This document shows positions 1 to 64,000 of a stretch of DNA of 64,000 nt, in pieces. The stretch comes from an uncultured Prevotella sp. (lineage in GTDB: Bacteria > Bacteroidota > Bacteroidia > Bacteroidales > Bacteroidaceae). Position 1 is the first letter of the stretch; every line of letters starts with the position of its first letter. The notes under the pieces were generated by a model. That model was given only the letters and a program-made list of their open reading frames with translations. It was not told the origin of the DNA and did no database searches. The position numbers and the translations under genes were made by a program. The stretch spans positions 1 through 64,000 of the forward strand of contig ONGP01000007.1 in the NCBI GenBank assembly GCA_900317405.1, in the 5' to 3' direction.

Positions 1-100
1 AAGGCACCAAAAGGTGACATAGTTACCAAAAAGTAGGAATTGTGATGTTATCGGACTTCTGCGAAAGTGACGTTAACTTAGATTAACTAAGTATAATGAC

Positions 101-128
101 GTTACTTGGTAACTATTTGTTACCTTTG
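101..128 (+). promoter_or_regulatory. Promoter and palindromic operators of the HxlR-type regulator
   Basis: The -7 box TACCTTTG lies at 121-128, 18 nt before the ATG at 146. Two overlapping palindromes cover the promoter: GTTAC-N3-GTAAC at 101-113 and GGTAAC-N5-GTTACC at 108-124. A related half-site pair, GGTGAC-N3-GTTACC, lies at 13-27. HxlR proteins are known to bind such dyads, often their own promoter. Autoregulation, and control of a divergent gene left of the window, is inferred. Confidence 0.6.
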
Positions 129-145
129 GCGCAAAATCTATAGTT

Positions 146-490
146 ATGGCAGATATTAAAGCAGAGTATTTAGCCTGTCCTATCAGGCAAGTAGTGAGTC
201 GTTTTGGCGACAAATGGTCATTGCTTGTGTTGTTTCTGTTGAACAGGAGCGATACGGGCGTATTGCGCTTCAACGAGATTCGCCGCTTCATGACGGACTG
301 CTCCCAGAAGATGCTTTCGCAGACCCTGAAGAACTTGGAGCAGAGCCATCTGGTGCATCGCGAGGTTTATCCAGAGGTTCCCCCACGGGTGGAGTATTCC
401 CTAACAGATACAGGCAAATCATTGATGCCTGTCCTCACAGCCCTCATCGATTGGGGTAAGGAGCATTTTGATGAGGTAGTAACGGACTGA
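146..490 (+). CDS. HxlR-family winged-helix transcriptional regulator
   Basis: The 114-residue protein has the normal length and layout of the HxlR (MarR-like winged helix) family: the N-terminal CPIRQV..FGDKWSLLVL segment, a recognition region around CSQKMLSQTLKNLE, and the wing YPEVPPRVEYSLTDTG. The family binds DNA as a dimer and commonly senses electrophiles or disulfide stress through an N-terminal cysteine; here Cys11 is in that place. The ATG lies 18 nt after a clear -7 box and behind palindromic operators. The target is unknown; a gene left of the window is likely because such regulators usually sit divergent from their target. Confidence 0.92.
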   Translation: MADIKAEYLACPIRQVVSRFGDKWSLLVLFLLNRSDTGVLRFNEIRRFMTDCSQKMLSQTLKNLEQSHLVHREVYPEVPPRVEYSLTDTGKSLMPVLTALIDWGKEHFDEVVTD

Positions 491-494
491 GCGT

Positions 495-803
495 ATGGCA
501 CTACCTAAGTTTATCATCACAATGGATGGATATTTCCGTCTTGGTATGGTCAATCAGCATAAAGACCTGCTGAAGCCAGAAGATCAATGCATCGGTGGCG
601 GCTATTATCATTTCGATTACACCACCAACCGCATCCTGCTCGACAGGGAATCCTACGACTTCGGCAGACCGAAATGGCATCTGCTTGATACGTTGAAAGT
701 GCCGTCAGTCTATCGTGGATTGCGGCTTGTCTATACCTACGATGATAATTTCCACGATAACATTGACATCAGCGAGGAATTGAAGATTGAGTATTATGAC
801 TGA
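495..803 (+). CDS. Hypothetical protein, 102 aa
   Basis: I do not recognise the family. The protein is soluble-looking, rich in Tyr and Asp, with no signal peptide or membrane segment. It starts 5 nt after the HxlR stop codon, so it is probably cotranscribed with that regulator. Its stop overlaps the start of a short same-strand reading frame (ATGACTGA at 796-803), a typical coupling arrangement. It could be a small ligand-binding or immunity-type protein, but nothing visible settles this. Confidence 0.7.
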   Translation: MALPKFIITMDGYFRLGMVNQHKDLLKPEDQCIGGGYYHFDYTTNRILLDRESYDFGRPKWHLLDTLKVPSVYRGLRLVYTYDDNFHDNIDISEELKIEYYD

Positions 804-939
804 CTTTGATTCCATCTGGCGCACTCAGGATGAAATCAGAACGGTAGTGAATGCCGTTCTGGGCGAATGTATCTGGAATCCTGGCCAACAATTCATAATC
901 AGCTTGTTTGGGAATTCCGTTTCTGCCAGCAGCGGATAG
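796..939 (+). CDS. Possible short or truncated ORF coupled to the preceding gene
   Basis: An ATG overlapping the previous stop opens a 47-codon frame ending TAG at 937-939. The start, MTDFDSIWRTQDEIRTVV, looks protein-like and the ATGACTGA overlap is typical of translational coupling. The frame stops early, so this may be the N-terminal remnant of a longer gene. It conflicts with an opposite-strand frame at 825-1061; at most one is likely to be real. Confidence 0.3.
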   Translation: MTDFDSIWRTQDEIRTVVNAVLGECIWNPGQQFIISLFGNSVSASSG

Positions 940-1061
940 AGTCGTTCATAATCGGCTATCTGGAAAGAAATGTCGTATGAGCCTGAAATATTTGTATCAA
1001 TAAACTTACGGAGTGTCTGAGTGTCGCAACATTCTTGCGCCAACATTTCCTGTTTTAACAT
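825..1061 (-). CDS. Possible small hypothetical protein, 78 aa
   Basis: This minus-strand frame lies just downstream of the tRNA-His terminator. It has a reasonably protein-like composition but no recognised domain and no clear promoter. It overlaps the plus-strand frame at 796-939. It could be the tail of a degraded gene or a shadow. Confidence 0.3.
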   Translation of the reverse strand: MLKQEMLAQECCDTQTLRKFIDTNISGSYDISFQIADYERLYPLLAETEFPNKLIMNCWPGFQIHSPRTAFTTVLISS

Positions 1062-1098
1062 AAAACCGTTGGAATTTAAGTTAACATCTTAATTTAAG

Positions 1099-1139
1099 GA
1101 TAAAAAGAAAAACCTTGTAAGCTGTTGACCTACAAGGTT
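1099..1139 (-). terminator. Rho-independent terminator of tRNA-His
   Basis: A perfect 9-bp stem, AACCTTGTA (1111-1119) with TACAAGGTT (1131-1139), is followed on the minus strand by an interrupted U-run (TTTTTCTTTTT). It lies just downstream of tRNA-His. Confidence 0.85.
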
Positions 1140-1146
1140 TTATGAG

Positions 1147-1221
1147 GGTGCCCGGTGGGACTCGAACCCACGACATTCAGAACCACAATCTGACGCTCTA
1201 ACCAACTGAACTACGGGCACC
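1147..1221 (-). tRNA. tRNA-His (anticodon GTG)
   Basis: A full cloverleaf is visible on the minus strand: acceptor GTGCCCG/CGGGCAC (1214-1220 with 1148-1154), D-arm with AGTTCAGTTGGTTAGAGC, anticodon loop centred on GTG, and T-arm GGGTTCGAGTCCC. The base before the acceptor (1221, G on the minus strand) and the discriminator (1147, C on the minus strand) form the G-1:C73 pair that is the bacterial histidine identity element. No CCA is encoded. Confidence 0.97.
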
Positions 1222-1239
1222 ATGTTGGTTTTGCGGGTG

Positions 1240-1271
1240 CAAAGGTACGGAGAATTTTTTAATCTACCAAA
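1240..1271 (-). promoter_or_regulatory. Promoter of tRNA-His
   Basis: On the minus strand, -33 TTTG (1268-1271) and -7 TACCTTTG (1240-1247) are separated by 20 nt. The -33 region reads TTTGGTAGATTAAAAAA, which recurs at 7792-7823 upstream of a putative small RNA. Confidence 0.8.
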
Positions 1272-1359
1272 CTTTTGATGAAGTTTTTTAGAAAAAAGTG
1301 TATTTTTGTGGTTTTTGGGTGGATTCTAAGGGCAGAATCATCAAAAAATTCGTTAATTA

Positions 1360-1391
1360 TTTGTTTTTCTCCACGAAACTTCGTAACTTTG
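1360..1391 (+). promoter_or_regulatory. Promoter of the Nif3-like gene
   Basis: TTTG at 1360-1363 and TAACTTTG at 1384-1391 are spaced by 20 nt. The -7 box ends only 5 nt before the proposed GTG start at 1397, implying almost no 5' UTR. Confidence 0.75.
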
Positions 1392-1396
1392 CACCC

Positions 1397-2182
1397 GTGA
1401 AAATTAAAGAAGTGCTGAGCGCCCTTGAACGTTTCGCGCCTCTGCCCTTGCAGGAAAGTTGGGATAATGCTGGCTTGCAAACGGGACTGACAGAGACGGA
1501 GGTTTCAGGGGCATTATTGTGTCTGGACGTGAACGAACGTATCGTTGACGAGGCCATAGCGAAGGGTTGCAATCTGATTGTAAGCCATCATCCGCTGTTG
1601 TTCCGTGGGCTTAAGACTATCAGCGACCTTACTGACGTGCAGCGCACCACAATGCGCGCCATACAGCAGGGTATAGCCGTGATATCTATGCACACTAATA
1701 TGGATAACGCGCGCGGGGGAGTGAACTGGCGTATAGCCGAGAAACTGGGGCTGAGTGGCGTGGAGTTTATGTCGGCCAAACTGGTAAACGGCGTGGAGGC
1801 TGGAAGTGGAGTTATCGGCGAACTGGCCGAACCCACAGCTGCCGACGACTTTATCATCGCCGTGAAGAAGGCCTTCGGAGTGGAGTGCGCCATGTGTAAC
1901 GAGTTGCTGCGCCGCCCCATCAAGCGTGTGGCTATCTGCGGCGGAGCGGGCGATTTCCTACTCGACGAGGCCGTGAAGAATCAGGCCGACGCATTCATCA
2001 CAGGAGAGATGCACTATCATCAGTACTTCGGCTACGAACAGCAGATACAGATATGCGTGATAGGTCACTATCAGAGCGAACAGTACACCGCCGAGATATT
2101 TGAGGAGATAATCCAGAAGGAGTGCCCAGGCGTGAAGACCGTGATCGCAGAGACATGTACGAATCCGATTCTGTACATTTAA
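1397..2182 (+). CDS. Nif3-like dinuclear metal centre protein (YbgI/DUF34 family)
   Basis: The protein matches the Nif3/YbgI family, hexameric proteins with two metals per subunit whose exact role is not settled; some have been linked to GTP cyclohydrolase-like folds. Visible family marks are PLPLQESWDNAGL near the start, the metal-binding SHHPLLF (about residues 63-69), MHTNMDNARGGVN, and the C-terminal GEMHYHQYFG. I chose GTG 1397 over the in-frame ATG at 1298 because homologues begin at this point and the promoter lies between the two codons. It precedes a zinc-ribbon coiled-coil gene, a pairing that is common in Bacteroidetes. Confidence 0.92.
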   Translation: MKIKEVLSALERFAPLPLQESWDNAGLQTGLTETEVSGALLCLDVNERIVDEAIAKGCNLIVSHHPLLFRGLKTISDLTDVQRTTMRAIQQGIAVISMHTNMDNARGGVNWRIAEKLGLSGVEFMSAKLVNGVEAGSGVIGELAEPTAADDFIIAVKKAFGVECAMCNELLRRPIKRVAICGGAGDFLLDEAVKNQADAFITGEMHYHQYFGYEQQIQICVIGHYQSEQYTAEIFEEIIQKECPGVKTVIAETCTNPILYI

Positions 2183-2228
2183 CATGAAAGATTAAACATT
2201 AAACATTCATTATAATAATAGTAGAATT

Positions 2229-3107
2229 ATGGCAAAGAAAGATCCATCAGAATTGTCAGTTGAAGAGCGCCTGAAGACGCTTTATCAGTTGCAGACAGCC
2301 CTTTCGGCTATCGACGAGAAGCGCCTGTTGCGCGGTGAGTTGCCCCTTGAGGTACAGGACCTGGAAGACGAAATCGAGGGACTGACCACACGTGTTGACA
2401 AGATTGCTGCCGACATCGAGGAGTATCAGAAGGCTATCACCACAAAGAAGGGTGAGATTGCCGACGCTGAGGCTAGCGTAGAGCGCTACAAGGAGCAGCT
2501 GAACGAGGTGAAGAACAACCGTGAGTACGACACTCTGTCGAAGGAAATCGAGTTCCAGACACTGGAGATAGAGCTCTGCAACAAGAAGATTCGTGAGGCT
2601 AACAATAAGATTGCCGACAAGCAGCGCGAGATGGAGACCAGCAAGGCTCTGATAGCTGAGCGCCAGGGCGATCTGGACGTGAAGAAGAACGAGCTGGAGG
2701 AGATAATGGAAGAGACCCGCGTAGAGGAGGATAAGCTGAAGGAGCAGGTAAAGAATCTGGAGGCTAAGATCGAGGGCCGTCTGCTCACATCGTTCAAGCG
2801 CATACGTCGTAACGCTCGCAACGGTCTGGGTATCGTTTACGTGCAGCGTGACGCTTGCGGCGGTTGCTTCAACAAGATTCCACCCCAGCGCCAGTTGGAT
2901 ATCAAGATGCACAAGAAGATCATCGTGTGCGAGTATTGCGGTCGTATCATGATCGACCCAGAGCTGGCAGGCGTAAAGGTTGACAAGGTTGCAGGTGCTA
3001 CCGACGAGAAGAAGGGACGTGCAAAGCGCGCCATCCGTAAGTCATCAGGTACCTCTACATCGTCAGCATCATCGAAGAAGGCTGCCGACGCCAACGATAT
3101 GGCATAA
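2229..3107 (+). CDS. Coiled-coil protein with C4 zinc ribbon (CdsZ-like)
   Basis: Residues 10-195 are a long charged coiled coil, followed by a zinc ribbon with CGGC (Cys210, Cys213) and CEYC (Cys234, Cys237) and a basic, Ser/Lys-rich tail. This is the layout of the CdsZ / zf-RING_7 family, whose members are thought to act in ribosome- or RNA-related processes; function remains poorly defined. It starts 46 nt after the Nif3-like gene and is probably in the same operon. Confidence 0.85.
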   Translation: MAKKDPSELSVEERLKTLYQLQTALSAIDEKRLLRGELPLEVQDLEDEIEGLTTRVDKIAADIEEYQKAITTKKGEIADAEASVERYKEQLNEVKNNREYDTLSKEIEFQTLEIELCNKKIREANNKIADKQREMETSKALIAERQGDLDVKKNELEEIMEETRVEEDKLKEQVKNLEAKIEGRLLTSFKRIRRNARNGLGIVYVQRDACGGCFNKIPPQRQLDIKMHKKIIVCEYCGRIMIDPELAGVKVDKVAGATDEKKGRAKRAIRKSSGTSTSSASSKKAADANDMA

Positions 3108-3121
3108 GACAGAGAGAATTG

Positions 3122-3571
3122 TTATAAATTCTGATAGTCGGGGATGTCGTCGAGAAAGCAAAATTTTTGGTTATCGTAGTCCATCCGGCAGCACACATGT
3201 TGCAAGCCATTACTGACAATCAGATAATCCACCTTCAGCAGGAGATTGTAGGCCGAAATCTGGTCGAAAGTCTTCTGCTGAAGTCGTATAGTAGGGGCCT
3301 TGTACTCGATGATCATCTGGGGTAGGGCCACCTTATTATATAATACGGTGTCGCAACGCAAGCGCTTCTCGCCTACAGCCAGCTCGACCTCGTTGCCCAT
3401 CAGGCCGGCAGGGTAGCCCTTGTGCTCTACCAGATAGTGCACAAAATGCTGTCGGACCCACTCTTCGGGAGTGAGAGCAACGTATTTTCGGCGCAAAAAG
3501 TCGAAAATTACCTGTTTATTGCCCTTATTGGCAATTTTTATTTGGTATGTAGGGAGGTTTAATCGAAACAT
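3122..3571 (-). CDS. Nuclease-fold protein with HsdR N-terminal-like domain
   Basis: The 149-residue protein resembles the type I restriction R-subunit N-terminal domain family (HSDR_N_2), common as a stand-alone gene in Bacteroidetes. It carries a PD-(D/E)XK-like core: Asp74 in RCDTVLY, then Glu89 and Lys91 in IIEYKAP. The frame is open further upstream, but the ATG at 3569-3571 is preferred because homologues begin near MFRLNLPTYQ and a minus-strand -7 box lies just before it. It is divergent from holA. Isolated here, it is unlikely to be part of a restriction system; nucleic acid binding or repair is possible. Confidence 0.8.
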   Translation of the reverse strand: MFRLNLPTYQIKIANKGNKQVIFDFLRRKYVALTPEEWVRQHFVHYLVEHKGYPAGLMGNEVELAVGEKRLRCDTVLYNKVALPQMIIEYKAPTIRLQQKTFDQISAYNLLLKVDYLIVSNGLQHVCCRMDYDNQKFCFLDDIPDYQNL

Positions 3572-3576
3572 TTTTG

Positions 3577-3596
3577 TAATTTTGCAGGCAAAAGTA
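3577..3596. promoter_or_regulatory. Tightly packed divergent -7 boxes for the HsdR_N-like gene and holA
   Basis: Plus strand: TAATTTTG at 3577-3584, directed at holA. Minus strand: TACTTTTG at 3589-3596, directed at the HsdR_N-like gene, leaving a leader of about 11 nt. The two transcripts diverge from within about 20 bp and their core promoters overlap. Confidence 0.7.
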
Positions 3597-3619
3597 CAAA
3601 TAATAATTGAAATAGCAAT

Positions 3620-4648
3620 ATGGCTGAGGCAAAAAATGTAAGTTTTGAGGGCATAATGCGCGATTTGGAGGCTGGAAAATTCGCGCCCGTCTACTATCTG
3701 ATGGGCGACGAACCATACTATATCGACAAGATAGCCGACTATATCGCAGAGCACGCTCTGCAGCCCGAAGAACGTGACTTTAACCAGACTATACTGTTCG
3801 GATCGGACGTGAATGCATCGCAGATATCCGACCTGGCACGCCGCTATCCGATGATGGCCGAGCGACAGGTGGTGATAGTGAAAGAGGCGCAGAATATCAA
3901 AAATACAGAGGCGCTGGAGCGATATTTCAGCCAGCCGATGGCGTCGACAATACTGGTGATGTGCCACAAAAACGGCAAGATTGACGGTAGAAAAACGGCC
4001 TACGTGAAGGCGATAAAATCGGCTGGAGTGATGTTTGAGAGTGCAAAACTCAAGGATAGAGACCTGCCGGGATTCATAGAGAACTATCTGAAAGCGCGCC
4101 AGGTGAAGATTGACAATAAGTCGGTGCAGATGATAGCCGAGAATATCGGCGCCGATCTGAGCCGACTGGTGGGCGAGCTTGACAAGGTGATACTATCGCT
4201 GCCCGAAGAGAATAGGGTAGTGACTCCACAGACGGTGGAAGACCAGATAGGAGTGAGTAAGGAGTTTAATGGATTTGAACTTCGCGACGCAATTGTTCGA
4301 CGTGATGTGTACAAGGCAAATCAGATAATAAAATATTTTGACGAAAATCCAAAGGCTGGTTCTATCTACTCGTTTCTCCCGTTGCTCTTTAATTACTTCC
4401 AAAACTTGATGATTGCGTTTTACGCGCCAAATAATAAGAGCCAGGAGGCGGTAGCAGAGTGGCTGGAACTGAGAAATGCGTGGGGTGCGAAGGACTACAT
4501 GACGGGTATGAGAAACTACTCTGGAATGAAGGTGATGCAGATAATTTCGAAGATACGCGAGATTGACGCGAAAAGTAAGGGTTTGGACAACCCAAATACC
4601 CCCGCTGGAGAGCTAATGAAGGAACTGATTTTTTACATTTTGCACTAA
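3620..4648 (+). CDS. holA: DNA polymerase III subunit delta
   Basis: The 342-residue length and the sequence fit the clamp-loader delta subunit: YYLMGDEPYYIDKIADYI near the N-terminus, the QVVIVKEAQNIKN segment of the AAA+-like core, and a helical C-terminal domain. Delta opens the beta sliding clamp during loading. The gene is monocistronic, with a short leader and a strong terminator after it. Confidence 0.93.
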   Translation: MAEAKNVSFEGIMRDLEAGKFAPVYYLMGDEPYYIDKIADYIAEHALQPEERDFNQTILFGSDVNASQISDLARRYPMMAERQVVIVKEAQNIKNTEALERYFSQPMASTILVMCHKNGKIDGRKTAYVKAIKSAGVMFESAKLKDRDLPGFIENYLKARQVKIDNKSVQMIAENIGADLSRLVGELDKVILSLPEENRVVTPQTVEDQIGVSKEFNGFELRDAIVRRDVYKANQIIKYFDENPKAGSIYSFLPLLFNYFQNLMIAFYAPNNKSQEAVAEWLELRNAWGAKDYMTGMRNYSGMKVMQIISKIREIDAKSKGLDNPNTPAGELMKELIFYILH

Positions 4649-4685
4649 ATTTGGGTTTCTGCTGACTCTAGAATTTGCAAAAATG

Positions 4686-4709
4686 GCGCTTTTCGGGAGC
4701 GCTTTTTTT
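4686..4709 (+). terminator. Rho-independent terminator after holA
   Basis: Stem GCGCT (4686-4690) / AGCGC (4698-4702) is followed directly by seven T residues. Confidence 0.85.
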
Positions 4710-5422
4710 GTGCCTAACTGTCTGTAAAATAGGGGAGTTACGTGGATTTTTACCCCTTCAAAACTCGCGTATTTCTGCGCTCGCGCACATCGGTGCAGAA
4801 TAAGCCAGAAATGACGAAATCTGCGATTTTCGATCGCTCAGGATTTGGCGTTCACACTTATTAGGATTTTATTATGTTGATTTTGATTCTTAAATCTGAA
4901 TAAGGATTTAGGAAAATATGCGTTTGGTGATGTGAATTTAGCGTTTTAAAACTCTAAATCAGATTTTAATATTTAGATATGAATATCCGAATATTACGAT
5001 TCTGATTTGTGTATTCATATTTATACAACCGCATATATACATATATAAATGATTAAAAATCAGATAGTTATATGGTTTTGTTATAAAAACATTGGTATTT
5101 TAGGTCCTAAACTGGCCAAATGGTGTATATGGCTCTATATTTGGGGTATGTTTATGTAAGTAGCTGATTTATACCCAATTAGTTACATAAAATTGTTAGA
5201 ACAATCCTTTGTATAGTTTATTTATCTAAAATTTAGATTTATAACTTTAAACCGCATTATACCCCGAATAGAGTTTTTGGTTTATAAATATAAAACTGCA
5301 AACTTAAATTATAAAATCTTAAATAGTATCTACATTTGTTGTGTAATTCAATTTTTTGTTTTACCTTTGTAAACTGAAAGAAAATAGGGCCAAATGGCCC
5401 ATAAACCACTTAGTTATAAACA
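4710..5422 (+). promoter_or_regulatory. AT-rich intergenic region with inverted repeats and an Xre-gene promoter
   Basis: No convincing gene is seen in these 713 bp. Notable elements are TTTATGTAA/TTACATAAA (5151-5159 and 5183-5191), the adjacent palindrome ATTGTT-AG-AACAAT (5192-5205), a GGCCAAATGG motif near 5114, and GGGCC-AAAT-GGCCC at 5387-5400 in the leader. The -7 box is TACCTTTG at 5362-5369. The palindromes are candidate operators for the adjacent Xre regulator. Confidence 0.5.
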
Positions 5423-5911
5423 ATGAAGGATAGAATTAGGCAAATAATGGAGAGTCAGCACATGACTCAGCAGGTGTTCGCAAGTTACATCGATCAGAGT
5501 CCGGCTACACTTAGTAGCATCTTCAACGGTAGAACCCGACCCACCCTGAACATAGTGGAGGCTATAAAAAAGAAAATTCCTAACATCAACACTGATTGGC
5601 TGATGTTTGGATCGGGCGACATGTATCTTGCCCCAAAAACACCCGAAATGGACCTGTTTGCAGACCAGGATACCCCCACTGATACCCACCCTATCGAGCA
5701 AAATCCGATGCTCGATTTTGATGCACCTACTGTTCAGGCACCTCAAAATGTGGTTCAGCAACCCCAAAATTACAATAGTGTAAGAAATACACAGCCTACA
5801 ATCATTCGTGAAGAGGTAAAAATAGCTGACAAACCACAACGAAAAGTCATCGAGATACGGGTATTCTATGACGACCAGACGTGGGATACTTTTGTGCCAC
5901 AAAAGAAATAA
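5423..5911 (+). CDS. Xre-family helix-turn-helix regulator
   Basis: The 162-residue protein opens with a Cro/CI-type helix-turn-helix (residues 3-60, including MTQQVFASYIDQSPATLSSI). A Pro/Gln-rich linker (about 65-130) follows, then a short C-terminal segment ending FYDDQTWDTFVP. It is probably a repressor-like DNA-binding protein. A long AT-rich upstream region with several palindromes suggests autoregulation. Neither a phage nor a toxin gene is adjacent, so its target is unknown. Confidence 0.85.
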   Translation: MKDRIRQIMESQHMTQQVFASYIDQSPATLSSIFNGRTRPTLNIVEAIKKKIPNINTDWLMFGSGDMYLAPKTPEMDLFADQDTPTDTHPIEQNPMLDFDAPTVQAPQNVVQQPQNYNSVRNTQPTIIREEVKIADKPQRKVIEIRVFYDDQTWDTFVPQKK

Positions 5912-5969
5912 TGTTTTGTAGTTTCGAAAAATAGTAGTATCTTTGTACCCGAATTATAAAATTTGAAGT

Positions 5970-6743
5970 ATGAAGAAGTATATACTAGACCTAAAAGTGA
6001 GATCGGTAGAGCAGATTCATCAGCGATATGTGCTCATTAAGCTTACTGATGAAAAGCCTCTGCCCGAGATGCTGCCAGGTCAGTTTGTTGAGGTGCGTGT
6101 AGATGGAGCGACATCTACATTCCTGCGCCGCCCTATTTCCATCAACTTTGTGGATCGTGAACAGAACGAGCTCTGGCTGCTAGTGGCTACCGTTGGCGAC
6201 GGTACCAAGCAGATGGCTAAACTGCAGCCTGGCGACACGCTGAACTGTGTGCTGCCACTGGGCAACGGCTTTACACCCGCCAAGCAGGGCGAAAAGGTGC
6301 TGCTGGTAGGTGGCGGTGTGGGTGTGGCCCCGCTGCTGTATATGGGTGCTGAGATGAAGCGTCAAGGGATAGAGCCCACTTTCCTGCTGGGAGCACGTAC
6401 GGCAAACGATCTGCTGATGCTGCCTATATTTAATAAGTACGGGCGCGCGTATGTAACGACCGAAGACGGATCGATGGGCGAAAAGGGATTTGTGACCAAT
6501 CACTCGATACTGACAGAGGAGCGTTTCGACCGTATCAGCACTTGTGGCCCAACGCCGATGATGAAGGCGGTGGCCAGATATGCACGCCAGAACAACGTGG
6601 ATTGCGAGGTGTCGCTCGAGAACTTGATGGCTTGCGGACTGGGTGCGTGTCTGTGTTGTGTAGAGAAGACTACAGAGGGTAATCTGTGTGTATGTAAGGA
6701 TGGTCCGGTGTTTAATATTAAGAAACTGTTATGGCAAGACTAA
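5970..6743 (+). CDS. pyrK: Dihydroorotate dehydrogenase electron transfer subunit
   Basis: PyrK carries electrons from PyrD to NAD+ through FAD and a 2Fe-2S cluster. Visible features are the flavin motif RRPISI (residues 53-58), the nucleotide-binding GGGVGVAPL (114-122), CGPTPMM (192-198), and cluster cysteines Cys222, Cys227, Cys230 and Cys242. It overlaps pyrD by 13 nt, so the two subunits are translated from one message. This identifies the class 1B, NAD-dependent enzyme of pyrimidine synthesis. Confidence 0.96.
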
Positions 6744-7636
6744 ATGTAAAGATATCTAACCTGGAGCTGAAGAACCCAGTAATGACCGCATCGGGCACAT
6801 TCGGCTACGGACTTGAGTTTGCTGATCTTATGCCTATCGACGGCATCGGCGGCATAATCGTGAAGGGAACAACACTGAACCCGCGCGAGGGAAACGACTA
6901 TCCGCGTATGGCCGAAACGGCTAGTGGTATGCTGAACTGCGTAGGACTGCAGAATAAGGGTGTAGACTACTTCTGCGAGCACATCTACCCACAGATAAAG
7001 GATATCGACACCAATATGATAGTAAACGTGAGCGGTTCGAGTCCTGAGGACTACGCTGAGTGCGCCGCTCGAATTGATGCTCTGGAGAATATCCCTGCCA
7101 TCGAGTTGAACATATCGTGTCCTAACGTAAAGGATGGGGGAATGGCTTTCGGTGTAACTTGTGCCGGAGCCGCAAGTGTGGTTAAGGCCGTTCGCCAGCG
7201 ATATCACAAGACACTGATAGTAAAACTGAGCCCTAACGTAACGGATATAGCTGAAATAGCCCGTGCCGTAGAGGCTGAGGGAGCTGATAGCGTATCGCTG
7301 ATAAACACGCTGATGGGTATGGCTATCGACATAGAGAAGCGTAAGACTCTGCTTAGCATCAATACCGGCGGACTGAGTGGTCCATGCGTAAAACCTGTGG
7401 CTCTGCGTATGGTTTGGCAGGTAGCTAAGGCCGTAAAAATCCCTGTAATCGGTCTGGGAGGTATTTCGACAGCTAAGGATGCCATAGAGTTCCTGATGGC
7501 TGGCGCTACGGCTATCGAGATAGGTACGGCAAACTTCCTTGATCCTGCTGTTAGTATAAAAGTGCGCGATGGTATCAACGATTGGCTGGATGCTCATGGT
7601 TGCCAATCGGTAGAAGAAATCATCGGGGTGATATAA
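6731..7636 (+). CDS. pyrD: Dihydroorotate dehydrogenase, class 1B catalytic subunit
   Basis: This 301-residue FMN barrel oxidises dihydroorotate to orotate. The catalytic loop [13 protein letters not shown] places the base at Cys130, the cysteine typical of class 1 enzymes. The FMN phosphate site is near VIGLGGIS. The start codon is inside the end of pyrK. The gene is followed by two identical hairpin-forming repeats that probably end the transcript or meet an opposing one. Confidence 0.96.
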
Positions 7637-7718
7637 AATTTGAGGGCTGCCAACTGGCAGCCCCCTTCTTCGAAGGGGAAACATTGCTAAAAATTTGAGG
7701 GCTGCCAACTGGCAGCCC
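7635..7718. repeat. Two identical 29-bp palindrome-bearing direct repeats
   Basis: The same 29 bases, containing GGGCTGCC-AACT-GGCAGCCC, occur at 7635-7663 and 7690-7718. A third small hairpin (CCCTTC/GAAGGG) lies between them. In the second copy the stem extends to 11 bp (TGAGGGCTGCC/GGCAGCCCTCA). On the minus strand this hairpin is followed by AAATTTTT, consistent with a terminator. The first copy follows the pyrD stop within a few bases. Confidence 0.85.
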
Positions 7719-7785
7719 TCAACCAACACAAAAACTAAACTAGACTTAACTAAAGCAATTCCGGGGTTTTCCCAAATCCCTGAAT
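7690..7785 (-). ncRNA. Candidate small RNA between pyrD and aroC
   Basis: A strong minus-strand promoter at 7792-7823 predicts a start near 7785. The transcript would run about 95 nt to the 11-bp hairpin and U-tract at 7690-7720. No ATG-initiated frame is present. It contains an internal GGG-AAAA-CCC element. The promoter is nearly the same as that of tRNA-His. Existence of a stable RNA is inferred; its function is unknown. Confidence 0.5.
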
Positions 7786-7791
7786 GCGATG

Positions 7792-7823
7792 CAAAGGTAC
7801 GAATAGTTTTTTAATCTACCAAA
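7792..7823 (-). promoter_or_regulatory. Stable-RNA-like promoter on the minus strand
   Basis: -33 TTTG (7820-7823) and -7 TACCTTTG (7792-7799) lie 20 nt apart. The stretch TTTGGTAGATTAAAAAA is identical to that of the tRNA-His promoter (1240-1271). It points away from aroC, so it cannot serve that gene. Confidence 0.75.
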
Positions 7824-7859
7824 TATTTTTTGCACTTTTTTGCAATCATGGCCACTTTT

Positions 7860-8936
7860 CTATAGATTTACCGCATTTTGCAGCAAAATATTGTCTAAAA
7901 TGGTCATTGCAGCCATTGCTTCGACAACAGGAACTGCACGTGGCAAAACGCAAGGATCATGTCGACCGCGAGCGGTAAAAGTGGTAGCATTTCCCTCGAG
8001 ATCTACGGTCTGTTGTTCGGTGAGAACCGTAGCCACGGGCTTGAATGCAACCCGGAAATATATATCCTGACCATTGCTGATGCCACCCTGTATGCCACCG
8101 CTATGATTGGTGACGGTGGTGATTCGGCCATCTTCGTTGCAGAAAACGTCGTTCTGAGTCTTGCCGCGCATAGTGGCGCTATCAAATCCGTCGCCATACT
8201 CAAAGCCCTTAACGGCATTGATACTGAGCATGGCTGACCCCAGAGCCGCATGAAGTTTGCCGAACTCTGGTTCGCCCAAGCCTACGGGACAACCCTTGAT
8301 AACACAGGTGATGATGCCACCGATAGTGTCGCCCTCGGCCTTTACCTGCGAGATGAGTTGCTCCATCTGAGCGGCCTTCTCGGCATCGGGACAACGCACA
8401 GCATTTGTCTCGGTAAGATCTAAATTATACTTAGTGTAATCCCTATCTAGCGCAATATCGCCCACCTGCGAGGTGTAAGCCTGAATGCTGATGCCCTTCT
8501 GGCGCAAAACCAGTTTGGCGAGTGCACCACCCACGCATCGGCTGATGGTGATACGTGCCGAAGAGCGTCCACCTCCGCGATGATCGCGAATGCCATACTT
8601 CTGATAGTAAGTATAGTCGGCATGCGACGGACGGAACAGGCATCGCATATTCTCGTAATCCTGCGAGTGCTGATTGGTGTTGCGCACGATGAATCCGATG
8701 GGGCAACCTGTAGATTTCCCCTCGAATACGCCGCTAAGCAACTCTACCTTGTCGGCCTCCTGGCGCGATGTGGTGATGGCACTCTGACCAGGGCGACGGC
8801 GATTAAGCTCGCTCTGGATAAACTCCATGTCGATATCGATGCCGGCAGGCATGCCGTCGACTACTCCGCCAACAGCTTCGCCGTGACTCTCGCCGAATGT
8901 GGTGAGTGTGAATATGTGTCCAAAAGTATTGCGCAT
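7860..8936 (-). CDS. aroC: Chorismate synthase
   Basis: AroC converts EPSP to chorismate, the last common step of aromatic amino acid synthesis, using reduced FMN. The 358-residue protein starts [19 protein letters not shown] and keeps the family motifs [17 protein letters not shown] and GRHDPC. An in-frame ATG lies upstream at 9032, but MRNTFGH is the normal family start. It lies 14 nt after slyD and is probably cotranscribed with it. Confidence 0.97.
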
Positions 8937-8950
8937 AAGGGTAGGGGGAT

Positions 8951-9568
8951 TTAGTGACAATGTCCGCAACCGCAGCCACAACCATCGTTGTGGTGATGAT
9001 GATGCTCGTGATCGCAACCCTCGTGGCCACAACCCTCATGGTCGCCACCACATCCGCCGCAACCGCCGCATCCGCCAGTCATATGCTTGATGAGGTGCTG
9101 GATCTCCTCCTCGGTGGCCTCGCGATTCTCGATGACCTTACCCTTGAAGTTGAGAGTCTTGCCTGCCAATGGGTGATTGGTGTCGACGGTTACGCCGTCT
9201 TCCTCGATCTTAACGACCTTGGCCATGAACTGGTGATCCTCATTATCCATCAGAGTGATGACTGCACCCTCGAAAATATTATCGTGGTCGAAGTGGCCAT
9301 TGACGGTGAATACCTCGCGGCCAACCTTATGTACACCCTCGGCAACATACTCGCCGAAAGCCTGTGCAGGAGCGAGTTCGAAATCAAAGTCGCTACCTTT
9401 CTCCAAATCCTTAACTTTCTCTTCGAATGCATCGAGAGCTACGCTGAATCCTGTGATAAACTCGAATGGACGATCATCGCCAGTCTGCTCTTCAAGCTCG
9501 CTCTTACCATCCTTAAGGCTGTATAGCTGGTATACAACCGACATAAATCTGTTTTTTGTTTCTTCCAT
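8951..9568 (-). CDS. slyD: SlyD-type FKBP peptidyl-prolyl isomerase with metal-binding tail
   Basis: The 205-residue protein has the FKBP/IF layout of SlyD: an FKBP half at both ends ([18 protein letters not shown]..., then [20 protein letters not shown]) around an insert-in-flap chaperone domain. It ends in a long Gly/Cys/His tail with repeated CGGCGG and a run of His. SlyD proteins fold proteins and hand nickel to hydrogenase or urease enzymes; the Cys/His tail implies metal binding here. It is upstream of aroC on the same strand. Confidence 0.93.
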
Positions 9569-9599
9569 TATACTTATTTAATATATATATTTAGTTTCA

Positions 9600-9615
9600 G
9601 CGTGCAAAGTTACGC
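9600..9615 (-). promoter_or_regulatory. Promoter of slyD-aroC
   Basis: Minus strand reads TAACTTTGCACGC just upstream of slyD, with an AT-rich leader of about 35 nt. It matches the TAnnTTTG -7 pattern. Confidence 0.6.
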
Positions 9616-9855
9616 ATTTTCCCGCAAATACCCGCAAGTTTAAATGGAAAATATAAAAAAATGCATATTTGGGCATATATTTGATATGTATCAACAAAAC
9701 AGCTGTGTTCGCACACAATTACACAAAAATGTTTGTTCAGTTCAAAAAATCGCCGTACTTTTGCACCGTCAAAAGACATAAAACGGATAACAAAATTAAA
9801 AAAAAGTAGGCTGACTGCGAAAGGCCGGCTGAGTAAAAAAAGAAAGGGTAAAAAG

Positions 9856-10218
9856 ATGAAAAAGATGATTATGACACTGGTTGCAATGCTGAGTATGACA
9901 ACTGCATTTGCTGAGGGTGAGAACACAAACGCTGTTAACAACGTTGAGGCTTACAAGATGGACATCAACATGGATCAGCTGTCAAAGGCTCTGAACCTGG
10001 ATATCGACCAGCGCGAGGCCGTTGAGAACATCCACCACGTGTTTAACACAGAAATCAACTACGCAGCTAAGTATGGTAACAACGACCGCGACGCTATGGT
10101 TAAGCGCGCTATCGATACCGACGTTAAGCGTATGCGTGCCGTACTGAATAACGATCAGATGCGCACATACCTGCTGCTGCTGAACACCACACTTAACAAC
10201 CGTGGTCTGAACAAGTAA
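9856..10218 (+). CDS. Small secreted protein of unknown function
   Basis: A signal peptide (MKKMIMTLVAMLSMTTAFA) precedes a mature part of about 100 residues, rich in Asn, Asp and Arg, predicted helical. I do not recognise a named family. The open frame runs upstream to 9733, but ATG 9856 is the obvious start because it opens the signal peptide. A -7 box TACTTTTG lies near 9756. A strong terminator follows. Confidence 0.75.
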   Translation: MKKMIMTLVAMLSMTTAFAEGENTNAVNNVEAYKMDINMDQLSKALNLDIDQREAVENIHHVFNTEINYAAKYGNNDRDAMVKRAIDTDVKRMRAVLNNDQMRTYLLLLNTTLNNRGLNK

Positions 10219-10257
10219 ATTCATAGTTTTTTAGTTATTATTGGTCATTCTATTTTG

Positions 10258-10286
10258 AGGCATTCCAGCGGGAATGCCTTATTTTT
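10258..10286 (+). terminator. Rho-independent terminator
   Basis: Stem AGGCATTCC (10258-10266) / GGAATGCCT (10271-10279) is followed by TATTTTTAT. Confidence 0.85.
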
Positions 10287-10371
10287 ATGCCTAAAATTTG
10301 CAAGTGTCGATTATTTTTTGTTACTTTGCACTCGGAAATGTATAATTAACTAAATAATAACAAAAAGACGT

Positions 10372-11259
10372 ATGAAGAAAATTAAGTTTTTACTCATGTC
10401 GATGGTTGCCGCTGTGCTGGTTAGCTGCGGTACCACAAACACCGTGCCCATCACAGGTCGTAAGCAGACTCTGATGGTTAGCGACGGCGAAGTACTTAGT
10501 CTGTCAAATCAGCAGTATCAGGAGTTTATGAAGACTGCAAAACTCTCGACCGATGCCACTAAGACCGCTATGGTTAAGCGTGTAGGACAGAATCTGGCTA
10601 ACGCTGTGGTAAGTTATCTGAAGGCCAACGGACTCGAGAACGATGTACAGAACTACAACTGGACATTTAATCTGGTGGCTGATAATCAGGCCAACGCTTG
10701 GTGTATGCCTGGTGGACTGATCGTGGTGTATGAGGGAATATTGCCTATCACTCAGGATGAGGCTTCGCTTGCAATCGTACTTGGACACGAGATTGCGCAT
10801 GCTGTAGCACGTCACTCGGCCGAGCAGATGAGTACACAGATCAAGCAGCAGTATGGTGTACAGGGGTTAGGTGCTCTGGCCAGCATCTTGGGCGTTGGTA
10901 GCAATACTATTTCTCTGGGTCAGGCTATGGCTTCGGCTGGTTTGAATCTGGCAAACTTGAAGTATTCGCGCAATCATGAGAACGAGGCCGACCATATGGG
11001 TCTGATCTTTGCCGCTATGGCAGGATATGATCCTAGTGTAGCTGTTACATTCTGGCAGCGTATGTCGGCAGCTAGTACTAACAACACAGCCGAGTTCCTG
11101 AGCGATCACCCATCAGATGCTACTCGTATCAAGAACATTCAGGGATGGTTGCCCGAGGCTCAGAAGTATTACAAGCCAAAGACTACCACAACAACAAAGA
11201 AGACAACAACAACCAAAAAGAAGACTACAACTAAAAAGACAACAACAAAAAAGAAGTAA
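10372..11259 (+). CDS. M48-family zinc metallopeptidase lipoprotein
   Basis: The N-terminus is a lipoprotein signal with LVSC at Cys19. The protease domain holds the zinc motif HEIAH (His139, Glu140, His143) and a downstream NHENEADHMG that supplies the third ligand (Glu205). Related proteins (LoiP/BepA-like) act on the outer membrane or periplasm in protein quality control. The last 35 residues are almost only Lys and Thr, a low-complexity tail. It is followed 6 nt later by a secreted cysteine peptidase. Confidence 0.92.
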   Translation: MKKIKFLLMSMVAAVLVSCGTTNTVPITGRKQTLMVSDGEVLSLSNQQYQEFMKTAKLSTDATKTAMVKRVGQNLANAVVSYLKANGLENDVQNYNWTFNLVADNQANAWCMPGGLIVVYEGILPITQDEASLAIVLGHEIAHAVARHSAEQMSTQIKQQYGVQGLGALASILGVGSNTISLGQAMASAGLNLANLKYSRNHENEADHMGLIFAAMAGYDPSVAVTFWQRMSAASTNNTAEFLSDHPSDATRIKNIQGWLPEAQKYYKPKTTTTTKKTTTTKKKTTTKKTTTKKK

Positions 11260-11265
11260 ATAAAC

Positions 11266-12669
11266 ATGTATAAGAAAACAATTTGTATTGCATTTGCCGC
11301 CTGCGCTATTGCGGCTCAGGCTCAGACTCAGGGTGGGGGGATTTCGCCACAGATGCTTCAGGAAATCCAGAAGGAGCAGAAACAGTGTGGAAAAGAGCGC
11401 GTTATCGCTAATGCCATCTACGGCATGAGCATCGACGCATTGGCCAAGAACTACAAAACTGCAGCTTTGCCACTAGATACACACTTCTCGATCGAGACAC
11501 GTAAGCAGTCGATTACCGACCAGAAATCATCTGGACGTTGCTGGATGTTCAGCGGACTTAACGTGTTGCGCTCAAACTATATGTCGCATGCCGACTCGGT
11601 AAGCATCGAGTTCTCGCAGGCATATCTGTTCTTCTGGGATCAGTTGGAGAAGGCCAACCTGATGCTTCAGGGCGTGATCGATACTGCTAAGAAACCAATC
11701 GACGACAAGCGCGTGCAGTTCTTCTTTAGTTCGCCTATCAACGATGGTGGAACATTCTGTGGTGTAGCTGATTTGGCTCCAAAATATGGTCTGGTGCCAT
11801 CAGAAATCATGCCAGAGACTTACACCAGCGAGAATACATCAAAGGCTCGCAGCCTGATATCGTCAAAGCTTCGTGAGTTCGGACTCCAGCTTCGCGATAT
11901 GGTGGCCAAGAAGAAGAGTGCTACCGATATCCAGAAGGCTAAGACCGAGATGCTTGCTCAGGTTTATCGCATGCTGAAGCTAACACTTGGTGCTCCTGTT
12001 GAGAAGTTCACCTATGCCTTCCGCGATAGCAACGGACGCCAGCTAGGTGAGGCCAAAGAGTACACTCCGCTGAGTTTCTACAAGGAGGTGGTAGGCGACG
12101 ATATCAAGGGCACATTCATCATGGTGATGAACGACCCACGTCGTGAGTACTACAAGACCTACGAGGTAGAGTACGATCGCCACACCTATGATGGTACCAA
12201 CTGGCGCTATCTCAACCTGCCAATGGACGAGATCGAGAAGCTAGCTATCGCGTCGCTTAAGGATGGTCGCAAGATGTACAGCTCATACGATGTAGGCAAA
12301 CTTCTGGATCGCAAACGCGGCTATGCTTCGTTGGATAATTTCGACTACGGTTCTGTGTTCGGAACAACCTTCAAAATGGACAAGGCTCAGCGTATCAGTA
12401 CATTTGATAGCGGTTCTACACACGCAATGACTCTTACCGCTGTAGACCTTGATTCGAAAGGCAATCCCGTAAAATGGAAGGTGGAAAACTCGTGGGGCGC
12501 TACAAGCGGACAGCAGGGTTGTATCATTATGACAGCCGAATGGTTCCGTGAGTATATGTTCCGTCTGGTTGTAAATAAAAAGTACGTATCGGATAAGCTA
12601 CTGAAGGCTTACGAGACAAAGCCTGTAATGGTGATGCCCGAGGACCCATTGTTCCTGCCTGATGAGTAA
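11266..12669 (+). CDS. Secreted C1-family cysteine peptidase (bleomycin hydrolase-like)
   Basis: The 467-residue protein starts with a signal peptide (cleavage near AQAQ). It carries a papain-type triad in the bleomycin hydrolase/aminopeptidase C order: Cys92 in SSGRCWMFS, His386 in GSTHAMTL, Asn408 in VENSWG. It probably trims peptides in the periplasm. It lies directly after the M48 peptidase, suggesting a proteolysis operon. A paralogue is at 20257-21462. Its last codons overlap the next start. Confidence 0.92.
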   Translation: MYKKTICIAFAACAIAAQAQTQGGGISPQMLQEIQKEQKQCGKERVIANAIYGMSIDALAKNYKTAALPLDTHFSIETRKQSITDQKSSGRCWMFSGLNVLRSNYMSHADSVSIEFSQAYLFFWDQLEKANLMLQGVIDTAKKPIDDKRVQFFFSSPINDGGTFCGVADLAPKYGLVPSEIMPETYTSENTSKARSLISSKLREFGLQLRDMVAKKKSATDIQKAKTEMLAQVYRMLKLTLGAPVEKFTYAFRDSNGRQLGEAKEYTPLSFYKEVVGDDIKGTFIMVMNDPRREYYKTYEVEYDRHTYDGTNWRYLNLPMDEIEKLAIASLKDGRKMYSSYDVGKLLDRKRGYASLDNFDYGSVFGTTFKMDKAQRISTFDSGSTHAMTLTAVDLDSKGNPVKWKVENSWGATSGQQGCIIMTAEWFREYMFRLVVNKKYVSDKLLKAYETKPVMVMPEDPLFLPDE

Positions 12670-13369
12670 AGCGATAGTAATAGGAGCCTCTTCGGGCATA
12701 GGACTCGAAGTGGCTCGCCTATTAATCCAAAAAGGTTGGACGGTAGGCGTTGCGGCTCGCCGAATAGACCTACTGAATAGCATTGGTGCTGCTGATGTCG
12801 AGCAAATCGACGTTACCAGCACCGATGCTGCTTATAGGCTGACGGCATTGATAGATCGTATGGGGGGGATGGATCTGTTTTTCTATGCCTCAGGTATCGG
12901 TAAACAGAACCGTGAACTAACTGAAGACATAGAATTGGCCACTATGCAGACCAATGGCGTAGGTTTTACGCGAATGGTGGGGTGTGCGTATCGCTATTTT
13001 GCCCAACAAGGCAAGGGGCATATAGCCGCTATCACATCGATAGCTGGAACCAAGGGCTTAGGTCCTGCGCCCGCATATTCGGCCGCAAAAGCCATGCAGA
13101 ATGTTTATCTGCAGGCCCTGGAGCAACAAGCAAATGCCCGCGGACTCGACATCAAGTTTACGGATATCCGTCCCGGATTTGTGGATACAGCATTGCTTAG
13201 CGGCACGTTCCACTATCCGATGATGCTAAAGCCCGATGCTGTGGCTCGCGAAATAGTATCGGCCATCGAGAATCGCAAGCATATCCGAGTGATTGACTGG
13301 AAATACAGAATTCTTACCGCTTTCTGGCGAAGAATTCCCCGCTGGATTTGGCGCAGAATCAAACTATAA
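12662..13369 (+). CDS. Short-chain dehydrogenase/reductase
   Basis: The 235-residue SDR protein shows the nucleotide site GASSGIG (residues 8-14) and the catalytic Ser126, Tyr139 and Lys143 (YSAAK). The substrate cannot be told. It overlaps the preceding peptidase by 8 nt, so it is translated from the same message. A run of seven G lies at 12862-12868 in the coding sequence, in frame. Confidence 0.9.
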   Translation: MSKAIVIGASSGIGLEVARLLIQKGWTVGVAARRIDLLNSIGAADVEQIDVTSTDAAYRLTALIDRMGGMDLFFYASGIGKQNRELTEDIELATMQTNGVGFTRMVGCAYRYFAQQGKGHIAAITSIAGTKGLGPAPAYSAAKAMQNVYLQALEQQANARGLDIKFTDIRPGFVDTALLSGTFHYPMMLKPDAVAREIVSAIENRKHIRVIDWKYRILTAFWRRIPRWIWRRIKL

Positions 13370-13412
13370 TATATTAAGGTGATAATTAAAAAATAAAAAA
13401 ACGCTGAGATTT

Positions 13413-13575
13413 TTTGGCAATGTGGGCAGAAATGATTAATTTTGCACCCGATTTAAATAGTTAACGCCTAAGTCGTATCCTCGTGTAGGGTAGGAGCGGA
13501 CTGACAAGACGACGGCTCTCGGGTAGGGCTGGCATAGTACGCAGGGTTATGTACAACATTAAACTTTAAGCTATT
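13413..13575 (+). promoter_or_regulatory. ilvC promoter and structured 5' leader
   Basis: TTTG (13413-13416) and TAATTTTG (13437-13444), 20 nt apart, predict a start near 13451 and a leader of about 125 nt. The leader is much more GC-rich than nearby gaps. It can pair GTCGT (13472-13476) with ACGAC (13509-13513), enclosing TCCT (13478-13481) with AGGA (13492-13495). A separate GTAC/GTAC hairpin spans 13537-13554. It may be a cis-acting RNA controlling branched-chain amino acid synthesis; no known riboswitch class is recognised. Confidence 0.5.
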
Positions 13576-14625
13576 ATGGCACAAATGAATTTCGGTGGCG
13601 TAACAGAGACTGTAGTCACCAGCAAAGAGTTCTCACTTGAGAAAGCACGTGAAGTATTGAAGAAAGAAACCATCGCAGTGATCGGTTATGGCGTTCAGGG
13701 CCCAGGTCAGGCCTGCAACCTGCGCGATAACGGATTCAACGTAATCGTTGGTCAGCGTCCAGGCAAGACCTACGACAAGGCTGTTGCCGATGGTTGGGTT
13801 CCTGGAGAGACTTTGTTCTCTATCGAGGAAGCCGCTGAGAAGGGTACCATCCTCTGCATGCTTCTTAGTGATGCTGGTCAGATTCAGCAGTGGCCCACCA
13901 TCAAGCAGTATCTCAAACCCGGTAAGACACTTTATTACAGTCATGGTTTCGCCATCAACTGGAGCGATCGCACAGGAGTAGTTCCTCCAAAGGATGTCGA
14001 CGTGATTATGGTTGCTCCTAAGGGCTCAGGTACAAGTCTTCGCACCATGTTCTGCGAGGGTCGTGGTCTGAACTGTTCGTATGCAGTATACCAGGATGCA
14101 ACTGGTACAGCTAAGGAGAAGACACTGGCTTTCGGTATCGGTATCGGTGCTGGATATATGTTTGAAACTACATTCGAGCGTGAGGCTACATCAGACCTTA
14201 CTGGTGAGCGCGGATCGCTGATGGGTGCCATTCAGGGATTGTTGCTTGCTCAGTATGAGGTTCTGCGCGAGCACGGACACTCTCCCTCAGAGGCTTTCAA
14301 CGAGACTGTAGAGGAGCTGACACAGAGCCTTGGTCCGTTGTTTGGTGCAAAGGGTATGGACTGGATGTATGCTAACTGTTCTACCACCGCTCAGCGCGGT
14401 GCTCTGGACTGGGCTCCACGTTTCCACGATGCTATCAAGCCTGTTATGGAGTGGCTATACTACTCGGTACAGACTGGTAACGAGGCTCAGATTACCATCG
14501 ACGCTAACTCTAAGCCTGACTATCGTGCTGGACTCGAGAAGGAACTTGAGGCTATGCGCAATCAGGAAATGTGGCGTGCTGGTGAGACCGTTCGTAAGCT
14601 GCGTCCGGAGAACCAAGACGTATAA
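13576..14625 (+). CDS. ilvC: Ketol-acid reductoisomerase
   Basis: IlvC makes the dihydroxy acids of valine, leucine and isoleucine synthesis using NAD(P)H and Mg2+. The Rossmann motif GYGVQGPGQ, the metal-binding DLTGERGSLMGAIQG and the EEL.QSLGPLF helix are all present in 349 residues. The other ilv genes are not in this window. A structured leader and its own promoter precede it, and a terminator follows. Confidence 0.96.
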   Translation: MAQMNFGGVTETVVTSKEFSLEKAREVLKKETIAVIGYGVQGPGQACNLRDNGFNVIVGQRPGKTYDKAVADGWVPGETLFSIEEAAEKGTILCMLLSDAGQIQQWPTIKQYLKPGKTLYYSHGFAINWSDRTGVVPPKDVDVIMVAPKGSGTSLRTMFCEGRGLNCSYAVYQDATGTAKEKTLAFGIGIGAGYMFETTFEREATSDLTGERGSLMGAIQGLLLAQYEVLREHGHSPSEAFNETVEELTQSLGPLFGAKGMDWMYANCSTTAQRGALDWAPRFHDAIKPVMEWLYYSVQTGNEAQITIDANSKPDYRAGLEKELEAMRNQEMWRAGETVRKLRPENQDV

Positions 14626-14631
14626 TACTAC

Positions 14632-14670
14632 AATCACGGGGGTGCAACATGCATCCCCGTGATTCATTTT
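14632..14670 (+). terminator. Rho-independent terminator after ilvC
   Basis: Stem AATCACGGGG (14632-14641) / CCCCGTGATT (14655-14664) is followed by CATTTT. Confidence 0.85.
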
Positions 14671-14680
14671 AAAATATGAT

Positions 14681-15145
14681 ATGGGAAAATTAGTTATTAA
14701 TTCGTATGATGAATTCGCAGCCCACCTAGGTGAGGAGCTCGGAGCTTCCGAATGGCTGCAAGTAGACCAAGACCGCATCAACATGTTTGCCGATGCCACA
14801 CTCGACCATCAGTGGATACACGTCGACGTGGAGCGCGCAAAGAAGGAGAGTCAGTATCAGAGCACTATCGCACACGGCTATCTGACACTATCGCTTCTGC
14901 CTTACATGTGGGACCAGATTATCGAGGTGAACAACATCAAGATGCTGGTTAACTATGGTATGGACAAGATGCGTTTTGGTCAGCCCGTCATTACGGGATC
15001 AAAGGTAAGACTTGTTACCAAGTTGCACAACATACAGAACCTGCGTGGTATCTGTAAGGCAGAGATTGAATTCAGGATTGAAATCGAAGGACAGCGTAAA
15101 CCTGCACTCGAGGGTATCGCTTCGTTCTTGTATTATTTTAATTAA
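14681..15145 (+). CDS. MaoC-like (hot-dog fold) dehydratase
   Basis: The 154-residue protein has the (R)-hydratase motif of the MaoC family, FADATLDHQWIHVD, with Asp42 and His47 in the catalytic positions, and the downstream GYLTLSLLP segment. Family members hydrate trans-2-enoyl-CoA or related thioesters. No fatty acid genes adjoin it, so its substrate is unclear. It is 6 nt upstream of the PurF-like gene and probably cotranscribed. Confidence 0.9.
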   Translation: MGKLVINSYDEFAAHLGEELGASEWLQVDQDRINMFADATLDHQWIHVDVERAKKESQYQSTIAHGYLTLSLLPYMWDQIIEVNNIKMLVNYGMDKMRFGQPVITGSKVRLVTKLHNIQNLRGICKAEIEFRIEIEGQRKPALEGIASFLYYFN

Positions 15146-15151
15146 TTAGGT

Positions 15152-16603
15152 ATGGGCGGATTTTTTGGAACAATTTCCACTAAGTGCTGTGTTAACGACC
15201 TGTTCTACGGCACCGATTATAATTCGCACCTGGGTACAAAGCGTGCCGGACTGGTGACTTTTGATAAGGAGAATGGTTTCAGCCGTAAGATCCACAACCT
15301 GGAGCGCGACTACTTCCGTTCTAAGTTTGAGGATGAGCTCGACTCATTTTCTGGTCATCAGGGCATCGGAGTGATAAGCGATACCGATCCTCAGCCTATT
15401 TTGGTTAATTCGCACCTGGGTCGTTACGCTGTAGTGACTGTGGCCAAGATTAACAATATCGAAGAGATAGCTCAGGAACTTCTAGATCGTCGTATGCACT
15501 TCAGCGAGTACTCGGCCAACACAATCAACCAGACCGAACTTGTGGCGTTGCTCATCAATATGGGCCGCACGTTTGTTGAAGGAATCAATCTGGTTTACCG
15601 CAAGATTGAAGGTTCGTGCTCGATGCTGATTCTTACAGAAAAGGGAATTATCGCCGCTCGCGACTTCTTGGGCCGTACACCAATCGTTATCGGACAGAAA
15701 GATGGCGCATATGCGGTGAGCAGTGAAACTACCAGTTTCCCCAATCTTGACTATAAGCGTGTAAGAGACTTAGGTCCTGGCGAGATAGTATTCCTTACTG
15801 CAGACAATGTAGAGGTGCTGCAGGAGCCTTGGAAGCGTGAGCAGATTTGCTCGTTCCTCTGGGTTTATTACGGATTCCCCGCATCTGATTATAATGGTAT
15901 CAACGTAGAAAACGTTCGCGAGACCAATGGTAAGATGATGGGTGAGAAGGATGAAACAGACGTAGACTGCGTTTGTGGTGTGCCCGATTCTGGTGTAGGT
16001 ATGGCTCTTGGTTATGCCGAGGGTAAAGGTGTGCCTTACAAGCGTGCCGTACTGAAATATACTCCAACTTGGCCTCGTTCGTTTACTCCAGGGAATCAGG
16101 AGCGCCGTTCGTTGGTAGCCAAGATGAAACTGATACCAAACCCTGCGCTATTGAAGGATAAGCGCGTGGTTTTTTGCGACGACTCAATCGTTCGTGGCAC
16201 CCAGCTCAAGGACAATGTCAAGACATTCTTCGAATATGGAGCTAAGGAGGTTCATTGCCGCATCTCATGTCCTCCATTGGTATATGGCTGTCCGTTTATC
16301 GGCTTTACATCATCTAAGAGTGATATGGAGTTGATTACACGTCGTATCATCAAGGACTTTGAGGGTGACGATAAGAAGAATCTTGAGAAATATGCTCAGA
16401 CTGATTCGCCCGAGTATAAGCGTATGGTCGACGAGATTGCTAAGCGACTAGGACTTACTTCGCTTAAGTTTGCCAAGCTCGAAGATCTGATTAAGAGTAT
16501 CGGTATGGACAAGTGCAGAGTATGTACACACTGTTTCGATGGTAGCAGCTACTGCCACGAGCATGATAAAGAGGATGATCGCCAGTTGAAGCTGGACTTC
16601 TAA
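15152..16603 (+). CDS. PurF-like protein (amidophosphoribosyltransferase paralogue lacking Cys2)
   Basis: The whole 483-residue length aligns in layout with PurF: an N-terminal Ntn-type glutaminase fold, then a phosphoribosyltransferase domain with the PRPP loop VVFCDDSIVRGTQL (339-352). Cysteines suited to a 4Fe-4S cluster are present: Cys233 in QICSFLWVYY, Cys373/Cys380, and the C-terminal CRVCTHCF. Normal PurF begins MCGI, and Cys2 releases ammonia from glutamine. Here the start is MGGFFG, so that nucleophile is missing (Cys12 and Cys13 follow). It may use free ammonia or do another job. The stop abuts recQ. Confidence 0.85.
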   Translation: MGGFFGTISTKCCVNDLFYGTDYNSHLGTKRAGLVTFDKENGFSRKIHNLERDYFRSKFEDELDSFSGHQGIGVISDTDPQPILVNSHLGRYAVVTVAKINNIEEIAQELLDRRMHFSEYSANTINQTELVALLINMGRTFVEGINLVYRKIEGSCSMLILTEKGIIAARDFLGRTPIVIGQKDGAYAVSSETTSFPNLDYKRVRDLGPGEIVFLTADNVEVLQEPWKREQICSFLWVYYGFPASDYNGINVENVRETNGKMMGEKDETDVDCVCGVPDSGVGMALGYAEGKGVPYKRAVLKYTPTWPRSFTPGNQERRSLVAKMKLIPNPALLKDKRVVFCDDSIVRGTQLKDNVKTFFEYGAKEVHCRISCPPLVYGCPFIGFTSSKSDMELITRRIIKDFEGDDKKNLEKYAQTDSPEYKRMVDEIAKRLGLTSLKFAKLEDLIKSIGMDKCRVCTHCFDGSSYCHEHDKEDDRQLKLDF

Positions 16604-18520
16604 TTAAGATTTAGAGATAAGACCATCCTTCTGAAGAATATACTCTTCGTTAGAAAGATAATCCAAAGCAGCATCGAGTTCGCTATCTGGCAGCTCGATG
16701 CTTTTTAATTCTGTTATGGGGTGGGGCTTGCCATCTTCCAGCAATTGAAGAATCTTAGTTGCTGCTTCGTTAAGTCTTGGTTCTGAAACCATCCCTTCTT
16801 TGCGCTGACTAAGGCATACATCACACTGCTTACAGTTATGATCGTTTTTCTCGCCAAAGTATCGCAATAGCTGACGGCTTCGGCAGATACTATCGCTTGT
16901 GGCATAACGTATCATCGAGTTGATACGCTCGGCAAATTGTGATTTACGCTCCTCATACACTTCGGGCATCAGTTGTATATATTCCTTGTCCTCGCGTCGT
17001 TGAGTGTAACGTATAAATGGAGTTTTCTTCTGTGGGATGAAGTGTAGTATGTGGCGTTGCGACAGACTCTTAAGCGTAAGGTAGACTTGCTGTGGTTGCA
17101 GTTGGGTTATTGACGCCAGATAAGTCTCATCTATATAATTATAATCGGTGAATAGTCCACCATAGCTACGCAATAGTGCAGTGATGATTTTATCCTCGTT
17201 GGGACTGTTGTTCTCCAGACGGTACAGATCGTTGCGACTAACAGTAAACATCACACGTGCCTGATTGTCCTGCTCTTCGGTATACTCAATATATCCTGCT
17301 CGTTGCAGAATCTTCAAGGCCGAATCTACCTGGATGGGGAAGTGGTGGAAATTATGGCAGAACTTATCGATGTTGAATTCGAACGTGTGGCCATATCCAG
17401 AGCCTACACCTATCTGATAATAATAAGCCAGATGCTCGTATACCTGACGGATGTAGTCCTTCTCTGGGAAACTGTCTGAGATGCGTTTCTGTAGTTTTCG
17501 CTCGTCCGAATTGTTGTATAGCAATACTGCATATGCCTTAAGTCCATCGCGGCCAGCACGACCTGCTTCCTGAAAGTATGCTTCGATGCTATCAGGACAA
17601 TCCACATGAACTACCACACGTACATCAGGCTTGTCGATACCCATTCCAAAGGCATTTGTGGCCACCATCACACGATGCTTATTATCTTGCCACTCGCGTT
17701 GGCGTTGGTCTTTTACGCTTGCATCAAGTCCTGCGTGATAGAATGTGGCTGATATGCCGGCTTCATTGATTATCTCGGCATATTCCTTGGTGCGTCTGCG
17801 GCTTCTTGCATAGACAATCGCAGAACCTTTGGTACTCTTAAGGATATGTATCAGTTCGCCAATTTTATCGTCGGCATGACGCACCACGTAAGCAAGATTC
17901 TTACGTTCAAAGCTCATCTTGAAGACATTGAAGTCGCTTGTGGTGTTAGATTCTCTAACTAGCTTGGCTTGGATATCGTCTACAACCTGCGGTGTAGCTG
18001 TAGCTGTAAGCGCAAGTACGGGCACATTGGGCACCAATTTCCTTATCTGCGCTATCTGCAGATATGAAGGGCGGAAGTCATATCCCCATTGCGATATACA
18101 GTGGGCTTCGTCTACAGTAATAAAGCTCACCTTCATGTGGCGTAGCTTGGTCTGGAATAGTTCTGACGAAAGTCGCTCTGGCGATACATATAGCAGTTTA
18201 ACGGCACCGAAGATAGCATTCTCAAGTGTAATGATTATTTCCTCGTGTGTAAGTCCGCTATATATTGCTGCTGCTTTTATACCCTTACGGCGCAGGTTGT
18301 CTACCTGGTCCTTCATAAGGGCGATGAGTGGGGTGATTACGATGCACGTTCCTTCTTGAGCTAATGCCGGCACTTGGAATGTTATCGACTTACCGCCACC
18401 TGTTGGCATCAGTCCCAGTGTGTCGTGACCGCTACCAATAGACTCGATGATTTCGCGCTGAATCCCGCGGAAATCATCGTAGCCCCAGTATTGTTTTAAT
18501 ATCTCCTGATATCTATCCAC
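16604..18520 (-). CDS. recQ: ATP-dependent DNA helicase RecQ
   Basis: This superfamily 2 helicase (638 residues) has Walker A MPTGGGKS, the DEAH box VDEAHCISQWG, and the RecQ C-terminal zinc site (CRSRQLLRYFGE..NCKQCDVC). RecQ unwinds forks and recombination intermediates in the 3'-5' direction. No clear HRDC domain is seen at the C-terminus. It lies 9 nt after recJ on the same strand; the two cooperate in RecF-type repair. Its stop codon directly touches the stop of the convergent PurF-like gene. Confidence 0.96.
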   Translation of the reverse strand: MDRYQEILKQYWGYDDFRGIQREIIESIGSGHDTLGLMPTGGGKSITFQVPALAQEGTCIVITPLIALMKDQVDNLRRKGIKAAAIYSGLTHEEIIITLENAIFGAVKLLYVSPERLSSELFQTKLRHMKVSFITVDEAHCISQWGYDFRPSYLQIAQIRKLVPNVPVLALTATATPQVVDDIQAKLVRESNTTSDFNVFKMSFERKNLAYVVRHADDKIGELIHILKSTKGSAIVYARSRRRTKEYAEIINEAGISATFYHAGLDASVKDQRQREWQDNKHRVMVATNAFGMGIDKPDVRVVVHVDCPDSIEAYFQEAGRAGRDGLKAYAVLLYNNSDERKLQKRISDSFPEKDYIRQVYEHLAYYYQIGVGSGYGHTFEFNIDKFCHNFHHFPIQVDSALKILQRAGYIEYTEEQDNQARVMFTVSRNDLYRLENNSPNEDKIITALLRSYGGLFTDYNYIDETYLASITQLQPQQVYLTLKSLSQRHILHFIPQKKTPFIRYTQRREDKEYIQLMPEVYEERKSQFAERINSMIRYATSDSICRSRQLLRYFGEKNDHNCKQCDVCLSQRKEGMVSEPRLNEAATKILQLLEDGKPHPITELKSIELPDSELDAALDYLSNEEYILQKDGLISKS

Positions 18521-18529
18521 TTTCTACTA

Positions 18530-20257
18530 TCAACTGTCAACTTCCGACGGCAGAATATCCTCGATCTGCAACTGTACTTCGGTACGTTTGTAGATATTGT
18601 CCTCGATGGTGTAGACGATGTCAAACGAACGTTTCGACTTGATGTAGCGAGCAGATGCACTCTGTCCGAAGGCTATTCCATTAAGTACATTGCTCGACTT
18701 TGAGTCGACGAGCTCAAGCTTTATATGCTCCTGCTGACGACCAACAACCTTTGATGTACCATAATCGTACACATTACGTGTGCAGAACAATGGCTTGGGG
18801 TTGTCTGGACCATGAGGTGCAAACTTCTTTAGATCGTTGTGCAATCGTTTGGTCACATCCTTGAAATCGATAACAGCATCGATGTCAAGTGTTGCTTCGG
18901 TCTGTTCTGGCTGGATATGCTCCATCACATACTTCTGGAAACGACTGCGGAACTCTGGAATGTTTTCAATCTTAAGCGAAAGACCTACAGCATAGGTATG
19001 TCCGCCGAAGTTTTCGAGCAAGTCGCGACAACTCTTGATAGCATCGTAAACATCATATCCAGCCACACTACGTGCCGAACCTGTAGCTATACCGTTAAAC
19101 TTGGTAAGCACTACTGTTGGACGATAATAGAGTTCTGTAAGTCGCGAGGCAACAATGCCGATAACACCCTTTTTCCAGTTCTCGTCGTATAGAACGATGC
19201 TGGCGTGATGCTTCTGGCTCTCCAGCTTTTCTACTATCTGGTTTGCCTCTTCAGTCATCTGCTTGTCTACATCCTTACGCTGCTCATTATACTCGTTGAT
19301 ATGATTTGCTTCGGCCAGAGCCTTCTGGAGATCTTTCTCAACCAGCAAGTCTACGGCCTCGGTGCCATTCTGCATACGTCCTGAAGCATTGATTCGCGGA
19401 CCAATCTTGAATACGATGTCGCTCATGGTTATCTCGCGTCCAGTCAGTCCACATATATCTATAATAGCTTTAAGACCTACCGATGGACTCTGGTTCAGTT
19501 GCTTAAGTCCGTGATAGGCCAGTATGCGGTTTTCGCCCATAATCGGCACGATATCAGCTGCAATACTTACAGCGCAGAAGTCGAGTAGGGGAATAAGTCG
19601 TGAGAATGGTATGCCGTTGTTTTTAGCAAAGGCCTGCATAAGTTTGAAACCTACACCGCAACCACAAAGGTCTTTGAATGGGTAGGTGGAATCTTCGCGC
19701 TTGGGGTTCAGGATTGCCACAGCATCAGGCAACTCATCATCGGGCACATGATGGTCGCAGATGATGAAGTCGATGCCTAAGGTCTTAGCATAGGCTATCT
19801 CTTCGATTGCCTTGATACCGCAATCCAGTATTATTATTAGCTTGATGCCTTTATCTGCTGCATAGTGCAGTGCTTTCTTGCTGATACCATATCCCTCTTC
19901 GTAGCGGTCGGGGATATAATATTCGATGTTGGAATAGAACTGCTGCAGGAATTTATACACCAAGGCTACCGCCGTACATCCATCGACATCGTAGTCGCCG
20001 TAGACCATTATACGCTCTTTGCGCCCCATCGCATCGTTGAGCCTGTCTACCGCCACATCCATGTCGTTCATCAGAAACGGATCTATCAGCTCGTTTAGCA
20101 TCGGACGGAAGAAGCGCTTTGCTGCGCTCTCCGTCTTAATGCCTCGCTGGATAAGGAGATTGGCAAGTATCGGACTCATGCCGATTTTCTCTCCAAGCTC
20201 CTTAGCCGCCGTCTGTTGTTCTGATGTAGGTGGTTGGTAATTCCATTTGAAATGCAT
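18530..20257 (-). CDS. recJ: Single-stranded-DNA-specific exonuclease RecJ
   Basis: RecJ digests single-stranded DNA 5'-3' during recombination and mismatch repair. The DHH-family motifs are visible: YGDYDVDG, DCGIK, CDHHVPDD and the later GGHTYAVGLS (DHHA1). Length (575) is normal. Its start overlaps the stop of the upstream peptidase gene by one base, and recQ follows, so the three are likely one transcript. Confidence 0.96.
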   Translation of the reverse strand: MHFKWNYQPPTSEQQTAAKELGEKIGMSPILANLLIQRGIKTESAAKRFFRPMLNELIDPFLMNDMDVAVDRLNDAMGRKERIMVYGDYDVDGCTAVALVYKFLQQFYSNIEYYIPDRYEEGYGISKKALHYAADKGIKLIIILDCGIKAIEEIAYAKTLGIDFIICDHHVPDDELPDAVAILNPKREDSTYPFKDLCGCGVGFKLMQAFAKNNGIPFSRLIPLLDFCAVSIAADIVPIMGENRILAYHGLKQLNQSPSVGLKAIIDICGLTGREITMSDIVFKIGPRINASGRMQNGTEAVDLLVEKDLQKALAEANHINEYNEQRKDVDKQMTEEANQIVEKLESQKHHASIVLYDENWKKGVIGIVASRLTELYYRPTVVLTKFNGIATGSARSVAGYDVYDAIKSCRDLLENFGGHTYAVGLSLKIENIPEFRSRFQKYVMEHIQPEQTEATLDIDAVIDFKDVTKRLHNDLKKFAPHGPDNPKPLFCTRNVYDYGTSKVVGRQQEHIKLELVDSKSSNVLNGIAFGQSASARYIKSKRSFDIVYTIEDNIYKRTEVQLQIEDILPSEVDS

Positions 20258-21462
20258 TAGATACCAAGCTTTTTACGTATGTCAGCAGGAATTGCATTCT
20301 TATTGATCAGGAAGTCCATCGTGTTCAGAACGATATAGTCCTTAGTCATATACCAGATTCCCTTGTAGGCACCTGTCTCACCCCATGAGTTCTTAACCAT
20401 GTAATACTCCTTGCCATTCTGATCCTTAGCAACACCGTATATCAGCATACCATGGTCGTCAGTCAGCTCCCAGTTGTCGAAACGCTCCTGACGCATCTGC
20501 TGTGTAGGCTTAACCTCAGGCACCTTGCAACCCAGTGAGTCGATGATGTTACGCTTCTTGTCCTGAGCCAGATTAAGCCAACGAGCCATATCGCTACCAG
20601 CGAGGCTCTGAGCTGCTTTAGCGTCAACTGCATAAGCCAGACCGTTGCGAGTGAATCCTTCTTCAGATACATCTCCGCCCCAAGCTACTGTGTATCCATT
20701 CTCAACAGCGTTGTCAAGAATGCGTCTCATCTCGTCCATGGGTACATTATAGCTCTGTGGGAAACGCCAGTTGTCCTGTACCTCTACAGCAAATGTGGTA
20801 TAGAATGGGTGATGGGTATAGCTTGTGATGCTAACGTAGTCGTTAAGATTGATACCCAGTGAAGCCATGAAGCTCTTTGGAGTATACTCCTTACCTTCGA
20901 AAGTAAACTTCTCGGGACACTTGCCCAGATATGCATCGAGGATACCCTGAAGTCCAACCTTCCACTGGCTAGAGATCTTCTTTGAGCTGCTCTTTGCGAT
21001 GGCAGCTACGTATGGCTCGAGCTGACCAAAGAACTCGTTGAAGTTGTTCAGCGAGTCGCCATACAGTGAACCTGGGAAAGGCATGATGCCCTGTGGGATG
21101 ATACCATGAGTCTTCATTGTGGCAAGTACATCCTCGGCCGATCCGCCCTGAGCAAACTGGCAATCGCCATGATAGCGAACCACCTGGATGGCGCGCTCCA
21201 TATAAGTCTTGTTGGCTACGAACGACTCGTCAAGATCGTAAGTCTTACCTGTTGCCTTCAGGATCTCTGCCTCGAAGAAAGAAAGAGTAGAGTAGTCCCA
21301 GCACGTACCAGAACGGTTCTGGTCCTTAATACTAGTGATAGGATTCTCCTTGATAACTGTGAACACGGGTTTGTTCGCGTCCTTTGCGGGAGCCTTCTTC
21401 TTGGCTGCCGAAGCACTCAGGGCCACCATAGCCACGAGTGCAAGTGTTGTAATTTTCTTCAT
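20257..21462 (-). CDS. Secreted C1-family cysteine peptidase
   Basis: The 401-residue protein has a signal peptide (MKKITTLALVAMVALSASA) and a papain-type triad: Cys54 in RSGTCWDYS, His337 in DDHGMLIYG, Asn358 in VKNSWGETG. It is a paralogue of the peptidase at 11266-12669, bleomycin hydrolase-like, probably acting in the periplasm. It sits between an aminopeptidase P gene and recJ on the same strand and overlaps recJ by one base. Confidence 0.9.
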   Translation of the reverse strand: MKKITTLALVAMVALSASAAKKKAPAKDANKPVFTVIKENPITSIKDQNRSGTCWDYSTLSFFEAEILKATGKTYDLDESFVANKTYMERAIQVVRYHGDCQFAQGGSAEDVLATMKTHGIIPQGIMPFPGSLYGDSLNNFNEFFGQLEPYVAAIAKSSSKKISSQWKVGLQGILDAYLGKCPEKFTFEGKEYTPKSFMASLGINLNDYVSITSYTHHPFYTTFAVEVQDNWRFPQSYNVPMDEMRRILDNAVENGYTVAWGGDVSEEGFTRNGLAYAVDAKAAQSLAGSDMARWLNLAQDKKRNIIDSLGCKVPEVKPTQQMRQERFDNWELTDDHGMLIYGVAKDQNGKEYYMVKNSWGETGAYKGIWYMTKDYIVLNTMDFLINKNAIPADIRKKLGI

Positions 21463-21481
21463 TTTACTTTTTATTTTTTTT

Positions 21482-24123
<2,642 letters not shown>

Positions 24124-24126
24124 ACA

Positions 24127-24160
24127 AATATCCCCCACCAGCCGGCGGGGGATATTCATT
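24127..24160. terminator. Bidirectional terminator between trpS and trmD
   Basis: Perfect stem AATATCCCCC (24127-24136) / GGGGGATATT (24147-24156), followed by CATTTTA on the plus strand, between convergent genes. Confidence 0.85.
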
Positions 24161-24841
24161 TTATTTCTCTTTCAACAAGTCTGGGCGAAGTCTGCGTGTT
24201 CGCTCCATCGCTTGTTCAAACTCCCATTCGCGTATTTTTGCCTCGTTGCCGCTAAGCAGTATCTCGGGCACCTTCCATCCCTTGTATTCTGCAGGACGAG
24301 TGTAGATAGGGGCAGCAAGTATGTCGTCCTGAAAACAATCGCTCAGGGCTGATTGCTCATCGCCGATAACACCAGGAACCACACGTACGATAGCATCGGC
24401 AATCATAGCTGCAACCAGTTCGCCACCAGTCAGCACAAAGTCGCCAATTGAAATCTCCTTAGTAATAAGATGTTCGCGTATGCGCTGGTCGATACCCTTG
24501 TAATGACCAGCCAGGATAATCAGATTACCCTTCAGCGATAGCTCGTTGGCCATGTGCTGGTCAAAACGCTCACCATCAGGCGATGTAAAGATTACTTCGT
24601 CATAATCGCGCTCGGCCTTCAGTGCTGTGATACAACGATCGATAGGCTCGCACTGCATCACCATACCAGCGCTGCCGCCGTATGGATAATCGTCTACACG
24701 ACGCCATTTATCCAGAGTATAGTCTCTCAGGTTATGTAAACGTATTTCGGCTAATCCCTTCTTTTCTGCTCTTGCCAGAATCGACTCGTGCACAAAGCCC
24801 TCGAGCATCTCTGGTAGTACGGTTATAATATCAATTCTCAT
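24161..24841 (-). CDS. trmD: tRNA (guanine-N1)-methyltransferase
   Basis: TrmD methylates G37 of tRNAs with G36, keeping the reading frame. The knotted SPOUT fold motifs are visible: [25 protein letters not shown] and [11 protein letters not shown]. Length (226) is normal. Its start overlaps the stop of the patatin-like gene by four bases, so they are cotranscribed. The usual rpsP-rimM-rplS neighbours are absent. Confidence 0.97.
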
Positions 24842-25683
24842 CTAAAAAATGCTTTAATTCTCTCTATATATTTCATTCCGGTTTTGCGGCCAATTTCGTA
24901 TACTCGCTGCATCTCTTCAGGATTGTGCGATATGTGGCCGATTGGTAGGGACTCTTCAGGACGAATCACAAGTGCGCGACCGGTCGACTCGGCCTGATAT
25001 ACATATACTAGCTCTTTGTTATACATGATATGGCGATTGTCCATTGCTTCAATCATGTTTGGATACTTCCTTAGTGCCACGCGCATCAGCGGCATAAGTT
25101 TGTTATGCTCTTTTACGTAGCCATCAGGTTGGGTAAGTATAACCATATTCTTCTCGTATCCTATGCTCTCGAAATACTCTAAGGGGATAGAATCTGCTAC
25201 ACCTCCGTCAAGAACTTTCATGCCTTCAAGCTCAACCACCTTCGATGCTAACGGCATAGATGCAGATGCTCTAATCCAATCGTATGTTAGCTGTGTTCCC
25301 TCTGTCAGTTTCTTGTATATGGGCTTGCCTGTTTCCACATCTGTGCACACGGCATAAAACTCCATCGGGTTCTCTTCAAATGCCTCGTTGTCGAACACGT
25401 CGAAAATTGTGGGGATTGCGTGATAGCCAAAGTCTGCATTATACAGGTCGCCCGTCTTCAGCCACGACTGCCAACTGCAAAAGCGCTTGTCGCGTGCAAA
25501 CCTCTTGTTATATCGTATGGCTCGTCCTGGTTGGCGACTCTTATAGTTGCATCCAAAAGCAGCTCCGGCTGATACACCTATCAGTCCGTCGGGCTCCACT
25601 TTTGCCTCCATCATCACATCTAGGATGCCGGCAGTAAAAAGCCCTCTCATTGCGCCACCTTCTAGTACAAGTCCTTTTTTCAT
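24838..25683 (-). CDS. Patatin-like phospholipase
   Basis: The 281-residue protein has the patatin catalytic dyad and oxyanion hole: LEGGAMRGL (residues 8-15), the nucleophile elbow GVSAG (Ser38), and [13 protein letters not shown] with the catalytic Asp. Such enzymes hydrolyse phospholipids or other lipids; the bacterial substrate is usually unknown. No signal peptide is seen, so it is probably cytoplasmic. The ATG lies only 5 nt after the -7 box. It is the first gene of a two-gene transcript with trmD. Confidence 0.92.
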
Positions 25684-25688
25684 GGGTG

Positions 25689-25696
25689 CAAAGGTA
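25689..25696 (-). promoter_or_regulatory. -7 box of the patatin-trmD transcript
   Basis: TACCTTTG on the minus strand, followed by CACCC and then the ATG. The spacing matches that of the Nif3-like gene and leaves little or no 5' UTR. Confidence 0.7.
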
Positions 25697-25758
25697 CGAT
25701 ATTTTTTTTTATTATGGTTAAAAATTACTGATTATTTGGCGTTTTCGCTTTTTCTCCT

Positions 25759-25766
25759 TACTTTTG
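25759..25766 (+). promoter_or_regulatory. -7 box of the secreted hypothetical gene
   Basis: TACTTTTG, with 8 nt between it and the ATG at 25775. Confidence 0.65.
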
Positions 25767-25774
25767 CAGTCGTT

Positions 25775-26770
25775 ATGAAAAAGATAGGATTGCTTGTTTT
25801 CATGCTTCTGGCAGCTATGATGGTTTGGAGTCAGGCCATCTACGATCCTAAGTGCATCACGCTGATGGATGCCCCGCTCGAGGGTACCGATTCTGCATTT
25901 GTTCCAGCACTCAAGGCCATCGGATTTCAGCTGGTTGAGGGCGAAAACGATGATGAAACCTATCACTTTAAGGGCGATTTCTATGGTATAAAAGATGCCC
26001 GACTCGAAGTGTCAGTCAACGACAAGACCAAGATGCTCAGTGAGGCAACTGTAACTTGTGGCCCATATCGCACTCGCGAACTCTACGAGCGCAATCAGAA
26101 GTATCTTTTGGGCAAACTGCAACGAGAGTTTGGCAACTTCAAGGCCAAAGGTGATGGTTCGCTTTATGTGCTCACCGATTATGGCTACATACGCCAAACT
26201 ATTACTCTACACGAAAATGGTGCTCACTCCATCAGCTACTATTATCTAAACATGTCGCCATATTATAAAGATGTGTCGAACATGGGCTTGAAGGGATTTG
26301 TGCAGGAGGTTATCACAGAAAATCCTGTGGCCGAGAATCCCATCGAACATTTCGACGAGATGGGCAAGATAGAATCTCTCGAACTCACAGATCGACAGTA
26401 TAATCAAGTGGGTTACCTTATTTCGGCCACACTGACTGAAGGAGGCGAGAAAAAGCAGATTACCTACGATTATAACGATGATGGCAACCTTAAGCGCACC
26501 ATCCAAACCAATATGGTTTCTGGTCTAAAGCTGGTAACCGATTACAAGTGGGACGATGATGGCGAGATGACCCAGCAGAGTCAGAAGGCATTCGACAAGG
26601 ACAACGAGTGCATTATGAGCGTCACGATGAAGTACAACATTGAGGAGCGCGACGACAACGACAACTGGACCAAAAACACACTCCACATCACCAACTGGCT
26701 AAAAGGACAGCGCGCCCAGACAATGGAAGTTGTCCAGACGCGCACTATCAGTTATTGGGACGAAGACTAA
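25775..26770 (+). CDS. Secreted hypothetical protein, 331 aa
   Basis: The N-terminus is a signal peptide (MKKIGLLVFMLLAAMMVWSQ). The mature protein is acidic and rich in beta-forming stretches; the region from about residue 205 has YDYNDDGNLKR and YKWDDDGEMTQQ, repeats that recall RHS/YD-type or DUF4595-like modules. No catalytic motif is seen. The open frame runs upstream to 25547, but the promoter and signal peptide fix the start at 25775. Probably periplasmic or outer-membrane-associated. Confidence 0.75.
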   Translation: MKKIGLLVFMLLAAMMVWSQAIYDPKCITLMDAPLEGTDSAFVPALKAIGFQLVEGENDDETYHFKGDFYGIKDARLEVSVNDKTKMLSEATVTCGPYRTRELYERNQKYLLGKLQREFGNFKAKGDGSLYVLTDYGYIRQTITLHENGAHSISYYYLNMSPYYKDVSNMGLKGFVQEVITENPVAENPIEHFDEMGKIESLELTDRQYNQVGYLISATLTEGGEKKQITYDYNDDGNLKRTIQTNMVSGLKLVTDYKWDDDGEMTQQSQKAFDKDNECIMSVTMKYNIEERDDNDNWTKNTLHITNWLKGQRAQTMEVVQTRTISYWDED

Positions 26771-26778
26771 TCCTTGAT

Positions 26779-28809
<2,031 letters not shown>

Positions 28810-28896
28810 TCATTGATTTTTGTGTGCAAAAATACAAAAAAGATTTGAAATCAAAACAATTTTCAATCTTCAATGTTTAATTTTCAATAAAAATAC

Positions 28897-28904
28897 TACC
28901 TTTG
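28897..28904 (+). promoter_or_regulatory. -7 box of the small membrane-associated protein gene
   Basis: TACCTTTG, with 8 nt before the proposed ATG at 28913. Confidence 0.65.
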
Positions 28905-28912
28905 CATCCATT

Positions 28913-29380
28913 ATGTGGATGATGTTTAGTGTGGTGCCGCTGATTTGGCGTGCGGTTCGTCCCAGCAGGGTGGTTGATATGCCCGCTGTGGTCAACTCTT
29001 TCTGGATGCGGAAAGGGTTCGAGGGCCTTACGTTCTTTGGTCACATCCTTACGCCCACACAGGCTGAGGCCGATCTGTTCAGTCGCAACAAGGAGATGAA
29101 GAATCACGAAATGATCCACCTGCGCCAAGCCCAGTCGTGTGGCGATTCGTGGTTTCGCTTCTACCTATTATATATGTGGTACTGGCTCAAAGCACTTCCT
29201 GCCAATCGCAAGATACGTCACGGAGCCTACCTGCTTAACCCATTCGAGATAGAGGCCTATTGCCACATGAATAATCTCGACTATCTCGCCACTAACGACG
29301 CCACCGAATGGCGCCGATACGCAAAAATGTCAATCAAGGATAGAATTAAAGTATATGAACAAAAAACTCCAGGCGCATAG
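28913..29380 (+). CDS. Putative minimal zinc-peptidase-like protein with HExxH motif
   Basis: The 155-residue protein has a hydrophobic start, the metalloprotease-like motif NHEMIHLRQ (near residues 62-70), an aromatic hydrophobic stretch (FYLLYMWYWL), and then NPFEIEAY, where a Glu could act as the third zinc ligand as in minimal gluzincins. I do not recognise a named family. ATG 28913 is chosen over the open frame from 28820 because the promoter lies between. It overlaps the next transporter gene by 26 nt. Confidence 0.65.
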   Translation: MWMMFSVVPLIWRAVRPSRVVDMPAVVNSFWMRKGFEGLTFFGHILTPTQAEADLFSRNKEMKNHEMIHLRQAQSCGDSWFRFYLLYMWYWLKALPANRKIRHGAYLLNPFEIEAYCHMNNLDYLATNDATEWRRYAKMSIKDRIKVYEQKTPGA

Positions 29381-30248
29381 CGCCATCTTCCTCGCCAACA
29401 CCATCTTCGGCCTTGGCGTACCTGTAACCAAACTTCTGCTCGACGATTGGGTTACCCCTATGGGCTATATGGCCTCTCGATCATTGGGCGCCTGCATATT
29501 ATTCTGGCTGATTGCCGCCTTTTTGCCCAAGGAGCATGTCGAGCGTAAAGACCTGATAACCATACTGTTTGGCGGATTGCTGGGCTTTGTTATCTCACAA
29601 ACTCTAACCGCTTGGGCACTCGATTATACCAGTCCCGTTTACTTCTCGCTCATCGCCACACTCACCCCTGTGGCTGTGATGCTTTGCGCCGCACTCACCA
29701 TCGGCGAGAAGATTACTCCGATGAAATCACTTGGTGTATTGCTAGGTATCGCTGGCGCCATCCTTATGGTACTGATGAGCCAGTCATTAGGTTCTGGCAA
29801 GAACGATCTGATAGGTATCTCGCTAGCCATCCTGAGTGTACTCACTTGGGCCATCTATCTGATTATCACCCGCAATGTGGCCTCTAAGTATTCGCCTGTC
29901 ACTCAGATGAAGTACGTGTTTCTCATCTCCGCCATCGTTACCGTTCCCATCGCACTGCCAGAACTTTCGGCCAATACTCTATACACCCAATCGTGGGGCT
30001 GGGATGGAGTGGCCGAGATGGCCTTCATTGTGATAGGTGCCACAGCTCTGGGCTATTTCCTCATCCCCTTTGCGATGAAATACCTTCAGGCCACCACCGT
30101 AAGCATCTATACCAATCTGCAGCCCGTCATCGCCTCGTTCGTAGCTATCATGCTAGGCCAAGACGCCCTGACCTGGGACAAACCCGTAGCCGGAATTTTA
30201 GTACTTTTGAGCGCTTACATTGTAACCGTTGTAACAGCCAAAGAGTAA
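29355..30248 (+). CDS. EamA/DMT-family transporter
   Basis: The 297-residue protein is almost entirely hydrophobic, with about ten membrane helices in two EamA repeats, the layout of drug/metabolite exporters. Features include GLGVPVTKLLL near the start and the second repeat around LSVLTWAIYLIITR. Substrate cannot be inferred. Its start lies inside the end of the HExxH gene, implying coupled translation. Confidence 0.92.
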   Translation: MNKKLQAHSAIFLANTIFGLGVPVTKLLLDDWVTPMGYMASRSLGACILFWLIAAFLPKEHVERKDLITILFGGLLGFVISQTLTAWALDYTSPVYFSLIATLTPVAVMLCAALTIGEKITPMKSLGVLLGIAGAILMVLMSQSLGSGKNDLIGISLAILSVLTWAIYLIITRNVASKYSPVTQMKYVFLISAIVTVPIALPELSANTLYTQSWGWDGVAEMAFIVIGATALGYFLIPFAMKYLQATTVSIYTNLQPVIASFVAIMLGQDALTWDKPVAGILVLLSAYIVTVVTAKE

Positions 30249-30389
30249 TTTCTGCAAATAATCTATTACTAACTGTAGTACTATCGACATTGTTCCAATG
30301 TTTAAGTGAGTTTAAATAATTGGCAGCAATGTTTATCATGGTTTAAAATTAGTGCCATTGTGTCCGTAAGAGCGCGACAATTTGGCACT

Positions 30390-30405
30390 GGGCATGTATA
30401 TTGCA
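30390..30405 (+). promoter_or_regulatory. Sigma-54-like promoter upstream of hsp20
   Basis: GGGCATGTATATTGCA matches the sigma-54 pattern: GG at 30391-30392 and GC at 30403-30404, exactly 12 nt apart, with TTGCA at the -12 side. Predicted start is near 30416. No TAnnTTTG box was noticed in the gap. An imperfect dyad ATTGT/ACAAT lies about 15-30 nt upstream. Based on pattern only. Confidence 0.5.
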
Positions 30406-30476
30406 TTTTAGTAGGTGAGAGCTGAAGCTAAAAGGCGATGGCACTCGTAACATTGTTAAACTAAAAAAGTATAATT

Positions 30477-30483
30477 AGGAGGT
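30477..30483 (+). promoter_or_regulatory. Canonical Shine-Dalgarno sequence of hsp20
   Basis: AGGAGGT lies 7 nt before the ATG. Almost no other gene in the window has one, which fits the weak use of this signal in Bacteroidetes. Confidence 0.75.
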
Positions 30484-30490
30484 AAAGATT

Positions 30491-30913
30491 ATGTTGCCAG
30501 TAATGTCTAAAAACAGTTGGTTTCCAACAGTATTTGACGATTTCTTGAACACTGACTTTTTGCCTCGTGCCAATAGTACAGCACCTGCAGTCAATGTAAA
30601 GGAGAGTGAGAACGACTACACAATGGAACTTGCAGCTCCAGGCATAAAGAAAGAGTATTGTCGTGTAGCCATAAATGATGAGGGTAACCTCACCGTTGCA
30701 ATCGAGAACAAGGCCGAACACAAGCATGAGGACAAGCATCATCACTATCTGCGTCGCGAGTTCAGCTACTCTAACTACGAGCAGAGCTACACGCTGCCTG
30801 ATGATGTGGTAAGGGACAAGATTACTGCAAAGGTAGAGGATGGCATACTGACCATCACGATGCCTAAGCACGAACCAAAGGAGAAGGTTTCAAAAGCTAT
30901 CGAGGTGTCATAA
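30491..30913 (+). CDS. Small heat shock protein (Hsp20/alpha-crystallin family)
   Basis: The 140-residue protein has the alpha-crystallin domain (about residues 33-135) with AAPGIKKEYCRVAI and the signature VEDGILTITMPK. Small heat shock proteins hold unfolded proteins without ATP. The gene stands alone, with a strong Shine-Dalgarno sequence and an upstream sigma-54-like element, which suggests strong inducible expression. Confidence 0.95.
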   Translation: MLPVMSKNSWFPTVFDDFLNTDFLPRANSTAPAVNVKESENDYTMELAAPGIKKEYCRVAINDEGNLTVAIENKAEHKHEDKHHHYLRREFSYSNYEQSYTLPDDVVRDKITAKVEDGILTITMPKHEPKEKVSKAIEVS

Positions 30914-30941
30914 ACTGATGACATTATAGCTTATAAGAACA

Positions 30942-30972
30942 TTAAAGCCCCACCGAATTGGTGAGGCTTTAA
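30942..30972. terminator. Terminator between hsp20 and pheS
   Basis: Stem TTAAAGCC-CACC / GGTG-GGCTTTAA with one mismatch, between convergent genes; usable in both directions. Confidence 0.75.
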
Positions 30973-30977
30973 TTATA

Positions 30978-32036
30978 TTAGTTTGCTGATTCAAATTCTT
31001 CGAGGAATCGAGTGTCGTTCTCAGAAAACATACGGAGGTCGCTTACGCGATACTTCAGGTTGGTGATACGCTCAACACCCATACCGAAGGCGTAACCTGT
31101 GTACTCCTTAGAGTCGATGCCGCAGAGTTCGAGTACGTTTGGATCAACCATTCCGCAACCCAGGATCTCTACCCAACCAGTGTGCTTGCAGAATCCGCAG
31201 CCCTCGCCGCCACAGATGAAGCAAGAGATATCCATCTCGGCACTAGGCTCTGTGAATGGGAAATATGATGGGCGCAGACGAATCTTGGTATCGGCACCAA
31301 ACATCTCTTTGGCAAACGACAGCAGAACCTGCTTAAGATCAGTGAACGATACGTTCTTGTCGATATACAGTCCCTCTACCTGATGGAAGAAGCAGTGTGC
31401 GCGGGCAGTGATGGCCTCATTACGATATACGCGACCTGGACAGATTACGCGGATAGGAGAGGTAAGCTTACCGTTCTCGTCGTGCATACGCTCCATGATG
31501 CGGGCCTGTACACTAGATGTGTGCGAACGCAGAAGGATGTTCTTGGTTACATCGTTGGGATGCTGTGACACGAAGAATGTGTCCTGCATGTCGCGGGCGG
31601 GGTGATCGGCGGCAAAGTTCATCTTGGTGAAGATGTGGTTGTCGTCCTCAACCTCAGGACCATCGGCCAGCACAAAGCCCATACGCGAGAAAATGTCGAT
31701 AATCTCGTTGGTAACGATGGTGAGCGGATGGCGTGTACCCAGCAGGATAGGGTATGGGGTACGAGTAAGGTCGAGTGTTTCATCGCCCGACTCCTGAGTC
31801 TCGCACTCCTCGCGCAACTGGTTAATGCGCTCGGTGGCTAGAGTCTTCAGTTCGTTAATCTTCATGCCGACAGTTTTTTTCTGGTCGGCAGCTACCTCGC
31901 GGAAGTCGTTCATCAGGGCTGTAATCTCACCCTTCTTGCTCAGATATTTCAGTCGGAGCTGCTCAACTTCCTCAGCGTTTTTAGCGCTCAAATTCTGTAC
32001 TTCTTTCAGAAGTTCGTCTATCTTATCAAGTATCAT
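30978..32036 (-). CDS. pheS: Phenylalanine--tRNA ligase alpha subunit
   Basis: PheS is the catalytic alpha subunit of the alpha2-beta2 enzyme. Class II motifs are visible: GRVYRNEAITARAHCFFHQVEG (motif 2 region, in part) and GFAFGMGVERI-like GYAFGMGVERI (motif 3). The N-terminal coiled coil binds tRNA. A CxxCxxxxCxxC-like insert, CFICGGEGCGFCKHTG, probably binds zinc. The beta subunit pheT is not in the window. Promoter -7 TACCTTTG lies on the minus strand at 32064-32071. Confidence 0.96.
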   Translation of the reverse strand: MILDKIDELLKEVQNLSAKNAEEVEQLRLKYLSKKGEITALMNDFREVAADQKKTVGMKINELKTLATERINQLREECETQESGDETLDLTRTPYPILLGTRHPLTIVTNEIIDIFSRMGFVLADGPEVEDDNHIFTKMNFAADHPARDMQDTFFVSQHPNDVTKNILLRSHTSSVQARIMERMHDENGKLTSPIRVICPGRVYRNEAITARAHCFFHQVEGLYIDKNVSFTDLKQVLLSFAKEMFGADTKIRLRPSYFPFTEPSAEMDISCFICGGEGCGFCKHTGWVEILGCGMVDPNVLELCGIDSKEYTGYAFGMGVERITNLKYRVSDLRMFSENDTRFLEEFESAN

Positions 32037-32063
32037 AAACTATAAAAATTGCAATTTTGCGTG

Positions 32064-32093
32064 CAAAGGTACTGAGAATATTTTGTACCTTTG
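32064..32093. promoter_or_regulatory. Divergent promoters of pheS and the DUF4348-like gene
   Basis: Minus strand -7 TACCTTTG at 32064-32071 and plus strand -7 TACCTTTG at 32086-32093, so the two core promoters overlap. Confidence 0.7.
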
Positions 32094-32140
32094 CCAAAAT
32101 TTTGAGAGAAATTATAAAGATTAGGTACTACATTGAGTAG

Positions 32141-32980
32141 ATGAAAAGGTTTATTTTAGCAATTTTTGCATTTGTGCTGATTATGTTCTCGTGTACGGGT
32201 AACAAGGCTAATCAGACAGAAGAAGTGCCAGCCGACAGTGTGGCTGACTCTATCGACACCACGGATGTTGACTCGATGGAGCTTCTGATAACAGAGACTC
32301 CAATGCCAAGAGCTGCTGATGCCATGTTCGACGATTTTCTGTTTAATTTCCTGGCCAACAAGAAGTTGCAGAAAGAGCGCGTGATTTTCCCACTGCGAGT
32401 GACTGAAAACGGTACCATCACCAAGATCGAGAAGGACGACTGGCAGATGGAGCACCTGTTTATGCGTCAGGGTTACTACACACTGCTGTTTAATAGCGAC
32501 AAGCAGATGCAGCTGATGAAGGACACTGCTGTGAACGAGGCTGTGGTAGAGAAGATTTTGCTAGCCAAGAATCAGATTAAGAACTACTTCTTCCAGCGCA
32601 TTAAGGGTGCATGGCTGCTCCGTGAAATCAAGGTTACCTCTATACAGAGTGATGCCAACGCATCGTTCCTGGCATTCTATCAGCGATTTGTAAACGATAC
32701 AGCCTTCCAGGTAAAGAGCATCAGTGAGACGGTAGACTTTGTAGGTCCTGATCCTGATGACGATTTCAACATGATGGAAGGTGTGATTACACCAGATACA
32801 TGGGAAGCTTTCGCACCCACATTGCCCCACAAGACACTCTACAACATTATCTATGGCAAGCCTCAGGAGGAGGGAAATCAGAAGATTTATCTGCTGAGAG
32901 GTGTGGCCAACGGACTTGAGATGGAGCTGCGATTCAAGAAAGAAGGTGGCAGATGGATGCTGAAGAAACTGATGACGTAA
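32141..32980 (+). CDS. DUF4348-like lipoprotein
   Basis: The 279-residue protein starts with a lipoprotein signal (cysteine in LIMFSCTGN, Cys18). An acidic Ser/Asp/Thr-rich linker follows, then a compact domain with FDDFLFNFLANKKLQKERV, which fits the Bacteroidetes DUF4348 family as I remember it. Function unknown; cell-envelope location. It overlaps or abuts the murB reading frame, so the two are cotranscribed. Confidence 0.75.
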   Translation: MKRFILAIFAFVLIMFSCTGNKANQTEEVPADSVADSIDTTDVDSMELLITETPMPRAADAMFDDFLFNFLANKKLQKERVIFPLRVTENGTITKIEKDDWQMEHLFMRQGYYTLLFNSDKQMQLMKDTAVNEAVVEKILLAKNQIKNYFFQRIKGAWLLREIKVTSIQSDANASFLAFYQRFVNDTAFQVKSISETVDFVGPDPDDDFNMMEGVITPDTWEAFAPTLPHKTLYNIIYGKPQEEGNQKIYLLRGVANGLEMELRFKKEGGRWMLKKLMT

Positions 32981-33000
32981 TACGAATTGAGATTTTAGAA

Positions 33001-34002
33001 GTGAGAATTGAGAAGGATTATAGTCTGAAACAGCATAACACATTTGGCATAGATGCCAAGTGTGCTCAGTTTGTGGAGTATAGCAGTGAGACTGAGGCTA
33101 AGGAGGTGGCCGAACTGCTACGTACCTCGCGCGTACCTTATATAATAATAGGTGGTGGTAGCAATCTGCTACTTACTCGCGACTATGAGGGCACGGTGGT
33201 TCACTCTGCCTGCAAGGGAATACGATGCGATGGCGATCGTTTGATATGTGGTAGCGGCGAGGTGTTCGACGATGTTGTGGCCCAGAGCATAAATATGGGG
33301 CTATATGGAGCCGAAAATCTGTCGCTTATTCCAGGCGACGTGGGCGCAAGTGCTGTCCAGAACATTGGTGCATACGGTGCTGAGGCTAAGGATCTGATTC
33401 GCTCTATCCGTGCGATAGAGATAGAAACAGGCAATGTTTGCATCATCGAGAATGCTGATTGCGAATATGGCTATCGCCAGAGCCGATTCAAGAAGGATTG
33501 GAAGAATAAGTATCTCATACTGAGTGTGGAGTATCAGTTCTCTGAGGTTTTCAAGCCCCGTCTGGACTATGGTAATATTCGTTCTGAATTAGAAAAGGAA
33601 GGCATCTGCGATCCTACGGCCCAACAGCTTCGTGAAACGATAATCCGCATCCGCGAGGCAAAACTTCCCGATCCAAAGGTGCTGGGCAATGCTGGTAGTT
33701 TCTTTATGAACCCAATTGTGCCTAGCGCAAAATACAATGAGCTTGCCGCCCAATACGAGGGTATGCCTCACTATGATATCGATTCTGCCAGCGTGAAGAT
33801 ACCTGCAGGATGGATGATAGACCAATGCGGCTGGAAAGGTAAGAGCATGGGTAGGGCAGGAGTGCACGATAAACAGGCACTTGTGCTGGTGAATCGTGGT
33901 GGCGCTACAGGTCAGGAGGTTGTGGCACTTTGCCAGCAGATTCAGGCCGATGTGAAAAAGAAGTTTGGTATCGACATATATCCGGAGGTTAACGTGATAT
34001 GA
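33001..34002 (+). CDS. murB: UDP-N-acetylenolpyruvoylglucosamine reductase
   Basis: MurB makes UDP-MurNAc, using FAD and NADPH, for peptidoglycan. Motifs visible are KQHNTFGIDA, the FAD loop IIGGGSNLLLT, NIGAYGAE and the C-terminal AGWMIDQCGWKG and GNAGSFFMNP. The frame is open from ATG 32953, inside the previous gene, but homologues begin near VRIEKDYSL, so GTG 33001 is preferred. The next gene overlaps its stop by four bases. Confidence 0.93.
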   Translation: MRIEKDYSLKQHNTFGIDAKCAQFVEYSSETEAKEVAELLRTSRVPYIIIGGGSNLLLTRDYEGTVVHSACKGIRCDGDRLICGSGEVFDDVVAQSINMGLYGAENLSLIPGDVGASAVQNIGAYGAEAKDLIRSIRAIEIETGNVCIIENADCEYGYRQSRFKKDWKNKYLILSVEYQFSEVFKPRLDYGNIRSELEKEGICDPTAQQLRETIIRIREAKLPDPKVLGNAGSFFMNPIVPSAKYNELAAQYEGMPHYDIDSASVKIPAGWMIDQCGWKGKSMGRAGVHDKQALVLVNRGGATGQEVVALCQQIQADVKKKFGIDIYPEVNVI

Positions 34003-34760
34003 AACTAACTTTTCTTGGTACTGGAACATCGTGTGGAGTACCCGTTATAGGGTGCCAATGCAAGGTTTGTCAAAGCACAGATCCTAAAGACAAACGTACC
34101 CGCTGTTCGGCACTGGTAGAAACAGACTCGACCCGCATATTGATAGATTGTGGACCAGACTTTCGACAGCAGATATTACCACAGCCTTTCCGCAAGATTG
34201 ATGGTATACTGATAACCCACTCGCACTATGACCACATGGGCGGAATGGACGACATACGTCCGTACTGCCAGTTTGGAGCAATAAACGTATATGCCGATAC
34301 GATAGCCAAGCAGTCGATGCTGCAGATGCTACCGTATTGTTTTGCTGAGAATCGCTATCCAGGTGTGCCTGCGATAGGATTGCACGAGATTCATCCCCAT
34401 CAGCCAATGCAGATAGGGGATATGGAGGTGATGCCTATCCAGGTGATGCATGGCAAACTGCCCATCTTGGGATTCAGGATAGGCAAACTTACCTATATCA
34501 CTGATATGAAGACTATTGATGATGGCGAACTGAAGTATATCGAGGGCACAGAACTGCTGGTAGTTAATGCTCTGAGATTCGACAAACCTCATCACTCGCA
34601 CCAGTTGATGGACGATGCGATAGCCTTTGCCCGCAGGGTGGGAGCAAAGAATACTCTCATTATCCATGTATGCCACGATGTAGGCTTGCACGAGGAGGTA
34701 AATAAGCGTCTGCCAGAGGGTATCTCGCTGGCATATGATGGACAGGAAATATATCTATAA
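33999..34760 (+). CDS. Metallo-beta-lactamase-fold hydrolase (PhnP-like)
   Basis: The 253-residue protein has the HSHYDH metal motif (His74-His79), plus TGTSCGVP and the Cys cluster GCQCKVC (19-24) that in PhnP-type phosphodiesterases binds an extra zinc. It is likely a phosphodiesterase of small phosphate esters, possibly cyclic phosphates; no phn genes are nearby. It overlaps murB by ATGA. Confidence 0.9.
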   Translation: MKLTFLGTGTSCGVPVIGCQCKVCQSTDPKDKRTRCSALVETDSTRILIDCGPDFRQQILPQPFRKIDGILITHSHYDHMGGMDDIRPYCQFGAINVYADTIAKQSMLQMLPYCFAENRYPGVPAIGLHEIHPHQPMQIGDMEVMPIQVMHGKLPILGFRIGKLTYITDMKTIDDGELKYIEGTELLVVNALRFDKPHHSHQLMDDAIAFARRVGAKNTLIIHVCHDVGLHEEVNKRLPEGISLAYDGQEIYL

Positions 34761-34824
34761 TTTGTAAAACATACGGTCTAGAACCTTAAAATAGGTTAAT
34801 TTGAGTCGATATTTTAGGGATTTT

Positions 34825-34855
34825 TTTGTTGAAATCGAAAAATGTCGTACCTTTG
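34825..34855 (+). promoter_or_regulatory. Promoter of a putative short transcript
   Basis: TTTG at 34825-34828 and TACCTTTG at 34848-34855, 19 nt apart. It points to a terminator only about 50-65 nt downstream, with no gene between. Confidence 0.65.
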
Positions 34856-34861
34856 CACCGT

Positions 34862-34926
34862 GTGTTTTTCATAGTATTAGATTTAAGGTTAACAAAGGTT
34901 GGGTCACAGCGGTGACCCTTTTTTTA
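34862..34926 (+). ncRNA. Candidate small RNA with perfect terminator
   Basis: From the predicted start near 34862 the transcript ends at the perfect stem GGGTCAC (34901-34907) / GTGACCC (34912-34918), followed by seven T residues. The next gene on the far side reads towards it, so the promoter cannot serve an annotated gene. The hairpin also terminates read-through from the murB operon. A 17-codon GTG frame fits inside but has little support. Confidence 0.45.
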
Positions 34927-35196
34927 TTATTTCTTCTTGCGTTTGCCCCTGCCAAATAAGTATCCGTAGCCCTTTATCAGTTTGCGTGCCAGCAGAAATG
35001 CATCGAGCGCCATAAAGCCATTGCTAACCAAGCTGGCTATATAGTCGCCCTTAGAGCTCTCGTCGCGCTTTAGGAACGTTTGGTTCCATAGCGAAGTTAC
35101 CTTTTCGCTGTCCTTCTGGATCTCATCGAGCAGGGCATCTTTGCGCTCACGAATCTCATCGAGTGTACAAAATTCGTTCTTATTATTATTCTGCAT
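34927..35196 (-). CDS. Hypothetical protein, third gene of the YtxH module
   Basis: The protein (about 89 residues from ATG 35196; an upstream ATG at 35214 is also possible) has a charged coiled-coil N-half, EIRERKDALLDEIQKDSEKV, a short hydrophobic stretch, FMALDAFLLARKLI, and a very basic tail, GRGKRKKK. It follows the holin-like gene by 7 nt. The trio YtxH / phage-holin-like / this protein is common in Bacteroidetes and probably works at the inner membrane. Confidence 0.7.
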   Translation of the reverse strand: MQNNNKNEFCTLDEIRERKDALLDEIQKDSEKVTSLWNQTFLKRDESSKGDYIASLVSNGFMALDAFLLARKLIKGYGYLFGRGKRKKK

Positions 35197-35203
35197 AGTT
35201 TCA

Positions 35204-35554
35204 CTATTTACCAAGTAAAAGACTAGCGAGGAATCTCACAAGAGGTTTCTCGATCCACGGTTTGCGGAAGAAGAAAAATAGTATGAGCAGCAACAGATAG
35301 AGCAGTGCTATGATGAAGAAGGCCAGGGCAGTACCCGTGAACGTAGCAAGCCAGAAGGCAAGTGCAAACGACAGGTATGTGAGCACGGCCACAATCACCA
35401 GAATAAACACGATAGCCAAGGCAGCAGCCGTAACCAGACGTACCACCTTGTCTATCATATCGAGCTTTACATATTCTGTCTGTAGCCCGAGATAGTGTTT
35501 TAGCACCTCTATCAGTTGTGCTATATTCTCAACGTTTTTATCGCTCGACAGCAT
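35204..35554 (-). CDS. Holin-superfamily III-like membrane protein
   Basis: A 116-residue protein with a soluble N-terminus, two long hydrophobic helices (residues about 40-72 and 75-95), and a basic end. It fits the phage_holin_3_6/DUF1469 group of stress-linked membrane proteins. Function unknown; not evidence of a prophage. It lies 3 nt after the YtxH gene. Confidence 0.8.
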   Translation of the reverse strand: MLSSDKNVENIAQLIEVLKHYLGLQTEYVKLDMIDKVVRLVTAAALAIVFILVIVAVLTYLSFALAFWLATFTGTALAFFIIALLYLLLLILFFFFRKPWIEKPLVRFLASLLLGK

Positions 35555-35557
35555 GTA

Positions 35558-35773
35558 CTACTCCTCCTCAGCAGCTGCGTCCTGAATGTCGTCAACGAGG
35601 TCTACAACCTCTTTGCGGCTCAGTTTGATGTTGTGCTTCTTCATGAAGTCCTCAATAGCGTCGGTGATTTTCACGCGTGTGTCCTGTCCCTTTTCGGGAG
35701 CTACCAGAATACCGAGGGCTGCTCCGGCGATTGCACCGCCAAGGAATGCGCCAATGTAACCTAAACTTTTCAT
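35558..35773 (-). CDS. YtxH-domain protein
   Basis: The 71-residue protein begins with a Gly/Ala-rich membrane segment, GYIGAFLGGAIAGAALGILVAP, in family style, then EKGQDTRVKITDAIEDF, the YtxH signature. Such proteins are envelope stress-linked. First gene of a three-gene transcript, with -7 TATATTTG on the minus strand at 35824-35831. Confidence 0.88.
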   Translation of the reverse strand: MKSLGYIGAFLGGAIAGAALGILVAPEKGQDTRVKITDAIEDFMKKHNIKLSRKEVVDLVDDIQDAAAEEE

Positions 35774-35823
35774 ACTCTTACTTGTTTATAAATTAATAAT
35801 GTAATATGTTAGTTATTTGTTTG

Positions 35824-35831
35824 CAAATATA
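35824..35831 (-). promoter_or_regulatory. -7 box of the YtxH operon
   Basis: TATATTTG on the minus strand, about 50 nt before the YtxH start. Confidence 0.6.
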
Positions 35832-36004
35832 CGAAAGTTTTCGATTGTAGTGCAAAAAAGCGCCAATTTTTTTATAAAAAAGTTGTGTTTTCTGCGATTT
35901 AACAAACTTTATGTGCTATTTTGGCTTGATTTAGCGCAATAATTAGTAATTTCGCACTCGAAATGTTGAATTAATAATATATCATAAATAAAAAATTAGG
36001 AAAA

Positions 36005-36499
36005 ATGAAGAAGTACACTGTATTGTGCGCAGGCCTGTGCCTCGCAATGGCAATGACAAGTTGTAAGACAAGTGAGAGCGCCTATAAGAAGGCATACGAG
36101 AAGGCAAAGCAGTATGACACAGCTCAACCTGCTACTCAGCCAACTATCGAGACAGCTCCTGTAGTAGCTCCTGTAGAGGCTAAGCCTGCTACCGAGACTA
36201 AGGTGGTTGACAATCTCGACAATGTGTCAGTACGTCAGGAGAGCGTATCGCTGGTTAGCGGTAGCGGTCTTAAGGCATTCAGCGTAGTTGTAGGTTCGTT
36301 TGGTGTTCGTGCCAATGCAGAGGGCCTGATGCAGCGCCTTAAGGATGCTGGCTACGATGCTCAGGTGGTAAAGAACGACGATAAGAATATGTATCGTGTT
36401 GTCGCCTCTACTTTTGCTGATAAGGCTTCAGCAGCTGCAAGCCGCGATCAGATTCGTGCATCATATCCCGATGCTTGGTTGCTTTATAACGCTCGTTAA
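36005..36499 (+). CDS. SPOR-domain lipoprotein
   Basis: The 164-residue protein has a lipoprotein signal (Cys20 after AMTS), a Pro/Ala/Thr/Glu-rich linker (35-75), and a C-terminal SPOR domain (about 90-162, FSVVVGSFGVRANAEGLMQRL). SPOR domains bind denuded glycan strands at the septum. It is probably outer-membrane-anchored and faces the peptidoglycan. It precedes ruvX by 9 nt. Confidence 0.9.
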   Translation: MKKYTVLCAGLCLAMAMTSCKTSESAYKKAYEKAKQYDTAQPATQPTIETAPVVAPVEAKPATETKVVDNLDNVSVRQESVSLVSGSGLKAFSVVVGSFGVRANAEGLMQRLKDAGYDAQVVKNDDKNMYRVVASTFADKASAAASRDQIRASYPDAWLLYNAR

Positions 36500-36508
36500 T
36501 TAGCAACT

Positions 36509-36922
36509 TTGGCTCGGATTCTTTCTATCGATTACGGTAAGAAGCGCACCGGATTAGCAGTCACCGATCCTCTGCAGATCATCGCTGGGGGATTGGCGAC
36601 TGTTGCTACATCCGAACTCTTCGACTACTTGCAGGCATATATTGCCCGCGAGCAGGTAGAGATGATTGTTATAGGCGAACCTCGTCAGCCCAATGGCGAA
36701 CCCAGCGAGAATCTTGCTCGAGTACAGCAGTTCGTAAACCGTTGGCGCAAGGCCGTTCCGCAGGTTCCTATCCAGTTTTATGATGAGCGTTTTACATCTG
36801 TATTAGCCCATCAGGCCATGCTTGACGGTGGACTTAAGAAGAAGGCTCGCCAGAACAAGGGCTTGGTAGATGAAATCTCGGCCACAATCATCCTGGAAGA
36901 CTATATGCGCTCAAGAAAATAA
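36509..36922 (+). CDS. ruvX: Holliday junction resolvase-like YqgF/RuvX
   Basis: A 137-residue RNase H-fold protein with ILSIDYGKKRTGLAVTD, the GEPRQPNGEPS segment, and FYDERFTSVLA, all family motifs. YqgF acts in pre-16S rRNA processing or in junction resolution. No ATG is available at the right place: TTG 36509 (TTG-GCT-CGG-ATT) is the likely start. Confidence 0.92.
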   Translation: MARILSIDYGKKRTGLAVTDPLQIIAGGLATVATSELFDYLQAYIAREQVEMIVIGEPRQPNGEPSENLARVQQFVNRWRKAVPQVPIQFYDERFTSVLAHQAMLDGGLKKKARQNKGLVDEISATIILEDYMRSRK

Positions 36923-36949
36923 CTCTTAATTACAAACTTCTCAATTAGA

Positions 36950-37510
36950 ATGATATTACCTATTTATATATTTGGACAGCCCGTGCTGCGTAAGGTGGCC
37001 GAAGATATCACCCCAGATTATCCTCAGCTTAAGGATTTGATTGGTGATATGTGGGAGACACTGGCTGAATCAGAAGGTATCGGACTGGCTGCTCCTCAGA
37101 TTGGCAAGCCCATCCGTCTTGTAGTTATCGACCTCGATGTGTTGTCGGATGATATGCCTGAGTATAAGGGCTTCCGCAATGTTTATATCAATGCTCACAT
37201 CGTGGAGTACGACGAGTCGAAGACTGATGTTTCAGAGGAGGGATGCTTGTCGCTGCCTGCAATCCACGAGAAGGTTACACGTCCTACACGTATCCATGTG
37301 GAGTGGGATGACGAGAACTTTGAGCACCACGATGAGTGGGTAGATGGATACCTGGCTCGTGTAATGCAGCATGAGTTCGACCATCTTGACGGTAAGATGT
37401 TTATCGACCGTATTTCTCAGCTCCGCAAACAGCTCATCAAGAGCAAGTTGCGTGCCCTCACCCAGGGACGCTTCCGTTGTGGTTACAAGACCAAGGTCGT
37501 GAGAAAATAA
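36950..37510 (+). CDS. def: Peptide deformylase
   Basis: Def removes the formyl group from new proteins. Its three motifs are intact: [10 protein letters not shown] (43-52), EEGCLSLP with Cys99, and QHEFDHLDG with His141 and His145 as metal ligands and the catalytic Glu142. Length 186. It lies between ruvX and the TPR gene in one apparent operon. Confidence 0.97.
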
Positions 37511-37513
37511 AAA

Positions 37514-39463
37514 ATGCGTCGCATTTTTCTGTTTCTGGCATTCCTGCCGATGTTGGTCCAGGCTCAGTTTAATACTGACCGTCTGGTAATGATAGGGCGC
37601 TCTGCGCTCTATTATGAGGATTATGTGCTGTCAATCCAGTACTTCAATCAGGCCATCAGCATGAAACCTTGGCTCTACGAGCCATGGTTCTTCCGTGGTG
37701 TCGCCAAGTTTTATCTCGACGACTTCCGTGGGGCCGAAAGCGACTGCTCCGAGGCTATCGAGCGCAATCCATATGTGGTTAGCGCCTACGAGCTTCGAGG
37801 CCTTTGTCGTATCAATCAGAAAAAGTATCATGAGGCAGTACAGGATTACGATCGCGCATTGCGATATGATCCAGATAACCAAGGGCTCTGGCACAATCGT
37901 ATCCTCTGCCTGATACAGGAAAAGAACTATGATCTGGCATTGGCACAGATTGATACGATGTCGGCCCGTTGGTCAAAATATGCTCGTGCTTATGCTATGC
38001 AGGCCGAGGTGTATCTGCTTAAGCAGGATACTACCAAAGCTGTAAAATCGCTCGACAAGAGTCTTGAGCTCGACCCTTACGATGGTGGCATCTGGGCTGA
38101 GCGTGCTGTTATCAGTCTGGCCCGTCAGAAGTGGAAGGAGGGCGAGGAGTTCCTCACCAAGAGTATCCACCTTATGCCTAAGCATTCGGGCAATTACATC
38201 AATCGTGCTCTTGCGCGATTCAATCAGAACAACCTGCGAGGAGCGATGGCCGACTATGATACGGCCCTCGACCTTGATCCGAATAACTTTCTTGGTCACT
38301 ATAATCGTGGACTGCTTCGTGCTCAGGTGGGCGACGACAATCGCGGTATCGAAGACTTCGACTTTGTGCTGAAACTTGAGCCTGACAACATCATGGCTCT
38401 GTTCAATCGTGCGCTGTTGCTCGAGCAGACTGGTAATCTGCGAGCTGCCATCCGCGACTATTCAAAGGTGATCGAGGAGTATCCTAACTTCTGGTTCGGA
38501 CTTCAGCATCGTGCGTCGTGCTATCGCCGATTGGGTAATAACAAGCAGGCCGAACTCGATGAGTTCCGCATACTGAAGGCGCAGATGGACAAGCGTTTCG
38601 GCAAGCAGCCACGACTCTCGAAGAAACAGATGCGTAAGCGTAGCGATATCGATCCTGATAAGTATAACCAGCTGGTTGTAGCTGATGAGCAGGAGGTAGA
38701 GCACGAGTATAAGAGCGACTATCGCGGACGTGTGCAGAACCGCAAGACCGATGCTAGTCTGCAGCCTATGTACGGACTTACATTTGTACAGCCGCAGAAC
38801 ATCATCAAGACAGATACTCCGTTTGAGAATTCTGTTGATGCCTTCAATCAGACATCAGGCTCGCATACTGTATATTTGTCGTGCGAACAGCCTGCGGTCG
38901 ACGAGGCCCGTATGAAGCGTACATTCGAGTATATCGACTCGCTCAGCACCGTTATCGACAATGCCAAGACTACCCAGAAGGTGGCTCCGCTGTTGTTGCT
39001 GCGTGCTATTGCCTATGGTTCTATCCAGAACTTCGACAATGCTATCGACGACCTGAGCATCTGCTTGCAGATCGACTCCACATCATCGTTGGCTTACTGG
39101 CAGCGAGCCGTGTGTCAGGCTAAGATCAATGAGTTTAATGCTTCAGAGGGTACTAATGTAGAACTGAAGACGGCCAATGTGCTTGGCGACCTGTCGGATG
39201 CTATCAAGTTGGCACCACACAACGCGTACCTATATTATAATAGAGGTAACCTGTATGCCCAGCGTGGCGACTATAATCGCGCCATCTCCGACTACTCTCA
39301 GGCACTGACCTTAAACCAGGATATGGCCGAGGCTTGGTACAATCGCGGACTGGCCAAAATCTTTGCCAAACACGTAGACGAAGGTGTCGAAGATCTGTCG
39401 AAAGCAGGCGAATTAGGACTATATCAGGCCTATAGTGTCATCAAAAAGTATCGCGATAAGTAA
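37514..39463 (+). CDS. Secreted tetratricopeptide-repeat protein
   Basis: After a signal peptide ([18 protein letters not shown]) the 649-residue protein consists mostly of TPR units with repeating patterns such as [31 protein letters not shown] non-TPR stretch, basic and polar, spans about residues 355-440. TPRs form scaffolds for protein complexes; a periplasmic assembly role is probable. It follows def by 3 nt. Confidence 0.9.
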
Positions 39464-39502
39464 ATTTTTCGATAAAGATGCCGCATTTAGGAATAAAAAC
39501 AC

Positions 39503-39510
39503 TATCTTTG
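39503..39510 (+). promoter_or_regulatory. -7 box of thrS
   Basis: TATCTTTG, 35 nt before the thrS ATG, immediately after the TPR gene. Confidence 0.65.
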
Positions 39511-39545
39511 CACGCAATTTAAAAATTCAAACATATATTGTAGAT

Positions 39546-41489
39546 ATGATTAACATTACATTCCCAGACGGTTCTGTTCGCTCGTATGAGCAGGGCGTAA
39601 CTGGTTTCCAGATTGCAGAGAGCATCTCTCCGGCTCTCGCACGCAGCGTTGTAAGCTGTGGAGTAAACGGTGAGACAGTAGAGCTTAACCGTCCTATCAA
39701 TGAGGACGCTACCATCGAGCTCTACAAGTTCGACGATGAGCAGGGTAAGCATACCTTTTGGCACACCTCAGCCCACCTTTTGGCCGAGGCATTGCAGGAG
39801 TTGTATCCTGGCATACAGTTCGGTTTCGGACCTGCTGTCGAGAATGGTTTCTTCTACGATGTTCTGCTTAAGGATGGCGAGAGCATCAAGGAGAGCGATT
39901 TCCCAAAGATCGAGGCTAAGATGAAGGAACTGGCCGGCAAGAAAGAGCCTGTAGTTCGTCGTGAGGTACCAAAGGCCGAGGCCCTGAAGCAGTTTGCTGA
40001 GTGGGGACAGACCTATAAGTGCGAGCACATCGAGCAGGACCTTGAGGACGGTTCAATCACCACCTATACACAGGGCAACTTCACCGATCTTTGCCGTGGT
40101 CCACACCTCGTGGATACAGGCGAGATTAAGGCCGTTAAGCTCACAAGCGTTGCTGGTGCTTTCTGGCGTGGCGATGCTAACCGCGAGCAGATGCAGCGTC
40201 TGTATGGTATCTCATTCCCAAAGAAGAAGATGCTCGACGAGTATCTTGAGATGCTCGAGGAGGCTAAGAAGCGCGACCATCGTAAGATCGGTAAGGAGAT
40301 GGAACTCTTCATGTTCTCAGATAAGGTAGGTAAGGGTCTGCCCATCTGGTTGCCAAAGGGCACTGAGCTCCGTCTGCGCCTGCAGGATCACCTGCGCAAG
40401 GTTCAGAAGCGTTTCGGCTATCAGGAGGTTATCACTCCACATATCGGTTCTAAGAACCTCTACGTTACCTCTGGTCACTATGCTCACTACGGCAAGGATT
40501 CATTCCAGCCTATCCATACACCTGAGGAGGACGAGGAGTACATGCTGAAGCCTATGAACTGTCCTCACCACTGCGAGATCTTCGCTTGGAAGCCACGTTC
40601 ATACCGCGATCTGCCTCTGCGTATCGCTGAGTTTGGTACTGTATATCGCTACGAGCAGAGTGGTGAGCTGCACGGATTGACACGTGTACGTTCGTTCACA
40701 CAGGACGATGCCCACCTGTTCTGTCGTCCAGACCAGGTTAAGCAGGAGTTCCTCAACGTTATGGATATCATCGGCATTGTGCTCACTGCCTTCGGATTCA
40801 ACTTCGAGGCACAGATCTCTCTGCGCGATCCTAACGACCACGAGAAGTATGTAGGTACCGACGAGGACTGGGCACTGGCCGAGAAGGCTATCGTTGAGGC
40901 TTGTCAGGAGAAGGGACTGCCCGCAAAGGTAGAGTACGGCGAGGCTGCATTCTATGGTCCTAAGCTCGACTTTATGATTAAGGATGCTATCGGCCGTCGT
41001 TGGCAGCTTGGTACCATCCAGGTTGACTACAACCTGCCTAAGCGTTTCAACCTCGAGTATACCGACGAGGACAACCAGAAGAAGACTCCTGTAATGATTC
41101 ACCGTGCACCATTCGGAAGTATGGAGCGTTTCTGCGCCGTACTTATCGAGCACACTTCAGGTCACTTCCCATTGTGGTTGACACCTGACCAGGTAGCTAT
41201 CCTGCCTCTGTCAGAGAAGTACAACGACTATGCTCAGGAGGTTGCCAAGAAGTTTGATATGGGCGGTGTTCGTGCTACAGTAGATATGCGTAACGAGAAG
41301 CTGGGCCGCAAGATCCGCGACAACGAGCTGAAGCGCATACCTTACATGGTAATCGTAGGCGAGAAGGAAGCAGCCGATGGCACAGTAGCCGTACGCCCAC
41401 AGGGTGGTGGCGAGCAGAGCGTTAAGACCATCCAGGAGTTCATCGACGAGGTAAATGCTCGTGTTGCAGAGATGACAAAAGACTTCTAG
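39546..41489 (+). CDS. thrS: Threonine--tRNA ligase
   Basis: The 647-residue protein has the TGS domain ([10 protein letters not shown]...), the editing domain with [11 protein letters not shown] (HxxxH), the class II catalytic core with NCPHHCEIF and the [14 protein letters not shown] stretch, and the anticodon-binding domain. The frame is open from 39435, but the promoter at 39503 and the TGS start fix ATG 39546. infC, rpmI and rplT follow, a conserved order. Confidence 0.97.
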
Positions 41490-41555
41490 TAGTTAAATAA
41501 TTATAAAAGTTATAATAAAGTTAATAATCCAGAGCTCAAAGTTCGAGAAAATTAG

Positions 41556-41563
41556 TAATTTTG
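41556..41563 (+). promoter_or_regulatory. -7 box of infC-rpmI-rplT
   Basis: TAATTTTG, 25 nt before the infC ATG. Confidence 0.65.
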
Positions 41564-41588
41564 CAGCCGATTTCTTAAAAAGTAGTTA

Positions 41589-42296
41589 ATGAAGAATGAC
41601 AAATTGAAGAATCAGTACCGTATCAACGAACAGATTCGAGTACGTGAAGTCCGCATCGTAGGCGACGAAGGATCGTCTGTAATGTCTACGCGTGATGCAC
41701 TCAACCAGGCCCGCGACATGGGAGTAGATCTTGTAGAAATCTCACCCAATGCCAATCCGCCTGTATGTCGTCTTATCGACTACTCTAAGTTCCTCTACCA
41801 GCAGAAGAAGCGCCAGAAGGAGATGAAGGCCAAGCAGGTTAAGGTGGAAGTTAAGGAAATCCGATTCGGACCTCAGACCGACGAGCACGACTATCAGTTC
41901 AAGCTGAAGCACGCTCGCGAGTTCCTCGAGGAGGGCAACAAGGTACGTGCATACGTATTCTTCCGTGGTCGCTCTATCCTGTTTAAAGAGCAGGGCGAGG
42001 TATTGCTGCTCCGTTTCGCTAACGACCTCGAAGAGGTAGGAAAGGTTGAGGGCATGCCATCACTCGAAGGCAAGAAGATGTTCCTCTACCTGGCTCCAAA
42101 GAAGGCTGGTGCAGCCAAGAAGAGTCAGCAGGCTCGCGACCGCGAGGCAGCTCAGGCAGAAGCCAAAGAGCAGGCCAAGCAGCAGAAGGAGGCTCAGACC
42201 GAAGAGAAGGCTGAGATACCATCAAACGGAGGACTCCTGGGTAATGCTAAGATCAGCGCCGATGCACTGAAGAAGCTTACTGAGAGCGAGGATTAG
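41589..42296 (+). CDS. infC: Translation initiation factor IF-3
   Basis: IF-3 keeps ribosomal subunits apart and checks the start codon. The N-domain starts [19 protein letters not shown]; the C-domain has [11 protein letters not shown] and [18 protein letters not shown]. The 235-residue length exceeds the usual 180 because of an Ala/Gln/Glu/Lys-rich tail (from about 175), frequent in Bacteroidetes. It starts with ATG, not the rare AUU used for autoregulation in enterics. Confidence 0.96.
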
Positions 42297-42376
42297 TAAA
42301 AAGAAAAAAAGAAAGTGGCGCGCCCGGTATATGCGTTGCCGCTGGATATTAATAACAATTTAAAATTTTTAAAACA

Positions 42377-42574
42377 ATGCCAAAAGTAAAGACAAACTCT
42401 GGTGCTAAGAAGAGATTCACTTTCACCGGAACAGGTAAGGTAAAGAGACGTCATGCCTTCCACAGTCACATTCTGACTAAGAAGACCAAGAAGCAGAAGC
42501 GCAACTTGGTAGGTACAACTATCGTTGATAGCAGCAACATGAAGCAGGTTCGCGATCTGTTGTGTCTCCGTTAA
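42377..42574 (+). CDS. rpmI: 50S ribosomal protein L35
   Basis: The 65-residue basic protein MPKVKTNSGAKKRFTFTG... is L35, normal length. It lies between infC and rplT, the conserved order. The 80-nt leader is GC-rich at GTGGCGCGCCCGG and could hold an L20-type control structure, which I cannot confirm. Confidence 0.97.
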   Translation: MPKVKTNSGAKKRFTFTGTGKVKRRHAFHSHILTKKTKKQKRNLVGTTIVDSSNMKQVRDLLCLR

Positions 42575-42608
42575 ACCTATTGTCTAACATTTTAAAGAAG
42601 TAAGAATT

Positions 42609-42953
42609 ATGCCAAGATCAGTAAATCACGTTGCATCAAGAGCAAAGCGTAAGAGAATTTTGAAGCTTACCCGCGGTTATTTTGGAGCCCGCAAGAATGT
42701 TTGGACAGTAGCAAAGAACACATGGGAGAAGGGTCTGACCTACGCCTATCGTGATCGTCGCAACAAGAAGCGCAACTTCCGTGCGTTGTGGATTCAGCGT
42801 ATCAACGCTGCCGCTCGTCAGGAGGGTATCAGCTACTCTGTATTCATGGGTAACCTCGCTAAGGCAGGTATCGAGATCAACCGTAAGGTTCTCGCTGACC
42901 TCGCTATGAACAATCCCGAGGCTTTCAAGGCTATCGTGGAGAAGGTTAAGTAA
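42609..42953 (+). CDS. rplT: 50S ribosomal protein L20
   Basis: The 114-residue protein, [19 protein letters not shown]..., is L20, needed early in 50S assembly and in many bacteria a repressor of its own operon. Third gene of infC-rpmI-rplT, followed by a terminator. Confidence 0.97.
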
Positions 42954-42981
42954 ATCCAGACTTTACCAGTCTTAAGAATAG

Positions 42982-43018
42982 AATCCCTGCCAGCAATGGT
43001 GGGGATTTTATATTTTTT
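42982..43018 (+). terminator. Terminator after rplT
   Basis: Stem AATCCC (42982-42987) / GGGATT (43002-43007), followed by TTATATTTTTT. Confidence 0.8.
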
Positions 43019-43098
43019 CCAGCTTTTTGCTTGCAGGTTTCGCATATTATTCTTATTTTTGCAAGCAAAATATTACTTACAACTAAATTTATGACTTT

Positions 43099-44034
43099 AT
43101 GAGAAGTTCATTACTTGCTATAGTTGCGCTGATTCTGCAGCTTTGCGGTTTGCAATCCGCTAGAGCTGCCGATGTAGATAAGCATTCGCAGAGTTATCTC
43201 AGTCAGCGTATCGACACCATATATAGCTATTTTAATAAGATGGATCTCGACACTGCATTTTGTTCTGTCGGATATCGTGACCTTATGCGCCAAGCGCTCG
43301 ATCAGATGGACGAGGATGATATCCTGCTCGACTATGATCATTGGATTAATGCTCAGGACTATAGCGAGGACCTCTCTGCGCGTGCAGCATCGATAGAGGC
43401 TCTTACTGATAGCACAGCTATAGTAAAGGTGGCTGTTCGCAATTTTGGCAAGCAGGGCGAGGTGGTACTCAGAATGCGTTTTGAGCGCAACGACTGGTAT
43501 GTAGATGATTTCCTGCCGTCAGACGGAGTAGGTGAGGGCGAGAAGGAGTATTTTATCCGTATGGTATGCACCGTTATTTCTAAACGTCTTGTCCAGAATG
43601 ACTATGCGTTCAATGAAACTCCTATGACCAAATACGCCTATGTCGACATCGATGGCGACGGCTACAACGAGCTATGGCTTCGTTCGGCCAATGACAAGCT
43701 AGGCGCTGTTATCAGTGTTGTGGCTAGCGCTCAACTGCTTATTACCGAGCGTCGTCCGCAGAAGTTGTCGTTCTATCCTGGTGCTGTTGTTGTCGACGGT
43801 CCATGCGGCTTGGGTTGCAACACCATCAATGCTGTCCTCGTAGAAAAGAGCCGAAAGGCCCACAAAGTACAATACATCAAGACCAACCCATTGGAGATGG
43901 AAGGCGCCGTGCACGAGTACTTCTTCGATGGCACCCGAATATCCTCAACCAATGGTAAAAAGCGCCTTCAGCTCATCATGCACGATAAACGCCAGATAAC
44001 TCCCACCTGGCACAATTTCAGGCAGGAGGAGTAA
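43099..44034 (+). CDS. Secreted hypothetical protein, 311 aa
   Basis: A signal peptide (ending SARA) precedes a DUF3828-like N-half (helical, with FERNDWYVDDFLPSDG) and a C-half that contains VDIDGDGYNELWLRS, an Asp-rich loop of the FG-GAP or EF-hand kind that may bind calcium. Function unknown. It converges on the LytTR regulator with a 2-nt gap. Confidence 0.72.
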   Translation: MRSSLLAIVALILQLCGLQSARAADVDKHSQSYLSQRIDTIYSYFNKMDLDTAFCSVGYRDLMRQALDQMDEDDILLDYDHWINAQDYSEDLSARAASIEALTDSTAIVKVAVRNFGKQGEVVLRMRFERNDWYVDDFLPSDGVGEGEKEYFIRMVCTVISKRLVQNDYAFNETPMTKYAYVDIDGDGYNELWLRSANDKLGAVISVVASAQLLITERRPQKLSFYPGAVVVDGPCGLGCNTINAVLVEKSRKAHKVQYIKTNPLEMEGAVHEYFFDGTRISSTNGKKRLQLIMHDKRQITPTWHNFRQEE

Positions 44035-44036
44035 TC

Positions 44037-44792
44037 CTACATCGAGTAGAAGGCTGCCATGAAGCTTTGGCGATAATTCTTGCTTATTTTTAGTTCTCGT
44101 ACGTCATCCAGTGGCTCTTCCAGTATACAAACCGACTCTTGTATCATCTTAATCTTATTGATGTTTACAATATATCGCTTGTGTATCTGCACGAAGTCGG
44201 GCGAGTAGTTCAGTATGACGCTCGTGGTAGTGCGGTGTCGTAAGGTGTATACCGTATTGTTACAGCATACTATCTCCCAGATTTTCCGTTCCTGGTTAAA
44301 TCTGAAGAAAGCTATATCCGAGAGGTTCAGTGCCACGTGCTCGTTCATGGCATTTACTACCAGGATTATCGGCAAGCGTTCTTCTGTTCTTGTAAGATTA
44401 GGAATCGAAGCAAGCTTGTTTTCGTAGTATCGTGCCATGAGCAGACTCAGATCTTGCTCCGTTGGTGGCTTAAGCAGATAGTCGAAAGCCTGACGCCTGA
44501 TAGCCTCAAGCATATACTGGTTGTGGCCCGTATAGAACACTATCTTTGTCTCTGGCTTGATGTCGTTGCGGATTAATGTACAGAATTCAAGTCCCGACAT
44601 CGTGGGCAGTTCTATATCCAGAAATATGATATCCGGTTCTGTATTGATGATGGCGTCTGCTGCTGTCTCTGCATCGCCTGCTGTGCCGACCACAGTTACA
44701 GAGTAGCTGCTTTCCAGCATATTCTTTAGCACTTTTACTGCTTCTGTATTGTCGTCTACAATAAATACTTTTACTAGTTGCTGCTTATTCAT
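44037..44792 (-). CDS. LytTR-family response regulator
   Basis: The 251-residue protein has a receiver domain (residues 8-125; phospho-acceptor Asp59 in IIFLDIELP, Lys in LLKPP) and a C-terminal LytTR DNA-binding domain (about 145-248, with SPDFVQIHKRYIVNINKI). It lies 14 nt after the histidine kinase gene, so the two form one system. Its likely targets are the divergent secreted-protein genes at 47-53 kb; this is inferred from position. Confidence 0.95.
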   Translation of the reverse strand: MNKQQLVKVFIVDDNTEAVKVLKNMLESSYSVTVVGTAGDAETAADAIINTEPDIIFLDIELPTMSGLEFCTLIRNDIKPETKIVFYTGHNQYMLEAIRRQAFDYLLKPPTEQDLSLLMARYYENKLASIPNLTRTEERLPIILVVNAMNEHVALNLSDIAFFRFNQERKIWEIVCCNNTVYTLRHRTTTSVILNYSPDFVQIHKRYIVNINKIKMIQESVCILEEPLDDVRELKISKNYRQSFMAAFYSM

Positions 44793-44806
44793 AATGGCTT
44801 ATGGAT

Positions 44807-46837
44807 TTAATAATCCTGACTATTTAATTGATAATTATAAATGTCTGGCAGCAGGATCCATGAGCGGCATCCGCTCTCTCCGTCCTGTTTCCAGTTACCT
44901 ATGCCGAATGTTATTTTATTCTTGTTGCTTTCGTTAAGCATCTGTATGGTTTGTCGTACCACACGCGATCCTGTCTGACTGCCTGTAGTATCCATTCTGC
45001 TGTGTAGTCCGTTGCCGTTGTCCATCACTTCTACCAGTGTGGCTTGTTGCTCTCTCGATACTCTGATGGTAAGTTTGCGCAGTCGGCCTTCTTCTGGTTT
45101 TATAGGCCTTAGTCCGTGTTTCAGCGCATTCTCTGCGAAGATCTGTACTATCATCGATGGCAGATAGACGTTGTTAGCATCTACATCCTCGGCTATCTCT
45201 TTGTGGTATTCAAAGTCGGGCCCCATCTGTCGGCCTTCTATGTCGATGTAATAGTCTACGAAATTCAGTTCCTCTGCCAGTGTGGTCTGGAATATTCCTG
45301 CCTGCTCTACGCCTCGTCTCAGCAGCTGGGTTAGCGAGTTCAGGTCTACCTTGCGTCCCTCCATCTGTGCCAGCACCTCGTGGTTCAGAGCGTTGTAGAT
45401 AAAGTGTGGAGTTATGCGATTGCGAATGTTCTCCATGCGCATCACCACTATCTGCTGTCGTGTCTGCAGTTCATTGAATTTATGGCGGCGGCGGAAGAAC
45501 AGTATCAGCACCAGCAGTATGGCTACGGTAAAGAGCGCTATTGCAAGCAGGCCCCATGCCAGTAGCTTGTCGGCGCGCGTCTTCTCTATTATTCTGTCTT
45601 GCTCTATCAGTTTCTTGTCGTGCTCATATTCCATCAGCTTCGTGCTGAACTGCATGCTGATTTGTGCTCTCTGCAGCGAGTCGCTCAGCAGATGCAGGTG
45701 GTGACTTGCCTCGTAAGCCTCGCGATAGTTGCCCGTTTCGCGCATCACCTGCTTTGTGGCAATCAGTCGTTGAGCCCTGGCTGCAGGTATCTGTGGATCA
45801 GCCAGTTTGCTGTTTCTTATCACTTGCAGGGCTTGTTGCGGGTGGCCCTCCAGCATTTCCAACTTTATGGTCGACGTCTCTATATAATATAAAAGAGGTT
45901 GGAAATCCACTTTGCGGAAGAATGAGTCGGCCTGATGTAGCAAAATCCTTGCAGAGTCAGCCTTGCCCAAGCATACGTATATCTCGCCCAGATTGGTGAG
46001 CGATGTGTGATAATCCCACGCCTTCGACTCATCGCCTTTTACCAGCGATGCTGCCTGGGCGAAGCAGTCACGAGCCTTGTCGTATTTCTTCTGGAAGTAG
46101 TAGTCGTTTCCCCTGTCGTTGTAGTATATAAACTGGTCTGCTTTTATCATGTTTGGCAACTGTTCCTGGCAGCGATTCCACCAGTAGTTGCTTCGTTCGT
46201 AGTCGCCCATATAGGTGTAAACCGTGCTAATTCCAAGTAGTAGTGGTGTCTTGTCTTCCTCGCTCTTGCCTATAGAGTCGGCAAATTCTAGTGCTTTAGC
46301 ATAGCCTTCTACGCTCTTGTCGTATTTGCCGGTTTGCTGATAGTAGAAAGCCTGATTGGTCATTGCTGTCAGGCGGAACTCATTCTCGTCCTTCTGTGTT
46401 TCCAGCAGTCGTATAGCTTTCTCATTGTATATCAGTGCCGAGTCAGGGCGCCCCAGTATAGCGCTCAGAAATACCGCTTTAGTCTTATACCACTCAGCCC
46501 AGAGTAGTGTGCGTATTGCGTTCTTCTTATTGTCGTGTGCACTCAGATACTGGTATATCCTATCGCTTACGGCAGTCATCGAGTCTACATTCATCTGTGC
46601 GTACCAGAGCCTGTTTTGCACCGACAGCCATCTGTAGTACATGTCGCTATCCTTTGCCTCGCTCATGTGCTGGGCTATCAGCTGTTTAGCGGCCTCCATA
46701 TTGCCGTTCTTTATCGAGTCTTCTACGCGCTTAACCTCAGTATTCATCTTGTTTGGGGTAGGGGTCTTACACGCCTCTATCCCAAACACTATTATCAATA
46801 GTGCTACAAGCCAGATTGTAACTTTTTTAGTCTTCAT
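44807..46837 (-). CDS. TPR-containing LytS-type sensor histidine kinase
   Basis: The layout is an N-terminal signal (a cysteine follows FGIEA and may be lipidated), a TPR-rich periplasmic domain (about 45-390), a coiled coil, one membrane helix (LLAWGLLAIALFTVAILLVLI in part, 426-448), then a His_kinase domain with RITPHFIYNALNHE (His about 478) and a HATPase end with DNGNGL. Such kinases sense envelope cues through the TPRs. Another ATG lies two codons upstream (46843). The -7 box TAAATTTG is at 46854-46861, only 10-16 nt away. Confidence 0.93.
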   Translation of the reverse strand: MKTKKVTIWLVALLIIVFGIEACKTPTPNKMNTEVKRVEDSIKNGNMEAAKQLIAQHMSEAKDSDMYYRWLSVQNRLWYAQMNVDSMTAVSDRIYQYLSAHDNKKNAIRTLLWAEWYKTKAVFLSAILGRPDSALIYNEKAIRLLETQKDENEFRLTAMTNQAFYYQQTGKYDKSVEGYAKALEFADSIGKSEEDKTPLLLGISTVYTYMGDYERSNYWWNRCQEQLPNMIKADQFIYYNDRGNDYYFQKKYDKARDCFAQAASLVKGDESKAWDYHTSLTNLGEIYVCLGKADSARILLHQADSFFRKVDFQPLLYYIETSTIKLEMLEGHPQQALQVIRNSKLADPQIPAARAQRLIATKQVMRETGNYREAYEASHHLHLLSDSLQRAQISMQFSTKLMEYEHDKKLIEQDRIIEKTRADKLLAWGLLAIALFTVAILLVLILFFRRRHKFNELQTRQQIVVMRMENIRNRITPHFIYNALNHEVLAQMEGRKVDLNSLTQLLRRGVEQAGIFQTTLAEELNFVDYYIDIEGRQMGPDFEYHKEIAEDVDANNVYLPSMIVQIFAENALKHGLRPIKPEEGRLRKLTIRVSREQQATLVEVMDNGNGLHSRMDTTGSQTGSRVVRQTIQMLNESNKNKITFGIGNWKQDGESGCRSWILLPDIYNYQLNSQDY

Positions 46838-47073
46838 ATGCATATTGTTGCTGCAAATTTACGAAAATTTATCTGTAATTCTTGCATTATTCTAAAAAAA
46901 GATTTTTGTGTAAACGCAACAACTAAAAATGTTTTTCCTCTTAGGTTAATTATTTGTCGCTTTGTCTGCGTTATTGTTGTGTTGCGCTAATTTGCTTGTT
47001 TCGCGTGCTTGGATTGTAGGCATATAATTCATATATTTGCAATAATTATTATTAACTTAAAACATTTTTGATT

Positions 47074-47958
47074 ATGAAAAGACTTGCTTTATTTATCATG
47101 GTATCGATGTTCTTTGGCTTTGGAACGTCTTTTGCTCAGTCTGATCCAAATTGGGAGGGCGAGATAACTACAAATCTTACATCTATGCAGGATATGAAAA
47201 CAGCTGTAAAAACTAAGAATATCCTGGCCAAGATGATTCTGAAAAATGTGATGAAGAAGATAGAAAACAACGGTTATTACACAGGTACTTATACTACTAC
47301 GACTATTGCTAAAGGTAAGAATAGGTATAAAGTCTTTACGCCATATAACAACAGCTATATGATAGTAGAAAAAAATGGTGATATGATGAAATCAACTACC
47401 TATTTCCCTGGAATTAAGAAGGGCTATTATACCACAACAAGCATTTCGGCCAACAAGCAACAAATGGAGGAATTGCGTAAGGGAAAGATAGAAAAGACAG
47501 GTGAGACGATGACGCTATGCGGTCGTAAATGTGAGGTTTATAGAGTGAAGTATGAGGTAAAGACTAATGCCGATGGAACTAACTCTACCACTATAATGAA
47601 TAATGACTATGCTATCTATCTGGATCCTATAGAAGACGAGGTGTTGCCCGACATTAAAGGCGTACCTATGAAGTTCATCAACAATACGGTTTCTCAGTCT
47701 ACAAACGATATGTTAGACATGGATTACAAGATGTATCTGGCAAGCGAAATCGTTTCGATAAAGGATAGAGCTGTAGACGAATCAGAAGTAACTGTACCTA
47801 GCGAAATCAAACTGATTGATGCAGATAAGAATCAGAAGGGAATGCTGAAGATCATCGAGGAAAATATGAAGTATCTTAAGAAGAACAATATGTGGAACGA
47901 GAAGTCTCCTGACGAGATTAAGATATACGATAATCTGCAAGAGGATTGGGAGTACTAA
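47074..47958 (+). CDS. Secreted protein with a repeated uncharacterised domain
   Basis: After a signal peptide (MKRLALFIMVSMFFGFGTSFAQ) the 294-residue protein has a domain with GETMTLCGRKCEVYRVKYEV and the end DEIKIYDNLQEDWEY. The same domain is the C-half of the protein at 48543-50108. The CGRKCEVYR-type motif recalls GLPGLI or DUF4412-like beta-rich periplasmic families, but I cannot assign it. First gene of a run divergent from the two-component system. ATG 47074 is preferred to an in-frame TTG at 47068. Confidence 0.75.
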   Translation: MKRLALFIMVSMFFGFGTSFAQSDPNWEGEITTNLTSMQDMKTAVKTKNILAKMILKNVMKKIENNGYYTGTYTTTTIAKGKNRYKVFTPYNNSYMIVEKNGDMMKSTTYFPGIKKGYYTTTSISANKQQMEELRKGKIEKTGETMTLCGRKCEVYRVKYEVKTNADGTNSTTIMNNDYAIYLDPIEDEVLPDIKGVPMKFINNTVSQSTNDMLDMDYKMYLASEIVSIKDRAVDESEVTVPSEIKLIDADKNQKGMLKIIEENMKYLKKNNMWNEKSPDEIKIYDNLQEDWEY

Positions 47959-47972
47959 AAAGCAAAACAGTT

Positions 47973-48530
47973 ATGAAAAAAATATTAGTTATTTCCCTTA
48001 TGTTGGCTCTGTGTGGCCTGAGTGCTATGGCGCAGAAGGGTAGAGATGGTATTGGTGGCAATATCGCTTGGAATCTGTATAATGATAGTGGTTTTGGCTT
48101 GGGTGTAAAGTATCAGTATAATTTATCAGACAATGTCCGACTGGAACCGTCGTTCAACTTCTATCCGACTAATACTATGCCTGATAGATGGGGACATAAA
48201 GAAGGCTGCTACACGTGGTTGCTTAATGCCAATCTGCATTATCTTATCGGCAAGCCCAATCGTTGGCGTACCTACATTATTGGCGGTTTGGCTTTGGGCA
48301 ATATGAAGGGACACGATGAGAAATCCTATGGTTATTATGATGAATATGGATATTATGATGGGTATTCGGAAAGTGTTGATGTAAACAAAACCAAAATCGG
48401 CATCAACGCTGGCCTGGGATTTGATTATCGTATAACATATGCATTGTCTCTCCAGATGGAACCTAAGATCATTCTTCAGAATACTATTACTCTAGCTCCA
48501 ACAATCGGTTTGACATATTACTTTAAATAA
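47973..48530 (+). CDS. Small outer-membrane beta-barrel protein
   Basis: The 185-residue protein has a signal peptide (ending AMAQ) and a set of alternating amphipathic strands ending in an aromatic residue pattern, TIGLTYYFK, typical of an eight-stranded OmpA/PorT-like barrel. A Tyr/Asp/Gly-rich loop, SYGYYDEYGYYDGYSES, is likely external. It lies 14 nt after the previous stop in the same run. Confidence 0.82.
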   Translation: MKKILVISLMLALCGLSAMAQKGRDGIGGNIAWNLYNDSGFGLGVKYQYNLSDNVRLEPSFNFYPTNTMPDRWGHKEGCYTWLLNANLHYLIGKPNRWRTYIIGGLALGNMKGHDEKSYGYYDEYGYYDGYSESVDVNKTKIGINAGLGFDYRITYALSLQMEPKIILQNTITLAPTIGLTYYFK

Positions 48531-48542
48531 CCTGTAGTATTG

Positions 48543-50108
48543 ATGAGGATGAAAAGGATAATTCTGTTTATGTTTGCCATCTTGGTATTCCATATCGATA
48601 CCATGGCGCAGACGATGACGATCGAGGGTAATACATTCACGCTTCGTCTTTATGATAATGATATGACGGCAGAGATCTATGATTCAAAATTCGTTATCGA
48701 CGACCGTCCATTCCCGATGAATCAGAAGGAACGTAAGTTTAATGATATCAAGGCCAAGAAAAGTCAGTTTCTTCTTAGTAAATCAGAGTCAGAACCCGTT
48801 GTTGTAACTATTCCTTCCACATATACGGCTTCGAATGGTAATGTTTATGATATCACAGTGATAGGTAAGGCCGCTTTTGCAGGCTTTAAGAATGTAGATA
48901 GCTACATCATTCCTGCATCAGTTGTCACTATCGACGATTACGCTTTCTTCCGTTCTTCTATATCTAGTATCGAGATTCCCGCCTCAGTACAGACCATAGG
49001 CAAACGAGCATTTGGCTATTGCGAAAAACTTAAAGACTTTAAAATACCTCAAGGACTGAATTGTGATAATGACGTGTATAGGGAGAGCAAGAAGGCTGAA
49101 GTAGATTACTATCTTGCAGATAACTTCACGCCACTACCCCGACAAGGAAAGAAAAATATTGTGACACCCAAAAGGGCGATTGCTCAAAAGGCAGTTGAAC
49201 AAGCTGCTAATGCCAATACTACATCGGCAGACTCAGCGCTGGCAGTTGCTGATGAAGAGGAGGCTGTACCTTTCGAGTATGTGCCATTTGAAGGAGAATC
49301 AACCTCAAATATCACATCTGTTGTTAAGATGAAAACTCACATCAAGACTAAAAATCTCTTGGTGAAATTAATTGCCAATAAAATAATGAAGAAGGTGGAT
49401 GGAAGACTCTCTAAAAATGGTACATATCTGGCAACAACAATTCAGAAAGGTGCAAAATCTAAAACAATTAGCAATTTTGATAATAGTATCACAATCACAG
49501 AGCAGACTGGAAATTATCTGAAGACCACGGTCTACTATCCGTACATAAAGAAAGGCTATTTTACAACAAATAATATTTCCGATAGCCAGAAACAGCTGGA
49601 AGAAATGCGTAAGGGTACAGTCGAGAAGATTGGAGAGACAATGATGATTCTAGGCAAAAAATGCGAATTATATCGAGTGAAGTACGAGATGAAAAAAGAT
49701 TCGGCAGGAACTGTTACGATAATGAATCTTCATAATGATTTCGCAGTATGTAAGGATCCCTCAATACCAGGTGCCAACATAGAGTATATCCCTGGTGTAA
49801 GGGGCGTGCCTCTCAAATATATCAACAACACGACATCGCAGACAACAAGCAAGGAACTTGATATGGATTATTTGATGTACTTGGCATGTACCACAACGGA
49901 AATAAAAAGTAGACCTGTGAATGATTCAGAACTTGAAGTTCCTGAAGACATCGACTTTTTTGATGCAGATAACCCCAAGAATGCTAGGAAAATGCTGAAA
50001 ATGATAGATGAAAACAAAAAGTACATGATTAAGAATAAATTATGGAAAGAAGAGGATCCTGATAAGATCAAGATATATGATAACCTGCAGGAGGACTGGG
50101 AGTATTAA
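48543..50108 (+). CDS. Secreted leucine-rich-repeat protein fused to an uncharacterised domain
   Basis: After a signal peptide the N-half (about 30-180) has BspA-type LRR_5 repeats (AFAGFKNVDSYIIPASVVTI, SVQTIGKRAFGYCEKLKDF). A linker follows, then from about residue 255 to the end a domain paralogous to the 47074-47958 protein, with GETMMILGKKCELYRVKYEM and the same end, KIKIYDNLQEDWEY. The LRR part may bind a ligand or surface. Start could be ATG 48543 or 48549. Confidence 0.82.
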   Translation: MRMKRIILFMFAILVFHIDTMAQTMTIEGNTFTLRLYDNDMTAEIYDSKFVIDDRPFPMNQKERKFNDIKAKKSQFLLSKSESEPVVVTIPSTYTASNGNVYDITVIGKAAFAGFKNVDSYIIPASVVTIDDYAFFRSSISSIEIPASVQTIGKRAFGYCEKLKDFKIPQGLNCDNDVYRESKKAEVDYYLADNFTPLPRQGKKNIVTPKRAIAQKAVEQAANANTTSADSALAVADEEEAVPFEYVPFEGESTSNITSVVKMKTHIKTKNLLVKLIANKIMKKVDGRLSKNGTYLATTIQKGAKSKTISNFDNSITITEQTGNYLKTTVYYPYIKKGYFTTNNISDSQKQLEEMRKGTVEKIGETMMILGKKCELYRVKYEMKKDSAGTVTIMNLHNDFAVCKDPSIPGANIEYIPGVRGVPLKYINNTTSQTTSKELDMDYLMYLACTTTEIKSRPVNDSELEVPEDIDFFDADNPKNARKMLKMIDENKKYMIKNKLWKEEDPDKIKIYDNLQEDWEY

Positions 50109-50126
50109 AACACAAATCTATAATAT

Positions 50127-51383
50127 ATGAGGCTATTATTAGTTTTAGCTACACTTTGGGTTTCTACCGTCTGTCAGGCGCAGACGGTAGACCCTTTATT
50201 TGTTTATCGACGTGGTTCTATCTACTCCATCATGATAAGCCATCGTGGACAGTTGTATGAGAATGATATCGAGGCTGCCTTCAACAAGATGCCTATCCCA
50301 GAAAAGTATAACGACCACGGGGTAGGTAAAAAGATATTCTATACTTCTGAGAAGAAAATTAACATCAAAGACCTTGAAAAACATGAAGGATTCAAGGTGA
50401 ATGCTGCATCAGACCAATCTCAGATGAACGAATATGATTTCTTTCTCCAGCGACAAAACATAGCCTCCCGACTAGTGGCTAAATGGTTTCATCGAAGCAA
50501 GTCTACTGGTGTGTGCGACATGGAGTTGGTAAAGGAGAGAGGCTATACCAATGCATCAGAAACAGATAAACGTCTGGCCGCTTTGTCAGCGCGCAAGGAG
50601 GCTATCCTGCAGGATGCTGGCGAGGAACTGATAGGCAGTACGTTTGTGCTGGTAAATGATATACGATACATTGACAAGAGCAAGGGCTCATCGGTTATTG
50701 GCGGAGCTATAAGCGCTGCCATTAAAACTAATGACGTACTACATGGCAAGAATACATTGGAAGAAAAAGACCTGGGCGATGTTGTTGCCAGCTATAAGGG
50801 TTTTAATGTAAAAATCAAGACATATCTCTATCAGCTAGTATGGGACGAGCAGGTGTCATCATCATTCTATAACGATATATACACAGAGCAGCCCGACGAC
50901 TCTAAAATAGAGAACTTTGAGAATAAGCGAGGCGATTTCTCACTAGTTTATCTAGGTATGCAAGAGAGTAGCGGCAAAGATATATCGTTTATGGGAATAA
51001 ATGAGAATGAACCACAAGTGATGGTACTTAAGGCGTGTCAGAGAGCTCTTGACGAGAATGTGGCAAATCTGCAGAAGAACTTCGAAGTGTTTAAGATTAA
51101 GGCACCACTTACAGGCGTTGAGCCATTGAAATGCGAAATCGGCCTGAAAGAGGGCGTAACGGAGAAGAGTCGTTACGAGGTACTAGAAGCCGTTATGAAC
51201 GATCAGGGCCATATAGAATACAAGCGTCAAGGCATTATCCGTCCTGTAAAGGGTAAGATATGGGACAATCGTTTTATGGCTATTGAAGAAAGAGCTGACA
51301 ATGCATCGCTTGGTTTCACCACATTCGAGAAAGTGAGCGGTGGCGATTTTTACCAAGGCATGCTAATACGCGAACTGAAGTGA
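50127..51383 (+). CDS. Secreted hypothetical protein, 418 aa
   Basis: A signal peptide (cleavage after VCQAQ) precedes a 400-residue protein with no motif I recognise. It has mixed helices and strands and no further membrane segment. It is the last gene before the caspase promoter and lies 18 nt after the LRR fusion, so it is in the same run. It may be a partner of the surrounding envelope proteins. Confidence 0.7.
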   Translation: MRLLLVLATLWVSTVCQAQTVDPLFVYRRGSIYSIMISHRGQLYENDIEAAFNKMPIPEKYNDHGVGKKIFYTSEKKINIKDLEKHEGFKVNAASDQSQMNEYDFFLQRQNIASRLVAKWFHRSKSTGVCDMELVKERGYTNASETDKRLAALSARKEAILQDAGEELIGSTFVLVNDIRYIDKSKGSSVIGGAISAAIKTNDVLHGKNTLEEKDLGDVVASYKGFNVKIKTYLYQLVWDEQVSSSFYNDIYTEQPDDSKIENFENKRGDFSLVYLGMQESSGKDISFMGINENEPQVMVLKACQRALDENVANLQKNFEVFKIKAPLTGVEPLKCEIGLKEGVTEKSRYEVLEAVMNDQGHIEYKRQGIIRPVKGKIWDNRFMAIEERADNASLGFTTFEKVSGGDFYQGMLIRELK

Positions 51384-51419
51384 TTATTATGATTTTGATA
51401 AAAAAAACTAAAAAACATT

Positions 51420-51450
51420 TGGAACTTTTAAAAATAATCCCTATATTTGC
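51420..51450 (+). promoter_or_regulatory. Promoter of the caspase-fold gene, shared motif
   Basis: TTTGG (-33) and TATATTTG (51442-51449) 20 nt apart, with a conserved spacer. About 27 of 31 positions match the promoter at 59411-59441. The 47.01-47.04 kb promoter has the same spacing and TATATTTGC but a different spacer. Confidence 0.75.
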
Positions 51451-51494
51451 AAACGAGATATTATCAATAACTGAAAATTATTAGACTTTTGACT

Positions 51495-52871
51495 ATGAGG
51501 AGGCTATTATCGACTGTTATATTGCTTATTCTGGCGCTTAATCTGTTTGCTTTTGATTATACATATAAAGGCGTGGATTTTAAGTGCAAGGTCACAGGTG
51601 ATGGCGTATGTATTACAAGTTTCTCTGTTAAAGCGACTAATGTAGTAATTCCATCTGTGGTCGTAAACAAGGGAGTGGAGTATAGAGTTAAGTCTGTTAG
51701 TACATTTCTTAATGGAGTAAATTATCTGGCTGAAACCCTAGTTCTAGAGGAAGGTATTGAGGATATTGACAAGTTTTCGTTTAACGAGTTTCGTAAACTC
51801 GTAAGTGTTACGCTTCCATCTTCTTTGCGTCATGTTGGCCGAAATGCATTCCGTAACAATTCTGGTATGAAATTTCATCTAGCCTCAAACATCAGCGAGG
51901 CGATGCTACGAAGTGGAAAAGATTTTAATCCTACTCCAGTAGTGAATGGCGCAACAGATTCTTCTAACTCTCGACTGATGGCACAATCTACTCCAAGACA
52001 GACTACGGTAGTTAGTAAACCTGCATCTCAACCTGCTCCCCAACCGGCTAAACCTGTTGTTGCACAGCCGCAAAAAACTCAAGAGAAGACAGTGGATGTA
52101 GATGTTGATATTCCATTGACTACTGTAAAGAATACAGACACTTATTGCGTGATTATTGCCAATGAGAAGTATGAGGATGTGCCAGAGGTGGCCTATGCTA
52201 CCAGAGATGGAGAGATTTTTAAGGAATATTGCGTCAAGACGCTGGGCGTTCCTGCCAAACAGATAAAGACGTTCATCGACGCGTCATATACAGACATTAA
52301 GCGTGCGATGAACTGGATAGAGACGATTGATAATGTTACAGAGGGAAAATCGAAGATTATTTTCTACTATGCAGGCCATGGTCTGCCCAGCGAAACTGAC
52401 AAAACCGCATATTTGATACCTACAGACGGATTTCCTAAGGATATCACGACCTGTTATAAGTTGAGCGAGCTATATTCTCGTTTAGGTAAACTCAAGTCTC
52501 AAAGCGTCACCGTGTTTCTGGATGCATGTTTCAGCGGTGTTGAGCGTGGTAGTACCCAGGCTCTTATTGCCGCGCGAGGCGTGGCCATTAAACCCAAGAG
52601 AGAGGTGCTCAGTGGCAATATCGTGGTATTCTCTGCTACATCCGATGATGAGACGGCTTTATCGTATCAAGAAAAGAAGCATGGCATGTTTACATACTAT
52701 CTGCTGAACGAATTAAAGGAGAGCAAGGGCAAGGTAAAGTATGGCGACCTGTTCAAATCTGTTTCTTCGCAGGTTAAGAAAAACTCTATACTGGAGAATG
52801 ATAAGCTACAGACGCCATCGGTTAATTGCTCGGCAAATATGAAAGAAAAATGGCAAAACCTACAATTTTAA
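51495..52871 (+). CDS. Secreted caspase-fold (C14-like) peptidase with LRR-like N-terminus
   Basis: The 458-residue protein has a signal peptide, a BspA-like N-terminal module (about 20-130), a Pro/Gln/Ala linker (150-205), and a caspase/metacaspase domain (about 212-450). The catalytic dyad is intact: His295 in YYAGHGLPSE and Cys345 in FLDACFSG. Caspase-like enzymes usually cut after Arg, Lys or Asp and often need processing. The signal peptide places it outside the cytoplasm. ATG 51495 is chosen over TTG 51489. It has its own promoter; a barrel protein follows. Confidence 0.9.
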   Translation: MRRLLSTVILLILALNLFAFDYTYKGVDFKCKVTGDGVCITSFSVKATNVVIPSVVVNKGVEYRVKSVSTFLNGVNYLAETLVLEEGIEDIDKFSFNEFRKLVSVTLPSSLRHVGRNAFRNNSGMKFHLASNISEAMLRSGKDFNPTPVVNGATDSSNSRLMAQSTPRQTTVVSKPASQPAPQPAKPVVAQPQKTQEKTVDVDVDIPLTTVKNTDTYCVIIANEKYEDVPEVAYATRDGEIFKEYCVKTLGVPAKQIKTFIDASYTDIKRAMNWIETIDNVTEGKSKIIFYYAGHGLPSETDKTAYLIPTDGFPKDITTCYKLSELYSRLGKLKSQSVTVFLDACFSGVERGSTQALIAARGVAIKPKREVLSGNIVVFSATSDDETALSYQEKKHGMFTYYLLNELKESKGKVKYGDLFKSVSSQVKKNSILENDKLQTPSVNCSANMKEKWQNLQF

Positions 52872-52898
52872 TTATTAACCCATAAAACAATTACAATT

Positions 52899-53459
52899 AT
52901 GAAAAAACTATTTTCTTTAATTTGTGTAGCGATGTTTGCTGTAACAGCATCTGCTCAGGTTACATGGAACATGAAGGGTGGTTTTGGTGTTGCAACCTGT
53001 TATGGTTCTGATACCGATGGACTTAAGAGTCACCTGGTTGGAAAGATTGGTGCAGGTCTTGAGTATCCGCTTAGCAGTAATGTTTCTCTGATGCCTTCGT
53101 TGGAGTTTGCTTGGAAGGGCACGGAGACGAAAGATGATGGTGATAAATTGACGGTCGACTTGTATTATTTGCAAGTTCCTGTAGTATTTGCTTATCGTAT
53201 AAATTTAGCTGACGCTTGGAATACGACGCTTAAAGCTGGCCCATATTTTGCATATGCTGTTTCTGACAAAGTAAAATATGGATCATATAGCGGGTCTGCT
53301 GACGTTAAAAAATTCGATGCTGGTCTAGATGCTGGTGTAGATTTTGAGTATCATCGCTTTGTTTTTGGAGTTGAGGCTGAGATGGGATTTATGGAACTTT
53401 ATAGCGGCGGCAGTATTAAAAATCTGGCCTTCTATGCAACCTTAGGTTGGAAGTTCTGA
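52899..53459 (+). CDS. PorT-like outer-membrane beta-barrel protein
   Basis: The 186-residue protein has a signal peptide (ending TASAQ) and strand patterns of an eight-stranded barrel with a terminal aromatic strand, FYATLGWKF. It resembles the porin-family / outer_membrane_beta-barrel group. It follows the caspase gene by 27 nt and is probably cotranscribed. It may be an adaptor or simply a structural barrel. Confidence 0.85.
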   Translation: MKKLFSLICVAMFAVTASAQVTWNMKGGFGVATCYGSDTDGLKSHLVGKIGAGLEYPLSSNVSLMPSLEFAWKGTETKDDGDKLTVDLYYLQVPVVFAYRINLADAWNTTLKAGPYFAYAVSDKVKYGSYSGSADVKKFDAGLDAGVDFEYHRFVFGVEAEMGFMELYSGGSIKNLAFYATLGWKF

Positions 53460-53497
53460 TATCTAATCATACAGATTCTGAATATTTCAAAGGATAT

Positions 53498-53532
53498 AAA
53501 GAAGGGCTCACTGCAGTTGTGAGCCCTTCTTT
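53498..53532. terminator. Strong terminator after the caspase-barrel transcript
   Basis: Perfect 14-bp stem AAAGAAGGGCTCAC / GTGAGCCCTTCTTT with a 7-nt loop. Usable in both directions between convergent genes. Confidence 0.9.
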
Positions 53533-53701
53533 ATGCTTGTACCTTTGCAGCCTTTTTTGTAATTATGGAGACAGTTCTCTTGATCAATAAAATGTTTTTT
53601 TGAGAATTTCTTGCAACTATGGAGATTGCTGTCAAGGGACTGGTACCTGCCATATCTCCTTCTTGATAGACAACAAGAAGCATTACTAAAGCGCAGCGTT
53701 A

Positions 53702-54211
53702 TTACTTCAGGTGGCTGTTCAGTTCGGCTAGCAAGTTTTCTTGGCTCATCGTGAGGTAGTCGGTCAGTATACCGTCAATATAAGCCCTACGAAGTTTATT
53801 CTTATTTCGCGAAGCCTCTTTGTACACAGGATACACACACTTGCGTAGCTTTGTAATCTGCGCATCCTTAAACTCGGCTATCTCATCCCATCTGATGACG
53901 TTGTAGCCACAATATGGTGAGAATATGTGCAACTCGCTATTGGTGATAACTATGGCTGGCTTATTTAGCAGGCATAGATTGTAATACCTTACACCAAAGA
54001 AATACAACGCATTCAGTCCCAATGGCAGAAAAATAACAGCTGCAACAAACACCAACGAGTACCACAACCAATCGGGCGCTGAAATCGTAGTGTTAAAAGT
54101 TGATGGACTGATGGCTATAGCTGTAATCACAGCGCCAAAAACGGTCGCCAAAATACATGTAACCGCATCCCACGCAGCCATAAAAATATGTCGCTTTTCG
54201 TATATCTCCAT
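53702..54211 (-). CDS. Small membrane protein (STM3941-like)
   Basis: The 169-residue protein has two adjacent membrane helices (about 14-34 and 48-70) followed by a cytoplasmic domain with IVITNSELHIFSPYCGYNVIRWDEIAEF, which fits the STM3941 / PH-like group. Function unknown. Promoter on the minus strand: -7 TACCTTTG at 54264-54271 and -33 TTTG at 54292-54295, 20 nt apart. Confidence 0.75.
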   Translation of the reverse strand: MEIYEKRHIFMAAWDAVTCILATVFGAVITAIAISPSTFNTTISAPDWLWYSLVFVAAVIFLPLGLNALYFFGVRYYNLCLLNKPAIVITNSELHIFSPYCGYNVIRWDEIAEFKDAQITKLRKCVYPVYKEASRNKNKLRRAYIDGILTDYLTMSQENLLAELNSHLK

Positions 54212-54263
54212 ATCGATTGTTCCTTGCTAATTATTATAAGTTTATGATCCAAATTTCCGCCTG

Positions 54264-54295
54264 CAAAGGTAGTGCATTTCCATTAATCCACCAAA
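54264..54295 (-). promoter_or_regulatory. Promoter of the STM3941-like gene
   Basis: TTTGGTGGATTAA with TACCTTTG, 20 nt apart; the -33 region resembles those of tRNA-His and the 7.8 kb RNA. Confidence 0.7.
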
Positions 54296-54790
54296 CGATT
54301 CGCAGAAAATCCACCTGTCATTTCTTGCGTCCTTTCAGTAGCAAGCGGCAAGCCGAGCGGTCATTTTTGTCACTTGGGGTAAATTTTCTTTATATTATGA
54401 TGGCGTTATAAAAGAAGATGGACTAGATTTTCTTGCAAATATTAATGCTAACAATTGCTAGATTTAATGGTAGCAATAGTAGGTATTAATAGTGTCGGAA
54501 TCAGCGATTTTGAAGGAATTTTACAAGGTGGTACTTATCTGGGAGATTGCCGTAACTTATCGATGAGATATCCGTAACATATCTGGTGGATAGATTACGG
54601 GTATGTTTTTGCTGCCACGTGAGAGAAATTTTTCTCCCTCACGAGGGAAATAATTTTTCTGCGTGGGGCGCACTTTACGATTGGCGGCACTGATGTAAGC
54701 TACTACGTGTAGACGTTTTTATGAGTGTTTGCGGTGTGGTGAAATAGTATTACATTTGTATATGCTAACAAATCATTCGTGTAGTCGATG
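54296..54790. other. Intergenic region without a supported gene
   Basis: About 500 bp of AT-rich sequence. I see no convincing coding frame. A hairpin-like GTGAGAGAAA...CTCCCTCAC lies near 54618-54645. Together with the next repeats it forms the left edge of the replication-like module. Confidence 0.5.
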
Positions 54791-54950
54791 CGTTGCAAGC
54801 GTTGCCGTTGCAACGTTGCAATAAGGACTATCCTACCTATTAGAGGGAATGTATATCGGATATATATTACCGGATTATGATAAATAGAAATTAATAAATA
54901 ATAGTTATTATACACCTTAATGCAACGTTGCAACGGCAACGTTTGCAACG
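54791..54950. repeat. 36-bp inverted repeats made of CGTTGC units flanking an AT-rich core
   Basis: The arms 54791-54826 and 54915-54950 match at 34 of 36 positions when one is reverse complemented. Each arm holds four copies of CGTTGC at 54791, 54800, 54806 and 54814 (left arm). The 88-bp core is AT-rich and includes CGG-ATATATAT-like CGG..CCG symmetry. The right arm ends 15 bp before the -33 box of the next gene. This looks like iterons around an unwinding region, or a large operator. Confidence 0.85.
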
Positions 54951-54965
54951 TTTCTGGGCAAGACG

Positions 54966-54997
54966 TTTGGTGGTCTCAGAAAAAAGCAGTAACTTTG
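54966..54997 (+). promoter_or_regulatory. Promoter of the first gene of the replication-like module
   Basis: TTTG at 54966-54969 and TAACTTTG at 54990-54997, 20 nt apart, directly after the inverted repeat. Confidence 0.7.
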
Positions 54998-55028
54998 CAG
55001 GCCGAAACGATTAACAATAGGAGAGAGT

Positions 55029-55856
55029 ATGCAATACAAAATAGAATCATTGGAGCAACTAGACCAGCTGTTGGCCGACCCTCAGTTTGACATTTGGCGA
55101 CGCGAGGGACAGACTCCGTTGCAGGCACTGGCTTGGCATCTGATTACGCACAAGCCATTCGACATCGCTGTCATATTAAAAGGTACGTGTGCAGGTGAAG
55201 ATACCGTAGTATGCCAACCTCATTGGGATGATGACGACTTTACTGAGCAGATATACAAGATGTATGGTCCAATGTTCTTGCTCGACAATAAAGAGTTAAG
55301 AACTTGGCTTGAAACCACCAGTTTAGAAAACGTTGCAGCCTGGGTGGCTTATATCGTACGACGTGTGGAGCTCAATAAAATATCCAACTACTACGATGCT
55401 GCACAGGACTTTTATGCTGACAGCTGGTATGAGTGGGACGACTACGAGAGCGGTAAGAAGCCCGCTCGCGACTTCGTAAAGAATGTGATAGACAAGGTAG
55501 ACGAGGTGAATGCTCACGTGGCTGATGGTAAGGCGAAAGGTATGACGATGGATGAGATAGTGCTGCACGACGCTATGTGGGGAATTTTGCCAAAGCACAT
55601 CGATGAGGAACTTGCTACTATCGCCCGTGAGACATTAAAAGCCGCCATCGATAGTCTGCCTGCCCGCCCATACATTTGGAGCGAGGTTGGAAAAGAAAAC
55701 TATGCCCCCGCCATGCTGAAACTGGCTAACGAAAAGTTGACTGATCACGGCTATGACATCAACTATGGCAAAGGTTACTCGATAGAGCAGGGATATCTGC
55801 TGGACTACTTCAGCCGTCTGTATTGGAACGAGGCAGCATCAAAACCTGAGGATTAA
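55029..55856 (+). CDS. Hypothetical protein, 275 aa, in the replication-like module
   Basis: I do not recognise the family. It is an acidic soluble protein, rich in Trp, Asp and Tyr, with mainly helical segments and no signal or membrane part. It starts 31 nt after its -7 box with a GGAGAGAG purine run before ATG. The next gene follows after 30 nt. Its position between iteron-like repeats and a primase-helicase gene suggests an accessory role, but this is only context. Confidence 0.72.
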   Translation: MQYKIESLEQLDQLLADPQFDIWRREGQTPLQALAWHLITHKPFDIAVILKGTCAGEDTVVCQPHWDDDDFTEQIYKMYGPMFLLDNKELRTWLETTSLENVAAWVAYIVRRVELNKISNYYDAAQDFYADSWYEWDDYESGKKPARDFVKNVIDKVDEVNAHVADGKAKGMTMDEIVLHDAMWGILPKHIDEELATIARETLKAAIDSLPARPYIWSEVGKENYAPAMLKLANEKLTDHGYDINYGKGYSIEQGYLLDYFSRLYWNEAASKPED

Positions 55857-55886
55857 CAAACACACACAAGGAAAGGTAAAAGGATA

Positions 55887-56765
55887 ATGAGAGATAGATA
55901 CGAAGAAGATTTCGAAGCGCCATATAGCTCTTCGGCCAGGCATTATGCTAAAATGAGCGATCAGGAGATGGACAAATTGTTTTATCTCAACGCCATACGT
56001 AGCAAACTCTTCGATACAATGAAGCAGGTGTACAGCACTACGTGGCAGGTAAACGAAAGCACTCTGCTGTATGCCAATGACAACCAACGTGCACAATGGA
56101 TGTTTGCAAGCAAGATGCTGTCTGTATACGGTCAGTCTATTCCGCAGGTAAAGCATCTTTTGAACTCAGTACGCCCAGAGATGCAAGAACAGGAATTGAT
56201 AGACAAGCGAGTAGATCTTATCATGAAACTGGTTGGTACAAAAATTGGCCAACATTGGATGAATAATTTCGATCAGGAGGATGGATGGAAATACGTGGCA
56301 CAAAACCTGTATGGCGAAGCCAATCAGTTGAAGTCGGATGAGGTGGATTCGTTTCTGTTGACGATAGATCAGATTTCGATTATCAACGACCTGCTGCAGG
56401 GGCGTGGCAGCAAATACAGACTGGGCTACAACACCAACAATGCTAAGTCGGTAGAAACTATCAAGCATCACAGCAATAAAGAATATGTCGACAAGGCAGC
56501 AAAGATTCTTGTTGAGTTGCATCGCTATATCGACAAGGCCAAGAAACCTAAGGGAGCATCGTTGCCAGTAAGAGTATTGCTAGACTTGAAGATTCTGAGA
56601 GAGCGACTGCCGTGGACTTTCATCAAGCAAGAGTTTGGCGACCATAATAATAACGAATCAAGCTATAACGAGTATACCAATATAGAGTCTACTGATCTGC
56701 ACCCGTATAAGGGCGACCATAATTATACTCTGATGTTGGCTGATTTCAAGAAAGATTTTAAATAA
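55887..56765 (+). CDS. Hypothetical protein, 292 aa, in the replication-like module
   Basis: No family is recognised. The protein is helical and soluble, charged, with a basic middle (RYIDKAKKPKGASLPVRVLLDLKILRER in part) that could bind nucleic acid. Same strand as, and 30 nt after, the 275-residue gene. Two hairpins follow it. Confidence 0.7.
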   Translation: MRDRYEEDFEAPYSSSARHYAKMSDQEMDKLFYLNAIRSKLFDTMKQVYSTTWQVNESTLLYANDNQRAQWMFASKMLSVYGQSIPQVKHLLNSVRPEMQEQELIDKRVDLIMKLVGTKIGQHWMNNFDQEDGWKYVAQNLYGEANQLKSDEVDSFLLTIDQISIINDLLQGRGSKYRLGYNTNNAKSVETIKHHSNKEYVDKAAKILVELHRYIDKAKKPKGASLPVRVLLDLKILRERLPWTFIKQEFGDHNNNESSYNEYTNIESTDLHPYKGDHNYTLMLADFKKDFK

Positions 56766-56778
56766 TCAGACCGAGTGT

Positions 56779-56835
56779 GCGACCGAAAATGTTTGTTTTC
56801 GGTCGCCAAACGGCCGAAAATCGGTCATTCGCAGA
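56779..56835. terminator. Adjacent hairpins sharing CCGAAAA motifs
   Basis: GCGACCGAAAA (56779-56789) pairs perfectly with TTTTCGGTCGC (56796-56806). A second hairpin, GGCCGA-AAA-TCGGTC, follows immediately. No long U-tract is present on the plus strand, so it is either an atypical terminator or an operator. Confidence 0.5.
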
Positions 56836-56884
56836 AACACCTAGACCGCTTCCGGTAAAAATGAAATTGCATTATTTTTATTAC

Positions 56885-56892
56885 TAATTTTG
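56885..56892 (+). promoter_or_regulatory. -7 box of the primase-helicase gene
   Basis: TAATTTTG, giving a leader of about 60 nt that holds the palindrome GGCAC-A-GTGCC. Confidence 0.6.
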
Positions 56893-56959
56893 CACTCGCT
56901 AAGGTCAAACGAGGGCACAGTGCCTGGGAGGCCTAATCGAAGCTAATTAATAATAATAT

Positions 56960-59272
56960 ATGAAAAGAATTTTTATTGTGAACGGAAAAAAGATGGCTGA
57001 GACCATCAACTCGAAGGAGGAGTACTTTAACTTGCGTAACTCTGCTGAGAATCGCAGCAATCTGGCTATGGCTCGACAGGGCGATGAGAAGGCCAAGCAT
57101 AAGCTGGTACAGATAGCCTACAACGATCTTATGCCTGATGGCAAGGTGGAAGGGGCTTGTCATCCCAGCTCGATGTTTGCCTACGACGTGGACTGTGCAA
57201 GCCTGGACGAGAGCAATCGTATCGCCAAGAAGATGCTTGAGATGAAGGCAGAGATAGGTCTGCTTGAGATGAGTCGCTCAGCACGATACGGTCTGCACTT
57301 GGTGCTTCGTCGAGAGATGGGCAAGACCATCCTTGAGAATCAGGTACGCGTGTCGATGCTCACACAGACCGAGATGGACACCCAAGCTCACGATTTGGGT
57401 CGCGTGATGTTTACCACCACAGCCGATGCTGACGAGCTGCTTTATCTGGACGATGCCATCTTCACAGAGACAATGACCATCGAGCAGAGCGAAGAGGAGT
57501 ACAAGACTCTGAAGGAGCGCGAGAAGAAGAATCAGGAGGATGTACCTGCAGGTGCCAAGAAGGCCAACAAGCATTATCGCCCTTGGGAGGACAACGGCAA
57601 CGTTACATCAGAAACCAAGCCCGTGATGGAAGTTTCTATTAATGATGTACCCGCGAAGCCCGACATGCGCTATCTCAAGGTTTTCGATCTGTTTATGGAA
57701 GAGGCTGGACTCTCAGAGAAGTCGTTGCAGATAGAAGGCGTTCGCCACAACTCACTGCTCAGCATTCTCTCGATAGGTGCCAGCCGATTGATTCCCAAGA
57801 GTCAGATGATTGCAATAGTGCGCCATCGCATGCCTGAGTATGCTAACGAGGACGATTGCAAGAAGCTCATTGACGACTTCTACAAGAAGACTGATCCTAA
57901 TGCCGCCCTCACCAAGCGTCAGCGTGAAATTCTGGCCGAGGCATTCAGTGAGCAGGATGACGATATCGAGGACGAAGAGGTAGAACAGGAGGCTGCAGAC
58001 AAGAAGCGCTACAAGTTGATAGCCAAGCTTCTGCCCACAGGACTGCGCGAGCCCGTGATGGCCGCACCTAAGGAAATGCAGATGAACATACTCTGTTCTA
58101 TCATGCCTATCGCAGCAGCCTATGCCGACCAAGTAGAGGTGAAGTATGCCGACGAAAAGACTCAGTATCTGGGACTGATGTCAATCATCGTAGCACGTCA
58201 GGCAGGTGGTAAGTCTGGCTGTAAGGAGGCCGTAGAGTGTTGGATGAAAATCTTGAAGGATGAGTCAGACTCATATCGCCGACAGGAGGACGAAATCAAG
58301 CAGAAGAACAAGTGTCGCAAGTCTAACGAGCGTGCAGAAGAGATGCCTAAGTTCCCCATCCGCAAGTTGCCTATTACCGTATCTAATTCTACACTGCTTA
58401 AGCGATTCAAGGCTGCACCTGGTCACTGCCTGTTCTCATTCTGTGAAGAGCTCGACACTCTGCTTAAGACCAACTCAGCAGGCAACTGGAGTGCCAAGTA
58501 CGACATCTATCGCTACTCGTTTGATCGTGCTGAGTGGGGCCAGGATTACAACAGCGATCAGGCAGAATCGGGCGATGTGCAGGTAATCTACAACTGGACC
58601 ATCTTTGGCACCTACGGCTCGTTCAACAAATGTTTCCAGCGCGACAATGCTGAGAACGGACTTGGTGGTCGTGTGTTAATATCAGAGTTGCCCGACACCC
58701 GCTTTGCCAAGATGCCCAAGTATCGCCCTCTGACTGACGAAGAGCAGGAAGCTGTGCAGCAGGCAGCTCGCCGTCTGAGTGAAATGAAGGGATTTGTAGA
58801 TACGCCTCGTCTGCGCAAAGCCATCGCCAAGTGGGTTGAAGAGAAGCGAGTGTTCGCCCTGAAAAACAACGATGAAGTAATGGACAACTTCCGCCGTCGT
58901 GCCGCTGTCATCGGCTTTCGTTGTGGAGTAATCTTCCATCTGCTCTCAGGTGATGAACGCGAATCAAAGGCCTGTGTAGACTTCATGCTGATGATGGCCG
59001 ACTACTGTCTGGACACCCAGATGCGACTGCTTGGTAACATGATAGAAAGTCAGCAGGCTCAGAATGCTCCTGCCGAGGTGCGCACCATCAGCGACAAGAC
59101 CACCTACGACAAGTTGCCCAAGGAGTTTACCTACGACGATCTGAAGACAGCCAAGGGCCCTGGCTACAGCGACTCCACCTATCGTAGCGATGTGAAACGT
59201 TGGAGAGACAACGGATTCATCAAAGAACAGGGTGATGGCCGTAACAAAATATTTATAAAGATAGTAGCCTGA
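56960..59272 (+). CDS. Primase/helicase-like replication protein (BT4734/VirE-N plus DUF3987-like)
   Basis: The 770-residue protein has three parts. N-terminal (1-180): a BT4734/VirE_N-type domain with primase-polymerase-like residues FAYDVDC (Asp76, Asp78), SRSARYGLHLVLRR (His113) and DLGR (Asp145). Middle (about 240-700): a helicase-like DUF3987 region with a degenerate Walker A, ARQAGGKSG (412-420). C-terminal (about 725-770): a winged-helix-like end, TYRSDVKRWRDNGFIKEQG. Such proteins are frequent on Bacteroidales mobile islands and are thought to drive their replication. Confidence 0.82.
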   Translation: MKRIFIVNGKKMAETINSKEEYFNLRNSAENRSNLAMARQGDEKAKHKLVQIAYNDLMPDGKVEGACHPSSMFAYDVDCASLDESNRIAKKMLEMKAEIGLLEMSRSARYGLHLVLRREMGKTILENQVRVSMLTQTEMDTQAHDLGRVMFTTTADADELLYLDDAIFTETMTIEQSEEEYKTLKEREKKNQEDVPAGAKKANKHYRPWEDNGNVTSETKPVMEVSINDVPAKPDMRYLKVFDLFMEEAGLSEKSLQIEGVRHNSLLSILSIGASRLIPKSQMIAIVRHRMPEYANEDDCKKLIDDFYKKTDPNAALTKRQREILAEAFSEQDDDIEDEEVEQEAADKKRYKLIAKLLPTGLREPVMAAPKEMQMNILCSIMPIAAAYADQVEVKYADEKTQYLGLMSIIVARQAGGKSGCKEAVECWMKILKDESDSYRRQEDEIKQKNKCRKSNERAEEMPKFPIRKLPITVSNSTLLKRFKAAPGHCLFSFCEELDTLLKTNSAGNWSAKYDIYRYSFDRAEWGQDYNSDQAESGDVQVIYNWTIFGTYGSFNKCFQRDNAENGLGGRVLISELPDTRFAKMPKYRPLTDEEQEAVQQAARRLSEMKGFVDTPRLRKAIAKWVEEKRVFALKNNDEVMDNFRRRAAVIGFRCGVIFHLLSGDERESKACVDFMLMMADYCLDTQMRLLGNMIESQQAQNAPAEVRTISDKTTYDKLPKEFTYDDLKTAKGPGYSDSTYRSDVKRWRDNGFIKEQGDGRNKIFIKIVA

Positions 59273-59284
59273 CCTTAACTAATG

Positions 59285-59310
59285 ATCCCCGTCCAAATCG
59301 GATGGGGATT
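59285..59310 (+). terminator. Terminator after the primase-helicase gene
   Basis: Stem ATCCCCGTCC / GGATGGGGAT (one G.T pair), loop AAATC, followed by a T-rich tail. Confidence 0.8.
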
Positions 59311-59410
59311 ATTGTTATTTATTCGCTCATAATTCATTCGTTTTCTTGTTGCAAAGATTTGGAAAATTGTTTAAACTCGCAAGCGTTTTGTATTTTCTTC
59401 GTTTTTTTCT

Positions 59411-59441
59411 TGGAAGTTTTGAAAATAATGCTTATATTTGC
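59411..59441 (+). promoter_or_regulatory. Promoter of the BspA-type gene, shared motif
   Basis: TTGG (-33) and TATATTTG (59433-59440), with the spacer TGGAA-n-TTTT-n-AAAATAAT shared with 51420-51450. Confidence 0.75.
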
Positions 59442-59512
59442 GCTGTCTATTATAAATATAGATACGTTATAATTAAAAATCCAAGATGTAAACAATACAA
59501 AAATAAATGCTT

Positions 59513-61330
59513 ATGAAGAAACTATTACTTATTTCAATGTTGGCAATACTGCCGATAATTGTAAGTGCCTATGATTTTATGGTGAATGGCGTGGCCTATA
59601 AAGTTCTTTCTCTGGACAATTTAGAGGTCGAAGTAACTGATGGCTTCGTTGCTGACAATGACGGCAAATTGGTAATCCCTGCTACAGTAGAGTATAAAAA
59701 CAGAGTGTTTAAGGTATTGGGGATAGGCGATATCAGTATTGGTGCAACGCCGTTGAACTCTATTACCGACTTGACTATAGAGGAAGGTCCAACTTATATC
59801 GGATCTTATGCCTTTTGGTGTCAACGTATAGAAACAATCAGAATTCCCAAATCTATTACCAGCATTAAATCCGCTGCATTTTTAGATAACAAGGGCTACC
59901 ATATGGAAATAACTGGTACGTGGGTGTCTGAACCACCAATCAATCTTATTATTGAGGATGGAGAAGAGATTCTTTCGTATAATGTTGAAAATCCATTTGC
60001 AGATGGACCTTTTAAGAACTGTGAAGCTACCTATGTGTATGTAGGAAGAAATGTTAATGCTGACCTGTTTAAGACCGCTTTACGATCAGTTGAAACACTT
60101 GAGATTGGAGATCAGGTTAAGGAAATAACACCAGAGGCTATTCCAAATAAATACAGCAAACTCTATCGTCTGAAAACCTTAATTATTGGTAAGGGATTGA
60201 AACTTGTGCCATATTGGGAAGAGGGCGACCAGGTCGAAAAAATCTATGTGCGTACTATGACGCCTCAAAATTCATTGGGTTTTGACAGCGGCACGTTTAT
60301 TACCGCAACGCTTTATGTGCCCAGAGGATCAAAGGATGCCTACATGAATGCTGATGTTTGGAAAAACTTCTGGACGATTGAGGAGTATGATCTGGAGAAT
60401 CCTGGCGAAGGCCCTAACACAAATGACGATGATGTCAATGAGTTCTATGTTAATGCATTGGGGTATAGAGTTCTGTCGAAGGAGGATATGACTTGTGAGG
60501 TATTTGATGGTAATTATGGCGGAGAGGTGCATGTACCAGGAGAAGTCACCTATGGCAATAAGACTTACAAAGTACTCGGTATAGGAGAAAAGGCCCTTTG
60601 GGGCAGTAATATCACAGCCCTTTCAATGGATAATTCACTTACGTATATTGGTAATCAGGCATGTGCCATATGTTCAAATCTCAGAAAGGTAACCATTCCA
60701 CCTTCTGTTATTAACCTCGGTGAAGGCGCTTTCAGCGGTTGCTCAGAACTAGAGACATTCATCATTGAGGATGGAGACGAAATGCTAGAACACAAGTTAA
60801 ACAATTATTATATCACCACTATTGATTACGATGCTCTTAAAACAGTTTATATAGGACGCAATTTTAGCAAAGATATTTTTTATGGTAGGTGTTGCAATAA
60901 TATTACAGACCTTACCATTGGAGACAAAGTAACCACTTTCGAACTTGATTATTTCCCATCTCTACTCAAACTAACCATAGGTAAAGGTCTGACATCCCTA
61001 CCATATATGGATACAGGCGATTATTTGAGTCAGATTATAGTAAATGCGACTACACCAATAAGTAGTGGAGGATTCAGCAATCGTACCTATCTGCACACTA
61101 CACTCTATGTTCCTCAAGGCTGTCTTGATGTATATTCCACTACTGAGCCTTGGAGTAACTTCTTGTCTATCCAAGAGTATGATCCTACGTCGTTAAAGTC
61201 GATTACTGCCGAAAAAGACGTCATTGATGCTGTCTACCTATTAAATGGCCGTCAAGTAGCCAGGCTTCAGAAAGGAATAAACATCATTAAGCTTCGAGAC
61301 GGACGAACAAGAAAAATAAACGTCAAGTAA
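59513..61330 (+). CDS. BspA-type leucine-rich repeat surface protein with two modules
   Basis: After a signal peptide the 605-residue protein has two similar modules, each opening with VNGVAYKVLS / VNALGYRVLS and closing with LYVPRGSKDAY..WKNFWTIEEYD / LYVPQGCLDVY..WSNFLSIQEYD. LRR_5 repeats lie between. The last 30 residues (AVYLLNGRQVARLQKGINII...) look like a short C-terminal secretion/sorting tail. Such proteins bind host or bacterial surfaces. The caspase gene at 51495 shares its promoter motif. Confidence 0.88.
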   Translation: MKKLLLISMLAILPIIVSAYDFMVNGVAYKVLSLDNLEVEVTDGFVADNDGKLVIPATVEYKNRVFKVLGIGDISIGATPLNSITDLTIEEGPTYIGSYAFWCQRIETIRIPKSITSIKSAAFLDNKGYHMEITGTWVSEPPINLIIEDGEEILSYNVENPFADGPFKNCEATYVYVGRNVNADLFKTALRSVETLEIGDQVKEITPEAIPNKYSKLYRLKTLIIGKGLKLVPYWEEGDQVEKIYVRTMTPQNSLGFDSGTFITATLYVPRGSKDAYMNADVWKNFWTIEEYDLENPGEGPNTNDDDVNEFYVNALGYRVLSKEDMTCEVFDGNYGGEVHVPGEVTYGNKTYKVLGIGEKALWGSNITALSMDNSLTYIGNQACAICSNLRKVTIPPSVINLGEGAFSGCSELETFIIEDGDEMLEHKLNNYYITTIDYDALKTVYIGRNFSKDIFYGRCCNNITDLTIGDKVTTFELDYFPSLLKLTIGKGLTSLPYMDTGDYLSQIIVNATTPISSGGFSNRTYLHTTLYVPQGCLDVYSTTEPWSNFLSIQEYDPTSLKSITAEKDVIDAVYLLNGRQVARLQKGINIIKLRDGRTRKINVK

Positions 61331-61337
61331 GAATAAT

Positions 61338-61372
61338 AGCGAGAGACACTTATGTATCTCTCGCTTTCTTTT
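61338..61372 (+). terminator. Terminator after the BspA-type gene
   Basis: Stem AGCGAGAGA (61338-61346) / TCTCTCGCT (61357-61365), followed by TTCTTTT. Confidence 0.85.
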
Positions 61373-61410
61373 GTCGGGGCTACTGGATTCGGACCAGCGA
61401 CCTTTCCCCC
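61373..61410 (-). pseudogene. tRNA 3'-half-like fragment
   Basis: On the minus strand the sequence can form a T-arm, CTGG-TCCGAAT-CCAG, followed by GTAGCCCCGAC, like the 3' acceptor strand. The T-loop is TCCGAAT rather than the usual TTCGAAT. I find no matching 5' half with TCGGGGC. It may be a remnant of an integration site in a tRNA gene, or chance. Confidence 0.35.
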
Positions 61411-61514
61411 AAGACGTGTATTTTTCGCAAACATTTTACCTAGATTACTTGCGAATTACATTATTTATATATATATTTGCACAAAAATCTAGCGAAACAA
61501 TCTAATTTGTGATC

Positions 61515-63446
61515 ATGAATAGAACACTGAAGATAATACTGAAGACTGTAGCCGGCATAGTGGTGCTGGCTATAGTCTTGGTGATTGGCGGCGTGGTGCT
61601 GGTAAACTCTAAGGCATTCCAGCAGCGGGTGTTGCGGCAGGCTACTGAGATGCTGAGCGAGAAGCTGCAGACAACGGTAAAGATAGACAGCATAGACATA
61701 AGATTTGTGCAGCAACAGGTGCGGCTGTATGGTGTGCACGTGGCCGACCAGCAGCAGCGACCTATGTTGACGATAGGGCAGGCGGGCTTGGATGTGGACA
61801 TACGCGAGATACTGGGAAACAAGGTGGTGATAGAGAATGTGGAGCTGAGCGATGCGAGTGCTCTGCTGGTAAAGCCGAAGGGCGAACCGGGCAACTTCCA
61901 GTTTGTGATAGATGCCTTTGCCAAGAAACCCGGTGCGACGCCTGACACCACTACGACGTCGCCCAAAAACAAAAAGAAGATGGAGTTCCACATCCGCAAG
62001 GTGAAACTGAGCGATATCAGCATAAAATACAACGATGCGCAGATGAATCTGGAAAGGGCCGATATAAAGGGGCGCGAGGCGATATTCCTGACCGAGGCAC
62101 AGTTGCGATTGACCACCGATAATAATAAGCCGAGGAAGAATGCCGGCAAGCCCAAGCGTGGATATTTCGACGCAGGTCATCTTGACATAAGCAGCCATCT
62201 TAGGATGGAGATAAATGCTACTGACAAGGACACCATCAGGGCCGAACTGACACATCTGGAGGCGCGCGACTCGATAAGCGGTATCGACATACGCGACATC
62301 AGTACCAAGATAAAAATGGCTAATAAGCAGCTATGGCTGAGCGATGTGAACGTACAGCAGAAGCAAACCACACTGCACATAGATAGTGCTCAAATCCATC
62401 TGCCCAGCAAGAAGGATAGCATCGCCCTGAGCTATCGCACCGGCCGTATTACTGGTACTGCCTATCTTAAGGATATCTCGCGTGCGTTTGCACCCGTGCT
62501 AAGCCGATTTACGTTGCCGCTAAACCTGAGCCTGACGATGAGCGGAACCGACAGCACGATGAGTTTCAGGGATGTAAAGGTGAGCACCAGCGACAAGAGG
62601 CTGACCATAGCGGCTACGGGCAACATAAAGGAGCTGAAGAGCAAGGAGAAACTTAACATCACGTTCAACGTGAAACGCATGTATGCTCGTAGCGGCATAA
62701 AGGAGAAGATAATCAGCATGTTCCCAGTGAAGCGAATGATGATGAAACAGCTGCACAATCTGGGTAATATCAGCTATACTGGCAGCTTCAGAATTATCAG
62801 AAAAGAGGAGCGGTTCTGGGGCCGACTAAACACCGCTGCGGGCAGTCTGCAATTCCTGTTCTGGCTCGACGAGCGTAATAAATACGTGGTGGGCAATGCC
62901 AAATCGGACAATCTGGATTTTGGCAAGGTGATGGAGATGAAGAATCTGGGCAAGATATCGGCCAGCGCAGAGTTTAAGATAGATATAAGCAAGCCTCGCA
63001 CGGCTGTGATGCGCCGACAGAAGGGCGGAAAGTTGCCGATAGGAAACGTGAAGGCCACTGTGAACGACTGCAGCTATAAGGGTATCCACGTGAGAAACCT
63101 GGATGCTACGGTGAATAGCGATGGTGCGGTGGCTACCGGCGACATAAAGCAGCATGGTAACTATCGCGACATACGCTGCTCGTACTCGTTTACCAATACC
63201 GACGAGATGCACAAGCTGAAGGTGTATGACTTCGGGCTGAAATTCCATAAGATTTCGGCCGAGGACAAGCAGGCCAAGCGCGAACGCAAAGAGCAGAAGA
63301 AACAAGCCAAGCGCGAGCTTAGAGAGCAGAAACGACAGGCTAAGCTCGAGCAAAAGCTTCAGGACGAGAAGGAGGGAAAGAAGAAGCGCACTAAACTCCC
63401 TTCATTGAAAGGGATATTCGGTGGCGGCGGTGGTCAACCTCAATGA
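61515..63446 (+). CDS. AsmA-like envelope protein
   Basis: The N-terminus has one membrane helix (TVAGIVVLAIVLVIGGVVLV) followed by LVNSKAFQQRVLRQATEMLSEKL, the pattern of AsmA/TamB-type proteins. The long middle is beta-strand rich, as in repeating beta-groove lipid-transfer proteins. The C-terminal 65 residues are strongly basic and coiled coil-like (KRERKEQKKQAKRELREQ), an unusual end. Likely inner-membrane-anchored in the periplasm. The last 56 bp overlap the tail of the convergent Tex-like gene. ATG 61515 preferred over GTG 61509. Confidence 0.78.
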   Translation: MNRTLKIILKTVAGIVVLAIVLVIGGVVLVNSKAFQQRVLRQATEMLSEKLQTTVKIDSIDIRFVQQQVRLYGVHVADQQQRPMLTIGQAGLDVDIREILGNKVVIENVELSDASALLVKPKGEPGNFQFVIDAFAKKPGATPDTTTTSPKNKKKMEFHIRKVKLSDISIKYNDAQMNLERADIKGREAIFLTEAQLRLTTDNNKPRKNAGKPKRGYFDAGHLDISSHLRMEINATDKDTIRAELTHLEARDSISGIDIRDISTKIKMANKQLWLSDVNVQQKQTTLHIDSAQIHLPSKKDSIALSYRTGRITGTAYLKDISRAFAPVLSRFTLPLNLSLTMSGTDSTMSFRDVKVSTSDKRLTIAATGNIKELKSKEKLNITFNVKRMYARSGIKEKIISMFPVKRMMMKQLHNLGNISYTGSFRIIRKEERFWGRLNTAAGSLQFLFWLDERNKYVVGNAKSDNLDFGKVMEMKNLGKISASAEFKIDISKPRTAVMRRQKGGKLPIGNVKATVNDCSYKGIHVRNLDATVNSDGAVATGDIKQHGNYRDIRCSYSFTNTDEMHKLKVYDFGLKFHKISAEDKQAKRERKEQKKQAKRELREQKRQAKLEQKLQDEKEGKKKRTKLPSLKGIFGGGGGQPQ

Positions 63447-64000
63447 CTCGTACCTGTACGTGCTGATGTAGTTTTACCACATCTAGCGGATGGGCTATGC
63501 GACGATTGGCCATCTGCGAGATGTGTACCAGTCCATCCTGATGCACGCCGATATCGACAAAAGCACCAAAGTTGGTGATGTTGGTTACGATGCCAGGCAG
63601 TATCATTCCCTCAACCAGATCGTCGATAGTCGATACGTTCTTGTCGAACTCGAATGCTTCAAGTTGTTCGCGCGGGTCGCGGCCTGGTTTTTCGAGCTCA
63701 GCCAGGATATCTGTAAGTGTGGGCATTCCCACATCGGCTGTAACGTAGCGTGGCAGTTGGATGGCGTCGCGCTTGTCCTTATTGCTGATAAGGTCGGCCA
63801 CTGAGCAGCCCTGATCCTTGGCCATCTGCTCTACGATAGGATAGCTCTCAGGGTGAACAGCCGAATTATCCAGCGGATTCTTACCATCGCGTATGCGAAG
63901 GAATCCTGCGCACTGCTGATAGGCAGAAGGACCCAGACGGGGAACCTTGAGCAACTGTGCACGCGATGTGAAAGCACCGTTATCACGACGATAGTCAACG
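63391..64000 (-). CDS. Tex-like RNA-binding transcription accessory protein (5' end beyond window)
   Basis: Only the C-terminal part is inside the window. It includes AQLLKVPRLGPSAYQQCAGFLRIRDG (helix-hairpin-helix region, in part) and a C-terminal S1 domain, GMILPGIVTNITNFGAFVDIGVHQDGLVHISQM. This matches Tex/YhgF, a nucleic-acid-binding protein with nuclease-like, HhH and S1 domains. The stop at 63391-63393 lies within the AsmA-like gene on the other strand. The start is past 64000. Confidence 0.92.
   Translation of the reverse strand, partial: VDYRRDNGAFTSRAQLLKVPRLGPSAYQQCAGFLRIRDGKNPLDNSAVHPESYPIVEQMAKDQGCSVADLISNKDKRDAIQLPRYVTADVGMPTLTDILAELEKPGRDPREQLEAFEFDKNVSTIDDLVEGMILPGIVTNITNFGAFVDIGVHQDGLVHISQMANRRIAHPLDVVKLHQHVQVRVIEVDHRRHRISLSMKGV

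What the first reader, a model, noticed from the sequence alone, without database searches (positions are those of the whole stretch)
44037..53459. Possible undescribed envelope system: TPR kinase, LytTR regulator, barrels and a secreted caspase
A two-component system is divergent from six genes that all encode secreted or outer-membrane proteins. These include two copies of one uncharacterised domain, two barrels, an unknown 418-residue protein and a caspase-fold protease with an intact His295/Cys345 dyad and a signal peptide. Caspase-like proteases in defence or death systems are usually cytoplasmic; an exported one beside surface LRR proteins is unusual. It could process surface proteins, act on competitors or host, or respond to envelope damage.
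Basis: partly seen in the sequence, partly recalled or inferred. Interest (0 to 1): 0.7.

Follow-up and report, generated by a model that had tools for sequence, protein, structure and literature searches.

The report
Exported caspase in envelope gene cassette
A bacterium of the Prevotella group carries an exported caspase-like protease beside a sensor pair and the marker gene of an undescribed envelope cassette, and relatives fuse such caspases to other parts of that cassette.

Summary
Its six-gene block was not found elsewhere as a block, but it sits on something conserved.

P4 (the unknown 418-residue protein) marks a cassette found across Bacteroidales: F1, DUF6175, F4, WG repeats, P4. F1, DUF6175 and F4 all lie within eight genes of P4 in 56 of 89 other loci. 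P4-bearing genus genomes hold DUF6175 in 22 of 23 cases. The kinase/regulator pair is near P4 in 8 of 89.

Relatives, one in this same genome, fuse the caspase to F1, F1-DUF6175 or WG repeats. Of 50 window-type caspases in the genus sample, 31 are fused to or near cassette genes or F39, against 1 of 41 other C14 proteins. All 50 have a signal-like N-terminus, so export is the norm.

P1 resembles LolA/RseB; P4 resembles FlgT (fold only, moderate).

Best reading: an envelope module under a FimS-like kinase, with an exported caspase as protease. Proteolysis, target and control of the caspase are inferred; the window caspase has its own promoter-like site and no LytTR half-site upstream.

The parts
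44037..44792 (-). Response regulator, REC + LytTR
   Evidence: Pfam Response_reg 84.8 bits, LytTR 34.7 bits; full-length orthologs of at least 60% identity in 12 of 200 genus genomes, the window's included
44807..46843 (-). FimS-like sensor kinase: TPRs between two hydrophobic segments, then His_kinase
   Evidence: Pfam, hydropathy; FimS equivalog model only 18.5 bits of 600
46961..46972 (+). Candidate operator TTTGTCTGCGTT in the divergent intergenic region (noticed by eye, then scanned)
   Evidence: TTTGTCNNCGTT occurs exactly once in the 64 kb window; exact upstream of the kinase in 2 of 12 relatives, one mismatch in 2 more
47032..47039 (+). TATATTTG promoter-like site before P1
   Evidence: sequence; motif recalled
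47074..47958 (+). P1: exported LolA/RseB-fold protein (DUFa)
47973..48530 (+). P2: outer-membrane beta-barrel
   Evidence: OMP_b-brl 48.6 bits; relatives directly precede LRR-caspases in L038 and L041
48543..50108 (+). P3: LRR_5 + second copy of the P1 domain
   Evidence: LRR_5 59.4 bits; 49% identical to P1
50127..51383 (+). P4: marker protein of the conserved cassette, FlgT-like fold
51442..51449 (+). TATATTTG promoter-like site before the caspase
   Evidence: sequence; motif recalled
51495..52871 (+). P5: exported LRR_5 + caspase (C14), dyad His295/Cys345
   Evidence: Peptidase_C14 78.7 bits, dyad, hydrophobic N-terminus
52899..53459 (+). P6: outer-membrane beta-barrel, directly after the caspase
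   Evidence: OMP_b-brl_2 66.6 bits; two relatives (25% identical) directly precede an LRR-caspase in G213 (L147)

Best explanation
The locus is a local, altered variant of a conserved Bacteroidales envelope module. Shown by sequence: a FimS-like TPR kinase and LytTR regulator lie divergent from exported proteins that include P4, whose family is embedded in an F1-DUF6175-F4-WG cassette across the order; window-type exported caspases are repeatedly fused to or placed near parts of that cassette or F39. Inferred: P4 (FlgT-like) and the barrels form an assembly at the periplasmic face of the outer membrane. The LolA/RseB-like domains of P1 and P3 bind a lipid, lipoprotein or other hydrophobic signal of envelope trouble. 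The kinase's periplasmic TPR domain reads the state of the envelope or assembly, and the regulator turns on P1-P4. The exported caspase is the module's protease, cutting a partner or regulator in the periplasm when the module is engaged; its LRR part places it.
For: Cassette: F1, DUF6175 and F4 all within eight genes of P4 in 56 of 89 distinct loci, WG in 70, DUFa in 24; DUF6175 in 22 of 23 P4 genomes and 35 of 200 overall, Fisher 2.8e-19; P4 in 33 of 198 genomes drawn across the order, and P4, F1, DUF6175 and F4 together in 11 of 20 of their loci. Kinase/regulator: near P4 in 8 of 89 other loci, one in P. vulgatus ATCC 8482 (kinase 29% identical); full-length regulators of at least 60% identity in 6 of 23 P4 genomes, 12 of 200 overall, p 7e-4. 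Caspase link: fusions to F1 (L050_10, L073_14), F1-DUF6175 (L034_6 in this genome, L056_4) and WG (L163_6, L062_3); any C14 within 6 kb of P4 in 5 of 11 genomes that hold both, 0.24 expected, or 4 against 0.22 without the window's locus; 31 of 50 window-type caspases linked, against 1 of 41 others, and 29 of 48 without the window and L038. Folds. One P4 protein is fused to FlgT_C domains, another to a WD40 propeller. Operator-like element.
Against: The six-gene order was not found elsewhere. F1, DUF6175, F4 and WG were not found within five genes of the window's caspase. The caspase has its own promoter-like site and no LytTR-type half-site. Caspase presence does not significantly track P4 presence (11 of 23 against 66 of 200, p 0.09). 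Only 8 of 89 P4 loci have the pair and 6 a caspase, and the caspases of L061 (one of the 5 near-P4 genomes) and L131 are distant from the window's (24-26% identical; L061's falls in the other type). Regulator orthologs also sit beside unrelated operons (L148, L149, L150). Of the 50 caspases, only 12, from 5 genomes, are fused to or near the strict cassette; 21 are near F39, whose own tie to P4 rests on 3 proteins in the P4 loci. The FlgT likeness is fold-level only: no FlgT Pfam hit in 25 P4 proteins, profile comparison weak. No expression or activity data exist.
Confidence: 0.42

Rival explanations
1. Accretion: the kinase pair controls P1-P4, but the caspase-barrel pair (P5-P6) is an independent unit that happens to have landed next door.
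For: Own promoter-like site; full order seen only here; caspase near P4 in only 6 of 89 other loci; the closest P4 relative, L067, has the pair, P1 and P4 and no caspase in its 21 kb.
Against: Fusions of this caspase type to cassette domains in this and other genomes; proximity above chance; in G213 the kinase pair and an LRR-caspase with P6-like barrels share one 19-kb stretch.
Confidence: 0.3
2. Processing protease: the caspase matures or sheds surface or outer-membrane proteins such as the LRR proteins and barrels, with no sensing role.
For: Exported, LRR-fused, beside barrels; dyad motifs in 48 of 50 of the class.
Against: No substrate known; no T9SS sorting domain hit; fusion partners vary widely among caspases.
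Confidence: 0.12
3. Antagonism: a secreted effector with a C-terminal caspase as toxin domain, as proposed for some polymorphic toxins (PMC3482391, passages).
For: C-terminal caspase here, variable other parts in relatives.
Against: In the ten proteins scanned, no immunity protein or RHS/T6/T7/T9 delivery part was recognised, and several relatives are fused to cassette parts.
Confidence: 0.07
4. Defence or self-killing triggered at the envelope, for example by phage attack.
For: PADLOC caspase model 32.4 bits; caspases are proposed in bacterial conflict systems (PMC8195603, passages).
Against: Signal-like N-terminus, no NTPase or adaptor domain hit in P5, EACC1-type caspase model under its cut-off (58.4 of 140), neighbours are envelope proteins.
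Confidence: 0.06

Closest known systems
FimS-FimR (Porphyromonas gingivalis)
   Same: Sensor kinase with TPRs in a periplasmic domain between two membrane segments, working with a regulator on envelope appendage genes (PMC11053733, passages)
   Different: FimS equivalog model 18.5 bits of 600; here the regulator is of LytTR type and the neighbours include P4, not fimbrial genes
FlgT, flagellar basal body component (3w1e; and 8z5n, titled LPHT ring, whose matching chain I take to be FlgT)
   Same: The two top structural matches of P4 in both looks; one P4 relative, L165_6, carries FlgT_C domains at 27.3 bits, cut-off 27
   Different: No FlgT model hits P4 by sequence; TM 0.2 and rmsd over 10 mean the domain arrangement differs or the match is partial
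LolA / LolB / RseB / MucB superfamily
Bacterial metacaspases / orthocaspases (C14)
   Same: Caspase domain with His/Cys dyad; FGE-sulfatase and Sel1 fusions as described (PMC3501461, PMC4933709, passages)
   Different: Exported, with fusions to LRR_5, WG, F1 or DUF6175; paper searches on DUF6175 and on caspase with WG repeat found nothing
EACC1 and other caspase conflict systems
   Same: Caspase as protease in a multi-gene set
   Different: Those are described with STAND and EAD parts (PMC8195603, passages); here exported, with envelope neighbours

Membership tests
Peptidase C14 (caspase) | Profile match over cut-off | tested here: met
   78.7 bits, cut-off 21.4
Peptidase C14 (caspase) | His/Cys dyad | tested here: met
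   His295, Cys345
Peptidase C14 (caspase) | Proteolytic activity | not testable with these tools
   needs an assay
FlgT family | FlgT_N/M/C sequence models | tested here: not met
   no FlgT model at E<=1 in 25 P4 proteins
FlgT family | FlgT fold | tested here: inconclusive
LolA/RseB superfamily | Fold | tested here: met
LolA/RseB superfamily | Lipid or lipoprotein binding | not testable with these tools
   needs an assay
FimS kinases | TPRs between two membrane segments | tested here: met
FimS kinases | NCBIfam FimS equivalog | tested here: not met
   18.5 bits of 600
LytTR regulators | LytTR domain | tested here: met
   34.7 bits, cut-off 22.6
LytTR regulators | Consensus direct repeats upstream of targets (consensus recalled) | tested here: not met
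   one half-site at 47051 and none before 51495
EACC1 caspase systems | EACC1-type caspase model | tested here: not met
   58.4 bits of 140
T9SS cargo | C-terminal sorting domain | tested here: not met
   no such NCBIfam hit in P3 or P5 at E<=0.1
P4 cassette (defined here) | P4 with F1, DUF6175 and F4 near it | tested here: not met
   P4 is present; no F1, DUF6175, F4 or WG within five genes of the caspase; DUF6175 is elsewhere in the genome, fused to a caspase and F1

The most novel reading that the evidence does not exclude
Bacteroidales carry an outer-membrane assembly built on a FlgT-like protein, a relative by fold of the flagellar H ring, outside any flagellum. It contains an RseB-like sensor and an exported caspase: a caspase-driven proteolytic alarm in the periplasm, wired to a TPR kinase.
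Probability: 0.12. Interest if true: 0.85.

Novelty: new variant of a known kind. Interest (0 to 1): 0.58.

Why it matters
Bacterial caspases are studied mainly as cytoplasmic death or defence proteases (general knowledge). In this sample of one genus (close records are titled Prevotella) the window-type caspases all look exported, and many are tied, by fusion or neighbourhood, to envelope proteins of unknown role that span the order Bacteroidales. That gives a concrete, testable setting for what exported caspases do. It also gives a first handle on DUF6175, P4 and the F1/F4 families, and points to a FlgT-like fold outside flagella.

Tried and rejected
LytTR direct repeats upstream of 47074 and 51495: not found. 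P4 as FlgT by sequence: no Pfam hit; profile comparison with the FlgT_C-like repeats of L165 aligned only a short glycine motif (29% probability at best). F1 as an LPP20 or FlgT_N relative: no such Pfam hit in 22 members, so the idea is dropped as a claim. P1 in Foldseek: no match at E<=0.001; the LolA/RseB match comes from the second look only. The C-terminal parts of the P4 fusions L165_6, L166_2 and L168_5 look like barrels to the eye, but Pfam support is sub-threshold or absent, so this is not claimed. PDB search by sequence gave LRR proteins for P5 and nothing useful for P4.

Idea that caspase and P4 always co-occur: rejected (p 0.09). Idea that the whole six-gene order is conserved: not borne out. 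Solitary-defence reading: the PADLOC caspase hit is weak.

Limits. The 80 named P4 loci are the best 80 of 302 confirmed, so counts lean to close relatives. Of the rows I fetched or already held stretches for all with E up to 7.5e-15; 19 weaker rows were not fetched. One locus in the caspase count, L038, came and not. In 10 of the 73 loci L185-L257 no ORF passed my caspase profile, and these are left out. Two fragments (L062_0, L190_0) were dropped before the count. The first profile was trained partly on cassette-linked caspases; a second one without any fused to or beside P4-cassette genes, the window's own P5 apart, gave the same split, with a score gap from 78 to 228 bits. Genome sets, place pairs and copy numbers were read off the outputs by hand. 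A regulator match in G136 (72%, cut by the contig end, no P4 there) was left out of the 12. ORF calling is greedy and starts are rough. The signal test is a heuristic: a stricter form passed 86 of 93 caspases against 289 of 673 other ORFs of 200 aa or more.
Full report
WHAT IS THERE. The coordinates hold. A LytTR regulator and a TPR kinase lie on the minus strand. Six genes that all start with a signal-like stretch lie on the plus strand. P1 and the C-terminal part of P3 are the same domain (49% identical). P3 and P5 both begin with LRR_5 repeats, and P5 ends in a caspase domain with His295 and Cys345. The gaps between P1, P2, P3 and P4 are 12-18 bases (from and the ATG starts). A 111-base gap with its own TATATTTG site separates P4 from P5, and P6 follows P5 after 27 bases. 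I therefore read two units: P1-P4 and P5-P6. Close P4 relatives come from records titled Prevotella or broader names of the same order, many from rumen or gut samples.

THE CONSERVED CORE. P1 has matches in 8 of 200 genus genomes and P4 in 23 of 200, the window's genome counted in both. I fetched 20 P4 loci and 80 named ones (the best 80 of 302). Clustering their proteins shows a cassette: F1 (about 160 aa, often two), DUF6175, F4 (about 311 aa), a WG-repeat protein and P4. Within eight genes of P4 there is F1 in 68, DUF6175 in 66, F4 in 61, WG in 70, DUFa (the P1 domain) in 24, a 190-residue barrel-like family in 24, the kinase and regulator in 8 and a caspase in 6 of 89. Of 23 P4 genomes 22 also have DUF6175, which 35 of 200 have overall. 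Across the order, 33 of 198 genomes have P4 at E<=1e-10; of 20 of these loci, 11 hold P4, F1, DUF6175 and F4 together. The window has no F1, DUF6175, F4 or WG match within five genes of its caspase; its genome has DUF6175 and F1 fused to a caspase on contig 28 and a second DUFa-P4 pair on contig 47.

THE KINASE PAIR. Full-length regulator orthologs of at least 60% identity occur in 12 of 200 genus genomes. In 5 of these (G000, G035, G105, G186, G191) they share a stretch with P4. Elsewhere the same pair faces other operons: a propeller-LysM, unknown and barrel set (L148), a Ser/Thr kinase and FHA set (L149), a C10 peptidase (L150). In G213 the stretch with the pair also holds two P6-like barrels and an LRR-caspase like P5 (34% identical full length). 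The LytTR consensus (recalled) gives one half-site before P1 and none before the caspase. A 12-base element, TTTGTCNNCGTT, which I first noticed by eye, occurs once exactly in the 64 kb, at 46961. It is exact in 2 of 12 relatives' upstream regions, with one mismatch in 2 more (one of them on the other strand and elsewhere); the other 8 have two mismatches or none.

THE CASPASE. Its type is not confined to this locus. In the genus sample 66 of 200 genomes have a C14 match. I examined the stretches around all with E up to 7.5e-15 (19 weaker rows not fetched), plus L038. With profiles built, 93 caspase ORFs were found. After dropping two fragments there are 91: 50 of the window type and 41 others; a second profile without caspases fused to or beside P4-cassette genes, apart from P5, gives the same split with a wide gap in score. 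All 50 of the window type and 38 of 41 others have a signal-like start; the stricter test passes 86 of 93 caspases and 289 of 673 other ORFs. Of the 50, 9 are fused to F1, F1-DUF6175 or WG, 5 lie within five genes of P4-cassette genes, and 21 within five genes of F39 (an exported protein with a weak DUF4384 match). Any of these holds for 31 of 50, against 1 of 41 of the other type (Fisher 4e-10), and for 29 of 48 when the window and L038 are left out. The 12 with a strict cassette link come from 5 genomes, so they are not 12 independent events. Within the 11 genomes that have both P4 and C14, a C14 protein lies within 6 kb of P4 in 5; random placement predicts 0.24. Without the window's own locus it is 4 against 0.22. 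One of these, in G067 (L061), is of the other caspase type. Presence of C14 and of P4 are not significantly associated (p 0.09).

HOW IT MIGHT WORK. Shown: gene content, conservation of the cassette, linkage of kinase pair and P4 in some genomes, fusions of caspases to cassette parts, and an intact dyad. Inferred: that P4 and barrels form an assembly at the outer membrane; that the LolA/RseB-like domains bind a hydrophobic envelope signal; that the TPR kinase reads it, as FimS is thought to read a periplasmic signal (PMC11053733, passages); and that the exported caspase is the protease of the module. RseB is a stress sensor by the title of its PDB entry. By analogy the P1 and P3 domains could gate proteolysis, but nothing here tests that. 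The main rival is that P5-P6 is a separate unit beside a P1-P4 unit.

WHAT IS KNOWN. Metacaspases with an N-terminal helix that may be a signal peptide, FGE-sulfatase fusions, and operons with OmpA or cell-surface genes were noted in 2012 (PMC3501461, passages), and a Sel1 fusion in 2016 (PMC4933709, passages). Caspase-like peptidases in exported toxins are described in PMC3482391 (passages). Searches of the held library found no paper with DUF6175, none with caspase, WG repeat and Bacteroides, and none with WG repeat and Bacteroidales; three papers hold DUF4384 and caspase, on cyanobacterial or photosynthesis-linked orthocaspases (listing only). Most subscription journals are not held, so this is weak evidence of absence.

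VERDICT. The new parts are the P4 cassette and its recurrent tie to exported caspases.

Noticed in passing
L034 8253-10373 (G000:C28): This same genome has a second exported caspase fused to F1 and DUF6175 in one 707-residue protein.
   Followed up: partly
L054 6752-8808 (G000:C47): Second DUFa-P4 pair in this genome, with an F39 (weak DUF4384) gene two genes on.
   Followed up: partly
L190 and L062 (G158:C1): One genome has 12 C14 matches, with several exported WG-caspase fusions in a row on the contig that also holds P4, DUFa and DUF6175.
   Followed up: partly
L165 6073-8661; L166 1923-4655: P4 fused to FlgT_C domains in one genome and to a WD40 propeller in another; C-terminal parts look barrel-like but are unproven.
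   Followed up: partly
L149 5444-7241: A regulator/kinase ortholog pair faces a Ser/Thr kinase and an FHA-domain gene instead of P4.
   Followed up: no
L043, L164: Exported caspase fused to a formylglycine-type (FGE-sulfatase) domain in L043; both loci have F39 four genes downstream of a caspase.
   Followed up: no
L163_7, L190_2: Two exported caspase-like proteins with altered dyad motifs lying among intact ones; possible pseudo-enzymes.
   Followed up: no
L194, L197, L199, L200 and others: Caspases of about 234-255 residues with signal-like N-termini, of the other type and mostly not tied to the cassette, are common in the genus sample.
   Followed up: no
window 56960-59272 and 59507-61330: A protein with a sub-threshold DUF3987 match and a 607-residue protein with a weak LRR match follow the locus; possibly a mobile stretch.
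   Followed up: no
window 53702-54211: Small membrane protein with two hydrophobic segments resembling the STM3941 family (34.9 bits, cut-off 40), next to the locus.
   Followed up: no
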